Assembly (NCBI GenBank): GCA_016183775.1
Contig: JACPDY010000119.1
Span: 1-64,000, forward strand
Direction: 5' to 3'
DNA length: 64,000 bases
Source: Bacteroidota bacterium
GTDB taxonomy: Bacteria; Bacteroidota; Bacteroidia; JABDFU01
The position numbers were made by a program, and so were the translations under genes. Shown one piece after another: positions 1 to 64,000 of the stretch. The notes beneath the pieces are model-generated. The model did no database searches and was not told the origin of the DNA. It saw only the letters and a list, made by a program, of their open reading frames with translations. Positions within the stretch are counted from its first letter, which is position 1; each line of letters starts with the position of its first letter.

Positions 1-24
1 TGCCTGCCGCTCAGGCAGGTTTGG
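1..24. repeat. Dispersed CCTGCC/GGCAGG palindromic element
   Basis: A short inverted repeat (CCTGCC, five-base loop, GGCAGG) followed by TTTGG. A closely similar element (TGCCTGC, then TCAGGCAGGTTTG) lies at 21560-21582 in another intergenic stretch. Two copies in intergenic DNA suggest a dispersed palindromic repeat rather than a gene-specific terminator. This copy is cut by the window edge. Confidence 0.55.
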
Positions 25-56
25 TGGATGAAAAATTCTTAATTGGATAGGCCTGT

Positions 57-518
57 TTAAAAAATTTCGTCCTTAAGATTACCTCCAAGTGAATTAATTA
101 AATGTTTATACGCTTTCAGCAGATCGTCAATGTCTTTTTCATTCATGTTTATGAGAGAGCACTGGATCTTACTTAACATTTCAATCCGCAAATATTTGTC
201 GAACCATTCAACAGAATTTTCTTTGAAAGTGAAAATAATCGTCACATTTTTTTTACTTATAATGCTTTTGAGCGACAGGGCGTTTTTGGGATTAAAACGA
301 TACGTGAGTTTTTCGGAACCGTAGTTATTCACTGCTACACTGTTGGTGGCAATAATTTCGGTATCGCTTACCTTTTTAAGTGAAAAATTTGTTGTTCCTA
401 TGCTGTGTTCACTGAATAGCGTATTTAACAGATCTATTGTTTCATCGGCAGTTTGCGAATAAAGTGGTTGCCACAAAAGAAGAACTCCGATGAGCGGTAT
501 TAATAGTTTTATTTTCAT
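57..518 (-). CDS. Hypothetical secreted protein, 153 aa
   Basis: The protein begins with a clear signal peptide: a short basic start (MKIK), a hydrophobic core of about 15 residues, and a likely cleavage after SQ near residue 22. The mature part of about 130 residues is mixed alpha/beta and rich in Lys, Asn and Ser, with no motif I recognise. It should be periplasmic or outer-membrane associated. It stands alone, with a 245-nt featureless gap to the next minus-strand gene. No function is assigned. Confidence 0.7.
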   Translation of the reverse strand: MKIKLLIPLIGVLLLWQPLYSQTADETIDLLNTLFSEHSIGTTNFSLKKVSDTEIIATNSVAVNNYGSEKLTYRFNPKNALSLKSIISKKNVTIIFTFKENSVEWFDKYLRIEMLSKIQCSLINMNEKDIDDLLKAYKHLINSLGGNLKDEIF

Positions 519-763
519 TATTCCACAATAATCCGAATCCGGATTCTGCTCTGCAATCTATGAATTTTAGCTGTATCCTGATAAGGTAATAGCTGGCAAA
601 TCTTCTGTGCAATAAACGGGCCGGGGATTAATAAAATCATTAAACATTGATATCCAGGAATTTACTATTGGTGATTAAGAAAACAGTGAAGAGTTTTTCC
701 TGAATAAATTCGCGCTGAACAATTTTATATGCGGGGGTATTGTTATTTCTTTAAAAATTTAAT

Positions 764-1861
764 TCAACACGGAAAGAAAACAGAAACGGTTGTTGACTTC
801 CCGTCAACACTGTCTATTTTAATTATCCCGTTTAATTTATCCACAATATTTTTTGTTAAATATAATCCAAGACCAAGTCCGTTCGACTGGATGGTTCCCC
901 TGTAAAACATCTCGAAAACCTGATCCAGTAATTTATTTTTTATTCCTATCCCGTTATCACTGACTAAAATCTCAAGTCCGGAGGCAACATTTTTAACATT
1001 AATATTTACAAAGGGGTTCGGTATAGAATAATTCCTGTATTGTATCGCATTTCCGATCAGGTTTTGAAATAGTGATATGAGCATGCTTTCGTCTGAATAG
1101 AAAGGAGTGATATTTTCAACGTTAACGCTGAATTTTATCTTCTCGTAGCCGGTATGATATTTTAATTGATCAATAACATCAGTTATTAAAGAGTGGAAGT
1201 CAACTTCCGATTTTTCTGGCAGGTCATCCTTCACACGAATAACCTCTATCAATTGCAGCAGGATATTGTCGAGTCTTTTTGCACAATTATCCATCATTTC
1301 AATCAAAGGTGTCGTCTCTGAATTATTCAGCTGTGAATTATTCAGCTGTTTTTTTGTCAGTTCGATCAATCCCAGAATAGAAGAAACAGGCTGCCGTATA
1401 TCGTGCGACGACCTGTAAATAAATGTTTTAAGTTCCGCATTTGCATCCTGTAGTTTTCTGAAATTTATTTCTCTTTCATTTTCGGCAGTCTTTTTCGCAA
1501 TTGCATTATAGATAGCTGAAGGCAGTCTTTTTAATGATGACTTCAGAATATAATCATCAGCTCCCGCGGTGAGACTTTCCACAGCAAACTCTTCTGAGAC
1601 GGATCCTGTAACAAGAATAAACGGGATATTGACGTTATGAAGGAGAAAGACCCTCAATGCTTCCATCGAATTAAATTGTGGAAGCGAATGGTCGCAAAGT
1701 ATAACATCGGGAATAAATTCAATCAGCTCTTTTTCAAAACCGACCTTGGTTGAAACTACGGTGACGACAAAATCAATTCCTTCCCTTTTTAATTCATGCT
1801 GGATCAATCCCGCGTCCGCAGCAGAGTCTTCCACCATAAGTATTTTAATTTTTTTTGTCAT
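764..1861 (-). CDS. Hybrid receiver-histidine kinase (cytosolic)
   Basis: About 365 residues. An N-terminal CheY-like receiver (residues 1-125) has the acidic pair ED at 11-12, phospho-acceptor Asp57 and a conserved Lys near 107. A helical linker leads to a HisKA domain with His153 in SSHDIRQP. The HATPase_c domain has an N box (NLIGNAIQY), G1 (DNGIGI), F box and G2 (GLGLGLYL). No membrane segment is seen. I start at the ATG at 1861 because it opens directly into the receiver fold; an upstream start at 1948 would overlap the preceding receiver gene. It lies 10 nt behind that gene, so it is probably co-transcribed with it. Its receiver is a paralogue of the one at 4859-6097 (shared KSxLxRLPSAI segment). 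A 15-bp tandem duplication adds five residues in the HisKA region. Confidence 0.9.
   Translation of the reverse strand: MTKKIKILMVEDSAADAGLIQHELKREGIDFVVTVVSTKVGFEKELIEFIPDVILCDHSLPQFNSMEALRVFLLHNVNIPFILVTGSVSEEFAVESLTAGADDYILKSSLKRLPSAIYNAIAKKTAENEREINFRKLQDANAELKTFIYRSSHDIRQPVSSILGLIELTKKQLNNSQLNNSETTPLIEMMDNCAKRLDNILLQLIEVIRVKDDLPEKSEVDFHSLITDVIDQLKYHTGYEKIKFSVNVENITPFYSDESMLISLFQNLIGNAIQYRNYSIPNPFVNINVKNVASGLEILVSDNGIGIKNKLLDQVFEMFYRGTIQSNGLGLGLYLTKNIVDKLNGIIKIDSVDGKSTTVSVFFPC
1319..1348. repeat. 15-bp perfect tandem duplication inside kinase gene
   Basis: TGAATTATTCAGCTG occurs twice in direct succession. It keeps frame and yields the repeated peptide LNNSQLNNS in the dimerisation helices of the histidine kinase. 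Confidence 0.9.
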
Positions 1862-1871
1862 TTGATTTTCT

Positions 1872-2312
1872 TTAAGTAGGAGATTGGTTAAGGAGCAGCC
1901 AGTACATGCCAAGGTCGGCGACTGCCTTTGTGAAATTTTCAAATCCAACCGGCTTTACGATATAACTGTTAACGCCTAAATTATAGCAGGCCTTTATATC
2001 CGGATCTTCTTTTGATGAAGTAAGCACAACAACAGGGATTTTTTTTGTGCGTTCGTTTGACTTTAACTTTGCAAGCACTTCTATTCCGCCTACCTTTGGC
2101 ATTTTCAGGTCCAGCAAAATGATTTTTGGTTCATTGTTTGGTTCTTTGGCGGAATAACTGCCTGTGCCGAAAATATAGTCTAGGGCTTCTGCACCATCTT
2201 TCAGGTGTACCAGTAGATTTAATATGTTATTTTTTCTGAGTGCGCGGATAGTTAATTCCGCGTCATTGATATTGTCTTCCACCAGTAAAATGTCTACTTT
2301 TTGTTTTTCCAT
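1872..2312 (-). CDS. Single-domain response regulator (Rcp1-like)
   Basis: A stand-alone receiver of 146 residues. Motifs are VEDN near residue 11, phospho-acceptor Asp68 in [11 protein letters not shown], the switch Thr/Ser in VVLTSS and the conserved Lys in YIVKPVGF. The long alpha3-beta3 region and the MPKVGG motif are typical of the phytochrome-associated Rcp1 family, which acts as a phosphate shuttle without a DNA-binding domain. It lies between a membrane kinase (11 nt upstream) and a hybrid kinase (10 nt downstream), so it probably relays phosphate within this three-gene operon. Confidence 0.92.
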
Positions 2313-2323
2313 TTTTATGTTTT

Positions 2324-4525
2324 TTAATTGTTAGGTAAAGCGAAATAAAAAGTGGCTCCTTTGTTCAGGTATCCCTCCGCGCCCACGCGGCCTCCGTGCT
2401 TCGAAATTATTCGCTGCACAATTGCAAGTCCCACTCCGGTCCCTTCAAATTCTTCGGAGGTATGCAACCGTTGGAATACACCAAATAATTTACCTGAGTA
2501 GCGCATATCGAATCCTACCCCATTATCTTTAATAAAGAAAACGGTTTCATCCTTATTCTGTTCCGAACTGATCTCTATTCGGGCATTGTCATTTTTTGAA
2601 GAATACTTTACCGCGTTTGAAACCAGATTGAACATGACCCGGTAAATGAGTCCGTAGTCGCCGGTAACGGTGTGCAATTTGCCATATTCGATCTTCGCGT
2701 TGTACTTTACGGTTTTGTTCAGCTCAATAATTAAACCTTCCGCCAGGTCATTCATATTGATAGCAGATCGCTGCACTTCTTTTCGTCCAAGTCTTGAAAA
2801 GGAAAGCAGGTCATCTATCAATGTTCCCATTTTTGTGGCATTGTATTGTATGGTTTCAATAAGCCGTTTCCCCTCTTTATTTAAAACTGCGGAGTAGTCT
2901 TCGTTTAACACCTGGGCATACCCGTTCACAGCGCGCAGGGGGGCACGCAGGTCGTGAGAAACAGAATAGCTGAATGATTCCAATTCGTTGTTAACAGCAA
3001 CCAATTGTCGATTGGCGTCCTGTACCTGTTTTATATGGCTTTCAAGCTCTTCGCTTAGTGTATTCAGGCCAATGGCAATAGCGTCCCATTCATCTCCCTT
3101 TTCGCTCACGGGTATCCGCTGTGAGAAGTCCATCATGGAATATTTTAAAAGCACTTCCAAAAGGTCGCACGACCTTTTGGAAGTGTAAATGGCTTTTTCT
3201 TTTAATTCGGATTCAGCAAGTTTGCGATCCGTAATATCGCGAAAGTTTGATACCAGAGCGCCAATACTCGGTTCATGCAGCATATTGGTTATTGTTCCTT
3301 CAGTCCAGATGTAATGGCCTTGTTTATGTTTTATGCGATGAGAGGAATGAATTGGTTTGCCCGGGTGTTCAAGCGCCTCCTTCATTTTAATTCTTACATT
3401 TTCCACATCATCCGGATGCATAAGCTCCGTACCGTTTTTATTTTCTCTTTCGTTTAAGGACCATCCAAGCATTTTTTCAACGGATGGGCTCTGGTACAAT
3501 GGTATTCCATCGCTGTCGTTTAATACAATGGCATCATAATTATTCTCAATAAGAGCTCTGAATTTCCGTTCACTATTTTGAAATTCTTTTGTGCGTTCTA
3601 TTACTCTTGCTTCAAGTTCCATATTTAGTTTTAGAAGGTTATTCTCGGCCAGCTTCCGCAGGATATCCCTTTTATTAAGTGATACCCCATTATACCAAAT
3701 AAGGCACATAAATACGATTATAATGGATAATACAAGTATGGCGACTCCGAATTCCATGCCGAAGAGGCCTTCCCATTCTCCTATAAGTCGGAAATAGCCC
3801 AGTATGATCGGTATAATGATTGCAGCCGGAATTAAGAAACGCAGAGTGGAACTTCCCGCATACGATCCTGTAATTACTTTCATAATTCCTCTATCGGGAT
3901 TGGTGAACAGGATCGCAAGTGAGATAAAAAGAAAACCAATTGCAGTATGGATAGCCATTGGAATATAAGTAAGCACACCATAAAATGCCTGCACGCGATA
4001 CAGGTATCCCAATACCGATAGCAGACCAACTAATGCAACAATTAAAGCAAGATATTGGGCTGGCATGTGTTTTTCTTTAGTTTCATAATTGATCAGCAAT
4101 AATGCCGTTCCGCAAATCATAAAATTGAATGCTGTATTAGGGGCCATGCGATTCGACAGATTTCCAATGACATCATTTTTTATTTTTTCAGCAAAAAGCA
4201 GACTGTCAATCCGAAGGTCGACCCCCCAAACAAGTGTAAATACTTTTAGTATGCCAATAATAAACGGTACCGCTGCAAACAGTAATACATACATATTGGT
4301 GTTGTGCATACTTTTGTTTGTTACGATTAACAGGGTTGAGATACCGGAAGCGATAAAACATAAAGCAGTTGTAGGATTCATCGCAACTAAGTTGGGGAAT
4401 GGGCGTTTGAAAAATCCGACATCAAACTGCCAGCCGGCCAGAACAAACATCCCCAGCCCAATTACAATAGTTGCCGCGATTCCGGAAAAAAATTTGTACC
4501 GATCATGGATTTCCAGTTCTTCCAT
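2324..4525 (-). CDS. Membrane PAS sensor histidine kinase, 733 aa
   Basis: The N-terminal 280 residues contain about eight hydrophobic helices. A PAS/PAC module follows at roughly 320-440 (YDAIVL start, [12 protein letters not shown] in PAC), then a HAMP-like segment (about 460-495), HisKA with His524 in [10 protein letters not shown], and HATPase_c with [17 protein letters not shown] and GTGVGLAI. All catalytic motifs are present. The Rcp1-like receiver follows 11 nt downstream. The junction between the PAS and HAMP-like parts is encoded by a perfect 34-bp palindrome (3152-3185), which looks like an in-frame insertion. A -7-like box TACATTTG lies on the minus strand at 4580-4587, with a 16-bp palindrome 50 nt further upstream. 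Confidence 0.92.
3152..3185. repeat. Perfect 34-bp palindrome inside histidine kinase ORF
   Basis: Sixteen-base arms (CACTTCCAAAAGGTCG and its reverse complement) are separated by two bases. It encodes about 11 residues ([11 protein letters not shown]) at the PAS/HAMP-like boundary without breaking the frame. Such a long exact palindrome is not expected from coding constraint and resembles palindromic elements that insert in frame between domains. Confidence 0.85.
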
Positions 4526-4579
4526 TCATCTGTTGCTTTTCGTTAAAATCATCCTGGTCCGGTTAAGTTTTCTCCTGGT

Positions 4580-4587
4580 CAAATGTA
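4580..4587 (-). promoter_or_regulatory. Candidate -7 box for the kinase operon
   Basis: TACATTTG on the minus strand matches the Bacteroidota -7 consensus TAnnTTTG. It lies 55 nt upstream of the kinase ATG. No TTTG -33 element is seen at normal spacing, which would suit activator-dependent transcription. Confidence 0.45.
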
Positions 4588-4637
4588 GTGCAGAGTTTTC
4601 AATTGTAGAATTTTTTATAAAAACTAGTAATAATGCC

Positions 4638-4680
4638 TAGGTATAAATACCTATTTTTTAAAAATAGGATATCCTATTTT
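4638..4680. promoter_or_regulatory. Palindrome pair (candidate operator) between divergent signalling genes
   Basis: This stretch of the 333-nt gap between the kinase and the receiver-phosphatase gene holds TAGGTATAAATACCTA (4638-4653, 7-bp arms) and a perfect 20-bp palindrome centred on ATAGGATATCCTAT (4661-4680). Their centres are 25 bp apart. The identical 16-mer, again followed by a second palindrome about 24 bp on, lies at 15477-15514 in another divergent two-component intergenic region. Confidence 0.6.
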
Positions 4681-4753
4681 ATAAAATAACTGCTGAATTG
4701 CTGTGCTTTTATTTTGACATGTTTAGGTCGGGTTTGCGAACCAATTGATCAAA

Positions 4754-4819
4754 AATCTTACATGAGTCAGGCTTGAGTCCGGGTTGTTGATCATAATATA
4801 ATTCCATGAGGTAGTTTTG
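4754..4819 (+). promoter_or_regulatory. AATCTTACAT element plus -7 box, copy A
   Basis: AATCTTACAT (4754-4763), continuing as GAGTCA, is followed after exactly 48 nt by TAGTTTTG (4812-4819), a match to the TAnnTTTG -7 box. The start codon is 39 nt further on. The same motif and the same 48-nt gap occur upstream of 8040 and of the gene ending at 16580. Confidence 0.6.
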
Positions 4820-4858
4820 AAAACACAAAACAAGGCGTACTAAATATAACCAATAAAC

Positions 4859-6097
4859 ATGGAACAGATAAAAATTCTTATCGTGGAAGATCAGGAGGCT
4901 GATGCTGAAATGATCAAAAGATTTCTTGCAAAGCAAAATATCGCATTCAGCATTTTAAGAGTCTGGCAGGAAGGCTCCTTTGTAAAGGCGCTGGAGGAGT
5001 ATAGGCCTGATATAATATTTTCGGATTGCGTTCTTCCGCAGTTTAGTGGTATAGAGGCGTTTTGTATTTTAAGAAGGCAATATCAGAACATTCCTTTTAT
5101 CCTGATCTCCGGCTCCATTTCTGAAGGAAAGTTAGCGGAATACCTGAAGGAAGGAATAGATGAATATATTTTAAAAAGCAATCTGTTACGGCTCCCTTCA
5201 GCGATCGAGAATGTAATTAATAAGAAAAAGCTGGAGAGGCTGAATGCCAAATTGGATATTGCCAATAAAAGGATCGAAAGTGCATATAAGGACATCAAGG
5301 ACAGTATAAATTACGCCCAGAAAATTCAGAGCGCCTCACTTCCCAATGTAAATGTATTGAAGGATGCATTCCCGGGATCTTTTATTTCATATAAGCCTAA
5401 GGATGTATTAAGCGGAGATTTTTTCTGGTTCAAAAGGAAAGGCAATAAATTTTTTATCGCCGTTGCCGACTGCACGGGTCACGGCGTACCAGGGGCTTTA
5501 TTATCAATGATGGGCAGCAACCTGCTTCATGAAATAGTGAATAAGAGGGAAGTTAGCCATCCGGCTGATATTTTAAACCAGCTGAATAAAGGTGTTCGGA
5601 AAATTCTTAATCACGATAAAACAAGCCTTCAGGACGGAATGGACATTGTTTTGTGTTCAATAGACCTCGAAACCAATATTGCAGAATGTGCCGGCGCAAA
5701 CCGTCCTTTATATGTTGTAAGAAAAGGGGAATTCAATGAGATCGCGGCCGATAAGACCGCTATTGGCCAGGCTGAAAATACAATGTATGCGAATCATGTT
5801 CTTTACCTTGAAGCAAATGACAGGATATTCCTCTCTACCGATGGGTACGCGGATCAGTTTAATGATAAAAGTGCAAAAAAAATTTCGAAAAAGCGCCTGA
5901 TCTCATTATTGACAAAATCATGTTACATACCTATAGATGTCCAGGAACAGATTATAAACAGTTTTTTTGATGAGTGGAAGGGGAAACAGGAACAGATCGA
6001 TGATGTTTTGCTTCTTGGAATAGAGATAAAGGATCCTCCGGCATTCGATGAAATACACGGATTTTTAAAATTTGATCAAATAGTAAATGTTATTTGA
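4859..6097 (+). CDS. Receiver-PP2C (SpoIIE/RsbU-type) phosphatase
   Basis: 412 residues. A receiver domain (1-125, Asp56) is followed by a coiled linker ending in SINYAQKIQSASLP, the usual lead-in to SpoIIE-type PP2C domains. The phosphatase domain (about 165-390) has the metal-binding signatures SGDFFW, ADCTGHGVPGALLS and LSTDGYADQ. Such proteins dephosphorylate serine/threonine-phosphorylated anti-sigma antagonists or similar partners when the receiver is phosphorylated. No partner kinase or anti-sigma gene lies next to it. Its receiver is a paralogue of the hybrid kinase receiver at 764-1861. It carries copy A of the shared upstream motif, tying it to two secreted-protein loci. Confidence 0.92.
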   Translation: MEQIKILIVEDQEADAEMIKRFLAKQNIAFSILRVWQEGSFVKALEEYRPDIIFSDCVLPQFSGIEAFCILRRQYQNIPFILISGSISEGKLAEYLKEGIDEYILKSNLLRLPSAIENVINKKKLERLNAKLDIANKRIESAYKDIKDSINYAQKIQSASLPNVNVLKDAFPGSFISYKPKDVLSGDFFWFKRKGNKFFIAVADCTGHGVPGALLSMMGSNLLHEIVNKREVSHPADILNQLNKGVRKILNHDKTSLQDGMDIVLCSIDLETNIAECAGANRPLYVVRKGEFNEIAADKTAIGQAENTMYANHVLYLEANDRIFLSTDGYADQFNDKSAKKISKKRLISLLTKSCYIPIDVQEQIINSFFDEWKGKQEQIDDVLLLGIEIKDPPAFDEIHGFLKFDQIVNVI

Positions 6098-6196
6098 TTG
6101 ATGTTTGTTAATTCTCCGATATCAATTAACTTTATTCCGTAGAAAACAGGGGTGAAGAAATTATTATATTGGTGATTTAAACTATCTAATCAAAGT

Positions 6197-7645
6197 ATGA
6201 TCAAACTAAAAGATATGATCCTTCAACTGAAAGAGGAGGATTACGATCAGGTAAGTAAAAAATTAGCTTCCACCAAAGCAGATAAATTTCTTTTCCTTTT
6301 TACTTTAATGCGGGAGAATAAGCTGAATGATGATGATATAGCTACACAGTTGGCCGTTAATCAAAGCGCATACTATACCCTTAAATCAAGGTTGTATGAT
6401 AAGGTGCAGGAGTTTCTCGCTTCAAACCTGGAGGGTTCACGCGCCGATCTGTTACATACCGTTTCAACTATTCCCAACCTGGTTTATAATACACCGCGCG
6501 AGCAGGCAATTGTCATACTTAAAAAACTTGAAGAAGATCTGATAAAACACGACCTGCCTCATGAGCTCAGGGGTGTATATGGCGCTTTGAAAAAGCTCCA
6601 CCTGCATTCGCAAAAATATTACGAATACTCGCAACAGTACAATAAACACCTTGCTTATACAGCTTCGCTGGATAAAGGAGAAGACCTTATAGCTGATTTC
6701 CATAAAACACTTGGCGAGTACTACCTTTCAAAGGACATTGCACTTACCGATATCCTGGTTATCATTAAAAAAGAAATGGCCGCGCTTGCAGAGCTTTACC
6801 GCTCGCATCATCTGGCCATCTACAAGAATATTATTAATATCAGTTTTGCCATATTTGTCACCCGCCCGGATGCTGTTAAGGATGATGAACCTATTGAAGA
6901 TATGCTCGATTATATTGAGAAAACATTGCTCCTTTACGATAAAGATATCACCTACAAATACCTGTTGAACATTCATAATTTTTTAAAGTTTGAATATTAT
7001 ATGCACTTAAAGCAATATAAGAAGGCGAAAGTATATTACGAACAGGTAAATGATTCACTTCCCTCTTTCATGCTGTGCAGTTTTTGTTGCTTCACTTCCC
7101 GGTTTTTACTGTCGGCATTGGAATATCGCATTCATGACCAATCTGAAAAGGCAATGGTTGAAGAGAATGCAAAAATATTTGAGTCCTATAAGCCCGATAC
7201 TGACGATATCCCCAATTATGTGAATTTTGTAAAATCACAGGCCATATGCGCTTTACTTTCAGGTAATGAACAGGAAGCGATAAGTCAGCTTCAAAAATTA
7301 CTGAATAACATCAGTACGCGTAATTTTTCTCATACAGAGGTGGAGTTGAAGCTTCTTCTTACTTACGCGTATATACTTGCTAATAAGGATGAAACAGCTT
7401 TTACTTATTTGAAGAATGTGACCCGTAAGATAAGGGAGTTAAATGAAAGCGGAGAATACGAGCAGGTACAGATATTTTCGAAAATGTTGCAACTATTACT
7501 TTCTTCGAAAGCCCTGAAAGATAATTCACTTGAAAAGCTGCTCAAACTAAGAAATCAATTCAGGTTGAACAACGAAGGGAGAACCCGTATGCTTGAATAC
7601 CTCCCGATGGATGATGCATCGATCGCTAAACTTTGCCGGAGCTGA
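6197..7645 (+). CDS. Uncharacterised helical (TPR-like) cytosolic protein, 482 aa
   Basis: No signal peptide or membrane segment is seen. The first 80 residues look like a small helical or winged-helix region (DDIATQLAVNQSAYYTLKSRLYDKV), and the rest is a run of amphipathic helices with TPR-like spacing (for example KQYKKAKVYYEQVN, GNEQEAISQLQKLL). I do not recognise a named family. It follows the receiver-phosphatase gene on the same strand, 99 nt downstream, so it may be part of the same signalling route. A scaffold or partner-binding role is inference only. Confidence 0.8.
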   Translation: MIKLKDMILQLKEEDYDQVSKKLASTKADKFLFLFTLMRENKLNDDDIATQLAVNQSAYYTLKSRLYDKVQEFLASNLEGSRADLLHTVSTIPNLVYNTPREQAIVILKKLEEDLIKHDLPHELRGVYGALKKLHLHSQKYYEYSQQYNKHLAYTASLDKGEDLIADFHKTLGEYYLSKDIALTDILVIIKKEMAALAELYRSHHLAIYKNIINISFAIFVTRPDAVKDDEPIEDMLDYIEKTLLLYDKDITYKYLLNIHNFLKFEYYMHLKQYKKAKVYYEQVNDSLPSFMLCSFCCFTSRFLLSALEYRIHDQSEKAMVEENAKIFESYKPDTDDIPNYVNFVKSQAICALLSGNEQEAISQLQKLLNNISTRNFSHTEVELKLLLTYAYILANKDETAFTYLKNVTRKIRELNESGEYEQVQIFSKMLQLLLSSKALKDNSLEKLLKLRNQFRLNNEGRTRMLEYLPMDDASIAKLCRS

Positions 7646-8039
7646 AAAGTTCTTCTTTAAAAAGTGCCGGATAGTGTAAATTCCCTTCAAACAGTCGTAT
7701 TTTATCTCATTTAAGCTTAAAATCTTACCCGGATTAATCCTCTCAATTTGCCGTATTTGTATTATTTCTTTGTTTTTGCGGTCATAAATACATCAAAATG
7801 ATATAAGTCCCTCCCGGGGCCATTTCTGAACCATGTTTATTTACGAGCCTTCGTCAATAGGTCAGAACATAGAAGGGCTGATCTGATCTGGATCCCGGCT
7901 GGTTCCATAACGAATTTTTCACTCCCTTTTGAAATCGGACAATTGTTTAAAAAATCTTACATCTGTTATTATCGTCCCCAAGTAGGGTGGTATACCCCCG
8001 TGCTATGCAGTTACTTTGATATAACAAAAGAAAAGAACA
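7646..8039. other. 394-nt intergenic region with regulatory elements
   Basis: No plausible coding sequence is seen. The proximal half is AT-rich and contains a partial motif match (AATCTTACCC at 7721). The distal half holds copy B of the AATCTTACAT element and a GGTGGTATACCCCC inverted segment around 7987-7999, just before the -7-like box of the secreted-protein cluster. Confidence 0.5.
7953..8018 (+). promoter_or_regulatory. AATCTTACAT element plus -7 box, copy B
   Basis: AATCTTACAT (7953-7962), continuing as CTGTTA, is followed after 48 nt by TTACTTTG (8011-8018), a -7-like box 21 nt before the ATG at 8040. No -33 TTTG is evident, so the upstream element may be an activator site. Confidence 0.6.
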
Positions 8040-8477
8040 ATGAAATCAGTAGCAACAATATTTATCTGCATCGCTTTCTTCTCGTTGGCTGCAGTAGCCG
8101 TTGCTCAGGAAAAAGAAGGAAGCGAAGTATATAGAGTTACTGCATTTAAAAAAGGAAACAATAAAATCCTCAGTCAATCAAATACAGTTGAGATTACTCC
8201 CGGGTTTACCTTATATATTCCCGATGCATTTACTCCTAATAATGACAGGTTGAATGATACATTCGGAGCTGTTGGTAAAGGAATAGTTGAATACAAAATG
8301 GTGATCTATGATCGTTGGGGCAATTTCGTTTTCGAAAGTACTGATATCAATAAGCAATGGGATGGCACTTTCCTGGACGTATTATGTAAACAGGATATGT
8401 ATGTATACAGGATATCAGCCAGCGGAGAGAATACACAGCGAATAATTAAAACAGGCAGCCTGATGCTGCTGCAATAA
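8040..8477 (+). CDS. Small secreted protein: half Fn3 plus CHU_C type B sorting domain
   Basis: 145 residues. A signal peptide (residues 1-22, ending AVAQ) is followed by about 30 residues that resemble only the last strands of a fibronectin type III domain (VYRVTAFKKG... SQSNTV). A CHU_C or gliding-motility C-terminal domain follows: YIPDAFTPNNDRLNDTF, YDRWGNFVFES, WDGTF and YVYRI. This domain directs T9SS export and surface attachment. Having almost no cargo is unusual. The missing first half of an Fn3 domain is what the large PKD protein at 9029-14905 ends with. First gene of a probable three-gene unit carrying copy B of the shared motif. Confidence 0.88.
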   Translation: MKSVATIFICIAFFSLAAVAVAQEKEGSEVYRVTAFKKGNNKILSQSNTVEITPGFTLYIPDAFTPNNDRLNDTFGAVGKGIVEYKMVIYDRWGNFVFESTDINKQWDGTFLDVLCKQDMYVYRISASGENTQRIIKTGSLMLLQ

Positions 8478-8523
8478 AATGGATATTATTTACACAGTAT
8501 AAATCTTTAAAAACCAGGAAATC

Positions 8524-8991
8524 ATGAAAACCAAGAACCCACTACTGAAAATTTTTGCAAATAGGGCAGGCATAACGGCCCTCGCATTTGCAATAATATT
8601 AAGTGCAGCTAATGTTTCTTTCGGGCAATCCAAATGCAATTATGGCGGAAGTGACATCAAGAAGAGTTATACACTCACTTCATTTAAAGTAAAGTGCATT
8701 GAAGGAAAGGCGTATGTAAAATGGGAAGTTATTGAACCAAACGGGGAATCACTCTATTTATTGGAGAGATCAGTGGATAACCATGTTTTTACGCCCTTGT
8801 ATGCAAAGCAAAGTATTGAGTCGCCCGGCGACAATCAATTGCTTCATTGCTTCATTGATGAGTACCCTTTGGCGAATGAATCGTACTATCGCATAAGAAG
8901 GTTTAACAAAGAGGGAATTGTAATCAGTGAGGTTGTAAAAACTGTAAATAATGAAAGATCGTATGCGGAAATCTCGATATCCAGAAAATGA
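8524..8991 (+). CDS. Small secreted Fn3-like protein, 155 aa
   Basis: An N-terminal signal peptide has a long basic n-region and a hydrophobic core, with cleavage near FGQS (about residue 36). The mature region of about 110 residues resembles the beta-sandwich found near the C-terminus of many Bacteroidota secreted proteins: VKWEVIEPNGESLYLLERSVD, then SYYRIRRFNKEGI. No sorting domain follows. It lies 46 nt after the CHU_C protein and 37 nt before the PKD adhesin gene, so it is probably co-expressed with them. A role as an accessory or structural partner is inference. Confidence 0.75.
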   Translation: MKTKNPLLKIFANRAGITALAFAIILSAANVSFGQSKCNYGGSDIKKSYTLTSFKVKCIEGKAYVKWEVIEPNGESLYLLERSVDNHVFTPLYAKQSIESPGDNQLLHCFIDEYPLANESYYRIRRFNKEGIVISEVVKTVNNERSYAEISISRK

Positions 8992-9028
8992 TAGTTACAT
9001 ATATTATATTTGATAAATCAATGGTGTT

Positions 9029-9763
9029 ATGAAAAGTACAAAGTCCCTGGATAAAAAAAATAACATTTACATATACGCACTTTGCGTGATGCTGTGTGCA
9101 GGGAAAATTTTTGCCCAGAACCCTTTATATCAGCCGCCTCATAATACAAATCTTGGCACTGATACCACTAAACAGGTGGATTTTAAACCGGACAAAACAA
9201 GCGGATGCGTTCCTTTGAATGTAACTTTTAAGAATCTGACTAAGAATGGAGGTTCCTGGTTTTGGGATTTTGGAAATGGAACCACCTCTACCCAATGTAA
9301 CCCGTCCGTAGTGTACCTCTCTCCGGGAAATTACACCGTAAAACTTTTTTGCAGCAAATCGAATGGTGCCCAATATTCCCTGGTGTTGCAGGACCTCATA
9401 AGAGTTAAAACATTGCCTGTTGCCGGTTTTTATGCGGCAAAAATATCATCCTGTGTGAATGACAATAATTTTCTGTTTGTTAATACTTCCGTCAATTCAG
9501 ACAAATGGATCTGGGATTTCGGTGATGGAAGTTTTTCCACTCTTCGGGACCCACAGCATACCTATGTTACTCCCGGTAAATACACTGTCAAACTTGTTGC
9601 CGATAACGGGTTCAATTGCAAGGATGTAATGGTGAAAACCGACTACATTGAAATTTATCCAAAACCCGATGCAGGCTTTACCAGCAATACCACTACCAGC
9701 TGCAACCCTGCCACAATATTTTCTTTTAGTCCTTCCGACAGCTCCGCAATTGAATGGAAATAG
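9029..9763 (+). CDS. N-terminal fragment of the PKD adhesin, 244 aa
   Basis: As the sequence stands, translation from the ATG at 9029 ends at the TAG at 9761. The product is a signal peptide, two complete PKD domains (WFWDFGNG and WIWDFGDG) and part of a third. It would be secreted to the periplasm without a sorting domain. Confidence 0.7.
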   Translation: MKSTKSLDKKNNIYIYALCVMLCAGKIFAQNPLYQPPHNTNLGTDTTKQVDFKPDKTSGCVPLNVTFKNLTKNGGSWFWDFGNGTTSTQCNPSVVYLSPGNYTVKLFCSKSNGAQYSLVLQDLIRVKTLPVAGFYAAKISSCVNDNNFLFVNTSVNSDKWIWDFGDGSFSTLRDPQHTYVTPGKYTVKLVADNGFNCKDVMVKTDYIEIYPKPDAGFTSNTTTSCNPATIFSFSPSDSSAIEWK

Positions 9764-12700
9764 AGTTTTGGAGATGGTTCAGCATCACAGTTAAAGCAGC
9801 CCACCCATACATATAATAATACGGACAGCTTCACTGTCACACTCATTGCAAAAAATAAATATGGTTGTTATGATACCGTTGCAATTAATAACTATATACA
9901 GATATATACTCCGACTTCACCGGATTTTTACAGTGATATTATTCTTGGCTGTTCTCCGCTTTCAGTAAAATTTTCAGACACTACAAGTTGGGCAAATTCA
10001 TGGTTGTGGAATTTCGGTGATGGAACAACATCCACGTCACAAAATCCTGTTCATACTTATTCCAATGATGGCAAGTACGATCTTTACCTTACAGTAAGTA
10101 ATAATCAGGGCTGTTCGGCATACACTAAAAAGCCCCAATATATAAATGTAAAAAAGAGCCCTGCGGCTAAGTTTTCGGTAAGTGCAGACAAAGGCTGTGC
10201 TCCTTTAAAGATAATCTGTTCTAACAGTTCCGTTGGTGCTGTAAAATATTTTTGGGATTTTGGTGATGGAGATACCAGTTCGTTAAAAGATCCTGTGCAT
10301 GTTTATCCGGATGGAGGCAAGTATAAAATAACACTCCGGGCTATTGGCAGTAATGATTGTGAACATGCGTTCACTTATTCAAAAGATATTGTTGTTGAGC
10401 AGGGCGCAACCGGATTTACAGCCGACATAACATCAGGCTGTTCTCCGCTTGCAGTAAATTTCAAACCCGCTTTCTCATCAGCCGGCAATTACACATGGAA
10501 TTTTGGTGACGGAACTACTGATTCTTCCATGACCCCAACACATATATATACCGGTTTGGGTACCTACAGTGTCCGGCTCACTGTTAGCACGCCATTAGGT
10601 TGTAAAGATTCAATCGTTCTTAATAATTACATACGGATGATTAATCCGGGGCAGAGATACACTCCGCCGGCGCCTTCCCGGGGCTGTGTTCCTTACACTA
10701 CGGATTTTTCCGATGCAACACCCGGAGCTTCGGGATGGTTATGGGATTTTGGAGATAACACTTCGAGTATCCTTCAATCACCTCAGCATACATATACGCA
10801 GCCGGGAGTATATGTTGTCACTCTCACCGTCAAAACCGCGAATGGTTGTGACATGGTAATTTCAAAATTTAAAACAATTGAAGTAAGCAGTATTGCGGCG
10901 GGATTCACCTATTCATTGCCTGCATGTTCAAACTATACAGTTCCTTTTACTGACACCACAGCGAACGCGGTCTCGTGGTTATGGGATTTCGGTGACGGTA
11001 CAACAGGAAATCAAAAGCAGCCGCTGCATACTTTTTCCGGTTCCGGGGTATATTCGGTTTCACTTAAAGTTGAAACAGCAGCGGGCTGTTCGGGGCATGT
11101 TATAAAGGGTAATTCTATTGTGCTTCCGGACTGTGCCGGGAATTTGGGTAATCTGAGTGGTATCTTAGATCCCGGCAAAGGCTTTGGGAAAATCCCCGGG
11201 ACAGGAAGTAATATTGATACACTTCATCTGCCTGCCATAAAAGGTTGTGCGCCGTTTGCCGTCCCGTTTAACAATTTTATTTCAGCCGCTAAAAAGATCA
11301 AATGGCTGACAGGCGATGGCGCATACAGTTACGCTAAAAGTTTTCAACATGTATATAAAAATCAGGGCAATTATAATGTAATTATTATAGCTGAAGATTC
11401 CATTGGCCGTATCGATACTATAACCATTCCTTCATACGTGCAGGTAAGCAGTGTGAAGGCATATTTTTCAATGAATCAACAGGAGAGCTGTACAGGACGA
11501 ACATTTGCCTTTATTGATTCCTCTCAAAATCCGACATCGTGGCTATGGAATTTTGGAAATGGTGGCACATCGGTCGTTCAGAATCCTGTTTATAATTATT
11601 CCGATTCAGCAGTATATTCGCCCGAATTATCGGTAAAAAATTCTGAGGGATGTGAGGACAGGCATTTGCAAACCTCGTATTTCGGACCGGGAGCCACCTT
11701 ATGGGCGAACCGATATGATGTATGTGCGGGAGATGCCGTCACATTCAATTTCGCAGCAAATGGGTTGTTCAATTATAAATGGGATTTTGGAGATGGAACA
11801 GTTTCTTCCAGTCAAAATCCTGATCATACATTCTCTGCCGCTGGAAATTACTCAGTAACACTTACTGCCGACAATAGTATTGGGTGCCATTTTAAATACA
11901 CGCTGTCTTCAACTATATTGGTTCGTCAGCCGATTGCCGATTTTACATTTGTACGTAAAAATACATGCGGTACGCTGGCAATGGTATTCAAGAACAAGTC
12001 GAGCGGGATCAGTCAGCCTGCAAATAATTTTTGTGTCTGGGATTTCGGCGATGGCAGCCCCAAACAAAGGGCGGGGAATCCCATGCATACATTTCCGAAA
12101 GCTGGAAATTATACCGTAACACTTACTGCCTATTATGACGATGATTGTTACAGCGTGTTTTCTAAACCTGTAAAAGTAGATCTTGTTTCGGCCGATTTTG
12201 CATTTGTACAAGACAGGCAGTGTTTCCCGGTTACAGTTCAATATGCCGATTCCAGTAAGCATGCCATATCCTGGTTATGGAATTTCGGCGATGGAACAAG
12301 TTCATCACTTCGCAATCCGGTTCATACATTCAATACTATGCCTGCCGGGCAGGTTTCACTTACTGTTATAGACAGTAATGGCTGCACCGCAAGTATTTCC
12401 AAAGCCAATATTTCTGAGCTCAAGGCCAGGTTTGTTATTGGTGTATTGAGTGGTTGTGCGCCGCTCCCGGTAGTTTTCACGGGAAAAGGGACTAATATTG
12501 CATCGTGGTTGTGGAAATTTGGCGATGGGGGAGAGTCTGTTAGCCAGCAGGTTTCACATATATTCAGGAATAAGGGAACCTATACGCCAACGCTTATTGT
12601 AAAGTCAAGCGGGGGATGTGCGGACTCGGTACAATTGCCGCCTGTTGTTGTTGGTGGTCCCAAAGCTCTGTTTTCAGGGTTTTCATCTTCTACCTGTGCT

Positions 12701-14905
12701 CCCTCTTTGGTGTCATTCAGGGATTCGTCGGCAGGAGCAGCAAAATGGTTCTGGGATTTTGGAGATGGATCTTCTTCAACGCTCCGGAATCCTTCTCACA
12801 TTTATCCCACTCCCGGAAGTTATTCTGTACGCCTGGTTGTATTGAATAATAAAGGATGTTCCGATACTGTTTCCCGTATTGATTATGTCCATGTACTTGG
12901 GCCATCCGCATATTTTACGGTTTCTGATTCTTCTTTGTGCGGTCAGCAAAGCATAAACTTTATCGACCAGTCGATGAATTCATCCAGTTGGACTTGGTTG
13001 TTTGGAGATGGAAGCTTCTCCACAGTTAAAAACCCTTCTTATCTGTATAAAAATCAGGGAAAATATAATGTATCATTACTTATTACAGATTCCATGGGAT
13101 GTCCGGCAAGTTATGTGCTTCCTTACCCGGTAAATATCCGATCCGGCCCGCAGAGTAAGATCAGTGTTTCTCTGGCATCGGGATGCGCAAATCAATTAAT
13201 ATCTTTTTCCGATACTTCATCAAAAGCGATCTCATGGCTTTGGAGGTTCGGTGACGGTGATTCTTCTTTGCAGCAAATGCCTGAACACAGTTACAGGGAT
13301 TCGGGTCAATTCGATGTGTCTCTTACAATATCAGATAAGTATGCATGTTCATCAACTATGAATACTCCTCTTGTAATTCATTCCATGCCTTCATCTTCCG
13401 GGTTTGATCTTTCAGGTGCAAAAGGTTGCCAGCCTTATGCAGTGGCTTTTAGTGTTTCAAACCTTAATATAAAGCGTGTCACCTGGCTATATGGCGATGG
13501 AGGGAGGGACACTCTTTTATCTGTGAAGCATACTTATACCCTGCCTGGAAAATATCCCGTACAGGTTATCGCTTCAACAAAATATAATTGCTCGGATACG
13601 TTCAATGTTAAACCTGTTGAAGTGCTGCAAACACCCGTTGCACGCTTTGTAAGCAATGCGTCTGCTGTTTGCCCGTTCTCCCGCGTGCAATTCACAGATT
13701 CTTCTGTTTCTACCCAAAACGCAACCTACTTATGGAACTTTGACAGTACTTTATCTTCGACTCAGCAAAATCCCGCTGTTAGTTTCGTAACCGCCGGTTC
13801 AAAAACAATATCATTAATCGTATCGAATAATAATGGTTGCAGCGATACCATTGTAAAACCGGCCATGATATGGGTGTCCGATTCAATGCCTCCACCTGTT
13901 TCACCTTTATTGGTGGTTACCGTTTCTTCAAATACAACAGCAGATATTGCCTGGGAACCGGCTACGGTAAATGATTTTGATTCGTATGTGATATGGCGTA
14001 AAGCTGACAACGAAGCTGTATTTACCCAAGTCGCCGTGATAAATAACCGTGCTACTACGCTATATAATGACAAAGGATTAAATACACTTGATCGTGCTTA
14101 CTGTTACAAAGTGGAAACACGGGATGGCTGTGCTCACAGTATCCCTGTTGATCAGATCAATGCGCACTGTACAATAAATGTGACCGCGAAAATAATTGCG
14201 AAAGATAATGTAAAGGTCAGCTGGACACCTTATAAAGGATGTTCTGTAGCAAAATATGAAATTTATCGCAGTGAACCGGGAGGAGCTTCGCCTCAGTTAA
14301 TGGCAACTGTGCCTTCCAACATTCTGATGTACCTTGATAAAAGCGTTTTATGCCCGACCTATTATTCATATCGGGTGAAAGGCACTGAAATATGTGGAAA
14401 CAGTATCACGTCATCCAGCGATACTTCCATTGCTGGACCCATGCCAAATAGTTTTGCCGATCAGAAGGTAGAAGTGGTCAGATCTACTGTGATTAATAAT
14501 GCAAAGGTTTACACGGAATGGAGTAAGCCCAAAATCAAACCAGAAACTGTAACGGCGTATAAGATATACCGGTCGACTGACAGCAGTCATTACAAATTGA
14601 TAAATACAGTTAAGGCTGCAGTCAGGGAATATTTCGATAGCGATGTAGATGTAAATCGGCAGAGTTATTATTATCGTATTGAGGTCGTTAACTCCTGCGG
14701 CGTTTCCACCCCGCAGAGTAATATGGGATCTTCTATATTGCTTAATGTTGAATTAGTTGAAGGCAATGTGCAGCTCACGTGGTCCCCATATTCTGGCTGG
14801 AATTCGGAAGTAGAATTTTATCTGATTGAAAAACTGGACCAGCATGGTAAATGGGTTCCCGTTAAAACCGTTGATGGAAAAACATTGCAGTACATAGAAA
14901 AATAG
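9764..14905 (+). CDS. C-terminal open frame of the PKD adhesin (no start or signal peptide)
   Basis: The frame stays open after the TAG for 1713 codons, covering the rest of PKD unit 3, about 16 further PKD units and the Fn3-like tail. No convincing start with a signal peptide is present, so this part would be expressed only by readthrough or if the TAG is not real. One unit around 11245-11460 is degenerate (WLTGDG in place of WxFGDG) and is preceded by a glycine-rich linker. Confidence 0.6.
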   Translation, partial: SFGDGSASQLKQPTHTYNNTDSFTVTLIAKNKYGCYDTVAINNYIQIYTPTSPDFYSDIILGCSPLSVKFSDTTSWANSWLWNFGDGTTSTSQNPVHTYSNDGKYDLYLTVSNNQGCSAYTKKPQYINVKKSPAAKFSVSADKGCAPLKIICSNSSVGAVKYFWDFGDGDTSSLKDPVHVYPDGGKYKITLRAIGSNDCEHAFTYSKDIVVEQGATGFTADITSGCSPLAVNFKPAFSSAGNYTWNFGDGTTDSSMTPTHIYTGLGTYSVRLTVSTPLGCKDSIVLNNYIRMINPGQRYTPPAPSRGCVPYTTDFSDATPGASGWLWDFGDNTSSILQSPQHTYTQPGVYVVTLTVKTANGCDMVISKFKTIEVSSIAAGFTYSLPACSNYTVPFTDTTANAVSWLWDFGDGTTGNQKQPLHTFSGSGVYSVSLKVETAAGCSGHVIKGNSIVLPDCAGNLGNLSGILDPGKGFGKIPGTGSNIDTLHLPAIKGCAPFAVPFNNFISAAKKIKWLTGDGAYSYAKSFQHVYKNQGNYNVIIIAEDSIGRIDTITIPSYVQVSSVKAYFSMNQQESCTGRTFAFIDSSQNPTSWLWNFGNGGTSVVQNPVYNYSDSAVYSPELSVKNSEGCEDRHLQTSYFGPGATLWANRYDVCAGDAVTFNFAANGLFNYKWDFGDGTVSSSQNPDHTFSAAGNYSVTLTADNSIGCHFKYTLSSTILVRQPIADFTFVRKNTCGTLAMVFKNKSSGISQPANNFCVWDFGDGSPKQRAGNPMHTFPKAGNYTVTLTAYYDDDCYSVFSKPVKVDLVSADFAFVQDRQCFPVTVQYADSSKHAISWLWNFGDGTSSSLRNPVHTFNTMPAGQVSLTVIDSNGCTASISKANISELKARFVIGVLSGCAPLPVVFTGKGTNIASWLWKFGDGGESVSQQVSHIFRNKGTYTPTLIVKSSGGCADSVQLPPVVVGGPKALFSGFSSSTCAPSLVSFRDSSAGAAKWFWDFGDGSSSTLRNPSHIYPTPGSYSVRLVVLNNKGCSDTVSRIDYVHVLGPSAYFTVSDSSLCGQQSINFIDQSMNSSSWTWLFGDGSFSTVKNPSYLYKNQGKYNVSLLITDSMGCPASYVLPYPVNIRSGPQSKISVSLASGCANQLISFSDTSSKAISWLWRFGDGDSSLQQMPEHSYRDSGQFDVSLTISDKYACSSTMNTPLVIHSMPSSSGFDLSGAKGCQPYAVAFSVSNLNIKRVTWLYGDGGRDTLLSVKHTYTLPGKYPVQVIASTKYNCSDTFNVKPVEVLQTPVARFVSNASAVCPFSRVQFTDSSVSTQNATYLWNFDSTLSSTQQNPAVSFVTAGSKTISLIVSNNNGCSDTIVKPAMIWVSDSMPPPVSPLLVVTVSSNTTADIAWEPATVNDFDSYVIWRKADNEAVFTQVAVINNRATTLYNDKGLNTLDRAYCYKVETRDGCAHSIPVDQINAHCTINVTAKIIAKDNVKVSWTPYKGCSVAKYEIYRSEPGGASPQLMATVPSNILMYLDKSVLCPTYYSYRVKGTEICGNSITSSSDTSIAGPMPNSFADQKVEVVRSTVINNAKVYTEWSKPKIKPETVTAYKIYRSTDSSHYKLINTVKAAVREYFDSDVDVNRQSYYYRIEVVNSCGVSTPQSNMGSSILLNVELVEGNVQLTWSPYSGWNSEVEFYLIEKLDQHGKWVPVKTVDGKTLQYIEK

Positions 14906-14938
14906 GTAGCAGCAATAAACAAACAATAGGGATAAAAA

Positions 14939-15355
14939 TTAAAGGAGATCCAGTGATTTTTGAGAAAGGGGCTTGTTTATGTATTTGTGAACGGAAGAAA
15001 GATGTTTCGCCTTTTCAATATCAGCCGGATTGATAGAGGTAGTGAGCATTACTATTTTTGTTTTCCCCAATAATGCAGTGTTAAGCTTGTCGAACTCTTC
15101 AATAAATTGAAAGCCATCCATCATAGGCATATTAATATCAAGGAAAATGATCTCCGGAAATAATGGTGTTCCTCCGTCGCCGGCCTGTTCAAGGTTTCTA
15201 AGGAATTCAAGTCCGCTTTTACTGCTCGTGTGAATATACACCCGTTCAGCGAAGTTACAGCCCTCAACCATTTTTTGGTTGATAAAATTATCGATTTCGC
15301 TGTCGTCGACCAGCATAACCGACGAGTATTTGGCCTTGGGTTTTCGTTGTTTCAT
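14939..15355 (-). CDS. Single-domain response regulator, 138 aa
   Basis: A receiver-only protein with VDDSEID near residue 16, phospho-acceptor Asp in FLDINMPMMDG, the switch Thr in VMLTTS and Lys in YINKPLS. There is no output domain, so it probably acts as a phosphorelay intermediate or binds a partner protein. It is divergent from the kinase at 15570, with 214 nt between them, and convergent with the PKD adhesin (33 nt between stops). Upstream lie a -7-like box (15405-15412) and the shared palindromes at 15477-15514. Confidence 0.9.
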   Translation of the reverse strand: MKQRKPKAKYSSVMLVDDSEIDNFINQKMVEGCNFAERVYIHTSSKSGLEFLRNLEQAGDGGTPLFPEIIFLDINMPMMDGFQFIEEFDKLNTALLGKTKIVMLTTSINPADIEKAKHLSSVHKYINKPLSQKSLDLL

Positions 15356-15404
15356 TCAGGATAAATTGATGTTCAACTTCCTTTCCCCACAATCCTTCAT
15401 GGGA

Positions 15405-15412
15405 CAAAAATA
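15405..15412 (-). promoter_or_regulatory. Candidate -7 box for the receiver gene
   Basis: TATTTTTG on the minus strand matches TAnnTTTG and lies 49 nt upstream of the ATG at 15355. No -33 element is seen at normal spacing. Confidence 0.4.
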
Positions 15413-15476
15413 CAATATTGTGCAAGATAATTAACTAACACCATGGTTTAATTGGCAATAAAAGTTTTAACATAAA

Positions 15477-15514
15477 TAGGTATAAATACCTAGTGATTTA
15501 TGCGTATAAATACG
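15477..15514. promoter_or_regulatory. Second copy of the TAGGTATAAATACCTA palindrome pair
   Basis: TAGGTATAAATACCTA (15477-15492) is identical over 16 bases to 4638-4653. It is followed by a related palindrome CGTATAAATACG (15503-15514), centre to centre 24 bp. In both places the 16-mer lies 112-121 nt upstream of a minus-strand signalling gene and in front of a divergent plus-strand one. Confidence 0.6.
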
Positions 15515-15525
15515 TAATCTTTGAT

Positions 15526-15533
15526 TAAATTTG
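15526..15533 (+). promoter_or_regulatory. Candidate -7 box for the kinase at 15570
   Basis: TAAATTTG matches TAnnTTTG exactly and lies 36 nt before the TTG start and 33 nt after the 16-bp palindrome. Confidence 0.45.
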
Positions 15534-15569
15534 CATCTATATAGTAGATTTAATAAAAACAAATTGTAA

Positions 15570-16475
15570 TTGAAAAAAAGCACAAAATCGCGGGAAACTA
15601 TTGTTGACCTGCTTGCAATGATCAAATCCAGAATTAGTGATACTGATACTTCCTCTCTGACTTCTGAACAATCAGATCGTTTAGAAGAAACAATTCATCA
15701 ATTGGATCAGTTATTCGTTGATCTTTCACCGGGAGAAAACAAGGTTCCAGCGGAATCGCAAACGAAAAGTGAAGGGAAAGCAAGAAAGATAGCGATACAA
15801 AAGCTTCCCGATTTTATGAGGATCCGGCATGATGTAATGAGTCCATTGAAAAGTATAAAAGGAGCAATTGAGGTCGGAAATATAATGAAGGTTGGCAATG
15901 ATCTGAAACAACTGTTTTCTATCATTGAAAAGTGCAGAGTTTCACTCGAAAAGCAACTCACAGATTTGTTAGACCTGATGGAAGGAACAATAAGAGATCC
16001 AGCCGCTGACCGCATTGATTTTAATGAAATAACTGAAGGTGTTTTGAGAGAGCTTTCCTACCTGCCTGGATTCAATACCGTTAAATTTAACATTGTTATA
16101 AACAATAATATTCCCTTCTATGCCGACAGTCATTTGGTATCATCGGTTATACGGAATCTGATGAGCAATGCTGTAAAATACAGATCGAAAAGCAAAGAAC
16201 CTGTTGTTGACATATCTGTGAATGGTTCAAGTAATGGCGTTACTATTGAAGTAAAGGATAATGGAATCGGCATAGCGAAAGATGAACTTGAACTTGTTTT
16301 TAAGCCTTATTTCCGGACCAGGGAGGAGGGTGAAGGAACAGGTATGGGACTGTATATTGTAAATGAGGTGGTAAAAACACTCGGTGGAGCTGTAGCTGTA
16401 AAGAGTAGCATTGGAAATGGCTCCAGTTTTATGGTTTCACTTCCATCCAAACAAATAGATAACATTGATCAGTAA
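15570..16475 (+). CDS. Soluble sensor histidine kinase, 301 aa
   Basis: No membrane segment. A variable N-terminal 85 residues precede a HisKA-like region with the His of RIRHDVMSPLKSI. The HATPase_c domain has NLMSNAVKYRS (N), DNGIGIAK (G1), a YFRTREEGEGTGMGLYI stretch (F/G2) and a final FMVSLP strand. The start is TTG at 15570; an internal ATG at 15618 is possible. It is divergent from the stand-alone receiver at 15355, and the two are probably partners because they share the palindrome-bearing intergenic region. What it senses cannot be told. Confidence 0.88.
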   Translation: MKKSTKSRETIVDLLAMIKSRISDTDTSSLTSEQSDRLEETIHQLDQLFVDLSPGENKVPAESQTKSEGKARKIAIQKLPDFMRIRHDVMSPLKSIKGAIEVGNIMKVGNDLKQLFSIIEKCRVSLEKQLTDLLDLMEGTIRDPAADRIDFNEITEGVLRELSYLPGFNTVKFNIVINNNIPFYADSHLVSSVIRNLMSNAVKYRSKSKEPVVDISVNGSSNGVTIEVKDNGIGIAKDELELVFKPYFRTREEGEGTGMGLYIVNEVVKTLGGAVAVKSSIGNGSSFMVSLPSKQIDNIDQ

Positions 16476-16490
16476 TTTCTTCTGCAAAAC

Positions 16491-16512
16491 CGCCGGAGGT
16501 CTTCCCCCGGCG
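16491..16512. terminator. GC-rich hairpin between convergent genes
   Basis: CGCCGG and CCGGCG arms enclose a 10-base loop between the kinase stop and the convergent secreted-protein stop. There is no strong T-run, only ATTTCG on the plus side and GGTTTTG on the minus side, so termination is plausible but not certain. Confidence 0.4.
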
Positions 16513-16579
16513 ATTTCGATCCAATATATTTCACTTTTCAGATAAGAACAATCAATTAAAGGCACTGCAATGTGATCCG

Positions 16580-17833
16580 TTATTCTCCTGTAACTATTTT
16601 TTCAGAAAACAATTCCCCGGGTGTACGCACCTGTACAATTAATATGTTATTTCTGCTATTGAAACCGCTGAGCAAATAATTGCTGCCTGAACTTTCTGTC
16701 TTTTCGTTATATAATAGTTGCCCGATAGAATTATATACGGATATAGTATATGTTTTATCGGATGCCTTATCAGGCATAGCTATCATAAGTCCTTCCGCAG
16801 AATTGAATATTTTAATTTTTTTGCCGGTGTAATCCTGTCCTATTCCGGTGGTGACTCCCTTTGATGGCAATACCTCTATAGTTTTTTGTGAAACGTCTGA
16901 ACAGGCTCCGTTTACCACTGTTAACTTCACAATATATGATCCTGCCTTTGAATAAGAGTGGGTGGGATTTGCTGACAGCGAATCAAAATGCTGGTCCCCG
17001 AAATCCCATAAATATTTAACAGCATTTTCGGATTGATTAGTAAATGCTACAATTGCCGAATCAGCCCGTACAGCATCAGCTGAGGAAATAAATGAGGATT
17101 TTATAGAATTCATTACTGGCACTGTAACTGTGAAGTTTTCCGGGCAGCCATATTTTGAGAATATGGTCAATGTATAGTTGTTTGGATACAGGTTATCAAT
17201 AGTGGTTGATGAATAAATATCGAAACCCGTTTTCACAATTTTTCCTGAAACATCTGATAATTGATAGTTCCAGGTATCCCAATTTGGTTTTGAAATTGAA
17301 ATGCTTCCGTTGTTACTCATTGTACAGGATGCCGCGCTGGTGCTAAGCGTTGACGGAACACTAAAGTGCACGACAAAGCGGGGTGTATTGGAAGCGGAAT
17401 CGGCCTGGAGCTGAAAGGTGTGGCTTGCATTTCTCCTCAGGTCATAAAAACTACCTGTTTTAATATCCTCCATATATATACAGGCGTCAGGGGAGATCGT
17501 TCCAAATTCCTCACAGCTTATAGTATAGGTTGTTGCGATATAATTTCTTACAAAAATATTTGTCTTTACTCCACCTTTTATCAGAAGCGGATATGAATTT
17601 ACAACGAGTGGATTGACTGCATCGACCATAGAATAAATGGCAGGTACATTTTTGTTAAAGCTGAACATTTTGGTAGCATCATAGTTGTTATCAAATCCAT
17701 TATCTGCTCCATCCATGAAGCGTATTAGAGTTTCATCGGAATAGTTGTTTCCGGAAATTTTCAGCCTGATAGCGTCAGCACCATACATGTATGTGCACAC
17801 TAATAGTAAAGCGGAAGTGGCCAGCGTTTTCAT
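16580..17833 (-). CDS. Secreted PKD protein with a T9SS type A sorting domain
   Basis: About 417 residues from the ATG at 17833 (an in-frame ATG at 17857 adds eight). A signal peptide (MKTLATSALLLVCTYMYGA) is followed by a beta-rich region of about 250 residues with no family I recognise. A PKD domain follows (VKYLWDFGDQHFDS... HSYSKAGSYIVKLTV, roughly 270-345), and a C-terminal type A sorting-like domain (YTISVYNSIGQLLYNEK, final VQVRTPGELFSEKIV). The protein should be exported through T9SS. It carries copy C of the shared upstream motif, placing it with the receiver-phosphatase and the CHU_C cluster. Confidence 0.85.
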   Translation of the reverse strand: MKTLATSALLLVCTYMYGADAIRLKISGNNYSDETLIRFMDGADNGFDNNYDATKMFSFNKNVPAIYSMVDAVNPLVVNSYPLLIKGGVKTNIFVRNYIATTYTISCEEFGTISPDACIYMEDIKTGSFYDLRRNASHTFQLQADSASNTPRFVVHFSVPSTLSTSAASCTMSNNGSISISKPNWDTWNYQLSDVSGKIVKTGFDIYSSTTIDNLYPNNYTLTIFSKYGCPENFTVTVPVMNSIKSSFISSADAVRADSAIVAFTNQSENAVKYLWDFGDQHFDSLSANPTHSYSKAGSYIVKLTVVNGACSDVSQKTIEVLPSKGVTTGIGQDYTGKKIKIFNSAEGLMIAMPDKASDKTYTISVYNSIGQLLYNEKTESSGSNYLLSGFNSRNNILIVQVRTPGELFSEKIVTGE

Positions 17834-17891
17834 GGTATGTGGTTTTAAAAGGTTCATTGAATTATTGTTTAGTCAGTTTGAATCTCTCCTA

Positions 17892-17957
17892 CAAAGAAAG
17901 CCCCTTCTATGGCTAAATTCCGCTTAACAAAAGACCTTACATTACCTATGTAAGATT
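17892..17957 (-). promoter_or_regulatory. AATCTTACAT element plus -7-like box, copy C
   Basis: On the minus strand, AATCTTACAT (17957-17948), continuing as AGGTAA, is followed after 48 nt by TTTCTTTG (17899-17892). That is a one-mismatch -7 box lying 34 or 58 nt before the two possible starts of the secreted PKD gene. The motif overlaps a CTTACAT-N5-ATGTAAG inverted repeat at 17936-17954. Confidence 0.55.
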
Positions 17958-18061
17958 ATCCGCGATTTTGTAAAAGACCTGTATTATTTGAGAATTCAGG
18001 GGTTTAATGCCGGAGAAACTCACATTATTGACTATATAGAATCGTTTTACATCTATAGAAG

Positions 18062-18089
18062 TTGGAATTATTAAAATTTTATATCTTCG
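18062..18089 (+). promoter_or_regulatory. Promoter of the cobalamin-uptake transcript
   Basis: TTG (18062-18064), a 17-nt spacer and TATCTTCG (18082-18089) fit the Bacteroidota -33/-7 pattern with one change in the -7 box. The riboswitch begins just downstream. The same TATCTTCG box occurs upstream of the giant adhesin gene. Confidence 0.5.
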
Positions 18090-18094
18090 TCCCT

Positions 18095-18268
18095 GATTTG
18101 GTTCTTTGTTATTTAACAAAATAGCAAGATTAAAAGGGAATCAGGTGAAATACCTGGACAGTTCCCGCTGCTGTAAGCACCAATAAGCGTTGCACATCTT
18201 TAGTCACTTTCCCGCTAATGGCGGGATGGGAAGACAGGCAACAGGGTGTAAGTCAGAAGACCTGCCAT
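18095..18268 (+). ncRNA. Cobalamin (B12) riboswitch
   Basis: Conserved cobalamin riboswitch blocks appear in order: AAAAGGGAA, GGTGAAATACCTGGAC (paired loop), GTTCCCGCTGCTGTAAGC, GTCACT with a variable GC hairpin (CCCGC/GCGGG), GGGAAGACAGGC, and the closing B12-box-like GTAAGTCAGAAGACCTGCC. It sits about 125 nt upstream of a TonB-dependent receptor. It is expected to reduce expression of that receptor and the following lipoprotein when cobalamin is plentiful. About 125 nt of sequence after the aptamer would serve as the expression platform; I see no classical terminator there, so translational control is likely. Confidence 0.93.
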
Positions 18269-18392
18269 ATCGTATTAATTATCATTTGAGCTTCCGGGAT
18301 AGGAGTAGAATGAGAAGAAACCAATTTTTCCTCTCATTATTTTTTATCCATGCGGTTTGAATGATAAATGATTCGGGACAGATCATTTATCT

Positions 18393-20345
18393 ATGGAAAC
18401 ATTTGTAAAAAAATTAGTTCTGTTTATTTCGTTAATGAATGCCGCTTTTTGTTTTTCACAAATAAGCCCGGCAGACACTGTACATAATTTGGCTGAAGCA
18501 GAAATTGTCGCCAGCCGGCTTACAGATTTTTCTTCAGGAAATAAAATTCAGGAAATTGATTCAAATATATTAGCCGGAAATAATACTAATACGCTGGCCG
18601 ATCTGCTCACCGATCAATCACAGGTTTTTATAAAGAGTTATGGTATGGGCGGGCTGGCCAGCCCTTCGTTCAGAGGGTCGGGAGCCGGCCATACAGCAGT
18701 GCTTTGGAATGGGTTTAATCTCACAAGTCCAATGTATGGGCAACTTGACCTTGCCCTGGTGCCTGTAAATTTTATAAATACTATAGGGCTTCAATACGGC
18801 GGTTCAGGAGCTTTGTGGGGCAGCGGAGCAGTGGGTGGTGCAATACACCTGAATAACATTGCAGTATTTGACCAAGGGATTTCTGCGGGCGGAACATTCA
18901 GTTATGGAAGTTTTGAAGACAAACAGCAAAACATTGAAGTAACGATAAGCAGGAAAAGATTTGTTTCATCTGCAAAGATATTTAACCACGATGCTAAAAA
19001 TGATTTCCCGTTTACCAATGTCGCCCGATTCGGAATGCCTGAACAAAAGATGGCAAACGCGGAATTAAAGCAGTATGGAATATTGCAGGAAAATTATTTT
19101 AAAATAGGCGAAGGTCAAAAAATAAGTTTCAGATTCTGGTATCAATTCAACGATCGTAACATTCCCGCCAGTATGACGGTTGGCAGCAGCAAATCAAATC
19201 AAAAGGATGAATCCTGTCGCACTACGCTGGAATGGCAATTGAAAAAGGAAAAAATTTCTGTGTTTGTTCGTTCCGCGTATTTTAATGAGGCACTCACTTA
19301 TACTGATCCACTCATTAGTTTGAGATCAGGAAGTCATTCCGGATCTTTTATTTCTGAAGCCGAAAGTAAGATCCGTATTACTTCTGTGCAGTCAATTAAT
19401 ATTGGGATTAACAATACATACAATGAAGCTGTTTCAAAAAAGAGTATTAATGAGGTGGTGACGAGTGACTATATTAAAAGTCCGTATCAAAACAGGACAT
19501 CATTTTTTAGTTCCTATCGCATAAATAACAAAAAGGATACATGGAGAGGAACACTTACCCTGCGGCAGGAGTTTGTAAGTAATGGCAAATATCCATTTGC
19601 AGCATCAGCAGGATTTGAAGGCCGGGTGTTTAAGAAGATCAGGTCAAGAGGAAGCGTATCAAAAAACTACCGGCTGCCAACGTTCAATGATCTGTATTGG
19701 ACGCCTGGTGGGAATCCGGGTCTGGTGTCAGAAAGTGGAATAAGTGAAGAGCTGGGACTTGCTTTAATTCATCACACAATTGATTTTTTACTAGAGGCAG
19801 AAGTAACCGCTTTTAATAACAACGTTGATAATTGGATCATTTGGCTGCCTGACAAATATGGAATATGGTCGCCGGCAAATGTTTTATCCGTTTGGGCCCG
19901 TGGGATGGAATATGATCTGAAACTGCAGTATTCTATAAATAAAATAAAAATAGCTTTTGGAGCACATTATTATTTTGTGCTTTCAACCAACAGGAAAATA
20001 TATTTAGGCAGCGAAGCCTCATTGAATAAACAGCTCATTTATTCTCCTGCAGAAAAGGCTATTGTTAATGCAGGATTGGAGTATAAGGGTTTTAAATTTT
20101 CATTTTCTTATAACTATGTGGGCTATAGATATACTACCTCTGATAATACCCAATATCTGAATCCTTATCACATAGGTAATGCTGCGCTGAGTAAAACGCT
20201 TATCGTTTCTAAAATGAATGTGAAAGCGTTTATTCAGGTGAATAATATATGGGACCAAGCCTACCAGATTATTGCATACTTCGCTATGCCCGGCAGATAT
20301 TACCAGGCAGGCATCGCCGTAAATTTCGAGCACCTGAATAAATAA
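18393..20345 (+). CDS. btuB: BtuB-like TonB-dependent cobalamin receptor
   Basis: 650 residues with a signal peptide (cleavage near CFSQ, residue 23), a plug domain (roughly 35-150: NTLADLLTDQSQVFIKSYG, SPSFRGSGAGHTAVLWNG, GSGALWGSGAVGGAIHL) and a 22-strand-type barrel with many aromatic-ended strands. There is no N-terminal carboxypeptidase-like extension. It transports a ligand across the outer membrane using TonB energy. Assignment to cobalamin rests on the riboswitch directly upstream and the BtuG-like lipoprotein gene 35 nt downstream rather than on residues of the receptor itself. Confidence 0.9.
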   Translation: METFVKKLVLFISLMNAAFCFSQISPADTVHNLAEAEIVASRLTDFSSGNKIQEIDSNILAGNNTNTLADLLTDQSQVFIKSYGMGGLASPSFRGSGAGHTAVLWNGFNLTSPMYGQLDLALVPVNFINTIGLQYGGSGALWGSGAVGGAIHLNNIAVFDQGISAGGTFSYGSFEDKQQNIEVTISRKRFVSSAKIFNHDAKNDFPFTNVARFGMPEQKMANAELKQYGILQENYFKIGEGQKISFRFWYQFNDRNIPASMTVGSSKSNQKDESCRTTLEWQLKKEKISVFVRSAYFNEALTYTDPLISLRSGSHSGSFISEAESKIRITSVQSINIGINNTYNEAVSKKSINEVVTSDYIKSPYQNRTSFFSSYRINNKKDTWRGTLTLRQEFVSNGKYPFAASAGFEGRVFKKIRSRGSVSKNYRLPTFNDLYWTPGGNPGLVSESGISEELGLALIHHTIDFLLEAEVTAFNNNVDNWIIWLPDKYGIWSPANVLSVWARGMEYDLKLQYSINKIKIAFGAHYYFVLSTNRKIYLGSEASLNKQLIYSPAEKAIVNAGLEYKGFKFSFSYNYVGYRYTTSDNTQYLNPYHIGNAALSKTLIVSKMNVKAFIQVNNIWDQAYQIIAYFAMPGRYYQAGIAVNFEHLNK

Positions 20346-20380
20346 TCAAAACAAACTATAAATCTAAAAACCCAAACAAA

Positions 20381-21457
20381 ATGACTCAAGTAACAAAATG
20401 GCTGGCAATAGGCTCAATAGCATTTGCAGTATCAATATCCGGATGTAAAAAAGCTGACCCGGTAAATACCAATAGCCCATCAGGAGCTTATGGATCCGGA
20501 ATATTTATAACCTGTGAAGGACCTTATGGGTCCGGAACCGGAACTGTGAGTTTTTATAACAGAAGCACCGGAGCGGTGAGCAATGATATTTTTCAGACCG
20601 CGAATAGCCTGCCGCTTGGTAATGTGGTACAATCAATGAGTGTTTATAATGGAAAAGGATATGTCGCAGTGAATAATGCGGGTAAGGTGGAAGTAGTAAC
20701 TGCTGATAATTTTAAATCATCCGGCACTATTACCGGGGTCAATCAACCCCGTTATTTTTTAGGGATCGATAACAGTAAAGGGTATGTTACCGAGTGGGGG
20801 ACGACCGGGCTCAATGGCGCGGTAAAAGTGATCAACTTGGCAACTAATACCGTGTCTTCAACTATCAATACAGGGAAGGGAGCCGAAAAAATGGTTAAGT
20901 CGGGCAATTCTGTTTATGTTACTTGCAAAGGAGGGTTCGATAATGATAGTGTAGTAACTGTTATTAATTCGACAACTGATGTGGTTTCAACAAGTATTAA
21001 AGTTGGTCCAAATCCGGATGGCATACAGGTAGATGCTAATGGAAAAATATGGGTGCTGTGCGGAGGACGATGGAACACTTCTTTTACAGCGTTGGCCGAA
21101 ACAGGAGCATTGGTAAGGATTAATCCTTCAAACAACACTGTTGAACAAACATATACATTTAGCTCCACTTCTTCAACTCCATCCAATCTTTCCATCAATG
21201 GTGCAAAAAATAAATTGTACTACACTTACCAGGGAAACATTTATACGCAGGATATATCGGCTCCTGGTTTAAGCAGCACGGCATTTATTGGCAGAAGCTT
21301 TTATGGGATGGGGATAGATTCTGCAAATGATTATTTATACGGTGCCGATGCCGGTAATTTCAGCAGTAACGGATATGTGATCCGGTTTAATGCTACAGGA
21401 AGCAAAGTAGATAGTTTCCAGGTAGGTGTTATTCCGAATGGATTCTTTTTCAAATAA
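20381..21457 (+). CDS. btuG: BtuG-like surface lipoprotein, YncE-type beta-propeller
   Basis: 358 residues. A lipoprotein signal ends in SISGC (lipid-bearing Cys at about residue 22). The mature protein is a seven-bladed-type propeller with repeated blade motifs (VINLATNTVSSTINTG, VINSTTDVVSTSIKVG, GPNPDGIQVDANGKIWVLCGG), as in the DUF5074/YncE group. In Bacteroides, BtuG of this fold sits on the cell surface, binds cobalamin very tightly and passes it to BtuB. Co-transcription with the riboswitch-controlled receptor supports the same role here. Exact orthology to BtuG was not tested. Confidence 0.85.
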   Translation: MTQVTKWLAIGSIAFAVSISGCKKADPVNTNSPSGAYGSGIFITCEGPYGSGTGTVSFYNRSTGAVSNDIFQTANSLPLGNVVQSMSVYNGKGYVAVNNAGKVEVVTADNFKSSGTITGVNQPRYFLGIDNSKGYVTEWGTTGLNGAVKVINLATNTVSSTINTGKGAEKMVKSGNSVYVTCKGGFDNDSVVTVINSTTDVVSTSIKVGPNPDGIQVDANGKIWVLCGGRWNTSFTALAETGALVRINPSNNTVEQTYTFSSTSSTPSNLSINGAKNKLYYTYQGNIYTQDISAPGLSSTAFIGRSFYGMGIDSANDYLYGADAGNFSSNGYVIRFNATGSKVDSFQVGVIPNGFFFK

Positions 21458-21494
21458 TTTGTTAAAGTTTATATCAAATAAGATTTTTGGTGGG

Positions 21495-21582
21495 CTTTCA
21501 TGTTTTGGTGTTTTAGTGGCAATTGGATTTTAGCCACCAAAGCACGAAAGCTACAAACATGCCTGCAGGTCAGGCAGGTTTG
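21495..21582. repeat. Intergenic inverted-repeat and CCTGCC element
   Basis: An imperfect inverted repeat (21495-21520 against 21533-21550, CTTTCATG...AGTGGC / GCCACCAAAGCACGAAAG) is followed directly by the TGCCTGC...GCAGGTTTG palindrome (21560-21582) that resembles positions 1-20. It lies between convergent genes. The style is that of dispersed non-coding repeats in Bacteroidota genomes; it may also end transcription. Confidence 0.55.
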
Positions 21583-21668
21583 TACCAAATATTTTTTTGA
21601 AAAAAATGGCATGCAATAATCTTATTCAATACGATCTCTATTGAACAGAAAGAAGATTTCTCCGTTTT

Positions 21669-23030
21669 TTATAACCGAAACAACATTGCGAAAATTATCC
21701 TGTCCTCTGATTTTACAAGGTCAGGAGCCCAGCCAAAAGGTAAAGGTGTGGTTGTATAACCTGTAGGAGAGGTAACGCCGCCCGGGCCGGCAAAGTAGGG
21801 CACACTTGATTCACGGTGAACGTATTCGATACGGAATGTTATACTTTGATTCGGCATCCAATCGAAATTGGTTGAACAATCCCACCCGTTAAATTGGTCT
21901 CCGGGGTTTGCGCTGAACGGAAAGGCTCCTGCAGTTGCAGTGGGATTGGTTGGATTTGGCAAAGGACTCGCCTGCCCTGTGGGATAGAGAACTAAATAAC
22001 GTCCGGGATTCGACATCATTCCTCCTCCTATGGTCCATGCGAATTTATTTTTATTGAACCATACACGATTGTAAAACATTGCACTTACAAAATTTTGTGC
22101 GGGACCTTTCGCGGCATCACTTTGAAACCCATTCACGCCGGAACCTTTTTCATAACCTATATCTACCGTAAGTGAAAATGCCATTTGACTCACCCTCTTT
22201 GATTTCTTGTTACTGTAATACCTTCCCAAAAAGCTGTTGTCGGAGTGAAACCTGTGCCGTCCGGGCAGTCCCGCCGCATCTGCGCCATAATAATTATTTG
22301 TAAGAAGTTTAATGTTTTCATTCGGACACCACGTAACATTTCCTCCGATTCCCGGCATTTCGTTGAACATACCATAACTCTGCCATCCGTTTATGATCCA
22401 TGGCTCGATCTTCAGCCGTTTTGTCGGGAATAACTGAACACGGATACCGTTGAAAAACCAGGGTGTATTATCGGAAGTAAATGAGGCCTGATATTCCCAG
22501 TTTTCCACCTGGTAATAGGAGTTGAGGCCTAAATAGGACATGAACATTCCGGCATCCACGTTAATGCCATGCATTACATTAAAATGATATCCTCCGTAAG
22601 CTTCGCTCAGGTAACGGTAAACATTTGCAAGATCATATTGTCCGCGGTACACACTATAATCGTTGCGGGGAACAACTGTTGAGCGCGTCCCAAACTGAGT
22701 CACGATCCGGCCCCGTGCACCAAGATAATTTAATTCAGCCCCTAAGCCGGCACATGAAATTTCCAATTCATTGTTGCGGGCAAGCGCTGTGGAACCAACA
22801 ACTGTGTGATCGATAGGATTATTGAATGAATTGGTATAATTCACATCGATCATAATGATGCCGGTAACATATTTGCCGGTCAGCACCGCAGAATCCCGCC
22901 GGTCATTACCATTTTGCCAGGTCTGGTCCATTCCCTCGAAAGGGATTTGAGATTTAACCGACGTATCTTTCTGTGCAAGTATATTTAACCGGCAGAAAGT
23001 TATTATCAACAATATGGAGAGCAGTTTCAT
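21669..23030 (-). CDS. Outer-membrane porin (BBP2/OmpL-like)
   Basis: 453 residues. A signal peptide (1-19, ending ILAQ) is followed by alternating hydrophobic/aromatic strands typical of a beta-barrel, with an aromatic C-terminal residue pattern (IIFAMLFRL). Segments such as GYHFNVMHGINVDAGMFMSYLG and NGWQSYGMFNEMPGIGG resemble the beta-barrel porin-2 family, which forms passive channels. It is followed on the same strand by its upstream neighbour, another barrel 55 nt away, suggesting co-transcription. The substrate is unknown. Confidence 0.8.
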   Translation of the reverse strand: MKLLSILLIITFCRLNILAQKDTSVKSQIPFEGMDQTWQNGNDRRDSAVLTGKYVTGIIMIDVNYTNSFNNPIDHTVVGSTALARNNELEISCAGLGAELNYLGARGRIVTQFGTRSTVVPRNDYSVYRGQYDLANVYRYLSEAYGGYHFNVMHGINVDAGMFMSYLGLNSYYQVENWEYQASFTSDNTPWFFNGIRVQLFPTKRLKIEPWIINGWQSYGMFNEMPGIGGNVTWCPNENIKLLTNNYYGADAAGLPGRHRFHSDNSFLGRYYSNKKSKRVSQMAFSLTVDIGYEKGSGVNGFQSDAAKGPAQNFVSAMFYNRVWFNKNKFAWTIGGGMMSNPGRYLVLYPTGQASPLPNPTNPTATAGAFPFSANPGDQFNGWDCSTNFDWMPNQSITFRIEYVHRESSVPYFAGPGGVTSPTGYTTTPLPFGWAPDLVKSEDRIIFAMLFRL

Positions 23031-23085
23031 TTTTGGTTTTGGTGTTTTAAGGTATGGTTGCAGTCAATTTCTTAAGGATCAAATT

Positions 23086-23781
23086 TCATTCGGTTTTTGT
23101 TTCAATATTGCTTTCCCCACCGCTAAAAATATATTTAAATGAAAATTGAAAGGCCAAATTGTTTCCCTGGTTGAACGCGGCGGGCAGATAAACCAGTGCG
23201 GGTCCCGGAGCGGGATTCTTTTTTGTGACCGGAATAACGGAATTGCTGTAACGAAGACAGAAATATAAATTTGAATTGAAATTATAATCGATACCCGCTA
23301 AAATACTCACATCGGTTTTGTTGAAATTTTTCGGATCAATGCTCTGGGTGTAGTTGGTGTTGCCGATCAGTTCGGAATAGATCAAACGGCCAACCGACAC
23401 GCCCCCCTCAAGGTCAAACCTGGTCGAAGGTTTTTTAAACAATGTAAAATGCAAATGCCGTCTGAAAATAAGCGGTATCTCAACATAGTTGAATGAAAGC
23501 TTAAAATAATCGTTATTGGCGGAATCCGGGCGCTGTAAACTTCCCTTTTGAACATAATTTATTTCAAGCTGAAAAACATTTTTTTCATTAAGAGTGGTAT
23601 TCACTATTCCGCCGGCCGTAAACCCCAGTTTGTTAAAATGAGTGAAATTATCCCGGGTTCCCGCCCCCGCAACATCGGTGGCGACGGCTCCTGCTGTTAA
23701 TCCTGCTCTGAAGCGTTGCGCTATAGAAACATTCAGAATAAATAACATGAATAAAAAAAGATTAAACTGCTTTCTGTTCAT
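23086..23781 (-). CDS. Outer-membrane beta-barrel protein (PorT-like family)
   Basis: 231 residues with a signal peptide (ending SIAQ at about residue 21) and an eight-strand-type barrel: GLTAGAVATDVAG, LEINYVQKGSL, YVEIPLIFRRHL, LEGGVSVGRLIY, and a final FQFSFKYIF strand. This is the common porin-family or PorT-like barrel of Bacteroidota. No specific function can be read off. It is divergent from the small His-rich gene at 23864 and upstream of the BBP2-like porin. Confidence 0.8.
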   Translation of the reverse strand: MNRKQFNLFLFMLFILNVSIAQRFRAGLTAGAVATDVAGAGTRDNFTHFNKLGFTAGGIVNTTLNEKNVFQLEINYVQKGSLQRPDSANNDYFKLSFNYVEIPLIFRRHLHFTLFKKPSTRFDLEGGVSVGRLIYSELIGNTNYTQSIDPKNFNKTDVSILAGIDYNFNSNLYFCLRYSNSVIPVTKKNPAPGPALVYLPAAFNQGNNLAFQFSFKYIFSGGESNIETKTE

Positions 23782-23863
23782 TGTGTAAAATTACAATAAA
23801 AGCAATGGGTTTAAGAATAAGAAGAATCAGTATTTTGAATTTATTTGTTATTTTTGTTCCGCA

Positions 23864-24178
23864 ATGTCCGGCGTACTAAAAAAAATATTTTCATTCATTC
23901 TGTGTGCCGGCATTTTAGCACCCATCATTGAAAAGAGTATTCACTCTTACGGACATCGTAATGATGTTCATTGCACTTCGGCAAGCAAACATTTTCATGA
24001 ACACGAACACAATTGTTCGGTTTGTGATTATGAACTGCCTGCCCAATTGGCTCAGTCTTCCTGTTGTGATTTTAAAGTTTACTGCCGATCTTTCCTGTAC
24101 GTAAACAATTATCATAATTCTTTCACAGCAGGTGATCTGTTTTTCTCCACCTCCCGGGCTCCTCCTGTACAAGCTTGA
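23864..24178 (+). CDS. Small His/Cys-rich exported protein, 104 aa
   Basis: An N-terminal hydrophobic segment (FSFILCAGILAPIIEKSIH) probably targets it to the periplasm. It is followed by a potential metal-binding stretch, HFHEHEHNCSVCDYEL, and CCDFKVYC. Small proteins of this kind often precede TonB receptors for metal ions in this phylum. The next gene, 100 nt downstream, is such a receptor. A TATTTTTG box overlaps 23849-23856, very close to the ATG. Metal binding is inferred from composition, and the metal (zinc or copper, for example) is not determined. Confidence 0.7.
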   Translation: MSGVLKKIFSFILCAGILAPIIEKSIHSYGHRNDVHCTSASKHFHEHEHNCSVCDYELPAQLAQSSCCDFKVYCRSFLYVNNYHNSFTAGDLFFSTSRAPPVQA

Positions 24179-24213
24179 CCTTTTATAGAAGTCCTTATGC
24201 AAGGCCAATCTGC

Positions 24214-24232
24214 ATACCGGTTATGCCGGTAT
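24214..24232 (+). other. Perfect hairpin between His-rich gene and TonB receptor
   Basis: ATACCGG, loop TTATG, CCGGTAT. No T-run follows, so it is not a standard terminator. It may affect relative expression or RNA processing between the two genes. Confidence 0.4.
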
Positions 24233-24278
24233 TGACAGCCTGTAAATCATACTTATTTATTCCTTAAATTATTTTCTT

Positions 24279-26711
24279 ATGAAGAAGATTATATTATTCA
24301 TTATATATGTATTTATCGTTGATGTTACCCTGGCATTAACCACTGTAAATAGTGCGAAAACATTTTTATCGGGGACGGTTACTGATAGTGCAACAGGTGA
24401 GCCGCTGGCAGGGGCGGTTATATACCTTCCTGACCTGAAAACCGGTGCCGCATCGGGGGTTGACGGCACTTATAAAATTGAAAATCTGCCCCGGATTAAG
24501 ACACTTGTGCAGGTAAGTTTGATCGGATACAAAAGCATCGTGGAAAACATTAACCTGGCTGAGAGCACTGTGAGAGATTTTGTTTTGGAAGCATCCATCA
24601 AAGAGATGCATGAGGTTGTTGTGACAGGACTATCGCAGGCTGCTGAACGCACACGAACTCCGACACCAATTTCATTGGTGTCAAAAACGCAGTTGCTTCA
24701 GAATGCTTCCACAAATATCATTGACGCCATCGCGGCTCAACCCGGTGTGTCGCAGCTAACAACAGGAGCCGGGATATCAAAACCTGTGATCCGGGGATTG
24801 GGATATAACAGGGTTGTGGTGGTAAATGATGGCATACGTCAGGAAGGTAATCAATGGGGTGATGAGCATGGAATTGAAATTGACGAATTATCAGTGAACA
24901 GGGTAGAGATTCTGAAAGGGCCAGCGAGCCTTGCTTATGGTTCGGATGCCATGGCAGGTGTGGTCAATATGATGAGCGCACCTACGCTGCCCAATGGAAA
25001 GATAGAAGGGAGCATAACAGTAAATTACCAGACAAATAACGGACTCATCAGCCATTCGGGAAATGTTGCCGGAAATATAAATGGATTTATCTGGGATCTG
25101 CGATACACCAATAAGCAGGCGCATGCCTACAAAAATAAATATGACGGGTATGTTTTTAATTCGGGATTCACAGAAAATAATTTCTCCGGAATGACCGGGT
25201 TGAATCGTTCGTGGGGATATTCACACCTGCATTTCAGTATATATGATTTTATGCCCGGTGTTGTTGAAGGCGCGCGCGACAGCGCGACAGGCCGGTTTGT
25301 AAAATCGATTGCACTTAATGATACCACAGAGGGAACTCAACTTGTTTCTCCGGCTGAAATGAAAAGCTATGCCCCTTTCACCCCGTATCAAAAGATAAAA
25401 CATTATAAGGCGGCGCTTAATAATAATTTTATTATTGGCCGGGGAAATTTAAAGCTTACACTTGGCTTTCAACAAAATCACCGGCAGGAGTATGCCGATA
25501 TTTTTAAACCAGGGCAGTATGGGTTATTTTTTTTACTCAACACATTTAATTATGACGTGCGTTATGTGTTGCCTGAAAAAAATAATTTCCATATTTCATT
25601 TGGGTTAAATGGCATGCAGCAAACATCCCAAAACAAAGGGAGTGAATATTTGGTGCCGGAGTATGACCTGTTTGATGCAGGGCTATTCGCTTTAGCTAAA
25701 AAATCGTTTGATAAACTGGATGTCAGCGGAGGAATCCGTTTTGATTCAAGAGGTCAGCGGGGCAAGGAGTTATATTTGAACAGTAAGGATGAAAAAGTTG
25801 AAGTGCCTGATACCGGTTCCATACAACGATTTGCAAAATTCAACACCGGGTTCAGGGGTTTTTCGGGCAGCATAGGCGCGACATACCAGTTCTCGGAGTA
25901 TGTTTATACAAAGCTCAATTTTTCGCGCGGTTACCGTGCACCAAATATTGGCGAGATAGGGGCTAACGGTATACATGACGGAACAATACGTTATGAGATT
26001 GGCGACCCCAAACTAAATTCAGAGAGCAGTTTGCAGGTCGATTATGCGCTGGGCTTCAATACCAAACACATTTCAGCCGAGCTTGATCTGTTCACTAATA
26101 CCATTAACAATTTTACTTTTTTACGGAAGTTAAGCAGTGTGAGCGGAGGCGATTCGATCAGTGAAGGTTTCAGCACATTCAAATTTGTGCAGGGTAATGC
26201 AGGGTTGCTTGGCGGCGAAATTGTGATTGATGTGCATCCGCACCCGCTCGATTGGCTTCATTTCGAAAACTCATTTTCGTATGTGCAGGCCGTTCAGTCA
26301 GGACAGACAGATTCAACTAAATATCTGCCTTTCACACCTGCGCCTAAATTGCAATCCGATCTCAGGGCCGATCTCAGGAAAGCGGGAGAGTTTTTCGGGA
26401 ATGCCTACATTAAATTAGGGGTTGATCATTATTTCACGCAGGACAAGATCTATTCTGCATACAACACCGAAACAAAAACTCCTGGATACACACTTGTCAA
26501 TTTGGGTGCCGGAGCAGATGTGATTGTGAAAGATAAAACTGTTGTATCATTTTATATAAGTGTAAATAATCTCACGGATATAGGATACCAGAGTCATTTG
26601 AACCGGTTAAAATATTCCGACCTGAATTATACTACGGGCCGTACAGGTGTATACAATATGGGCAGAAACATTAGTTTCAAGGTGGTGGTTCCTTTTAAAA
26701 TTAAGAAGTAA
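24279..26711 (+). CDS. TonB-dependent receptor with carboxypeptidase-like N-domain (probable metal uptake)
   Basis: 810 residues: a signal peptide, a CarboxypepD_reg-like domain (about 30-115: LSGTVTDSATGEPLAGAVIY... VSLIGYKS), a TonB-box-like EVVVTG, a plug (125-230: ISKPVIRGLGYNRVVVVNDG, ILKGPASLAYGSDAMAGVVN), and a barrel ending MGRNISFKVVVPFKIKK. The plug QWGDEHGIEIDEL and loop histidines resemble metal-ion receptors of the ZnuD type. The neighbouring His-rich small protein points the same way. No riboswitch is seen. The substrate is inferred, not shown. Confidence 0.85.
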   Translation: MKKIILFIIYVFIVDVTLALTTVNSAKTFLSGTVTDSATGEPLAGAVIYLPDLKTGAASGVDGTYKIENLPRIKTLVQVSLIGYKSIVENINLAESTVRDFVLEASIKEMHEVVVTGLSQAAERTRTPTPISLVSKTQLLQNASTNIIDAIAAQPGVSQLTTGAGISKPVIRGLGYNRVVVVNDGIRQEGNQWGDEHGIEIDELSVNRVEILKGPASLAYGSDAMAGVVNMMSAPTLPNGKIEGSITVNYQTNNGLISHSGNVAGNINGFIWDLRYTNKQAHAYKNKYDGYVFNSGFTENNFSGMTGLNRSWGYSHLHFSIYDFMPGVVEGARDSATGRFVKSIALNDTTEGTQLVSPAEMKSYAPFTPYQKIKHYKAALNNNFIIGRGNLKLTLGFQQNHRQEYADIFKPGQYGLFFLLNTFNYDVRYVLPEKNNFHISFGLNGMQQTSQNKGSEYLVPEYDLFDAGLFALAKKSFDKLDVSGGIRFDSRGQRGKELYLNSKDEKVEVPDTGSIQRFAKFNTGFRGFSGSIGATYQFSEYVYTKLNFSRGYRAPNIGEIGANGIHDGTIRYEIGDPKLNSESSLQVDYALGFNTKHISAELDLFTNTINNFTFLRKLSSVSGGDSISEGFSTFKFVQGNAGLLGGEIVIDVHPHPLDWLHFENSFSYVQAVQSGQTDSTKYLPFTPAPKLQSDLRADLRKAGEFFGNAYIKLGVDHYFTQDKIYSAYNTETKTPGYTLVNLGAGADVIVKDKTVVSFYISVNNLTDIGYQSHLNRLKYSDLNYTTGRTGVYNMGRNISFKVVVPFKIKK

Positions 26712-26727
26712 GGGTTGGAAGTTCGAG

Positions 26728-26757
26728 GTCGGAAGTTTGAAGTCTTCCGACTTTTTC
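26728..26757 (+). terminator. Rho-independent terminator after the TonB receptor
   Basis: GTCGGAAG and CTTCCGAC arms with an 8-base loop are followed by TTTTT. It begins 16 nt after the receptor stop codon. Confidence 0.8.
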
Positions 26758-26840
26758 AAAATGCAACAAAGCCCGGTCTATGTAAATATCCGTTTATAAC
26801 AGTAAACTTGTGGATGCCAGGCCCACAAGTTTCATTTTTC

Positions 26841-26869
26841 TTGTTTTACAAAAGAGTTTTGTATCTTCG
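26841..26869 (+). promoter_or_regulatory. Promoter upstream of the giant adhesin gene
   Basis: TTG (26841-26843), an 18-nt spacer and TATCTTCG (26862-26869), the same -7 box as the cobalamin transcript. It would give a leader of about 175 nt before the TTG start at 27053. I see no clear structure in that leader, and the short open frame across it (26715-27035) does not look coding. Confidence 0.5.
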
Positions 26870-27052
26870 GGCCTTAATACTTGCAGTTCAGGCAATTGAT
26901 TTAACAGAAAAGCCTTCTTTTGTTAAAATTGTTAACTACTTTGTGGATAAAGATCAGGCTAATTGCTTAAAACAGCGGTGTTTGTGTAACATATTTGTGG
27001 TTGTTTGCGTAAAAAACAGGTATTGCAGTCCATAGTATAAAGTATCTCGCTT

Positions 27053-30000
27053 TTGAAAAAAGTAATACTTATAGTTCATCTATTCTTATTCTGTGTTTTT
27101 GCAGGGCACTCTGCCGATCGCTATTGGGTGGGCGGTACAGGAGCTTGGAGCGATGTCTCGCATTGGTCGGTTGCGAATGGAGGGGTAGGTGGGGCTTCTG
27201 TTCCGACTTCACAGGATAATACATTTTTTACTTCTTTATCATTTCCCGGTTCAGGTCAAAGTGTTGCCATAGATGGGTTGGCCAGTTGCGCTGACATATA
27301 TTTTAATGGTATTCAAAGCAATACTTCTATAGAGGGATCCACTGGCAGTTTATTGTCAGTTTATGGTTCCATGAAACTTAATAAGGAGTTGCTGTATAAT
27401 TTTAAAGGTGACCTGGTCTTTAAATCCGAAACCGCTTCTTTCCTGAATTCCGCTGGCGTTGTCATAAAATCCGATATATATGTTGATCTGAATGGGGGAA
27501 CGCTAAACCTTACGGACAACTTAACAACTTCCCCGGCTTCAACCATTTATTTTAAAAGTGGAATTTTTTCCACAAGTAGTAAAACTGTTAACTGTGGTTC
27601 ATTTATAGCCCAGGGAAATTTATCGCGTTCTTTGCAATTGAATAAATCTTCAATGATTATTCACAATAATTGGTTGCTAAATGAAGCGGATAATTTAACA
27701 TTAGAGGCTTCAAAAGCGCAAGTTGTTCTTGTTAATAAGTTAAGCACTTCCAATTTCCAATCACAAAAATTTCCTTATGGGAAAGTAAGAACAATGCAAG
27801 CGATGGCATTTTCAGTTGTTATAACTGAAATAGTTCTTAATAAATGTGCCGGTGATTGCAAGAGTAAAATGGTAGCAACAGTATCTGGTGGCACGGGACC
27901 ATATAATTATACATGGGTTTTACCTGATGGGAGCACTGTAATACATGGACCAACAGCATCTACAACCGATACGCTTACGGGTGTTTGTGAAGGTAAATTC
28001 TATTCGATTTTTGCCGAAGATACTTTTGATGGTACAATTGTGTCGGATTCAAAGCAGGCTCAATCTTTCTCTCCTATTGGTATTGCCCCAACTTCCACTG
28101 CAACTAAGTGCTTTGGCTCATGTGATGGACGCGCTACAGCCATATCAGTTGGAGGTACAAATCCAGTAACATTTGTTTGGTCAAATGCGTTTACCGGAGC
28201 TATCAATAATAATATTTGTGCAGGAACTTATACTGTTACTGCTACAGATGCGAATGGTTGTACAGCATCAAATACCACAACAGTAAATCAGCCAACTGTT
28301 TTGGCTTTGGTTGGGGGATCAACAAATGTTACGTGTTTTGGCTTATGTAACGGAACTGCTTCTGTAAGCGCATCTGGCGGAACAGTCCCGTATACATATA
28401 GCTGGAGTAACTCATCAGCGGCAACAGGTTTGGCGGGCCTATGTCCTGCAACATATACGGTAACAGTTACCGATAAAAATGCCTGTTCAAAAACCTATTC
28501 CCCCACAATTACTCAACCGGCTGCCGCCTTAACTGCATCAACGGTAAAAGTAAATGTAACCTGCTTCAGTAAATGCGATGGCTCCACAACTATTACACCG
28601 GTTGGCGGTACTATCCCATATACCTATTCATGGTCAAATGGCGCAACAAACGCCGCTTTAACATTGTTATGTGCCGCTAATTATACATGTACTGTTACCG
28701 ATGCGAATGGTTGTACCACAACGTCATCGGCTGCAATTACAGAACCTACAGCCCTGGTAACTGCCCCAACAGGTACAAATGTTACCTGTTTTGGTGCTTG
28801 TAATGGAACTGTCAATGCAAATCCTTCCGGAGGTTCTTTACCTTATACCTATTCTTGGGGTCCCGGTGGTGCAACCGCTGTAACCGCCGCTTCGCTATGT
28901 CCCGCTACATATACAGTCACACTTACCGATTCAAAAGGATGTACAAGTACTTCAACCGTAGCAATAACAGAACCGGGAGTCCTGGCGGCAAATGCCACTA
29001 AAACGGATATTACCTGTAACTCTTTATGTAATGGCAGTGTAGGTGCGACACCTTCCGGCGGGACAACTCCTTTTTCCTTTGCATGGTCCAACGGATCAAC
29101 AGCCGCTACCCAGTTTGGCCTGTGTGTGGGCGGGTTTACCGTAACTGTTATAGATGCTAACTCCTGTACCAAAACAGGAGCGGTAAGCGTTAACCAGCCT
29201 GCTACTCTCAGTATAACAAGGTTGATTACAAATGCAAGCTGTAACGGGATATGTGATGGTGCTATAAACACAACTACCAATGGAGGAACGACCCCTTATA
29301 CCTATGCATGGTCATCGGGCCAGGTTACCGCAAATTTAAGCGCGCTCTGTGATGCGGGCTATACAGTCACTGTCACCGACGCGAATAATTGTACCGCTAC
29401 AACATCGGCTACAATAACAGAACCCGTTGCGGTAACTGCATCTATCGCCACAACACCGGTATCGTGTGATCTTAGTTGTAATGCAACAGCAGCGGCTTCC
29501 GCCGGCGGAGGTACTGCCCCCTATACCTATTTGTGGAGTACACTGGCTACCACAGTATCAATAAACGGGTTATGTGCAGCGTCTTATACGGTTACTATTA
29601 CGGATTCCAAAAACTGTTCGGCCACTTCAACCACTACAATTACACAACCTGCGCCGTTAACCATTTCTCTTACGCCAACTAATGTAAGCTGTTCGGGTTT
29701 ATGTAATGGCTCTGTTTCCGCTACTCCCGGAGGTGGAACTACCGCCTATACTTATTCCTGGTCAAGTGGTGGAACGGCTCAGACTATTTCAGCGTTATGT
29801 GTCGGGGGATACACGCTGACACTTACCGATGCCAATGGTTGTACGGCAACCTCCAATGTTACAATAACTGCACCGAGTGTAGTGTCGGTTGTTATTAATG
29901 CTTCAAATATGACTTGTAGCGGTTTGTGTAATGGCAGTGCGACAGCGAATCCTGGCGGAGGTACGCCGGCATATACTTATAACTGGAGCACCGGATCCAC

Positions 30001-33000
30001 TTCTCAAACCATATCTGCCTTGTGCCAGGCTACATATACGGTTACTGTTACGGACAATGGTGGCTGTCAGACAACACAAACTGTTACCATCACTCAACCA
30101 ACCGCTTTAAATGCTTCCTTTACTTCAAGCGCCTCCAGCTGCGGTGTTTGTAATGGAACAGGAACGGCTAATCCTTCAGGCGGTTCTCCCGGCTACAATT
30201 ATACCTGGTCCGATTCGCAATCAACTCCTACGGCGGTAGGATTATGTGTGGGAACATATACGGTTACTGTTAGTGACATTAATGCATGTACGGCTACCGG
30301 AACAGTGGCCGTTGCTCCAACAGTGCTGATCACTGTAACAACATCCTCCATAAATTTAAGCTGTTTTGGTTCGTGTGATGGAATAGCCACCGCCAATGCA
30401 ATAGGCGGTGTTTTACCATACACTTATAACTGGAGTAACACCGAAACAACACAGAGCGTAACCGGATTGTGTTCGGGCTCATATACTGTAACGGTTACTG
30501 ACGCTGCCGCCTGTTCCAGTACTTCAACCGCGGTGTTCCTTGACCCTGCTGTTATTGTACCCAATGTGTCAAAAACAGATGCGACCTGCAACGGCATTTG
30601 TGATGGTACCGCGGTATCCGCTCCTTCCGGAGGTGCCGGAGGGTATTCGTATACATGGTCTAATGCAGCAACCTCAGCAACTGTAAGTGCGCTTTGTGCG
30701 GCAACATATACGGTAACTGTTACCGATGCCAATGCGTGTACGCAAACATCAACGGTAACCATAACACAGCCTTCCTCTCTCAATGACAATGAAGTGGTGG
30801 CTACAGCAACCTGCGGAAACTGTGATGGTACAATCGGGGTGAGCCCATCAGGAGGAAGCGCTGCTTATACATATGCATGGGCCGGCCCGGGCGCGTTTTC
30901 GGCCACCAGTCAAAATGTTAGTGGATTATGTATAGGAACTTATACTCTTACCCTCACCGCAGGAGGCACATGCCAATCAATATTTAATTATTCGATAAGC
31001 AATACGGCGGGTCCTAGTTTGACTAAAGTGCGGACCAATACTTTATGTAACGGAAACTGTGATGGTACGGCAACTGTGACACCTGCCGGCACCCCCGGCT
31101 TTACATATAACTGGAGTACGGGATCAACCGCGCAAACTGTGAATGGCCTGTGTGCAGCATCATATACATTGTCGGTTACGGATGGTATTGGTTGTGTAAC
31201 AGTTGATACACTGCTTATAAAGCAGCCTTCAAAGATATCTCCTAACCAGGTAAGCGCTGATATTACCTGCGGAGGTGCAGCAGATGGCGCTATCATTCTT
31301 GTTCCCGCTGGAGGTACTCCTGTGTATACATTTAGCTGGAGTAATACGGCAACGACCTCAACAATAACCAATTTAGCCCCCGGACCTTATACATTTACAG
31401 TTACAGATGCAAACGGCTGTGATTCGATAAACACAGTTACTATAACCGAACCGTCCGTATTGTCAGCCAGCACAATTGCAACCGATGTAACCTGTAAGGG
31501 AGCATGTAATGGCGGTGCGTTTGCTGCAGAAGCAGGAGGTACATCGCCTTACGATTACAGCTGGAGCAGTGGAGCGCTCCTGAACATAGCCATTAATCTA
31601 TGCCCTAATACATATACGGTTACGGTTACAGATGCGAATAATTGCACGGCCACTTCCACTGCCGTAGTAACGGAGCCGGCATTGGCGTTAACCGCTGCAA
31701 CAGGTGAAACAGATGTGTCATGTAATGGTGGTTCTGATGGTACAACATTTGTCAATGCAAGCGGGGGTACTCCAGGGTACAGTTATACCTGGGTGCCGGG
31801 CGGACAAACCGGGGCTACAGCCACTGCATTATTCGCTGGCTCATACAATGTAACTGTAACCGACGCGAACGGGTGTACAACTGTAGGAGGAATTGTTGTC
31901 AATCAGCCTGCGGTATTGTCATTCACGGTTAACCAGGTTGATGTGAGCTGCAATTCGGCCTGTGATGGTACGGCAAATGTGACAGTGGCCGGCGGAACGG
32001 CACCATTCAACTACCTGTGGAGTAATGCCGCGACCGGACAAACGGTAACGGGCTTGTGCCTGGGAAGCTATACTGTAACAGCGACAGACAGTAAGGGATG
32101 CACGAATTCAAAAATAGTTACCATTACCGAGCCCTCTACATTATTGGCTAATGTTACGGGTACAGATCCAAGTTGTTTAAGCGCAACAAGTGGTTCTGCA
32201 ACATCTGCTCCTGCAGGTGGAACAGTGCCCTATACATATAATTGGAGTAACGGAGCACTGACTCAAACTATCAATTCTTTGGCTGCAGGATCATATACTG
32301 TAACAGTTACTGACAGTAATGGTTGTACTGATACACAATCGGTAACACTTATACCTCCTGTTCCGATCACTATTGTACAGGCGGTGTCGGATGCGAATTG
32401 CGGTGCTTGCGATGGAACGATTGATGTCACCGTTTCCGGTGGAACACCCGGCTATTCGTATTTATGGAATTCAGGGGCTACCGCACCGACACTATCAGCT
32501 TTGTGTGCCGGGAATTATTCGCTTACAATTACGGATGTAAATACATGCACTTCCGCCTTTGTTATCGCGGTTAATAATACGGGAGGTCCTACGGGAGAGA
32601 CCGTTGTTACTACTGACAATATTTGCAGCACCGATTGTAACGGTACTGTAACTGTTACACCGATCGGAGGAACTACACCTTATACCTATTTGTGGACTGA
32701 TGTTGCAAACACTTCAAATGCAAGGACCGGCTTGTGCGTCGGATCCTATACCCTGGTAGTTACCGATGCGAATGGTTGCATAAGAAATTCACCGGTTACG
32801 ATCACTTCACCTGCACCGCTTGTCATTTCAGTGTCTCTTACAAATGAAACCTGCAGCGGCAAATGTGATGGAGTAATAACGCTTTCAGCCGCAGGGGGCG
32901 GGGGTGGTTATGTATATTCATGGAATTCGGGTGCGACAGGTGCTGTTCAGTCTTCTTTGTGTGCCGGAACTTACTCGGTCACTCTTACGGATGCCAATTC

Positions 33001-36000
33001 ATGCACTGCTACCTCGGTCGTTGTGGTCGGGACATCGCTGGTGTTAACCGCTTCTGTGACTCAGACCGATCCGCTTTGTAATGCATTGTGTACCGGAACT
33101 GCTGATGTAGCTATGGGTGGTGGTACAAGTCCATATGTATTTACCTGGAGTAACGGTGCTGCAGCATCGTCTTCGTCAGGCCTTTGTGCAAACGCGTATA
33201 CGGTAAGCGTCAGTGATGCGAATGGGTGTAACATTACTAAAGTAGTTACCATAACAGAGCCTGCGGCGATCATAACAACACCGGTTGTTATAACTGCAAC
33301 CTGCGGTGTTTGTAACGGACAGATCAGCGTAGCCCCTTCCGGTGGAACAGGCACATATTCGTACACATGGGGAACAGGAGCAACTGCTCCAACCATTTCC
33401 GGACTTTGTGCAGGGGTATATGGGTTAGATATCGGCGATGCGAATGGATGTACCCAATCGTTCAATATTCCTCTTAATAATACCAATGGCCCATCAGCTT
33501 CTACTATTGTTACAACTGATGTCACCTGCTTTGGTTCGAATGATGGTGCCGCAAATGTAACGCCCAATGGCGGTACACCTCCATATACATATTTATGGAT
33601 ATCAACCGGACAAACGATAAACACTGTTACAGGTTTGGCGGGAGGAGTTAATCTGGTGCAGATAACTGACGCCAACGGATGTATCCGTACAGATACTGCG
33701 AATATTGTTTCACCGACGCAGATTGTTCCGAACCAGGCAGTGACCAATGCGACATGCGGCTTAAGTGATGGACAGATCGTTGTTGCTCCTACAGGCGGAG
33801 CCGGAACATACACCTACTCATGGAGCGGAGGGTTCACAACTGCGACGATCACCGGCTTAAGTGCCGGAACGTATGATCTCACGATTACCGACGCTTCTTC
33901 CTGTACGCAAACAGCATCATTCCCTGTCAGCAATAATAATGCACCGGCGTTAACACTGGCCATACAAGACCTGGGATGTAATAGTATTTGTAACGGCAGT
34001 ACAGTGGCGACACCATCAGGCGGACTTGCACCTTATGTAATGAGCTGGAGTACCGGTGCTACAGGCAATACAGCAAGTTCTCTTTGTGCGGGAACCTATA
34101 CCGTATCAGTTACTGATGCGAATGCTTGCATGACCATTAGTACAGTTGTTATCTCCGAACCTGCTGCTTTAACATTAACGGCTCCCGCTACATCACAGGC
34201 TTCCTGCTCCGCTGCCTGTAACGGAACAGCTGCCGCTTTGCCAATAGGTGGTACCCTGCCATATTCGTATTCATGGAGCATGGGTCCGACAGCCGCTACG
34301 GTTGCTAATTTATGTTCAGGCACCTATTTTATTGTGGTTACAGATGCAAATGGCTGTAACGCAACACAGGCAATAACAATTGTGCCATCAGCGGCACCGT
34401 TTACAGTTACACCGACTTTAACTAATGCCACCTGTGGCCTTTGTGATGGACAAGCCGCTGTAATTGCCAGTGGCGGCACCCTGCCTTATAATTATTTATG
34501 GAGCAATGGTGCCACGGGAGCTACTGTTAACTCATTGTGTGCCGCAGTGTATTCGATAGATCTGACAGACGCAAACGGATGCTCTGCAAGTTTCTTTATT
34601 CCGATAAGTAATACCGGCGGACCAACAGGCTCAGGTAAATCCGTGACAAACATTTTGTGTAATGGTCAATGTAGCGGCGGAGCTTCCGTTGCTCCTGTTG
34701 GAGGAACCGCACCTTTTACTTATTTATGGCTTCCATCTGGCGATACCGGACAAACTATATCTAATCTCTGTTCGGGAACGGGCTTTGTTCAGATCACAGA
34801 TGCCAATGGATGTATCTTAACCGATACAGTTGACATTACCGAACCAATGGCTTTTGCAACGAACGAAAATATTACTCAGCCAACGGCCTGCAGCGTGAAC
34901 GACGGGGCTATTACGTTAAGTCCTTCCGGCGGTACTGCTCCATACACATACACATGGAGTAACGCGGCAACATCTGCGACTCAGACAAATCTTGGAGCCG
35001 GACTGTATACAGTGACAATTACAGATGCCGCAGGCTGTGCCCAATCTACGGTCGTTGCAATAAATAATGTTTCAGCACCTGTTCTTGCCGGAACGTCCGG
35101 GAACGTATCCTGTGCCGGCAGTTGCGATGGATACGCTGCAATATCCGCCATGGGCGGAGTTTTGCCATATACATACTTATGGAATAATACTCCGCCTTCA
35201 TCAATTGATACTGCCATAGGGTTGTGCCAGGGGACCTATTTTGTTCAGGTCACCGATGCGGCAGGCTGTCTGATCACTTCGTCCGTAACCATTACTGAGC
35301 CGAGTCCGTTAATGTTGAATTCGCCAGTAAAAACAGATGCAAGCTGTATAGCAGTTTGTAATGGTTCGGCAACAGTCCTTCCTGCCGGCGGGACCTTGCC
35401 TTATGTATACAGCTGGAGCAACGCTTCAACTTCATCGGGTATTGGTAGTTTATGTGTAGGCAATTATTCTGTTACTGTTACAGATGTTGCAGGTTGTTCC
35501 CTAGTGCAGGTAATATCGGTTGATGAAAATTTAACACCAATAGTTATTACAAGTGCTGTAACAAACCCGACCTGTGGCATATGCAATGGAACGGCCTCTG
35601 TGAACGTTGTGGGTGGGAATGCGCCATTCTCATACCTATGGAGTAATGGTTCAACAAGCAGTTCAACTGACAGCCTTTGTGCAGGAGTATATTCTATTGA
35701 TATTGCTGATGGAGTTGGTTGTCAGTCAAGTTTCAGTTTACCGGTAAGTAATACAGGCGCGCCAACTGCTTCGGGTAGAGTAGTAACTGATGCAACCTGT
35801 TTTGGGTCCTGCAATGGATCTGCTTCTGTTAGCCCGATTGGCGGAACACTGCCTTATACTTATAGCTGGCTTCCTTCCGGACAAACTGCCGCTACTGCGT
35901 CAGGATTATGTGCAGGTTTGGGATTTGTTGAGGTCGCCGATTCAAATGGCTGCATACTGGTCGATTCAATTCTTGTCGGATCGCCTTCCCAGATCAGTAT

Positions 36001-37672
36001 TGCGGGAGTAACTACTGATCCGACTTCATGTAATGTAAACGATGGGTCCATTGCGCTTACCGTTTCAGGGGGAGCAGGTACTTATACATATGCATGGAGT
36101 AATTCAGGTACAGGGACTACCCAGATTAATATTGGCGGGGGAACTTATGGTGTTACTGTAACTGATGCATCAGGATGTACACAAACGACGGTAATTTCAT
36201 TGAATGATAAATTCGCCCCGGTGCTTTCCGATAGTTCTGTAAACGTAAGTTGCTTTGGAAAATGTGATGGTAAAGCGATTGTAAGGGCCAATGGAGGTAC
36301 GCAGCCATATACTTACTCATGGAGCGATACCCCGTCATCGGTAATTGATACCGCCAAGACGTTATGTGCAGGCACCTATTTCGTTCAGGTAACCGATAAT
36401 GTAGGGTGTAAGATCTCCTCATCTGTTACAATAACCGAACCATCCGTACTTAACTTATCTATTTCAGGTACAACGAAGGAAAAATGTATTGGCAGTTGTG
36501 ATGGCAGCATTACAGCAGTCCCTTCAGGTGGTTTATTCCCATACATGTTCTCCTGGTCTTCCTTTACCGGAACAACTTCGGTTGCAAGTCCTTTGTGTAA
36601 AGGCCAATATTCTTTTACGTTAACTGATGCAAATGGCTGCACGGTTCAGCATACGGATAGCGTGCAGTCGCCTGCGCCAATGGTTGTTGTTAAAACTCCT
36701 GTTGATGCGAACTGTAACAATACCAATGATGGTTCTGTGACCATTTCAGTGACTGGTGGTGTGGGAACATATACATATAACTGGAAAGGGCCTGGTGCGT
36801 TTACATCCGGCAGCCAGAATCTTGCTGGGCTATATGCCGGTTCCTATCCGGTAACAATAACCGATGCTAATGGATGTCAGAAACTGGATACAGCGGCTGT
36901 GAACGCAACAATTAATGTTATTGCTAAAGCAGGTAATGACACTTCGTTCTGCCTGGGAGGTTCGATTATTCTTAGCGGGGATAGTTCTCTGCCGATAACC
37001 GGAACCACCTATCAATGGCTGCAAATGCCAGCATTAACTAATATCGGAAACGATTCAACTGTAACCCTTACCCCGCCAGCCGGTACATCCAACTACATGT
37101 TAGTGGCAATAAACGGTGTTTGTTCGGATACAGATACTGTTGTAGTGTCAGCAAATCCTTTGCCGGTTGTGGATGCCGGAGCCGACAAGACCATATTCTC
37201 TTTGCAAAGCACAATGATTGGAGGCGCTCCGACTTCTATTGCTTCAGGAGCTTCATTTAGCTGGACTCCAGGTAAGGAATTAACCGATAGCACAGCTGCG
37301 AATCCTGAAGCGTCACCGCTTACTACGACACTTTACAAAGTTGTTGTCAGAGATGCGAATGGTTGTGTTGCAAGTGATACTGTACGGTTGACCGTGTTGC
37401 CCGAGATCGTTTTTAACAATGGTATAACACCAAATGGCGATGGTAAAAACGAAACATGGATAATTGATAATATACAGAAATTCCCGAAATGTGTAGTTGA
37501 AGTATATAACCGCTGGGGAGATCTTTTGTTCAGCTCAACCGGGTATGGAACACCCTGGGATGGCAGGTATAATGGCAAGGATCTGCCCGTAGGAACATAC
37601 TATTATGTGATAAAATTAAATGATCCATTGTTCCCTGATGCGTTCACCGGACCTATAACAATTATGCGTTAA
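27053..37672 (+). CDS. SprB-like giant repeat adhesin with type B T9SS sorting domain, 3539 aa
   Basis: The start is TTG, followed by a signal peptide (1-20). A 240-residue N-terminal region begins RYWVGGTGAWSDVSHWS, common in large Bacteroidota surface proteins. Forty SprB-type repeats follow (27838-36900), each about 75 residues with consensus C-x2-3-C-[DN]-G ... GGtxPYtYxWS ... LCxgxYTVTVTDANGC. Two Ig/PKD-like units come next (AGNDTSFC..., DAGADKTIF...), and a CHU_C domain ends the protein: NNGITPNGDGKNETW, YNRWGDLLFSS, WDGRYNGKDLPVGTYYYVI. SprB in Flavobacterium is the mobile surface adhesin of gliding. The stop overlaps the start of a PorP/SprF gene. Thirty-two repeats keep both inner cysteines and eight lack both. 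Confidence 0.95.
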   Translation: MKKVILIVHLFLFCVFAGHSADRYWVGGTGAWSDVSHWSVANGGVGGASVPTSQDNTFFTSLSFPGSGQSVAIDGLASCADIYFNGIQSNTSIEGSTGSLLSVYGSMKLNKELLYNFKGDLVFKSETASFLNSAGVVIKSDIYVDLNGGTLNLTDNLTTSPASTIYFKSGIFSTSSKTVNCGSFIAQGNLSRSLQLNKSSMIIHNNWLLNEADNLTLEASKAQVVLVNKLSTSNFQSQKFPYGKVRTMQAMAFSVVITEIVLNKCAGDCKSKMVATVSGGTGPYNYTWVLPDGSTVIHGPTASTTDTLTGVCEGKFYSIFAEDTFDGTIVSDSKQAQSFSPIGIAPTSTATKCFGSCDGRATAISVGGTNPVTFVWSNAFTGAINNNICAGTYTVTATDANGCTASNTTTVNQPTVLALVGGSTNVTCFGLCNGTASVSASGGTVPYTYSWSNSSAATGLAGLCPATYTVTVTDKNACSKTYSPTITQPAAALTASTVKVNVTCFSKCDGSTTITPVGGTIPYTYSWSNGATNAALTLLCAANYTCTVTDANGCTTTSSAAITEPTALVTAPTGTNVTCFGACNGTVNANPSGGSLPYTYSWGPGGATAVTAASLCPATYTVTLTDSKGCTSTSTVAITEPGVLAANATKTDITCNSLCNGSVGATPSGGTTPFSFAWSNGSTAATQFGLCVGGFTVTVIDANSCTKTGAVSVNQPATLSITRLITNASCNGICDGAINTTTNGGTTPYTYAWSSGQVTANLSALCDAGYTVTVTDANNCTATTSATITEPVAVTASIATTPVSCDLSCNATAAASAGGGTAPYTYLWSTLATTVSINGLCAASYTVTITDSKNCSATSTTTITQPAPLTISLTPTNVSCSGLCNGSVSATPGGGTTAYTYSWSSGGTAQTISALCVGGYTLTLTDANGCTATSNVTITAPSVVSVVINASNMTCSGLCNGSATANPGGGTPAYTYNWSTGSTSQTISALCQATYTVTVTDNGGCQTTQTVTITQPTALNASFTSSASSCGVCNGTGTANPSGGSPGYNYTWSDSQSTPTAVGLCVGTYTVTVSDINACTATGTVAVAPTVLITVTTSSINLSCFGSCDGIATANAIGGVLPYTYNWSNTETTQSVTGLCSGSYTVTVTDAAACSSTSTAVFLDPAVIVPNVSKTDATCNGICDGTAVSAPSGGAGGYSYTWSNAATSATVSALCAATYTVTVTDANACTQTSTVTITQPSSLNDNEVVATATCGNCDGTIGVSPSGGSAAYTYAWAGPGAFSATSQNVSGLCIGTYTLTLTAGGTCQSIFNYSISNTAGPSLTKVRTNTLCNGNCDGTATVTPAGTPGFTYNWSTGSTAQTVNGLCAASYTLSVTDGIGCVTVDTLLIKQPSKISPNQVSADITCGGAADGAIILVPAGGTPVYTFSWSNTATTSTITNLAPGPYTFTVTDANGCDSINTVTITEPSVLSASTIATDVTCKGACNGGAFAAEAGGTSPYDYSWSSGALLNIAINLCPNTYTVTVTDANNCTATSTAVVTEPALALTAATGETDVSCNGGSDGTTFVNASGGTPGYSYTWVPGGQTGATATALFAGSYNVTVTDANGCTTVGGIVVNQPAVLSFTVNQVDVSCNSACDGTANVTVAGGTAPFNYLWSNAATGQTVTGLCLGSYTVTATDSKGCTNSKIVTITEPSTLLANVTGTDPSCLSATSGSATSAPAGGTVPYTYNWSNGALTQTINSLAAGSYTVTVTDSNGCTDTQSVTLIPPVPITIVQAVSDANCGACDGTIDVTVSGGTPGYSYLWNSGATAPTLSALCAGNYSLTITDVNTCTSAFVIAVNNTGGPTGETVVTTDNICSTDCNGTVTVTPIGGTTPYTYLWTDVANTSNARTGLCVGSYTLVVTDANGCIRNSPVTITSPAPLVISVSLTNETCSGKCDGVITLSAAGGGGGYVYSWNSGATGAVQSSLCAGTYSVTLTDANSCTATSVVVVGTSLVLTASVTQTDPLCNALCTGTADVAMGGGTSPYVFTWSNGAAASSSSGLCANAYTVSVSDANGCNITKVVTITEPAAIITTPVVITATCGVCNGQISVAPSGGTGTYSYTWGTGATAPTISGLCAGVYGLDIGDANGCTQSFNIPLNNTNGPSASTIVTTDVTCFGSNDGAANVTPNGGTPPYTYLWISTGQTINTVTGLAGGVNLVQITDANGCIRTDTANIVSPTQIVPNQAVTNATCGLSDGQIVVAPTGGAGTYTYSWSGGFTTATITGLSAGTYDLTITDASSCTQTASFPVSNNNAPALTLAIQDLGCNSICNGSTVATPSGGLAPYVMSWSTGATGNTASSLCAGTYTVSVTDANACMTISTVVISEPAALTLTAPATSQASCSAACNGTAAALPIGGTLPYSYSWSMGPTAATVANLCSGTYFIVVTDANGCNATQAITIVPSAAPFTVTPTLTNATCGLCDGQAAVIASGGTLPYNYLWSNGATGATVNSLCAAVYSIDLTDANGCSASFFIPISNTGGPTGSGKSVTNILCNGQCSGGASVAPVGGTAPFTYLWLPSGDTGQTISNLCSGTGFVQITDANGCILTDTVDITEPMAFATNENITQPTACSVNDGAITLSPSGGTAPYTYTWSNAATSATQTNLGAGLYTVTITDAAGCAQSTVVAINNVSAPVLAGTSGNVSCAGSCDGYAAISAMGGVLPYTYLWNNTPPSSIDTAIGLCQGTYFVQVTDAAGCLITSSVTITEPSPLMLNSPVKTDASCIAVCNGSATVLPAGGTLPYVYSWSNASTSSGIGSLCVGNYSVTVTDVAGCSLVQVISVDENLTPIVITSAVTNPTCGICNGTASVNVVGGNAPFSYLWSNGSTSSSTDSLCAGVYSIDIADGVGCQSSFSLPVSNTGAPTASGRVVTDATCFGSCNGSASVSPIGGTLPYTYSWLPSGQTAATASGLCAGLGFVEVADSNGCILVDSILVGSPSQISIAGVTTDPTSCNVNDGSIALTVSGGAGTYTYAWSNSGTGTTQINIGGGTYGVTVTDASGCTQTTVISLNDKFAPVLSDSSVNVSCFGKCDGKAIVRANGGTQPYTYSWSDTPSSVIDTAKTLCAGTYFVQVTDNVGCKISSSVTITEPSVLNLSISGTTKEKCIGSCDGSITAVPSGGLFPYMFSWSSFTGTTSVASPLCKGQYSFTLTDANGCTVQHTDSVQSPAPMVVVKTPVDANCNNTNDGSVTISVTGGVGTYTYNWKGPGAFTSGSQNLAGLYAGSYPVTITDANGCQKLDTAAVNATINVIAKAGNDTSFCLGGSIILSGDSSLPITGTTYQWLQMPALTNIGNDSTVTLTPPAGTSNYMLVAINGVCSDTDTVVVSANPLPVVDAGADKTIFSLQSTMIGGAPTSIASGASFSWTPGKELTDSTAANPEASPLTTTLYKVVVRDANGCVASDTVRLTVLPEIVFNNGITPNGDGKNETWIIDNIQKFPKCVVEVYNRWGDLLFSSTGYGTPWDGRYNGKDLPVGTYYYVIKLNDPLFPDAFTGPITIMR
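27838..36900 (+). repeat. Array of 40 SprB repeats with a five-unit higher-order period
   Basis: Forty units averaging about 226 bp. Units 25-29, 30-34 and 35-39 are related position by position, giving a longer period of 1131-1140 bp: the matching ACCTG[CT]GG sites lie at 33299, 34430 and 35570. This indicates growth by duplication of five-unit blocks, now diverged at the DNA level. Confidence 0.85.
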
Positions 37673-38592
37673 TGATTAATAATTATCTAATGAGGCGGTT
37701 AATACATATCCTGATAGTGGCACTTGTTTTGTCAGGTGTATCAAAGGCTCAGCAATTGCCGCAGTTCACTAATTACATGATCAATGATTATGTAATTAAC
37801 CCTGCCCTTAGCGGAACAAAAGATTATTTTGAGGTAAAGTCAAACAACCGCTATCAATGGGTTGGAATTACCGATGCCCCCCGCACATTTACGCTAAGCG
37901 CCAATGGTCCGTATAAATCAAAGAATATGGGTTACGGAGGGTATGTATTTACTGATATCACCGGACCTACACGCAGAATAGGTTTGACATTAAGCTACGC
38001 CTACCATTTAAAACTGAATGAAGCCTATAAGCTGTCGCTGGGTTTAAATGGTGGTTTGTTGCAATTTTCAGTTGATGGTTCAAAAATAACTTTGCGTGAC
38101 CAGAATGACCTTGCTTTAAGTGGTGGTATGCAATCAGTCATTGTACCTGATTTTGGTTTTGGAGCCATGCTGCGTCACGATAAATTTTACGCTGGAGTCT
38201 CTGTTCCTCAGCTTTATCAAAGCAAACTTAAATTTTTTGATTATACTACATCAACACTCAGCAAACTGGCTACTCACTTTTATGCAATGGGCGGGTATAG
38301 GTACGATCTGAATGATAAAATCCGTCTGGAGCCAAGTGTATTGATAAAATATGTTTCTCCTGCTCCGGTTAAGGTAGATATTGGTGTACGGGCAATTTAC
38401 AAAGAAATGATATGGGCAGGTGTGGCTTACCGCACTAAAGATGCCATCACAGCACTTGTCGGTTATACCTATCAAAACTACCTGACGTTTGCTTATGCGT
38501 ACGATATGACAACTACCAACCTGCGCAATTATTCAACAGGCACACATGAAATAATGTTCGGTCTGCGATTTAATAATAAGCCCAAGACTTAA
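37672..38592 (+). CDS. PorP/SprF family outer-membrane protein
   Basis: 306 residues. The family signature follows the signal peptide: QQLPQFTNYMINDYVINPALSGTKDYFEV... RYQWVGITDAPRTFTLSANGP, then a beta-barrel ending HEIMFGLRF. PorP/SprF proteins pair with type B sorting-domain cargo and are thought to anchor or help export it. The ATG at 37672 shares a base with the adhesin stop (TAATG), implying translational coupling; an in-frame ATG at 37690 gives a more typical signal peptide (MRRLIHILIVALVLSGVSKA). It is almost certainly dedicated to the giant adhesin. Confidence 0.95.
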   Translation: MINNYLMRRLIHILIVALVLSGVSKAQQLPQFTNYMINDYVINPALSGTKDYFEVKSNNRYQWVGITDAPRTFTLSANGPYKSKNMGYGGYVFTDITGPTRRIGLTLSYAYHLKLNEAYKLSLGLNGGLLQFSVDGSKITLRDQNDLALSGGMQSVIVPDFGFGAMLRHDKFYAGVSVPQLYQSKLKFFDYTTSTLSKLATHFYAMGGYRYDLNDKIRLEPSVLIKYVSPAPVKVDIGVRAIYKEMIWAGVAYRTKDAITALVGYTYQNYLTFAYAYDMTTTNLRNYSTGTHEIMFGLRFNNKPKT

Positions 38593-38597
38593 GCACA

Positions 38598-39881
38598 CTA
38601 TTTCAACAGTAGCTGATGTAGTATTTCTCCAAAGCGGTAAACATCTTCAAATGAATTATAGAGAGGTACCGGTGCAATGCGTATTACATTCGGTTCGCGC
38701 CAATCTGCTATTACGCCTTTTGAGGTAAGTTTTTGAAAAAGCTCTTTCCCGTTTCCATGCGCAACGATTGAAAGCTGGCATCCCTGTGTGATCGATGAAT
38801 TTACAGGTGTTATTATTTCAAGATGCTGTCCCTTGTCCTTCGTTCTGTTATTAATTTCTCCGATAACAAATGCCAGGTAATTGGTGAGTTTTGAGCTCTT
38901 GGCTGTCAACGCATTCATCCCTGCATTTTCGAAAATGTCAAGCGCTGCTTTGTGCGCGGCCATGGTTAATACGGGTACATTGCTTACCTGCCAGCCTTCC
39001 GCAGTTGGAATAGGGGTGAAGGTCTTCTCCATTTTAAAGCGCTTGTTTTTATCATGCCCCCACCAGCCGGCAAAGCGTGGTAAATTTGCCAGGTGGTGTC
39101 GTTGATGAATAAAAGCTCCGCCTACACTGCCCGGCCCGGAATTTAAATATTTGTATGAGCACCAGGCCGCAAAATCAATACCCCAGTCGTGGAGCGCTAA
39201 TTTGATGTTCCCGATGGCATGCGCCAGGTCAAACCCGACCACTACTCCTGCACTATGGCCGGCTTCGGCAATAGATCTCATGTCAAATACCTGTCCGCTG
39301 AAATAATTCACACCTCCGATAAATACAAGTGCCAGTTCGTCTTTATGCATTTCAATGGCAGCTAAAATATCTTCATTACGAATGGTGTATTCGCCTTCTC
39401 TTGGAGCAACTTCTATAATGGCTTCATCAGGATCATACCCATGGTAACTTACCTGTGAAGCAATTAAATACTGATCGGATGGAAACGCTTTTGCTTCGCA
39501 TAAAATTTTGTAGCGTGCAGCAGTTGGCCTGTAAAATGAAACAAACAGAAAATGAATATTGCTTGTCAGCTGATTCATTGCAACTACTTCTTCGGGTTTT
39601 GCTCCAACCAATTTTGCCAATGGTTTGGAAAGTAACTCATGGTAGGAATACCACGGATTTTTAGCTTCAAAATGTCCTTCAACACCAAACTTCGCCCAAT
39701 CGTTTAACTCCTGCAGAATATATTTTTGTGTATTTTTTGGTTGTAATCCCAACGAATTACCGGTAAAATAGATCACATTTTTTCCTTTGTGTTTTGGAAA
39801 TAAAAACTGGTTGCGGTACTTCTTTAGCGGATCTTTTGCATCAAGTTTTTTGGCGAACTGTAATGTATTTTCGTATTTCAT
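38598..39881 (-). CDS. kynU: Kynureninase
   Basis: 427 residues, the usual length. This PLP enzyme of fold type I cleaves kynurenine to anthranilate and alanine, or 3-hydroxykynurenine to 3-hydroxyanthranilate, in tryptophan breakdown or NAD synthesis. Signatures seen: [11 protein letters not shown] near the N-terminus, the PLP-binding FDLAHAIGN segment and the Schiff-base lysine in [11 protein letters not shown], then GGAFIH and FAGWWGHD. No other kynurenine-pathway gene lies in the window. It is convergent with the SprF-like gene (5 nt between stops). Confidence 0.95.
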
Positions 39882-39965
39882 GCTGATTAATATTTTTCTT
39901 CGTAAGAAAGATACGTTGGGTTGAGGCCCAAAGATATATATTTGTATAGCAAAAGTGGAAAAGTC

Positions 39966-41267
39966 ATGAAGAGAGACAGATCAAATGCCTTGTATGAAAA
40001 GGCCAAATCGTATTTTCCTGGCGGAGTCAATAGCCCGGTGCGGGCATTTCGTTCGGTTGGCGGAACTCCTCTTTTTATCAAGCGGGGAAAGGGCTCGCAC
40101 ATTTGGGATGCCGATGGGAATGAGTTCATTGATTATTGCTGTTCCTGGGGTCCATTGATATTGGGGCACGCTAACCCAAAAGTTGTGAATGCAATTAAGC
40201 ATACCGTTGAGAATGGCAGCTCATTCGGGGCGCCGACGGAGTTGGAAAACGAGTTGGCAGAATTAATATTAAGTAACAATAAGTACATAGAAAAACTGCG
40301 TTTTGTAAGTTCCGGGACAGAGGCTGTGATGAGTGCAATCCGTTTGGCACGCGGATTCACAAGGCGCAATAAAATTTTAAAATTTGAAGGATGTTACCAT
40401 GGACACAGTGATTCCCTCTTGGTAAAAGCAGGCTCCGGTCTGGTTACTTTTGGAAATACCTCATCGGCTGGCGTGCCTAAAAGTTTTGTGGATGAAACCA
40501 TTGTTGTTTCATTGAATAATAAAGCAGCGGTTGAAGAGGCCTTTGCCAAATTTAAAAATGAAATAGCCTGTATCATCATTGAACCCATACCGGCTAATAA
40601 TGGCTTGTTGCTGCAGGATAAAGAGTATCTGCAATTTCTGCGCGAAATATGTACTGTTAATAAATCGCTTCTTGTTTTTGATGAAGTGATAAGCGGCTTT
40701 CGTATTGGCTTTACAGGTGCTGCCGGTTATTATAACATACAGCCGGATATTATTACTTACGGGAAAATTATTGGAGGCGGCTTGCCTGTTGGTGCTTATG
40801 GAGCAAGTGCTGAGATCATGAGCAATATATCGCCTGATGGCGATGTGTACCAGGCCGGTACTCTTAGTGGAAATCCCGTTGCCATGGCGGCAGGGCTGGC
40901 GCAGCTGAAGGAATGTTTAAAGCCCGGCTTCTATAAGGACCTCGAAATGAAAGTTGTTTTTTTGTTTGATCAGATAAAGCAAAACCTGAAACCCGGAAGT
41001 TTTAATCTTCAACTTTTTTCCATTGGATCGATCTTTTGGATTGCATTTACGGATAAGCAAAAAATTCAGGCTGCTGAACAGATCGATCCCGATAGTATGA
41101 AGCATTTCAAATTGCTGCATCGCGAACTGCTCGAACTAGGTGTATACCTGGGGCCGTCAGGATATGAAGTGGGATTTGTTTCAGAGGCGCATAGCGAGGT
41201 CGACCTGATGAAAACCGCTTATGCTTTTATCGAAGCATTAAATAAAATTACAAGAATATATCAGTAA
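39966..41267 (+). CDS. hemL: Glutamate-1-semialdehyde 2,1-aminomutase
   Basis: 433 residues from the ATG at 39966, preferred because the family starts with [27 protein letters not shown]; an upstream frame start at 39921 adds an unrelated stretch. The enzyme converts glutamate-1-semialdehyde to 5-aminolevulinate, the tetrapyrrole precursor, with PLP. Motifs: [36 protein letters not shown] and the catalytic Lys in [17 protein letters not shown]. It is divergent from kynU, and its 3' end overlaps the convergent membrane-protein gene by 30 nt. Stand-alone; other heme genes are not nearby. Confidence 0.96.
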
Positions 41268-42083
41268 GGGTTGTAAAAGCATCATCCCGTCGATCCCCAA
41301 TAAATAAAAGTATTCACTGCTTTTTTTCCTGCAATTTAAAATAAGTGCAGTGGTTATTATTGCTGATATAATAATTGCCAGCATATTTGACATGCTGTAA
41401 ATACTATGTTGGTACAGGATAACAGATAGGGGTAATGAGAGCAGAAGGCATACAATTGCCACTGTTTTTCCTGCCTGGATGCCGTATAAAGATGGAATGG
41501 TGCGCACTGCCGAAAGCTTGTCGTGCTCAATGTCCCGGATGTTAAAAACAATGCAAAGCGACAAGAGAAACAACAGCCGCTCCGGGAATATAATCAGCAA
41601 CTCCTTATTTAACTGACCTTCTCCATTGAGCTGTAAGGGTATATACAAACTAACGGTAGCCCATACAAACGCAACCATTAATGCTTTTACGGCCGGGATC
41701 TTGCGCAACCGTACTCCCGGCAAAAAATACAGTACTGATACAATAGCAAGGGGAGTCATAATGTATAAAAATGTTGTTCCTGTGAGGAAGATACAAATTA
41801 ATAGTCCGGCTCCTCCCAAACTAAAAAGTGAGATCAGTGTTTTTCGGTGATTGATGATCCAATGATGTCTTATCGAAGGTATTGTTTGACCATAGGCGGG
41901 CGATAAAACAACCCGCTGAAGGTTATAAAGACAAAGCGTTGCAAAAAAAATAAAAGCAATATAGGCGAGGTTTGGTCTGATGTGAAATAATAAATAAGTT
42001 TGGGCAGTTAGTGCTCCTGCACACAATGATACAAAGAGGTTACCAAATAATAGAAAATTGCCAAATTGTCGTAGAGCAGTCAA
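41238..42083 (-). CDS. UbiA-like polytopic membrane protein
   Basis: 281 residues with about eight or nine hydrophobic helices. The motif NIRDIEHD (about residue 183) matches the second aspartate-rich motif of UbiA prenyltransferases, and the overall topology fits that superfamily. The first Asp motif is not evident: the corresponding loop reads NLQRVVLSP. Catalytic prenyl transfer is therefore uncertain. UbiA enzymes attach isoprenoid chains to quinone, heme or other aromatic precursors. The last 30 nt overlap the end of hemL on the other strand, a tight convergent arrangement. Confidence 0.7.
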   Translation of the reverse strand: MTALRQFGNFLLFGNLFVSLCAGALTAQTYLLFHIRPNLAYIAFIFFATLCLYNLQRVVLSPAYGQTIPSIRHHWIINHRKTLISLFSLGGAGLLICIFLTGTTFLYIMTPLAIVSVLYFLPGVRLRKIPAVKALMVAFVWATVSLYIPLQLNGEGQLNKELLIIFPERLLFLLSLCIVFNIRDIEHDKLSAVRTIPSLYGIQAGKTVAIVCLLLSLPLSVILYQHSIYSMSNMLAIIISAIITTALILNCRKKSSEYFYLLGIDGMMLLQPLLIYSCNFI

Positions 42084-42185
42084 AGTGAGGCGAATATAAC
42101 CACATAATACCCTGATTTGAACACCTGCCTGTTTTTTGTTGATGTTTTAATTAACGTAGAATTAAATAATCAATACTCAATTTAT

Positions 42186-42193
42186 TACATTTG
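42186..42193 (+). promoter_or_regulatory. Candidate -7 box of gcvP
   Basis: TACATTTG is an exact TAnnTTTG match 22 nt before the ATG at 42216. A -33 TTTG is not seen at normal distance. Confidence 0.4.
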
Positions 42194-42215
42194 TTACCCT
42201 TAAAAATCAGGTAAA

Positions 42216-45107
42216 ATGGTTAAAGACACATTTGTAAACCGTCACAACGGTCCGCGTACGAACGAAGTAGAAAAGATGCTCCATAAGATCGGGGTAAATT
42301 CTGTTGATGAACTGATCAGCCAGACAATTCCCGACGGTATAAGGTTGAGCAAGTCCCTTAATATCAACTCAGCTGCGACGGAGTATCAATATTTAAAGGA
42401 TCTTAAAAAGATCGCTTCAAAAAATAAGGCATATCGTTCATATATCGGTTTGGGCTATTACGGAACGATCATTCCGGCCGTAACTCAGCGTAATGTTCTC
42501 GAGAATCCGGGATGGTACACCGCTTACACGCCTTACCAGGCAGAAATATCACAAGGTCGCCTGGAAGCGCTCATCAATTTTCAAACGATGGTCATTGATC
42601 TTACCGGGCTGCCAATTGCAAATGCTTCATTATTGGATGAAGCCACCGCGGGTGCCGAAGCAATGACAATGTTATTCAATAATCGTTCCCGCGAATCGCA
42701 GAAGAGAGAAGCGAATGTATTCTTCGTCTCAAATGATGTGTATCCGCAAACCATTGATGTTCTTAAAACACGTGCAATTCCACTCGGAATAAAAATTGAA
42801 ACGGGCGATTGGAAAACATTTCAATTCAGTGAAAAAATTTATGGCGCATTAATACAATATCCAAATATTGATGGTGCTGTTAATAATTATGCAGATTTTG
42901 TAAAACGTGCAAAAGCAGGCGATGCTATGGTTGCTGTTGCTACCGATCTGCTTGCCCTGACATTGTTAACTCCTCCCGGTGAATGGGGCGCCGATGTTGT
43001 ATTCGGTAACTCTCAGCGTTTTGGCGTTCCGATGGGTTACGGGGGGCCGCATGCCGCTTTTTTTGCTACCAAAGAAGAATACAAGCGACTGCTGCCGGGG
43101 CGTATCATAGGTGTTTCAGTTGATGCGGAAGGGAACCCGGCGTTTCGTATGGCTCTTCAAACACGTGAGCAGCACATAAGGAGAGATAAAGCCACTTCAA
43201 ATATATGTACCGCGCAGGCTTTGTTGGCTATAATGGCCAGTATGTACGCCGTATATCATGGCCCGGAAGGATTAAAAGGAATTGCGGAACAGGTACATTT
43301 TTCCGTGGCGGCGTTGGCAAATGAATTAAAAGTTTTGGGTTGTACCATTGAGAATGAACTATTTTTCGATACGATCAAAGTGAAATTACCTGTCGGAACT
43401 TCTGTTAAACAGGTGGAGGTCATTGCCCTGAAAAAGGAGATCAACTTCCGTTATATAAATGAAAATACCGTTGGTATTGCCCTGGATCAGACAGTTGGTA
43501 TTGACGACCTGAATGATATTATTTCTGTGTTTGCAGAAACACTGGGCAAAACATCAAATGGAATTACTGAACAGCACCTCGCATCTCATGCTTCACATCT
43601 CACCTCTTCTTTTGCAAAGCGTACGTCCCCATTCTTAGCTCACCCGATATTTAATTTATATCATTCGGAAAGTGAAATGATGCGCTACATCAAGCGTTTG
43701 GAGAACAAAGATTTGTCATTGACACATTCAATGATAGCGCTTGGTTCCTGCACCATGAAGCTGAATGCTGCATCGGAACTTTGCCCGATCACATGGCCGG
43801 AGTTCGCGAATATTCACCCTTTTGCACCTGTTGAGCAAACAAAAGGATACCAGCAAATATTCAAAGAACTCAATAAGGATCTTTCAAAAATAACAGGATT
43901 CGCGGCCATGAGCTTTCAACCTAATTCGGGCGCACAGGGTGAATATGCGGGGTTGATGGTAATTCGCGCATATCACATTTCACGGGGCCACGGACACAGG
44001 AACATTGCCCTTATCCCATCTTCTGCGCATGGTACAAATCCCGCGAGTGCTGCTATGGCAGGGATGCATATTGTAGTAGTGAAATGCGATGATCTCGGGA
44101 ATATTGATTTGGCAGATCTGAAGGAAAAGGCCGAATTGCATAAGGACAATCTTTCCTGTTTCATGGTTACCTATCCGTCCACACATGGTGTTTATGAAGA
44201 GAGTATAAAAAAGATCACCAAAATTATTCACGATAATGGCGGGCAGGTTTACATGGATGGCGCGAATATGAATGCACAGGTGGGATTGACCAGCCCGGGC
44301 AATATTGGCGCAGATGTGTGCCACCTTAACTTACATAAAACATTTGCTATCCCGCACGGCGGTGGAGGTCCGGGGATGGGGCCAATTGGGGTTGCAAAAC
44401 ATTTGGTTCCGTTTCTTCCTTCGCATGCGGTGATCAAAACGGGCGGAGAGCAGGGTATCTCAGCTGTTTCGGCGGCCCCATGGGGTAGTGCGCTCATATT
44501 GCTTATATCTTATGGATACATTAAAATGCTGGGTGCGGAAGGTGTAACTGAGGCTACCAAAACGGCCATACTGAACGCGAATTACATGAAAGAAGTATTA
44601 AAAGAATATTACCCTATTTTATATGTTGGAAAAAATAATCGTGTTGCGCACGAGATGATACTTGATTGTAAAGAGTTTAAGCGTACCACGGGTATAGAGG
44701 TGGGCGATATTGCAAAGCGCCTGATGGACTTTGGCTTTCATGCACCAACAGTTGCTTTTCCCGTACATGATACATTAATGATCGAACCGACAGAAAGTGA
44801 ATCAATGGCTGAATTAGACCGGTTTTGTGAAGCAATGGTAACTATTAGAAAGGAAATACAGGAAATTGCTGAAGGCAAAGCCGATCCACAGGATAATGTG
44901 ATCAAAAATGCTCCGCATACCGCAAAGGCGGCAATTAGCAATGACTGGAATCATAACTATTCACGTGAAAAGGCTGTTTATCCATTAAAATGGGTAAGAG
45001 ACAATAAGTTTTGGCCTTCAGTTGCCCGTATTGACAATGCGCATGGCGACAGAAATTTGGTTTGTTCTTGTCCGCCAATCGAACAATATATAGAAGAATT
45101 AGTTTGA
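42216..45107 (+). CDS. gcvP: Glycine dehydrogenase (decarboxylating), P protein
   Basis: 963 residues, the single-chain form joining both halves of the P protein. It is the PLP-dependent first step of the glycine cleavage system: it decarboxylates glycine and passes the aminomethyl group to lipoylated GcvH. Seen: FVNRHNGP start, [14 protein letters not shown], the second-half [14 protein letters not shown], and the PLP lysine motif [24 protein letters not shown]. The C-terminal TIMVEPTESES-like segment is read as [10 protein letters not shown]. GcvH, GcvT and GcvL are not in the window, so the system is scattered. Nothing appears broken. Confidence 0.97.
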
Positions 45108-45191
45108 AAATCAGCATGTTATGTGCTGCCAAAATTGTGATTCTATCGTATGAAAATAGTTTAATTGCGGATAAAAGTTAATTCGGCTTCA

Positions 45192-45221
45192 ATTGCTATT
45201 TGTAAAAAAATTGTAAATTCG
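45192..45221 (+). promoter_or_regulatory. Candidate promoter of first paired T9SS gene
   Basis: ATTG (45192-45195), an 18-nt spacer and TAAATTCG (45214-45221), close to the TAnnTTTG consensus and 58 nt before the ATG. Confidence 0.4.
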
Positions 45222-45279
45222 TAGCTCTTAATTTTTTGTAAAAACTGTTTTATTAATTATTATTAAATACAACGACACC

Positions 45280-46641
45280 ATGAAAAAAATTACTTTTTGT
45301 ACTTTAATGTTTGCCGGGGTAGCTTTATTTGCTCAGCATGCTCAGCAGGACAACACCGTAAGTCCTGCTAAAAACGGATTAGAGCTTGTTGATTGGAAAC
45401 CAAGTGGCAGGGCTAATAAAATAAATAACAATTCAATACGTTCGGGCGTATTTCATTATCAGTTAGTATGGGCTGCTGCTAAGGAGTGGTGGAACATAAA
45501 TGTTGATAATGCAACGGCCTCGAATTTCGCCGTATACCGAAATGTTGTTTTTATGGATTCAACTGCTGTAACAAGCAGCAGTACCGGAAATGACAATCCA
45601 TTTAATATGCGTGCAGGAGTTGTTGTTGACCCCAAATCTCCTTATTACGATTCTACTTTCACCGGTCCTTTTCTTACTGCCTCTGATGCATATCAGGTTG
45701 ATACAGTTTTGATCGATGGAAACTATCAGAGACGTGTTAGTGTTGATGATACAATGATAGTGGAATTATCATGGGGTGATACTGCCAACTATACTACCTG
45801 GACACAGGTTTATAATTCAGGGAAAAACCAGTATTGGGTTTGTCCTAAACTTAACTCATCTGCATCACATGGGAATGTGTCCCACTTAACTGCCGCTGCA
45901 GGTAATCGTGTAATCGTTAAGCGTGTTATGACTGCAGCTGATACGATCACCGTTGGTAACCCTTTTGCAGGTGCAATTGTTGTAGTAATGCCAAATGGAG
46001 GCGTGAAGATCCCTGCAGGTAATCCTGTAGCGGTTACATACACTTTTGTTCCGGGAAGCTACACCATAGGTGATGTTGTGTTCCAGTATAGCAACCCGAC
46101 AACTCCGGCTACAAAAAATGGTTTTGGTGGTTACCTGGCTGGCCAGAAAGATTATAACGGTACAAATGGGCTGAGTTATTATTATGATAGAGACTTGTCA
46201 GGAAATCCTGCAAAAACAAAGAACAGCAGCATGGATTACTACACAAACGGAAGGTATGGAAAATATACCGGTGGTCAGGCATTTGCAAATTCCTGCATGT
46301 ATCCTGGTGCTGATTTTTGCTGGTACATAGAAACTATCATTTCTAACCAGGTGGTGGGAATTGATGAGCACAAATCAAACAATTTACGTGTTGGACAAAA
46401 CATTCCTAATCCGTTCAATGATAATACATATATTGGTTATGAGCTGATTGAAAGTGCAAATGTTACACTTGAAGTGTTTGACATTACCGGTAAAAAAGTA
46501 CAAGCCATTAACGAAGGCAAAAAATTTGCCGGTAACTATAACATTCAATTTAACGGAAGCAATCTTCAGGCTGGTGTATACTTCTATACATTAACTGCAG
46601 GAGAGACTCGTGTTACTAAACGCATGACACTTGTTAGATAA
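45280..46641 (+). CDS. Secreted T9SS type A protein, paralogue 1
   Basis: 453 residues: signal peptide (1-21), a body of about 340 residues of unknown family, and a type A sorting domain (VGQNIPNPFNDNTYIGYEL... LEVFDITGKKVQAINEG... AGVYFYTLTAGETRVTKRM). The body shares many blocks with the next gene: LxWKP start, RSGVFHYQL, VVDPKSPYYD, DAYQVDTVLI, SHGNVSHLTAAAGNRVIVKRVMTAADTI, and a late DYYTNGRYGKYTG. It should be exported by T9SS and released or attached to the surface. The function of the body is unknown. A strong terminator follows. Confidence 0.88.
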   Translation: MKKITFCTLMFAGVALFAQHAQQDNTVSPAKNGLELVDWKPSGRANKINNNSIRSGVFHYQLVWAAAKEWWNINVDNATASNFAVYRNVVFMDSTAVTSSSTGNDNPFNMRAGVVVDPKSPYYDSTFTGPFLTASDAYQVDTVLIDGNYQRRVSVDDTMIVELSWGDTANYTTWTQVYNSGKNQYWVCPKLNSSASHGNVSHLTAAAGNRVIVKRVMTAADTITVGNPFAGAIVVVMPNGGVKIPAGNPVAVTYTFVPGSYTIGDVVFQYSNPTTPATKNGFGGYLAGQKDYNGTNGLSYYYDRDLSGNPAKTKNSSMDYYTNGRYGKYTGGQAFANSCMYPGADFCWYIETIISNQVVGIDEHKSNNLRVGQNIPNPFNDNTYIGYELIESANVTLEVFDITGKKVQAINEGKKFAGNYNIQFNGSNLQAGVYFYTLTAGETRVTKRMTLVR

Positions 46642-46660
46642 GTAATTTTAACTACAATAA

Positions 46661-46698
46661 AAAAATCCCCCCGCCGGTTTGGGCGGGGGGATTTTTTT
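46661..46698 (+). terminator. Strong rho-independent terminator
   Basis: AAAAATCCCCCCGCC pairs with GGCGGGGGGATTTTT across a six-base loop, followed by further Ts. It separates the two paralogous T9SS genes, which therefore have separate transcription ends. Confidence 0.92.
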
Positions 46699-46715
46699 TG
46701 TTCTAAATCTTTCGG

Positions 46716-48080
46716 TTGAAGTTTAATTTTGTCAGCAATACACTATTTAGCATGATTTTATTGAGTATCAACACATTGGCTCAATATAATACCATTGAAA
46801 CACAACCGGTGCAATCCGGCCCAATGCTGAATTGGAAACCCAATTATGATATTAATGCGCGCAATGTTAAAGCACTCCAATCAGGGGTTTTTCATTATGA
46901 GCTTAACTGGCAATATGCAAAAGCAGAATATGAAAAGGGTGTAAATAATGCTCCTGTTGGGGATTTTACTTATTACGGGAATGTATTATTTATGGACTCA
47001 ACCGCTAAATACAGTAATAGTTCTTCTACTGCAAATGTATTTAATATACGTGCGGGAGTTATTGTGGATCCTAAATCGCCTTATTATAGCCCTGGTCCTG
47101 CTTTTGATGAAGTCCCTTTCCTCACCCCCACTGATGCTTATCAGGTCGATTCAATTTTAATCGTTGGTTTTTATCAAAGAAGGACTTCTGTAAATGATAC
47201 GTTATTACTTGAGATATGCTGGGCTGATACGTTAAATACAAGCGTGTGGCAAACTGTTTTGAGTTCAATATCGCCAAGAACCTGGCTAACGCCTTTTGTT
47301 AATTCTTCCACCAGTCATGGTGACGTATCGCACTTAACCTGTCCGGCAACTAACCGTATATTTCTTAAAAAGGTATTAACTGCAGCCGACACGATCACTG
47401 TTGGTAATGCTTATGCAAACGTACATGTATTTGTAATGCCTGCAGGCGGCCTTAAAATTCCGGCAAATAATATTTTGGCGGTTACCTACTCATTCATTCC
47501 GGGGACTGATTATACTGCAGGTGATGTGGTATACCAATATTCCAATCCGATGAGTCCTGCAACAAAAAATGGTTTCGCGGGATCTTTGAGAGGTGGAAAA
47601 GCCAATTCTGCCTATCTGTATGATAAAAGTACACAGGCTACCAATCCTGCTAAAACAAAAAACTCAGGAGTTGACTACTATCATGTTGGAAGATATGGAA
47701 AGTACACAGGTACAGGAGCGTATTTAAATTCATGTATGCGTCCAAGTGCTGACTTTGCATGGAATGTAAGCGTAATTATCTCAAATCAGCCTGTAGGAAT
47801 TAATGAAAAGCAGGCTAACAATATCCGCGTTGGACAAAATACCCCGAACCCTTTTAATGATAACACATACATTAGCTACGAACTTATCGAAGGCGCTAAT
47901 GTAGCACTCGAAGTGTTTGACATTACAGGGAAAAAAATTCAGACTATTAATGAAGGCAGACAGTTTGCCGGAAGCCATAATATTCAATTTAATGGCACTA
48001 ACCTGGAGGCTGGTGTATATTTCTATACATTGACTGCAGGTGAAACCCGTGTTACCAAACGGATGACACTTGTTAAATAA
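46716..48080 (+). CDS. Secreted T9SS type A protein, paralogue 2
   Basis: 454 residues with the same layout as its neighbour: signal peptide (1-22, ending TLAQ), a homologous body (SGVFHYELNW, DPKSPYYSPGP, DAYQVDSILIVGFYQRRTS, SHGDVSHLTCPATNRIFLKKVLTAADTITVG), and a type A sorting domain almost identical in protein sequence (FYTLTAGETRVTKRMTLV). The two genes are a tandem duplication. Many codons in the shared C-terminus differ only at silent positions, so conservation there reflects selection rather than recent copying. The start is 18 nt after the T-run of the preceding terminator, so the promoter may overlap the upstream gene end. Confidence 0.88.
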   Translation: MKFNFVSNTLFSMILLSINTLAQYNTIETQPVQSGPMLNWKPNYDINARNVKALQSGVFHYELNWQYAKAEYEKGVNNAPVGDFTYYGNVLFMDSTAKYSNSSSTANVFNIRAGVIVDPKSPYYSPGPAFDEVPFLTPTDAYQVDSILIVGFYQRRTSVNDTLLLEICWADTLNTSVWQTVLSSISPRTWLTPFVNSSTSHGDVSHLTCPATNRIFLKKVLTAADTITVGNAYANVHVFVMPAGGLKIPANNILAVTYSFIPGTDYTAGDVVYQYSNPMSPATKNGFAGSLRGGKANSAYLYDKSTQATNPAKTKNSGVDYYHVGRYGKYTGTGAYLNSCMRPSADFAWNVSVIISNQPVGINEKQANNIRVGQNTPNPFNDNTYISYELIEGANVALEVFDITGKKIQTINEGRQFAGSHNIQFNGTNLEAGVYFYTLTAGETRVTKRMTLVK

Positions 48081-48101
48081 ATAATTATAAGTATATCAGT
48101 A

Positions 48102-48133
48102 AAAAACCTTCCGGGATCCCGGAAGGTTTTTTT
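48102..48133. terminator. Bidirectional terminator between convergent genes
   Basis: A perfect 32-bp palindrome, AAAAAACCTTCCGGGA and its reverse complement, serves both the T9SS paralogue and the ABC transporter operon ending at 48161. Confidence 0.9.
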
Positions 48134-48160
48134 AATTATTGCAATAGTGTAAAGCAAAAA

Positions 48161-48919
48161 TTATTGAATAACTCTTTTTCTGAATTCTTTCAGGAATTTA
48201 GTGGCGTATACAAAGTCAACCAACTCTTTTGCTCCGGCATGCAATATTTGTTCTTTGTTGCCTTTCCATAGAATTTCTCCGTTGTACAAAAAAGCAATAT
48301 TGTCGCCTATTTCAAGTACAGAATTCATGTCGTGAGTGATGACAAGCGTTGTAATATTATATTCATAAGTTATTTCTTTGATCAACTCATCAATAACAAT
48401 AGAAGTTCGTGGGTCAAGGCCTGAATTGGGTTCGTCACAGATCAGGTACCTTGGTTCAACAGCTATTGCGCGTGCTATAGCAACCCTTTTTTTCATACCC
48501 CCGCTTAACTCTGAAGGCAGAAGGGATGCGGCATTCGGAAGATTTACGCGGTTTAAACAAAAGTTCGCCCTTTCACGTTTTTCTTCCTGTGTTTTATCAG
48601 TAAACATGGAGAGGGGAAAAATAATGTTTTCTTCCACTGTCATTGAATCAAACAGTGCGCCTCCCTGGAAAAGCATACCGATCTCTTTACGTATGACCTT
48701 TTTTTCGTAAAAACTCATTGTCGTAAAGTTCCGGTTATCGTACAGCACTTCGCCGGAATCAACTTTAAGCAAGCCGACCATACATTTGGTAAATACAGTT
48801 TTTCCGGATCCGCTTTCCCCTATAATAAGATTGCATTTACCCGGCTCAAGGTCAAATGAAACATTCTTCAGGACGGGCCGGTTGCCAAAAGCTTTGGATA
48901 TGTTGCGCGCCTGGATCAC
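48161..48919 (-). CDS. MlaF-like ABC transporter ATPase
   Basis: 252 residues: Walker A GESGSGKTVF, Q-loop region MLFQGGALFDSMTVEENI, signature LSGGMKKRVAIARAIA, Walker B RYLICDEPNSGLDP and H-loop VITHD. The QGGALFDSMTV stretch is typical of MlaF, the ATPase of the phospholipid-trafficking MCE system that maintains outer-membrane asymmetry. The GTG start overlaps the stop of the permease gene (GTGA), so translation is coupled. An MCE-domain (MlaD) gene is not seen in the window. Confidence 0.92.
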   Translation of the reverse strand: MIQARNISKAFGNRPVLKNVSFDLEPGKCNLIIGESGSGKTVFTKCMVGLLKVDSGEVLYDNRNFTTMSFYEKKVIRKEIGMLFQGGALFDSMTVEENIIFPLSMFTDKTQEEKRERANFCLNRVNLPNAASLLPSELSGGMKKRVAIARAIAVEPRYLICDEPNSGLDPRTSIVIDELIKEITYEYNITTLVITHDMNSVLEIGDNIAFLYNGEILWKGNKEQILHAGAKELVDFVYATKFLKEFRKRVIQ

Positions 48920-49656
48920 GACATCAATAATTGTGTAAGAAGGAAATTAAATACAAGGATCAAAATACTGCTGTATACCACCGCCTTGGTACTTGCCCGT
49001 CCTACTTCAAGCGCACCGCCTTTTGTATAATAACCATGATATGAAGATACAGATGTAATAATAAAAGCAAAGACCACCGTTTTTATCAATGCATAAGTAA
49101 CTCCAAAAGGCTTGAACTGATATTGTATACCATAAACATATTCATATGAAGAAACCACACCGGTAATGATCCCGAAGAGCCATCCGCCAAATATTCCCAG
49201 AAACATACTTATCAGAATAATAAAAGGATTTATGAAAACAGCGGCCAGCACTTTGGGCATTATCAGGTAGCTGGCAGAGTTGATCCCCATTACTTCCAAC
49301 GCGTCAATTTGTTCGGTTACGCGCATTGTTCCAATCTCGGAAGCGATATTTGAACCGACCTTACCCGCTAAGATCAGGCTTATAATAGTAGGCGCAAACT
49401 CCAGTATAATACCCTGGCGCGTGGCTAAACCAACTGCATAAAGGGGGATCCAGGCGCTGGTGAAGTTAAATGAAGATTGAATAGTAATAACCGCGCCCAT
49501 AAATACCGAAATGATTGCGGCAATTCCAAGCGAACCGATACCTAATGAATTGATCTCGGCCATTAGTTGTTTATAGTAAATGGAGTATTTTTCGGGTTTA
49601 TGAAAAGTGCGTTTGATCAGCAGGTAATATTTCCCGAAATGATATAGTAAATTCAT
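48916..49656 (-). CDS. MlaE-like ABC transporter permease
   Basis: About 246 residues from the ATG at 49656 (an in-frame ATG at 49668 is possible). A five- to six-helix permease with the family hallmark SNIASEIGTMRVTEQIDALEVMGINS. MlaE moves lipids between the inner membrane and the periplasmic MlaD hexamer. It is first in a two-gene operon with the MlaF-like ATPase and divergent from the tiny lipoprotein gene at 49721. Confidence 0.92.
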   Translation of the reverse strand: MNLLYHFGKYYLLIKRTFHKPEKYSIYYKQLMAEINSLGIGSLGIAAIISVFMGAVITIQSSFNFTSAWIPLYAVGLATRQGIILEFAPTIISLILAGKVGSNIASEIGTMRVTEQIDALEVMGINSASYLIMPKVLAAVFINPFIILISMFLGIFGGWLFGIITGVVSSYEYVYGIQYQFKPFGVTYALIKTVVFAFIITSVSSYHGYYTKGGALEVGRASTKAVVYSSILILVFNFLLTQLLMS

Positions 49657-49720
49657 GTTTATAAGCAATAATTGGTTAAAAATAGCTAATAATTTGGTAT
49701 CTTAGATAGGAGTTGGCGGA

Positions 49721-49858
49721 ATGGACCCAGGGATAAAAATAATAAGATTATCAAGACTTATCATACTATTGGTTTGCTGCCTTTTTATTGCATGTAGCAG
49801 CTCCTCAAAGGTCAGGCACTCAAGGACCCCAAAAAGCTGTGATTGCCCACATCTGTAA
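49721..49858 (+). CDS. Tiny lipoprotein, 45 aa, ending in CDCPHL
   Basis: A short open frame with a textbook lipoprotein signal: basic start (KIIRLSR), hydrophobic core (LIILLVCCLFI) and lipobox FIAC with Cys25, followed by SSSS. The 20-residue mature tail ends KSCDCPHL. Comparable very short lipoproteins with a terminal Cys-x-Cys-Pro motif are common in this phylum and often missed in annotation. It lies between the MlaE-like gene (divergent) and feoA (83 nt downstream). A metal- or redox-related role suggested by the CxC and the feo genes is speculation. Confidence 0.6.
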   Translation: MDPGIKIIRLSRLIILLVCCLFIACSSSSKVRHSRTPKSCDCPHL

Positions 49859-49941
49859 GGACAGAAGATGTTGTTGGTTGTCAGTTTTTTAACCTGCTGA
49901 CAACTAAATACCTAATTCAGGGTATATACATTACTTTTTAA

Positions 49942-50211
49942 ATGAATAATTTAGCCCATAGAATGAAACAGGGAGGCACATATACGCTGGCGAGTATGAA
50001 ATTGGGCGAGAGGGCTGTCATTGATTCGTTCACTGATAACGAAATGTCCTTAAAGCTATTAGAGATGGGCTGTACCCCTGGTGAAACTATCGTGGTGGAT
50101 AATATTGCGCCGATGGGCGATCCTATAGCCATTTTTGTTTCAGGCTATTTATTAAGTTTGCGGAAAAAAGAGGCATCTACAATATTGGTAAAACCTGCGA
50201 TGAATAGCTGA
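49942..50211 (+). CDS. feoA: Ferrous iron transport protein A
   Basis: 89 residues with an SH3-like fold: TLASMKLGERAVIDSFTDNEMSLKLLEMGCTPGETIVVDNIAPMGDPIAIFVSGYLLSLRKKEA, matching the FeoA core (LLEMGxxPG, GDPxxxxVxGyxLSLR). FeoA is a small cytosolic partner of the FeoB ferrous iron transporter. feoB follows 74 nt downstream, and no FeoC is present, as is usual in Bacteroidota. Confidence 0.95.
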   Translation: MNNLAHRMKQGGTYTLASMKLGERAVIDSFTDNEMSLKLLEMGCTPGETIVVDNIAPMGDPIAIFVSGYLLSLRKKEASTILVKPAMNS

Positions 50212-50285
50212 ATCGTGCATATTTCAACTGAGTGCACCGAAACTTAGTGTAGTAGTTTGCCGCGACAAATCATTTATTTTTCTTT

Positions 50286-52241
50286 GTGAATAGATCATCA
50301 TCTGTAATAAAAATTGCACTGGCGGGTAATCCTAATAGTGGCAAATCTACCTTATTCAATGAGCTTACAGGGCTTAATCAAAAAACAGGAAATTTTCCCG
50401 GAGTTACTGTTGACAAGAAAGTTGGCTATGCAAATCTTTTGAATAAAAGCGGGCTTGTTATACAAGCCAGTTTTATTGATCTGCCTGGCACTTACAGCCT
50501 GCAGCCCCGTTCAATTGATGAAGAAGTGGCTTGTGAAATACTGAAGAATAAAAATCACCCTGATTATCCTGATGTGGTTGTGGTTGTAGTGGATGCCACA
50601 AATTTAAAACGGAATCTCTTTTTAGTCACACAAATAATTGAACTGGAACTTCCGGTAGTTGTTGCATTAAATATGATTGATCTTGCCGGTCATTTGGGTA
50701 TCTCAGACAAAGCAAGTGTACTTGCTGAACGGCTTGGCGTACCCGTTGTTCCAATAAGCGCGAGGAACGAACAGGGGATTAGCGAACTTAAGACGATATT
50801 GAGTGGATTGATAATGCCATCAACAATAAAATTCGCTCCCGCTAACGAGAATCCTGCTGTTGAAAGCATTGAACGGTATAATGTTATTTCGGCTCTTGTA
50901 AATGATATTGTTAAAGAAGACAGGCCTGATAATAAAATATCGTTAACACATCGCCTGGATAAACTACTGACACATAGGATATGGGGCTACCTGATATTTT
51001 TACTGGTATTGTTTTTCATCTTCCAGAGTATATTTTACATCGCCGCTTTCCCGATGCAATGGGGGGAAAAATTATTTATACGTTTTTCAGATTTGGGTCA
51101 TTTGTATTTGCCCAAAGGAGAGCTTTCTGACCTGCTGATCAATGGCGTGCTTTCAGGGTTAAGCGGGGTGGTGATATTTGTTCCCCAAATAGCATTGTTG
51201 TTTGGCTTCATTGCCTTACTTGAAGATACGGGTTATATGGCCCGGGTTAGTTTTATAATGGACAAACTGATGCGCAGGTTTGGTTTGAATGGCCGTTCGG
51301 TAATACCGCTTATAAGCGGTGTAGCCTGTGCGGTTCCTGCTGTTATGGGTACCCGCACCATTAGCAGTTGGAAGGAGCGCCTTGTGACAATTTTAATAAC
51401 ACCACTTATGAGTTGTTCGGCCAGGCTGCCTGTTTATACATTGCTTATCAGCCTGATCTTCCCGGCCGGGACAAGTTCAGGTTTTTTTAATGCGCATGGC
51501 CTAGTATTAATGCTGATGTATCTTATCGGTTTCATGGCGGCAATGGCGGCGGCCTTAGTAATGAAGTTTATTATAAAGACAAAAGAGAAAAGCTATTTTA
51601 TTATGGAACTTCCTGTGTACCGCGCTCCGCGCTGGACGAATGTTGCATATACAATTTATGATAAAGTAAAAGTGTTTTTATTTGATGCAGGTAAAGTAAT
51701 TGTTGCTATTTCAGTAATTCTTTGGGTGCTGTCATCCCACGGGCCATCCGGCAAATTTGCTGAAATTGAAAGCAGGTATAATACAGTGCCAACCAGCGAT
51801 CTGGCTGACAATAATGCGCTCATCGCGGCCCAAAAACTCGAAGCTTCATATGCAGGAATGCTTGGTAAAGCCATAGAGCCGGCCATTGCTCCGTTAGGTT
51901 TTGATTGGAAAATAGGGATCGCATTAATTTCATCATTCGCGGCGCGGGAAGTGTTTGTGGGCACTATGGCGACCATATATAGCGTGGGAGATGCTCAAAA
52001 TACAATGTCTATCCGTGAAAAAATGATGATTGAAAAAAATGTGACTACAGGAGAGCCTCTTTACTCAAAGGCAGTAGGACTTTCCTTGATGATATTTTTT
52101 GCGTTTGCAATGCAGTGCATGAGTACCCTTGCTGTAGTAAAACGGGAAACCAAAAGCTGGAAGTGGCCTGTCATCCAGTTTCTTTATATGGGGATAATGG
52201 CTTACGGGGCGAGTTTTGTGGTGTATACTCTTTTTAAGTAA
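50286..52241 (+). CDS. feoB: Ferrous iron transporter B
   Basis: 651 residues from a GTG start. The N-terminal G domain has G1 GNPNSGKST, G2 NFPGVTVDKK, G3 DLPGTYSL and G4 NMID. The membrane part carries the two Gate motifs with conserved cysteines: ISGVACAVPAVMGTRTI and LITPLMSCSARLPVYTL. The C-terminal region has ISSFAAREVFVGTMATIY and FFAFAMQCMSTLAVVKRE. It imports Fe(II) across the inner membrane. The length is slightly short but complete. It is the second gene of feoAB; the GTG follows a TTTCTTTG-like box closely. Confidence 0.96.
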   Translation: MNRSSSVIKIALAGNPNSGKSTLFNELTGLNQKTGNFPGVTVDKKVGYANLLNKSGLVIQASFIDLPGTYSLQPRSIDEEVACEILKNKNHPDYPDVVVVVVDATNLKRNLFLVTQIIELELPVVVALNMIDLAGHLGISDKASVLAERLGVPVVPISARNEQGISELKTILSGLIMPSTIKFAPANENPAVESIERYNVISALVNDIVKEDRPDNKISLTHRLDKLLTHRIWGYLIFLLVLFFIFQSIFYIAAFPMQWGEKLFIRFSDLGHLYLPKGELSDLLINGVLSGLSGVVIFVPQIALLFGFIALLEDTGYMARVSFIMDKLMRRFGLNGRSVIPLISGVACAVPAVMGTRTISSWKERLVTILITPLMSCSARLPVYTLLISLIFPAGTSSGFFNAHGLVLMLMYLIGFMAAMAAALVMKFIIKTKEKSYFIMELPVYRAPRWTNVAYTIYDKVKVFLFDAGKVIVAISVILWVLSSHGPSGKFAEIESRYNTVPTSDLADNNALIAAQKLEASYAGMLGKAIEPAIAPLGFDWKIGIALISSFAAREVFVGTMATIYSVGDAQNTMSIREKMMIEKNVTTGEPLYSKAVGLSLMIFFAFAMQCMSTLAVVKRETKSWKWPVIQFLYMGIMAYGASFVVYTLFK

Positions 52242-52344
52242 TCTTCCGATATTGTTGTTGACTGTTTGTTGTCAGGCGACGCAACTAACAATCAACATCC
52301 GGTTTCACACAATTAATTTACCTTTGCTGCGTTAGATTAACTGC

Positions 52345-53913
52345 ATGCAACTATTCCATCCTCAAACACACAAGTGGATCTATTTTTTTGGTTTATCTGT
52401 TGTTGCTGTTGGTATGCCTGTGTCCGAATTTTTAATGAGTATAGGACAGTTCATTATTTTGGGAAATTGGCTTCTCGAAGGCGGAATAATTCAAAAAGTG
52501 AAATATTTTTGGAAGAATAAAATGGCAGTGCTTGTGAGTTCTGTAATTCTCATGCACCTATTGGGCCTGTTTTACACCAGCGATTTTGAGTATGCTTTCA
52601 AGGATATACGCATAAAGGCGCCACTGCTTGTCTTGCCGTTGCTGATCTCAACCTCTGCGCCCCTTTCAAAGCAATTGTTTAACTGGTTGATGGCGATTTT
52701 TGTTGCATCAGTTGTGGTGGGTACATTTATCAGTATGGGGGTGTACTGCGGGATGATCTATGCCAAAAATCCGGTGACTGACATTCGCGATATTTCTATT
52801 TTTATTTCGCATATCCGTTTTAGTTTATTGATCTGCCTTTCCATTTTTATTTCAGCATGGTACCTGTATTCTGATCCGTCTATTTTTTCGAAAGTTATAC
52901 TGGCAGTTGTGATAACCTGGCTGATCATATTCATGACCATACTTGATTCCCTTACCGGGATTGTTGCGTTGGTATTTGTCACCTTTGCCCTTATGCTCTA
53001 TTTTATTTTTACATTAAAGAAATTATTGCCTAGGATTGTAGCTGTTTTTGGAGTTTTAGTTATGGTCACCGGTGTAATCTTATATATTAAACCACTGGTA
53101 ACTCCGGGCAAAGACATTCCTCCGATAGAATATTCAAAACTTGAAAAAACTACCGCATCAGGTAATATATATGAGAATGATACGACTAATACTCAAAAGG
53201 AAAATGGGTACCCCGTTTGGATTTATATATGCTGGAAAGAGCTTGAGCAGGCCTGGAATGAGCGATCAACAATAGACTTTAATGGGAAGAACACCAGAGG
53301 TGACCTGGTGCAATACACCCTTGTGCGATACCTGGCTTCAAAGGGACTTAAGAAAGATGCTGCTGCTGTTCGTTCTTTGGGTGACAAAGAGGTGGGTGCA
53401 ATTGAAAATGGCATTGCTAACGTTAATTATCTTGGAAAATCTGCCGTAACAATTCGAATCATGGAAACGTTGTGGGAGTTTGAGGATTATAAAAGAGGAG
53501 CCAATATTAATGGTCATTCGGCAGTAATGCGGCTGGAGTTCTGGAAAGCAGGCTGGTCTATTGTTAAGAAGCATCCTGTTTTCGGTGTTGGAACAGGCGA
53601 TATAAAAAATGTCTATGCGGAACAATACACTGAAATGAATTCACCACTAGATGTACATCATCGGCTGCGTTCGCACAATCAGTATTTGTCAATTGCTGTA
53701 GCATTCGGAATATCCGGGTTGGCGTGGTTTTTAATAACACTTATCTGCCCGTTCATGTGGCATAGAATGTGGAATGATTATTTTTACTTTGTGTTTTTTC
53801 TGATCGTTGTGCTTTCTTTCTTAAACGAAGATACTCTTGAGACCCAGCCGGGAGTTACCTTTTTCGCTTTCTTTAATGCATTGCTTTTGTTTGGAAGAGA
53901 GAAGGGCAATTAA
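52345..53913 (+). CDS. O-antigen ligase / Wzy family membrane protein
   Basis: 522 residues with about ten transmembrane helices and a long periplasmic loop (about 265-400). The Wzy_C signature is in the loop and next helix: RLEFWKAGWSIVKKHPVFGVGTGDIKNVYAEQY... RSHNQYLSIAVAFGISGL. Such proteins join O-antigen or related glycans to lipid A core, or polymerise them. The two glycosyltransferase genes that follow are convergent (2 nt between stops), together forming a small envelope-glycan locus. Ligase and polymerase cannot be told apart from sequence alone. Confidence 0.85.
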   Translation: MQLFHPQTHKWIYFFGLSVVAVGMPVSEFLMSIGQFIILGNWLLEGGIIQKVKYFWKNKMAVLVSSVILMHLLGLFYTSDFEYAFKDIRIKAPLLVLPLLISTSAPLSKQLFNWLMAIFVASVVVGTFISMGVYCGMIYAKNPVTDIRDISIFISHIRFSLLICLSIFISAWYLYSDPSIFSKVILAVVITWLIIFMTILDSLTGIVALVFVTFALMLYFIFTLKKLLPRIVAVFGVLVMVTGVILYIKPLVTPGKDIPPIEYSKLEKTTASGNIYENDTTNTQKENGYPVWIYICWKELEQAWNERSTIDFNGKNTRGDLVQYTLVRYLASKGLKKDAAAVRSLGDKEVGAIENGIANVNYLGKSAVTIRIMETLWEFEDYKRGANINGHSAVMRLEFWKAGWSIVKKHPVFGVGTGDIKNVYAEQYTEMNSPLDVHHRLRSHNQYLSIAVAFGISGLAWFLITLICPFMWHRMWNDYFYFVFFLIVVLSFLNEDTLETQPGVTFFAFFNALLLFGREKGN

Positions 53914-53915
53914 GA

Positions 53916-55007
53916 TTACTTAATCACAATTTCCTTATAAATATCAAGCATCTGCTTACTTATGGCCTCTTTCGAAAATTGCTGTACAAAAGTAGAAGCA
54001 TTTACAATGATTTTTTCTTTAAGCTCCGGTGATTTTATCAGTGAAATAATATTTTCTGCCAGCCGGGTTGCGTCTCCAATGGGAGCAAGTAAGCCTGTTT
54101 CGTTATGTTTCACAAGTTCGGGTATGCCTCCTGTTTGAGCTGCAACAACAGGTGTCCGGGCGGCAAACGATGCCAGCAGGATAGATCCCAGTCCTTCTTT
54201 CCTGGAAGTAAAAAGGAAAATATCCAAGTCGCGTAATACAGCGGAAATATCTAACGCAAAGCCATGAAAAATAATTTTATCATGGAGACCTTTCTGTTTT
54301 ATAAGTAACTCAAGCGGGTTCCTTTCATTTCCTGTTCCGACAAGAATAAACCAGGCCTTTACGTCTTTCTTAATAAGCACTTCGGCTGTATTGATGAATG
54401 TGATATGATCTTTTTCCGAAGTAAGTGCGGCTATATTTCCGATTATTAATTCGTTTTCACCAATGTTATGTTGTTTGCGAAGCGTCCCTGATCTGCCTCC
54501 GCTAAAATTATTCAGGTCTACACAGTCGTAAATGGTACAGAGTTTTGACTTGTTGCGGATATCCTCCGATAGTATATTTTTTACCGCTTCGGAAACACAA
54601 ATTATTGCTTTTATTTTTTTGTGATTGTATTTATATCTTGAAAACCAATTCCTGCTTATTGGAAATGCCACTTTCCGGCTCAGGACAAGTGGAGTGGGGT
54701 TGAAGAATATATCAGCAGCCAGCACAGCAAAATTGTGAGCATGCGAATCGTGAATATGGATCAGTTCGATCATATAATTTTGGCAAATATCCTTCACTTG
54801 TTTTGCAGCACGTATCTGATGCAGAAGACCTCTTGAAAAAGTGAGGTGTGTCAGGTGTTTTTTCTTGCAATAGTTGTGAAGAGATGATCCTTCAAGACAT
54901 AATATCCATTGCTGAACATTGTTTTTATATAGCTCATCAACCAGGTAAGCGAGCTGCTGTTCTCCGCCACGCCACTCTGGTTCCGATGAAATGTGCAATA
55001 CCTTCAT
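53916..55007 (-). CDS. Glycosyltransferase family 4 (GT-B fold)
   Basis: 363 residues. The N-terminal acceptor domain starts MKVLHISSEPEWRGGEQQL. The C-terminal donor domain includes IGNIAALTSEKDHITFINTAEVL and SRKEGLGSILLASFAARTPVVA, then GGIPELVKHNETGLLAP. The second glutamate of the usual E-x7-E motif is replaced (EGLGSILLA), which occurs in some family members but may alter the sugar donor or activity. It overlaps the upstream family 2 transferase by 4 nt and should act in lipopolysaccharide or capsule assembly on the cytoplasmic face. Confidence 0.88.
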   Translation of the reverse strand: MKVLHISSEPEWRGGEQQLAYLVDELYKNNVQQWILCLEGSSLHNYCKKKHLTHLTFSRGLLHQIRAAKQVKDICQNYMIELIHIHDSHAHNFAVLAADIFFNPTPLVLSRKVAFPISRNWFSRYKYNHKKIKAIICVSEAVKNILSEDIRNKSKLCTIYDCVDLNNFSGGRSGTLRKQHNIGENELIIGNIAALTSEKDHITFINTAEVLIKKDVKAWFILVGTGNERNPLELLIKQKGLHDKIIFHGFALDISAVLRDLDIFLFTSRKEGLGSILLASFAARTPVVAAQTGGIPELVKHNETGLLAPIGDATRLAENIISLIKSPELKEKIIVNASTFVQQFSKEAISKQMLDIYKEIVIK

Positions 55008-55765
55008 TTGGAGTTATTAAATAGCCTGTTCAGTTTATTGTATTTCTGGTAAGTGGCGATCGCGGAGCTTTTACTTATTACAAAACCATAATACCCGTCT
55101 AAAAAACCGAGTTTCAGAACGTAGTCACCCAAAAATGCCGCAGCCGGACTCACAAATCGTTTTAAAAGAGATGGTTTCTTCCCGTTTTCGAATAAGGCTT
55201 TGGAAGATATATCAGTAAAGTAGCCGATCTTATTAAAGTGTTCTTCAACGGTATAATATCCGTAGTGCAAAATATCACCTTTTAAAAATCCTCTTTTGGA
55301 ATCAGGGCCGGTCATTTCAAATCTATCGTGCGGGTTCAATCCTCCCCATTTGCCTTTGCGTGAATCCCATAATCGTAATTTACGATCGGGGTACCAGCCG
55401 CAATGATGGATCCATTTTCCGCAATAATTTGTGAGACGGTTCATGTAATAGCCATCGTGCTTCCAATTATTTTTTAGCTGTGCTATTGATCGTTGAAGTT
55501 CAACAGATAATGCTTCATCAGCATCTAACGACAGTACATGAGGGTATTTAGCCTGGGTAATGGCCCAATTCTTTTGTTCTATATGTCCTTCAAATGTATG
55601 TTGCACAAAACGTATCCCCCTTGATTTGCATATTTCCGGAGTTTTATCGGTCGAGTAAGAATCAACAACAACAATATCATCCGCTATTTCTTTTACAGAA
55701 TCAAGGCAGCGGGCAATGTTGCGTTCTTCGTTATACGTTATTATTACGACTGATAATTGGATCAT
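55004..55765 (-). CDS. Glycosyltransferase family 2 (WaaE/KdtX-like)
   Basis: About 253 residues from the ATG at 55765, chosen because the fold begins MIQLSVVIITYNEE; an ATG at 55774 is alternative. GT-A fold with VVVDSYSTDKTPEIC, the DxD-like LSLDADEAL, and the WaaE-type segment GKWIHHCGWYPDRKLRLWDSRKGKWGG... HDRF. WaaE proteins add glucose to the inner core of lipopolysaccharide. It is the first gene of a pair with the family 4 enzyme. Confidence 0.9.
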   Translation of the reverse strand: MIQLSVVIITYNEERNIARCLDSVKEIADDIVVVDSYSTDKTPEICKSRGIRFVQHTFEGHIEQKNWAITQAKYPHVLSLDADEALSVELQRSIAQLKNNWKHDGYYMNRLTNYCGKWIHHCGWYPDRKLRLWDSRKGKWGGLNPHDRFEMTGPDSKRGFLKGDILHYGYYTVEEHFNKIGYFTDISSKALFENGKKPSLLKRFVSPAAAFLGDYVLKLGFLDGYYGFVISKSSAIATYQKYNKLNRLFNNSK

Positions 55766-55838
55766 CTTGCACAAATTTAATATTATTTAATCTGCATAGC
55801 ATCATATGGCTATTCCACAAAGGTATCCCTCATGGTTT

Positions 55839-55920
55839 CACGCAAAGACGCAAAGCTTGCAAAGAGAAAACAGGAAACCGCTCCAATTTAAAGCCTTTGC
55901 GAGCTTTGCGCCTTTGCGTG
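55839..55920. repeat. Inverted ACGCAAAG repeat element
   Basis: Arms 55839-55864 and 55895-55920 match in 24 of 26 positions as reverse complements and consist of repeated CGCAAAG words around a 30-nt loop. It lies in the gap before meaB. Sequences of this CGCAAAG style occur widely as non-coding dispersed repeats. It could form a large hairpin in RNA. Confidence 0.75.
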
Positions 55921-55978
55921 CAAAATGAAGTTTTGTCTACGGTCTGTCAACACTGCAAATTAATTATCTTTGTTAGTA

Positions 55979-56887
55979 ATGGGTGCGAATATAAAGGAAC
56001 TCCTTCTTCAATTACAGCAAGGCGATAAAAAAGCCTTAGCCCGCTGCATCACCATTGTTGAGAATGAGTTGGAAGGCTATGAGGAAATACTCACCTCTTT
56101 GCAGGCACAAAGGAGCATTCCTATTATCGGTATTACCGGCCCTCCCGGTGCGGGAAAAAGCACACTCATTAATTCTGTTATAAAGCAACTAACTACACAA
56201 AACAAAAAGATTGGTGTAATTGCTATTGACCCGACATCCCCGTTCAATTTTGGCTCTCTGTTAGGTGACAGACTGCGTATGGCTGATCATTTTAATAATG
56301 AAAATGTATTTATCCGTTCGCTGGCAACACGTGGCTCATTAGGCGGTTTATCGGCTAAAATAATTGAAGTGGTGGATGTAATGAAATGTTTTGATTTCGA
56401 TTATTTGTTTGTTGAAACGGTTGGAGTAGGGCAGAGCGAAGTTGAAATTGTAGGCCTTGCCGACCTGACTATACTTGTACTTGTGCCTGAATCAGGGGAT
56501 GAAGTACAAACCATTAAATCGGGGGTAATGGAGATCGCCGATATTTTTGTAGTAAATAAATCCGATCGGGATGGGGCCGGTACTTTCATTAAAAATATTA
56601 TTACACTTGTTCACTCACGCCTGGAAAAAGATGAGACAGAGGTGCCCGTAATTAAAGCCGTAGCCACCAGTGATGAAGGGACATCAGAATTAATACAAGC
56701 CATTGACAAACTTCACAAAGAAAAAGTAAACAGCAAACGCTCGTATTTACTCACCGAAAAAGCCTATCGTCTTATCCAAAATAAACGCATGAAGGATATT
56801 CATAAGGTTGATCTTCAGAAAATGATTGAGGAGACCTCCGGCAAGCCAGGGTTTAATTTGTATGTTTTTGTGAAGGCATTTGGGTGA
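55979..56887 (+). CDS. meaB: Methylmalonyl-CoA mutase-associated GTPase MeaB
   Basis: 302 residues from the ATG at 55979; a TTG nine bases earlier is less likely. A P-loop GTPase of the ArgK/MeaB group: Walker A GPPGAGKSTLIN, switch segment DPTSPFNFGSLLGDRLRM, FIRSLATRGSLGGLS, Walker B-like FVETVGVGQSE and NKSD for guanine recognition. MeaB protects and reloads B12 in methylmalonyl-CoA mutase. The mutase genes are not in the window, but B12 import genes (18-21 kb) and an acyl-CoA carboxylase (62988) are. Confidence 0.95.
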   Translation: MGANIKELLLQLQQGDKKALARCITIVENELEGYEEILTSLQAQRSIPIIGITGPPGAGKSTLINSVIKQLTTQNKKIGVIAIDPTSPFNFGSLLGDRLRMADHFNNENVFIRSLATRGSLGGLSAKIIEVVDVMKCFDFDYLFVETVGVGQSEVEIVGLADLTILVLVPESGDEVQTIKSGVMEIADIFVVNKSDRDGAGTFIKNIITLVHSRLEKDETEVPVIKAVATSDEGTSELIQAIDKLHKEKVNSKRSYLLTEKAYRLIQNKRMKDIHKVDLQKMIEETSGKPGFNLYVFVKAFG

Positions 56888-56998
56888 GGATAGGATGTAA
56901 TTAATAAGAAAACATTGATCATACCGGATTATCTCCCTAATAAAATCATTAGTATAAGCGAGAAGATCGGATGTCTTTTTATTTATTTTCTGATAAGA

Positions 56999-57039
56999 TT
57001 GTAAATTTCAAATTCAATTTGAAATTTACAAGGATGATT
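56999..57039. repeat. Left copy of the palindrome flanking the ATPase gene
   Basis: TTGTAAATTTCAAATT (56999-57014), one base, then its reverse complement (57016-57031), followed by GGATGATT. It matches the core and one outer arm of the longer palindrome at 58221-58277. The GGATGATT tail runs into the stop codon of the ATPase gene. Confidence 0.9.
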
Positions 57040-58210
57040 ATTTTAATCCCGGCAGGTGTTTTTTCAGGAAGACACTCAATCCCACAATTTTTACTTTCTC
57101 TTTTGTAGTGTATTCAGTGTCATCAGAAGTGATGATGAAATTGTTCTTGCATTTCAAATCCTTCATAGATTGGTAAAACCCTTTAGTAGGTACAGGGCTT
57201 TTGCTGTGTTTTATTTCAATACAGGCCTTCACTTCTTGGCCGCGTGCGAGAACGAGGTCGCACTCCGCGCCGGCTTGCGTGCGGTAATAAAATGCATCAG
57301 TGCGGTTATTTTTAGCGTACATAACCTGGCTTATCACATAGCTTTCCCAGGATGCACCGAGGGATGGATGGCTGAGGAGTTCTTTGTTGGTATGTATATT
57401 AAGTAAAAAGTGCAAAATGCCGCTATCGCTTATATACACTTTAGGAGCTTTAACCAATCGCTTGCCAATGTTTACATAAAAAGGAGGCAGCTTATTAATA
57501 ATAAAAGCCCCTTGCAGGTAATCGAGGTAGCGTTTAAGGGTTGTGCCGGTAATATCCAGTGAGCGGCCCAGGCTTTCGGCATTAAGTATACCGCTTTGTA
57601 AATGTGCCAGCATTTGCCATAACTTACGCATGGTAACTGTCGAGAATTTTACATCAAACAAAAAAGGCAGATCCCTTTCAATGTAAGTAGTGATGAAAGA
57701 ATCCATCCAGTCGTAACGCGAGGCGTTATCATTCAGTAATAAATGCTGTGGGAATCCGCCTCTTAACCAATGCTGCTGCATGGAGATGTTTTTGGGCAGT
57801 TCATGCAAACCAATTGGGTTGAGATGGCTATAGGCAATGCGCCCGGCGAGGCTTTCCGATGCACCTTTAAGCAATTCAGGCGCAGCCGAACCGGAAATGA
57901 TAAAGCGTCCCGGTTTACGTTTCTCATCAATAAGTGAACGCAGTAAAGGAAACAATTCAGGCATACGTTGTATTTCATCAATAATAACACAATCGTTCAT
58001 AAATGCCGAGAGGTATCCTTCCGCATCACGCTTAACTATATCAAACGTGCTGCTCCTTTCAAGATCGAGGTAGTGAATAGTTTTTTTCTGATTTTTGGCG
58101 AGTAGTTTTACGAGTGTTGTTTTCCCAACCTGCCTTGGCCCCAACACAGCTACTGCAGGAAAAAGTTTCAATTGGCGCTCAATGTTAATCTGAATTTGTC
58201 TTTGAATCAT
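57038..58210 (-). CDS. AAA ATPase with DUF4143 nuclease-like domain
   Basis: 390 residues. The N-terminal P-loop domain (Walker A GPRQVGKTT, Walker B CVIIDEIQ, sensor FIISGSA) is followed by a winged-helix region (SLGRSLDITGTTLKRYLDYLQ) and a DUF4143 domain whose GASWESYV, FYYRTQAGAECDLVL and CIEIKHSK motifs fit a PD-(D/E)xK nuclease core. This large family has no agreed function and spreads horizontally in Bacteroidota. The gene is bracketed by two copies of a palindrome, and its own promoter should lie in or next to the right copy. No partner gene is adjacent. Confidence 0.9.
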   Translation of the reverse strand: MIQRQIQINIERQLKLFPAVAVLGPRQVGKTTLVKLLAKNQKKTIHYLDLERSSTFDIVKRDAEGYLSAFMNDCVIIDEIQRMPELFPLLRSLIDEKRKPGRFIISGSAAPELLKGASESLAGRIAYSHLNPIGLHELPKNISMQQHWLRGGFPQHLLLNDNASRYDWMDSFITTYIERDLPFLFDVKFSTVTMRKLWQMLAHLQSGILNAESLGRSLDITGTTLKRYLDYLQGAFIINKLPPFYVNIGKRLVKAPKVYISDSGILHFLLNIHTNKELLSHPSLGASWESYVISQVMYAKNNRTDAFYYRTQAGAECDLVLARGQEVKACIEIKHSKSPVPTKGFYQSMKDLKCKNNFIITSDDTEYTTKEKVKIVGLSVFLKKHLPGLK

Positions 58211-58220
58211 ATTTCAAAGA

Positions 58221-58277
58221 TACAAATCATCCTTGTAAATTTCAAATTAAATTTGAAATTTACAAGGATGATTTGTA
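58221..58277. repeat. Right copy: perfect 57-bp palindrome upstream of the ATPase gene
   Basis: 28-base arms (58221-58248 and 58250-58277) around one central base, beginning TACAAATCATCC and containing TGTAAATTTCAAATT. It starts 11 nt before the ATPase start codon. It may be an operator, or a terminal repeat of a mobile cassette together with 56999-57039. Confidence 0.9.
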
Positions 58278-58401
58278 TGAGTGATATATGCTGTTTTTAG
58301 CCCTTCGGGCTTAGTAAAACGATGTTGGAGGTTTGCTGTTCCAATGATTAACGGGCAGCTTGAAAATAAGTATCTATTTCGGCAAAGGCAGTGAGGCGAG
58401 G

Positions 58402-60873
58402 CTACTCCTGGTAATAAACCCGCTTCACCCTTCTCGACATACTCGTCAATACCTCATAAGGAATAGTTTCTGCGTCATTCGCGAATTGCGTTACAGGATA
58501 TTCTTTTCCAAACACAATAACTTCATCGCTTTCATTTGCGGGAATTCCTGTAATATCCAACATGCACATATCCATGCATACATTGCCAACAATAGGTGCG
58601 GGTTGCCCGTTCACAATCATTTTGCCTTTGCCATTACTTAGTCTTCTGTTTAATCCATCGGCATAGCCAATGGGGACAGTGGCAATACGCATGTCTTTTT
58701 TCGCAAAGAACTTCCGGTTATAACCAATGCTTTCTCCTGCTTTAATGTCTTTGATCTGCGATATGGTGGTTTTAAGTGTATTCACGAACTCCAATTGTTT
58801 TTGCTCCTCCGCATTGCAGCCAATGCCGTACAGACCAATGCCCAGACGCACCATGTCGAACTGGGCTTGTGGGAAACGGCTGATGCCCGCGGAATTAAGC
58901 ATGTGACTTAATACAGGATAGTTAAGCGAAGCTGCAATTTTTTTCTGCATTTTTTCAAACCGTGAAATTTGTTCTTTTGTAAAATCATCATGTTTAGCTT
59001 CATCAGCTGATGAGAGGTGAGAGAAGATTGATCGAACGTGAATGGTTTTATTCTCTTTTAAAAATGCGATCAATTCATCCAGTGTATTTTCTTCAAACCC
59101 TAACCTGTGCATACCTGTATCCAGTTTTATATGGATAGCAGCGGGTTTATCAGATCTGGTTAAAGCCACATTGCGTTTCAATGCTTCGTTAAACAATCGG
59201 ATAATCCGCATGGAAAAAATTTCCGGTTCCAGTCCGTATTCGATCATCGCATCATAACCTTGTTCTTCCGGGTTCATAACCATTATAGGTAGTGTAATTC
59301 CTGCCTTCCTCAATTCAACTCCTTCATCGGCATACGCCACCGCTAAATAATCAACATGATGAAACTGCAATACATTCGCGATCTCGTAGCTGCCACTACC
59401 GTACGAAGAAGCTTTTACCATAGCCATGAGCTTTGTTCCTGGTTTTAATTTAGAGCGGAAATAATTCAGGTTATGCACAACAGCATTCAGATTTATTTCC
59501 ATCACAGTTTCGTGAGCTTTTCGTTGCAGCAGTTTACTTATACGTTCAAACCCGAAAGTCCTCGCGCCTTTTATCAGGATGGCTTCATCATGAAAGCCGA
59601 TATCACCATGATGCTTTAACAGGTCTTCTGTGCTGTCGTAAAAATGTTTGTTGATCGTAAATAATTTTGATTGCCGCTCAATGGCTTTGCCAATGCCTAT
59701 CAGCCTGTAAATGCCTTTGGTTTCCAGCAGGTGTGCCACTTCTTTGTATAGTCGTTCTTCGTTTTTTCCACTTTGTAAAATATCGGAAAGTATAACTGTT
59801 TTTTTGATGTGTTGTTTGTGCTGGTTCAAAAAATCGAGCGCGATGTTCAATGAGCCTAAGTCGGAATTGTAACTGTCATTAATGATCGAACAGTTGTTGA
59901 TGCCTTCCTTCATTTCCAAACGCATGGCGACAGGGCTCAGTAGCTGCATGCGCTGAGAGATGAGCGCAGACGAATAGTTTAAGTGCAAAAGTGTTGCCCA
60001 GCAATTTATAGCATTTTCAATGGAGGCATCATCGGTAAACGGGATCTCAATTTCAATTGTTTTCTTTTTAAATAAGCCTTCTATACTTGTATCATGCGGT
60101 TTTCTTTTGATACCTGTAATAATCAAATCGGCCCCTGTTTTTATCGACCAACTGAATGTGTTTTTTTGTTTCGCAGTCTGTATTTGTTTGTGTATCCCGC
60201 TATGGTCTTTGCAATAGATCAATGAAGAACAATTCTTAAACAATTTGAGTTTTTCCTGCATTTTTAAAGTGTGATCGGAAAAACTTTCATCATGCGCCTG
60301 ACCTATATTGGTAATAAGTCCGATGGTAGGCTGGATAATTTTCTCAAGTTTTTCCATTTCACCGGGCATGGATATGCCGGCTTCAAAAATTCCAAGCTCA
60401 TGTTCCTTGTTCAATTGCCATACTGATATGGGAACACCTACCTGCGAGTTATAACTTTTAGGACTGCGGACAATATTTTTGTCTTCCCGCATAAGTTGGT
60501 ACAACCATTCTTTTACAATGGTTTTTCCGTTACTGCCTGTTATGCCAATAACAGGAATATTGAATTGTTTACGATGATAAGAAGCCAACTGCTGAAGTGC
60601 TCCAACACTATCTTTGACGTTCAAAAAGCAGGCTTCAGGATAGGTTGAAGCGTTTTCCGGTAATTGTTCAACAACAAAACAGCGTACTCCTTTTTCATAA
60701 AGCGCAGCAATAAATTTATGTCCATCATGCCGCTGCCCGTTGATGGCAAAAAACAAACTGCTATGCGTCGAGATAATATTCCGGCTGTCAATAACAAGGT
60801 GTCGTATGCCGTCAATACTTTCGCCCGAATGTGAGGCATTTATTATTGCGGCTATTTGTGCTGATGAGTACAT
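58402..60873 (-). CDS. MurF-alanine racemase fusion
   Basis: About 823 residues from the ATG at 60873 (MYSSAQIAAII); a GTG at 60906 and an ATG at 60897 are also in frame. The MurF part (1-450) has the ligase ATP site GITGSNGKTIVKEWL, the GIFEAGISMPGEME segment and NDSYNSDLGSLN. The alanine racemase part (455-823) has the PLP lysine in MVKASSYGSGSYEIA, HIKLDTGMHRLGF and the C-terminal NVCMDMCMLDITG. It both makes D-alanine and adds D-Ala-D-Ala to the muramyl tripeptide. The fusion is standard in Bacteroidota. If the upstream GTG is used, it overlaps the hepT-like stop by 4 nt. Confidence 0.94.
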   Translation of the reverse strand: MYSSAQIAAIINASHSGESIDGIRHLVIDSRNIISTHSSLFFAINGQRHDGHKFIAALYEKGVRCFVVEQLPENASTYPEACFLNVKDSVGALQQLASYHRKQFNIPVIGITGSNGKTIVKEWLYQLMREDKNIVRSPKSYNSQVGVPISVWQLNKEHELGIFEAGISMPGEMEKLEKIIQPTIGLITNIGQAHDESFSDHTLKMQEKLKLFKNCSSLIYCKDHSGIHKQIQTAKQKNTFSWSIKTGADLIITGIKRKPHDTSIEGLFKKKTIEIEIPFTDDASIENAINCWATLLHLNYSSALISQRMQLLSPVAMRLEMKEGINNCSIINDSYNSDLGSLNIALDFLNQHKQHIKKTVILSDILQSGKNEERLYKEVAHLLETKGIYRLIGIGKAIERQSKLFTINKHFYDSTEDLLKHHGDIGFHDEAILIKGARTFGFERISKLLQRKAHETVMEINLNAVVHNLNYFRSKLKPGTKLMAMVKASSYGSGSYEIANVLQFHHVDYLAVAYADEGVELRKAGITLPIMVMNPEEQGYDAMIEYGLEPEIFSMRIIRLFNEALKRNVALTRSDKPAAIHIKLDTGMHRLGFEENTLDELIAFLKENKTIHVRSIFSHLSSADEAKHDDFTKEQISRFEKMQKKIAASLNYPVLSHMLNSAGISRFPQAQFDMVRLGIGLYGIGCNAEEQKQLEFVNTLKTTISQIKDIKAGESIGYNRKFFAKKDMRIATVPIGYADGLNRRLSNGKGKMIVNGQPAPIVGNVCMDMCMLDITGIPANESDEVIVFGKEYPVTQFANDAETIPYEVLTSMSRRVKRVYYQE

Positions 60874-60902
60874 GTAGTTTTTTTTGAAAGATGTCATTCC
60901 TT

Positions 60903-61259
60903 TCACAATGTACCTTCAAAGACTTTAATAATGGAAGTGATTTGTTCTTTTAAAGCAGGAATATCAATCTGAATTGTTGCCCAAACCTCACCCGCATCAA
61001 CTCTAAAATATTCATGAACAAGTAAATTTCGGAATCCTTTGATTTTTTCCCACTCAACAGTTGCGAATTGTTTTCTTGTTTCCGCTGAAATATTAGCTGA
61101 CGCCTCTCCGATTATTTCAAATTCGCGAATGATCGCGGCTTGCCTGAGTGTGTCTTTTAAAAACACCCTGGCATCCATACCTGCCGAAAACTCTTCGATA
61201 AGAAGAATCGCAGTTTTGATGTGCTGTAATCGTACAAAGTCGCGCTCAGGGTTTTTCAT
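60903..61259 (-). CDS. HepT-like (DUF86) toxin of an HepT/MNT module
   Basis: 118 residues, all-helical, with the R-x4-H-x-Y motif of HepT toxins in RNLLVHEYFRVD. HepT proteins are RNases or RNA-targeting toxins that the partner MNT nucleotidyltransferase neutralises by adenylylating the tyrosine of this motif. The partner gene overlaps it by 14 nt on the upstream side. The 3' end abuts murF-alr, putting a toxin gene directly in front of an essential gene on the same strand. Confidence 0.9.
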   Translation of the reverse strand: MKNPERDFVRLQHIKTAILLIEEFSAGMDARVFLKDTLRQAAIIREFEIIGEASANISAETRKQFATVEWEKIKGFRNLLVHEYFRVDAGEVWATIQIDIPALKEQITSIIKVFEGTL

Positions 61260-61536
61260 ACAAAATTTCTATGTCGTTTTGTATGTAAGGAATAACAAAA
61301 GAGGAGATGCCTTTATCAGTACCTAGATCAACATGAAGTCCAAGTATTTTTTCTAATTCAATTCTATATCCGGATAAAGCCATAAGTCCAAGCGGCCTTT
61401 CCGGAGTTACCAAGATATCAATATCTGAGGATGTTTTTTGCTCATTACGGGCATAGGAACCAAATACGGAAATCTTCTTTACCGGTTTATCAACGAAGTA
61501 ATTTTTGATTTTCTGGTATATATCCTTCTTGTTCAT
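61246..61536 (-). CDS. MNT-type nucleotidyltransferase antitoxin
   Basis: 96 residues of the minimal nucleotidyltransferase fold, with catalytic GSYARNEQKTSSDIDILV (G-S-x9-D-x-D). In MntA antitoxins this site transfers AMP groups to the HepT toxin. It overlaps the HepT-like gene by 14 nt in the usual antitoxin-first order. It is 23 nt downstream of thymidine kinase on the same strand, so both may be expressed together. Confidence 0.9.
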   Translation of the reverse strand: MNKKDIYQKIKNYFVDKPVKKISVFGSYARNEQKTSSDIDILVTPERPLGLMALSGYRIELEKILGLHVDLGTDKGISSFVIPYIQNDIEILYEKP

Positions 61537-61559
61537 AAAGACAAATTTAACCTTTTCTT

Positions 61560-62132
61560 TTAAGAATTTTGATTAAAACAACTTCTGCACAAAGCCTCAT
61601 AATTGCTTGTTTCACCAAGCATCACAAGGTCATCATTTGTTGTTTTCCTGTATGAATGATTAGCAAGGTCTCCGCAACGGATACAGATAGCATGTACTTT
61701 GGTAACATATTCAGCGCAGGCCAGTAATGAAGGCATAGGGCCAAAGGGACGTCCTTTATAATCCATGTCCAGTCCGGCAATGATAACCCGTATTCCTTTA
61801 TTGGCAAGCGTTGTGCAAACTTTCGTAAGCCCTTTATCGAAGAACTGGGCTTCATCAACACCAATTACATCGGTGGCTGTAGCTTTTTTTAGTATTTCCG
61901 ACGAGTCACTAACGGGCATAGAAGGGATCTCACTGTAATTGTGTGAAACAACCTTTTCTTTATTATAACGGGTATCTACCGCGGGTTTAAAAATTTCAAC
62001 TTTAAGCCTTGCAATTTGTGCGCGTTTAAGCCGGCGGATAAGTTCCTCTGTTTTGCCCGAAAACATAGAGCCGCAAATGACTTCAATGCAGCCCTTGCGG
62101 AATAATGAGGACGATGTGTGTTCAACAAACAT
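61560..62132 (-). CDS. tdk: Thymidine kinase
   Basis: 190 residues of the type II (TK1-like) family. ATP P-loop GSMFSGKTEELIRRLKRAQ, DEAQFF, the substrate loop GLDMDYKGRPFGP and a zinc ribbon with CIRCG and CRSCF cysteine pairs. It phosphorylates thymidine in pyrimidine salvage. First in a minus-strand run with the MNT/HepT genes and murF-alr. Confidence 0.96.
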   Translation of the reverse strand: MFVEHTSSSLFRKGCIEVICGSMFSGKTEELIRRLKRAQIARLKVEIFKPAVDTRYNKEKVVSHNYSEIPSMPVSDSSEILKKATATDVIGVDEAQFFDKGLTKVCTTLANKGIRVIIAGLDMDYKGRPFGPMPSLLACAEYVTKVHAICIRCGDLANHSYRKTTNDDLVMLGETSNYEALCRSCFNQNS

Positions 62133-62230
62133 AATACTTCTTTTGTCTTCCTTTCCGCTTCAGGCACAGAGGAACGGAAAGGAGAGTGGTTTTAACATTT
62201 TAAAGTTAACAAAAGAATTGAAGCTGTTAT

Positions 62231-62259
62231 TTTGCTATACGCTATTGAAAGTATTTTTG
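62231..62259 (+). promoter_or_regulatory. Promoter of the GNAT gene
   Basis: TTTG (62231-62234), a 17-nt spacer and TATTTTTG (62252-62259). The ATG is only 16 nt beyond, so the leader must be very short. Confidence 0.5.
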
Positions 62260-62275
62260 GGGATTGTATATTGCT

Positions 62276-62806
62276 ATGGAAAAGCTTGTGATCAATGATG
62301 ACCTGTATCTTTCAGCCCCGGTGGATGCCGACAAACCCGCTTTGGTGCAATATCTTAATGATGAAGACATTTATCGCAACACGCTGCGGATACCCCACCC
62401 CTATACGGAAAAAGACGCTGAAGATTTTTTGAATCAATGCAGGGAAAGGCGGAAAAAATATGGCCGTAATTTATCCTGGATCATCCGCAGGAATAACGGA
62501 GAGGTAATGGGTTGTATAGGTTTTCAGCTGAATTATGGCATTGATTCGCATCGCGATGAACTGGGATATTGGATGGCTAAACCTTACCGCGGGCATGGAA
62601 TAATGACTAAAGCATTAAAGCGATTTTGTGACTATGGTTTTAGTTACGTTGGCTTGATAAGGATAGAGGCTGTTGTTTTTGAGAACAATAAAGCATCTGA
62701 GCGGATCCTTCAGAAAAATGGCTTTAAGCACGAAGGAATGATGAAAAAAATCTATGAGAAGAAAGGTCATTATATTGACGGACAGATGTATGCCCTTGTG
62801 AAATAG
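62276..62806 (+). CDS. GNAT N-acetyltransferase (RimJ/RimL-like)
   Basis: 176 residues from the ATG at 62276; an in-frame TTG at 62264 is unlikely because it would leave almost no room after the -7 box. The fold has a beta4 strand MGCIGFQL, an acetyl-CoA-binding AKPYRGHGIMTKALK (R/Q-x-x-G-x-G/A type) and RIEAVVFENNKASERILQKNGFKHEG, the classic RimJ/RimL C-terminal segment. It acetylates an amino group of a protein or small molecule, but the substrate is not predictable. Confidence 0.9.
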   Translation: MEKLVINDDLYLSAPVDADKPALVQYLNDEDIYRNTLRIPHPYTEKDAEDFLNQCRERRKKYGRNLSWIIRRNNGEVMGCIGFQLNYGIDSHRDELGYWMAKPYRGHGIMTKALKRFCDYGFSYVGLIRIEAVVFENNKASERILQKNGFKHEGMMKKIYEKKGHYIDGQMYALVK

Positions 62807-62930
62807 AAGCACAATTCATTTTTTTAAATACAAAGTCAGATTTACACCAGGGTTATGATTAAAGACCTTTTCAATAATTATTGGAGGGGCTTTTTAATTA
62901 AAGACCTGCCGACCTGCTCCGGTATTTTGC

Positions 62931-62938
62931 TATTTTTG
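62931..62938 (+). promoter_or_regulatory. Candidate -7 box of the carboxylase gene
   Basis: TATTTTTG matches TAnnTTTG, 49 nt before the ATG at 62988. No TTTG -33 element was found at normal spacing. Confidence 0.4.
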
Positions 62939-62987
62939 AAAGAGGATTTGGTTATATTTAGACAGGATTAATGTTTAACGGAAGCAT

Positions 62988-64000
62988 ATGCAAAAAAAGA
63001 TAGAGCACCTTAATAAAAAGATTGCTGAAGCACAATTGGGAGGAGGCCAGGCCCGTATTGAATCGCAGCATAAAAAGAAAAAATTAACCGCGCGTGAGCG
63101 TTTGCACCTGTTGCTGGATGAGGGTTCTTTTGAAGAGATCGGGATGTTTGTAACACATCGTTCCAACGAGTTTGGCTTAGAGCGCGAAAAATATTTGGGA
63201 GATGGCGTTGTAACAGGCTTTGGAACCGTTAATGGCCGTTTAGTATATGTTTTCTCTCAGGATTTTACTGTGTTTGGAGGTTCTCTTTCCGAAACGCATG
63301 CTGAGAAAATTTGCCGTATCATGGACCTGGCTATGCAAAATGGCGCTCCTGTGATCGGCCTTAATGACAGCGGCGGCGCGCGTATACAGGAGGGTGTTGT
63401 TTCATTAGGCGGCTATGCCGATATATTTTATCGTAATACAAGGGCATCGGGAGTTATCCCTCAAATATCCGCCATTATGGGTCCGTGTGCGGGTGGCGCG
63501 GTGTATTCCCCCGCCATAACCGATTTTGTTTTAATGGTGGAAAATACATCTTACATGTTTGTTACAGGTCCCAATGTTGTGAAGACTGTTACACATGAGG
63601 AAATAACATCGGAAGAGTTGGGTGGAGCTTCCGCGCATTCAACCAAATCAGGTGTAACACATTTTTCATGCGCCAATGAAGTGGAATGCATAAATAATAT
63701 TAAGCGACTGCTTAGCTACATGCCTCAAAACTGTGAGGATGATGTCCCGGCTCTTGAATATGAGATTTCAGGAAATGAAAAGCGTCCCCAGCTTAATTCT
63801 ATTATACCCGAAAACCCTAATCAGCCGTATGATATACGTGATGTGATCAGTGGGGTGATCGACAGCGATACATTTTATGAAGTGCATAAGAATTTTGCCG
63901 AGAATATTGTGGTTGGCTTTGCCCGCCTCGGCGGAAGAAGTATTGGCATAGTGGCTAACCAGCCCGCGTTTCTGGCTGGTGTGTTGGATATTAATTCATC
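62988..64000 (+). CDS. Acyl-CoA carboxylase carboxyltransferase beta subunit (partial)
   Basis: At least 337 residues, running off the window end. The N-terminal half begins with a charged helix and KLTARERLHLLLDEGSFEEIG. It has DGVVTGFGTVNGRLVYVFSQDFTVFGGSLSETHAEKI, the oxyanion and CoA-site glycines in LNDSGGARIQEGVVSLGGYADIF, and MGPCAGGAVYSPAITDFV. The second half opens with PYDIRDVISGVID. This architecture fits propionyl-CoA carboxylase beta or the methylmalonyl-CoA decarboxylase alpha relative. With MeaB and B12 uptake in the same window, a propionyl/methylmalonyl-CoA role is likely. Confidence 0.93.
   Translation, partial: MQKKIEHLNKKIAEAQLGGGQARIESQHKKKKLTARERLHLLLDEGSFEEIGMFVTHRSNEFGLEREKYLGDGVVTGFGTVNGRLVYVFSQDFTVFGGSLSETHAEKICRIMDLAMQNGAPVIGLNDSGGARIQEGVVSLGGYADIFYRNTRASGVIPQISAIMGPCAGGAVYSPAITDFVLMVENTSYMFVTGPNVVKTVTHEEITSEELGGASAHSTKSGVTHFSCANEVECINNIKRLLSYMPQNCEDDVPALEYEISGNEKRPQLNSIIPENPNQPYDIRDVISGVIDSDTFYEVHKNFAENIVVGFARLGGRSIGIVANQPAFLAGVLDINS

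What the first reader, a model, noticed from the sequence alone, without database searches (positions are those of the whole stretch)
27838..36900. Perfect covariation of two cysteines across 40 SprB repeats implies a disulfide in each unit
In 32 of the 40 repeats I counted, the second Cys of C-x2-3-C-[DN]-G is present and a Cys is also present in the LC-x-G-x-Y segment about 45 residues later. In the other eight (units 16, 18, 20, 26, 27, 32, 37, 40; for example CGGAADG with NLAPG, CNGGSDG with LFAGS, CNVNDG with NIGGG) both are missing. No unit has one without the other. The outer pair (first Cys and the Cys of DANGC) is kept in nearly all units. The simplest explanation is an optional disulfide between the inner pair and a second, more constant bond for the outer pair. 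I do not know of a description of this for SprB repeats.
Basis: partly seen in the sequence, partly recalled or inferred. Interest (0 to 1): 0.75.

Follow-up and report, generated by a model that had tools for sequence, protein, structure and literature searches.

The report
Disulfide-stapled SprB-repeat adhesin

Summary
In the 3,539-aa T9SS protein at 27053-37672, 32 of 40 repeats have both inner Cys (C2, C3) and the same eight named units have neither. It holds across Bacteroidota: of 2,703 aligned units, 397 have both, 2,246 neither and 60 only one at strict columns. All but one of those 60 are alignment shifts or unrelated domains. C2-C3 is the strongest coevolving column pair in the repeat, and its neighbours form an antiparallel strand ladder. 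The intra-repeat C2-C3 disulfide is well supported.

The outer pair is misread. C1 and C4 show almost no association within a unit. C1 of unit n goes with C4 of unit n+1: odds ratio 81 against 1.4, repeated in 60 further regions at 48 against 2.4. In neighbour-unit direct coupling it ranks 1 of 4,072 inter-unit pairs; the same-unit pair ranks 556 of 1,830. In the window, unit 1 lacks C4 and the last Ig-like domain (42) lacks C1, so 41 staggered bonds plus 32 inner ones use 146 of 151 Cys, none twice.

Proposed: an overlapping disulfide ladder that stiffens and mechanically protects the stalk. Sulfur-sulfur distances could not be measured.

The parts
27053..37672 (+). T9SS type B surface protein, 3,539 aa (TTG start, signal peptide, N-terminal domain, 40 SprB repeats, two further Ig/PKD-like domains, type B CTD)
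   Evidence: PF13573 E 4e-256 and CHU_C; TIGR04131
27824..36925 (+). array of 40 SprB/Ig-like units (aa 258-3291), mostly 74-78 aa each
27845..27847 (+). C1 of unit 1 (Cys265); proposed partner C4 of unit 2 (Cys403). Unit 1 itself has no C4, as expected for the first member of an inter-unit chain
31247..31471 (+). unit 16, no inner pair
31700..31927 (+). unit 18, no inner pair
32153..32374 (+). unit 20, no inner pair
33506..33730 (+). unit 26, no inner pair
33731..33955 (+). unit 27, no inner pair
34865..35089 (+). unit 32, no inner pair
36005..36229 (+). unit 37, no inner pair
36692..36925 (+). unit 40, no inner pair; its C1 (Cys3221) is proposed to bond Cys3357 of domain 41
36920..37165 (+). 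domain 41, PKD/Ig-like, with C1-like Cys3300 and C4-like Cys3357 (boundaries approximate)
   Evidence: sequence; pairing
37166..37411 (+). domain 42, PKD/Ig-like, with C4-like Cys3438 and no C1: the closing end of the chain (boundaries approximate)
37412..37669 (+). type B C-terminal T9SS sorting domain
37672..38592 (+). PorP/SprF-family outer membrane partner; contains no Cys, so no twin-Cys C-tail

Best explanation
The protein is a long surface stalk of Ig-like repeats held by two disulfide systems. (1) In most units C2 (start of strand B) and C3 (just after strand E) form an optional bond across neighbouring antiparallel strands of the same unit. (2) C1 (A-B loop) of unit n bonds C4 (F-G loop) of unit n+1, so every junction is stapled and consecutive staples overlap along the chain. 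The covalent route C4(n)-25 residues-C1(n+1)-S-S-C4(n+2) advances two units without passing through any sandwich core. The stalk should therefore be stiff and almost inextensible, with its domains shielded from pulling force. Shown here: the covariation, its direction, its replication and the chain ends. Inferred: that the bonds form (the genome has two VKOR-family proteins with CxxC motifs), and the mechanical role.
For: Inner pair: 32/8 with no exception in the window; 397/2,246/57/3 family-wide, with the 60 singles resolved one by one. C2-C3 is the top coupling, more than twice the next, and pairs 12-41, 15-37, 14-38 lie in the same antiparallel register. Units 15-17 model at pLDDT 97.4 with C13 and C44 flanking strands 15-19 and 39-43. 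Outer pair: C1(n) x C4(n+1) 2244/25/42/38, OR 81, p 9e-44; same unit OR 1.4, p 0.23. Many discordant junctions carry a displaced or linker Cys. Within-protein permutation: 38 double absences against mean 10.6, max 19. Replication OR 48. DCA rank 1 in the first, replication and combined sets. Array ends: first units lack C4 in 18% (C1 in 4-9%), last units lack C1 in 18-24% (C4 in 7-10%), internal units 2-3%. The window balances: 41 + 32 bonds, no Cys reused. V4-I64 coupling (parallel A-G) puts C1 and C4 of one unit at opposite poles. Two VKOR matches.
Against: No coordinates could be read from the model, so no sulfur-sulfur distance was measured. No biochemistry was available. In the replication set the reverse pairing C4(n)-C1(n+1) also reached OR 13 and the same-unit pair OR 2.4 (p 0.04). 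The reverse signal comes largely from one strictly alternating array, which itself fits the forward rule at every junction, from HYR domains caught by the model, and from arrays with compensating linker Cys. The staggered hypothesis was formed on part of the first set. Cys546 (unit 4) and Cys3480 (CTD) have no partner.
Confidence: 0.85

Rival explanations
1. One reading: both bonds lie inside each unit, C2-C3 optional and C1-C4 constant.
For: C1 and C4 are both present in nearly all units.
Against: Almost no within-unit association of C1 and C4 (OR 1.4, p 0.23; replication OR 2.4, p 0.04) against OR 81 and 48 across the junction. Same-unit coupling ranks 556 of 1,830 while the staggered pair ranks 1 of 4,072. 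Units lacking C1 are often followed by units lacking C4 (L121, L176, L154, L251). It leaves Cys265 and Cys3438 of the window unpaired.
Confidence: 0.07
2. The covariation is only shared descent: a four-Cys and a two-Cys subfamily of units shuffled by duplication, with no bond.
For: Units are related by duplication; the four-Cys state clusters on the unit tree (223 changes against 427 when shuffled).
Against: Gains and losses of C2 and C3 coincide on 207 of 225 changed branches; 79 proteins mix both kinds. The signal is specific to the strand-paired columns and stands far above all other pairs after weighting. Within-protein permutation rejects it.
Confidence: 0.04
3. The four Cys of a unit bind a metal such as zinc or an Fe-S cluster.
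For: Four Cys per unit; a CxxxC motif.
Against: Two-Cys units keep C1 and C4 but drop C2 and C3 together; C2 and C3 also persist without C1 or C4 (0111, 1110, 0110 units). The two pairs vary independently. The protein is exported, where disulfides are expected (inference).
Confidence: 0.02

Closest known systems
SprB repeat (PF13573) proteins, including the F. johnsoniae gliding adhesin SprB
   Same: Same repeat family, T9SS type B sorting domain, PorP/SprF partner downstream
   Different: No description of a disulfide pattern in these repeats was found in the open library. The partner here has no Cys and so lacks the SprF twin-Cys tail that bonds GldK in F. johnsoniae (PMC12635249), so a gliding role is not indicated.
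GhpA, grappling hook protein of Aureispira sp. (PDB 9flw, 9flp, 9fls, 9flx)
   Same: Best structural match of the modelled three-unit segment (Foldseek E 6.5e-9, TM 0.59); its domains also carry C1- and C4-like Cys
   Different: Only 17-21% identity over the aligned segments; whether its Cys are bonded within or between domains could not be read here.
Cross-linked Gram-positive Ig-like adhesins, e.g. the 51-domain Mobiluncus mulieris adhesin
   Same: Giant tandem Ig-like stalk with a covalent cross-link in each domain (PMC10619420)
   Different: There the links are within a domain (ester, isopeptide, disulfide) and the interdomain linker is described as flexible; here the constant bond joins neighbouring domains.
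RTX adhesin extender domains
   Same: Tandem beta-sandwich repeats whose junctions are rigidified (abstract of PMC7493085, listed)
   Different: Rigidified by Ca2+ in the linkers rather than by a disulfide between loops of neighbouring domains.

Membership tests
SprB repeat, PF13573 | Profile match over the gathering score | tested here: met
   827 bits, 34 stretches
T9SS type B substrate | TIGR04131 / CHU_C C-terminal domain | tested here: met
   67.4 bits against cut-off 35; CHU_C 83 bits
SprB-type gliding adhesin system | PorP/SprF-family partner next to the adhesin gene | tested here: met
   TIGR03519 288.6 bits, gene directly downstream
SprB-type gliding adhesin system | Twin-Cys C-tail of SprF that bonds GldK (PMC12635249) | tested here: not met
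   Partner sequence has no Cys
SprB-type gliding adhesin system | Moves along the cell and drives gliding | not testable with these tools
   needs live-cell tracking
Disulfide-bonded Ig-like repeat | Paired columns coevolve as Cys-Cys and lie in contact register | tested here: met
Disulfide-bonded Ig-like repeat | Sulfur-sulfur distance near 2 A in a structure | not testable with these tools
   model coordinates cannot be read; structures of relatives not readable
Disulfide-bonded Ig-like repeat | An envelope oxidation pathway in the genome | tested here: met
   two VKOR-family matches over the curated cut-off, with CSIC and CTWC motifs; no DsbA match

The most novel reading that the evidence does not exclude
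SprB/PKD-like arrays throughout Bacteroidota are overlapping disulfide ladders in which every repeat is stapled to its neighbour, so that very many giant T9SS surface proteins are covalently inextensible rods, oxidised by a VKOR pathway in the periplasm before or during T9SS export.
Probability: 0.6. Interest if true: 0.82.

Novelty: new variant of a known kind. Interest (0 to 1): 0.72.

Why it matters
SprB repeats are common in Bacteroidota (279 of 345 genomes of the class matched), and nothing was found in the open library on how their stalks carry force. A constant bond between neighbouring repeats with overlapping spans is a different solution from isopeptide or ester cross-links within domains or Ca2+ in linkers. 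It gives sharp predictions for existing cryo-EM maps, peptide mapping and force spectroscopy, and it would tie T9SS adhesin assembly to an oxidative folding pathway.

Tried and rejected
Sequence search of the PDB with two units found only chance fibronectin hits; a profile of 16 units found weak relatives (RemZ, GhpA, phage decoration proteins). The second structure job (units 40-42, single sequence) gave pLDDT 33 and is not used. A crude Cys parity count at junctions (2,258 even, 87 odd) is quoted with care, because most odd cases are windowing errors (C2 of PKD-like units counted as C1; C1 counted as linker). Metal binding was considered and set aside because the two Cys pairs vary independently.

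Full report
What is there. The window holds one 3,539-aa open frame at 27053-37672 (+), with a signal peptide, an N-terminal domain, 40 SprB repeats (PF13573), two more Ig/PKD-like domains and a type B T9SS sorting domain; a PorP/SprF partner follows directly. Anchoring on the conserved Trp gives exactly 40 units.

The observation. Unit 1 is the one without C4. That looked like a blemish but turned out to matter.

Is it general? I collected SprB-repeat proteins from the same genome, from other Bacteroidota genomes and from 80 named contigs, and aligned units with one profile. At strict alignment columns 397 of 2,703 units have C2 and C3, 2,246 have neither, 57 only C2 and 3 only C3. I read the 60 exceptions. 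Forty-nine of the C2-only units carry a Cys a few residues from the C3 column, mostly PKD-like units of the form SPCPVSTTTY. The other eight are units whose lone N-terminal Cys was placed at C2, or non-SprB domains. Of the three C3-only units, two have a displaced CxC or CxxC motif and one (L143 unit 1533) is a real exception, with an extra Cys after the Trp. A further unit with a displaced C3-like Cys and no C2 is L082 unit 734. The pattern also occurs in PKD-like domains related to the SprB repeat.

Structure of the inner pair. Mean-field direct coupling and corrected mutual information both put C2-C3 first among all column pairs, at 24.5 and 18.7 standard deviations, with or without the window's own genome. 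The pairs 12-41, 14-38 and 15-37 beside it define an antiparallel ladder in which columns 10 and 42 face each other. AlphaFold2 on units 15-17 with 64 homologous triples gave mean pLDDT 97.4; the two Cys of unit 15 (model residues 13 and 44) flank strands 15-19 and 39-43, the strands that pair in this ladder. Model coordinates cannot be read with these tools, so the distance itself remains unmeasured.

Phylogeny. On a FastTree of units built without the two columns, 207 of 225 branches with a change alter both columns together (159 joint gains, 48 joint losses). The tree is weak, since units are about 73 columns long. Within-protein permutation is a cleaner control: 2,643 concordant units against a maximum of 2,347 in 500 permutations.

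The outer pair. While reading exceptions I saw that units lacking C1 were directly followed by units lacking C4 (L121, L176, L154). Tested on all adjacent units, C1(n) against C4(n+1) gives 2,244 both, 25 C1 only, 42 C4 only and 38 neither: odds ratio 81, p 9e-44. Within a unit the odds ratio is 1.4 (p 0.23), and in the reverse direction 1.8 (p 0.11). Most of the 67 discordant junctions contain a Cys moved a few residues, or one in the linker exactly where C1 or C4 is missing. Permuting within proteins gives at most 19 double absences against 38 seen. Fisher p-values here ignore shared ancestry; the permutations and the contrast between directions are the meaningful controls.

Coupling across the junction. 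On concatenated neighbours, C1(n)-C4(n+1) is the strongest inter-unit pair (22 standard deviations) while C1-C4 in the same unit ranks 751st among intra-unit pairs. Supporting inter-unit pairs (5-54, 7-54, 6-23, 8-20/21) describe an A-B loop of unit n packing on the F-G and B-C loops of unit n+1. The coupling V4-I64 indicates that strand A runs alongside strand G. That places C1 and C4 of one unit at opposite poles, too far apart for a bond (inference).

Replication. I fetched 60 further regions (40 of them from genomes not used before) and ran the same profile and code. C2/C3: 201 both, 917 neither, 21 and 1 single. C1(n)/C4(n+1): 1,026, 20, 16, 15 (OR 48, p 3e-16). Same unit: OR 2.4, p 0.04. 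The reverse direction reached OR 13, which I traced to one strictly alternating array (L251: 0001 1000 0001 1000, which obeys the forward rule at every junction), HYR domains caught by the profile (L241), and a few arrays with compensating linker Cys. Within-protein permutation of the forward rule: 15 observed, mean 3.3, max 9; three of the 15 are the HYR units. With L241 removed, C1(n)-C4(n+1) again ranks first of 4,072 inter-unit pairs. In the combined set it ranks first and the same-unit pair 556th of 1,830. In the first set without the flavobacterial alternating arrays it ranks second, behind the same-column pair W29-W29.

Array ends. A staggered chain predicts that a first unit needs no C4 and a last unit no C1. 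First units lack C4 in 18% of arrays (C1 in 4-9%); last units lack C1 in 18-24% (C4 in 7-10%); internal units lack either in 2-3%.

The window as a whole. Unit 1 has C1 but no C4. After unit 40 come domain 41 (Cys3300, Cys3357) and domain 42 (Cys3438, no C1). Staggered pairing then gives 41 junction bonds, all with both partners present, plus 32 inner bonds: 146 of 151 Cys, none used twice. Left over are Cys14 (signal peptide), 79 and 181 (N-terminal domain), 546 (unit 4) and 3480 (CTD). The intra-unit reading would leave Cys265 and Cys3438 without partners.

A third pair. Columns 47 and 61 (strands F and G) also behave as an optional Cys pair: 42 both, 6 single, 2,637 neither, and 10 both, 3 single, 1,310 neither in the replication set. 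It is absent from the window.

Mechanism. Shown: covariation, its direction, its replication, the array ends. Inferred: oxidation and mechanics. The genome encodes two VKOR-family proteins with CxxC motifs and no DsbA match. With staples intact, the shortest covalent route over two units is about 25 residues plus one S-S, roughly 9-10 nm extended, close to the assumed folded length of two Ig-like domains (7-9 nm). The stalk should therefore hardly lengthen under load, and the core of each unit would be bypassed by force. The inner bond adds local stability and is dispensable, hence optional.

Comparison with what is known. The nearest solved fold is GhpA of Aureispira. A Mobiluncus giant adhesin has covalent links inside domains, with a flexible interdomain linker (PMC10619420). 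RTX adhesins stiffen linkers with Ca2+ (PMC7493085 abstract). No paper in the open library was found that describes Cys in SprB repeats; subscription papers and preprints were not searched. The SprF twin-Cys bond to GldK (PMC12635249) is a different disulfide, and the SprF-like partner here has no Cys.

Verdict. Observation confirmed; inner bond supported; outer bond reassigned from within a unit to between neighbours. The missing piece is a measured distance or a peptide map.

Noticed in passing
repeat columns 47 and 61 (strands F and G), e.g. L179 TYCVTVTD..C..xxC: A third optional Cys pair across strands F and G in SprB repeats of other proteins (42 both, 6 single, 2,637 neither); absent from the window.
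   Followed up: partly
window 37672-38592: The PorP/SprF partner has no cysteine, so it lacks the twin-Cys C-tail that in F. johnsoniae bonds SprF to GldK; this adhesin may be anchored but not carried on the gliding track.
   Followed up: partly
G000 (own genome): Very rich in SprB-repeat proteins: about 1,200 first-look candidates for PF13573 and many long frames on separate contigs in a 4.5 Mb assembly.
   Followed up: no
L031-L070, PKD-like units of the form CPGSC...SPCP..TTTY: These own-genome units have C1, C2, C3 but no C4; in many of the arrays a linker Cys precedes them, as if it replaces the missing junction partner.
   Followed up: partly
L179, L190, L187, L167, L126, L106: Units that lost C1 (often of the form DETxxGANDG) are followed by a linker Cys while the next unit keeps C4: apparent relocation of the bond.
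   Followed up: partly
window 45280-46641 and 46716-48080: Two neighbouring frames with near-identical C-termini (GVYFYTLTAGETRVTKRMTLV), likely T9SS type A substrates from a tandem duplication.
   Followed up: no
L191 1006-2388: A VKOR domain fused between membrane segments in a 461-aa frame, with a CSIC motif.
   Followed up: no
window aa 546 and 3480: Two Cys of the protein without an assigned partner: an extra Cys in strand F of unit 4 and one in the type B CTD.
   Followed up: no
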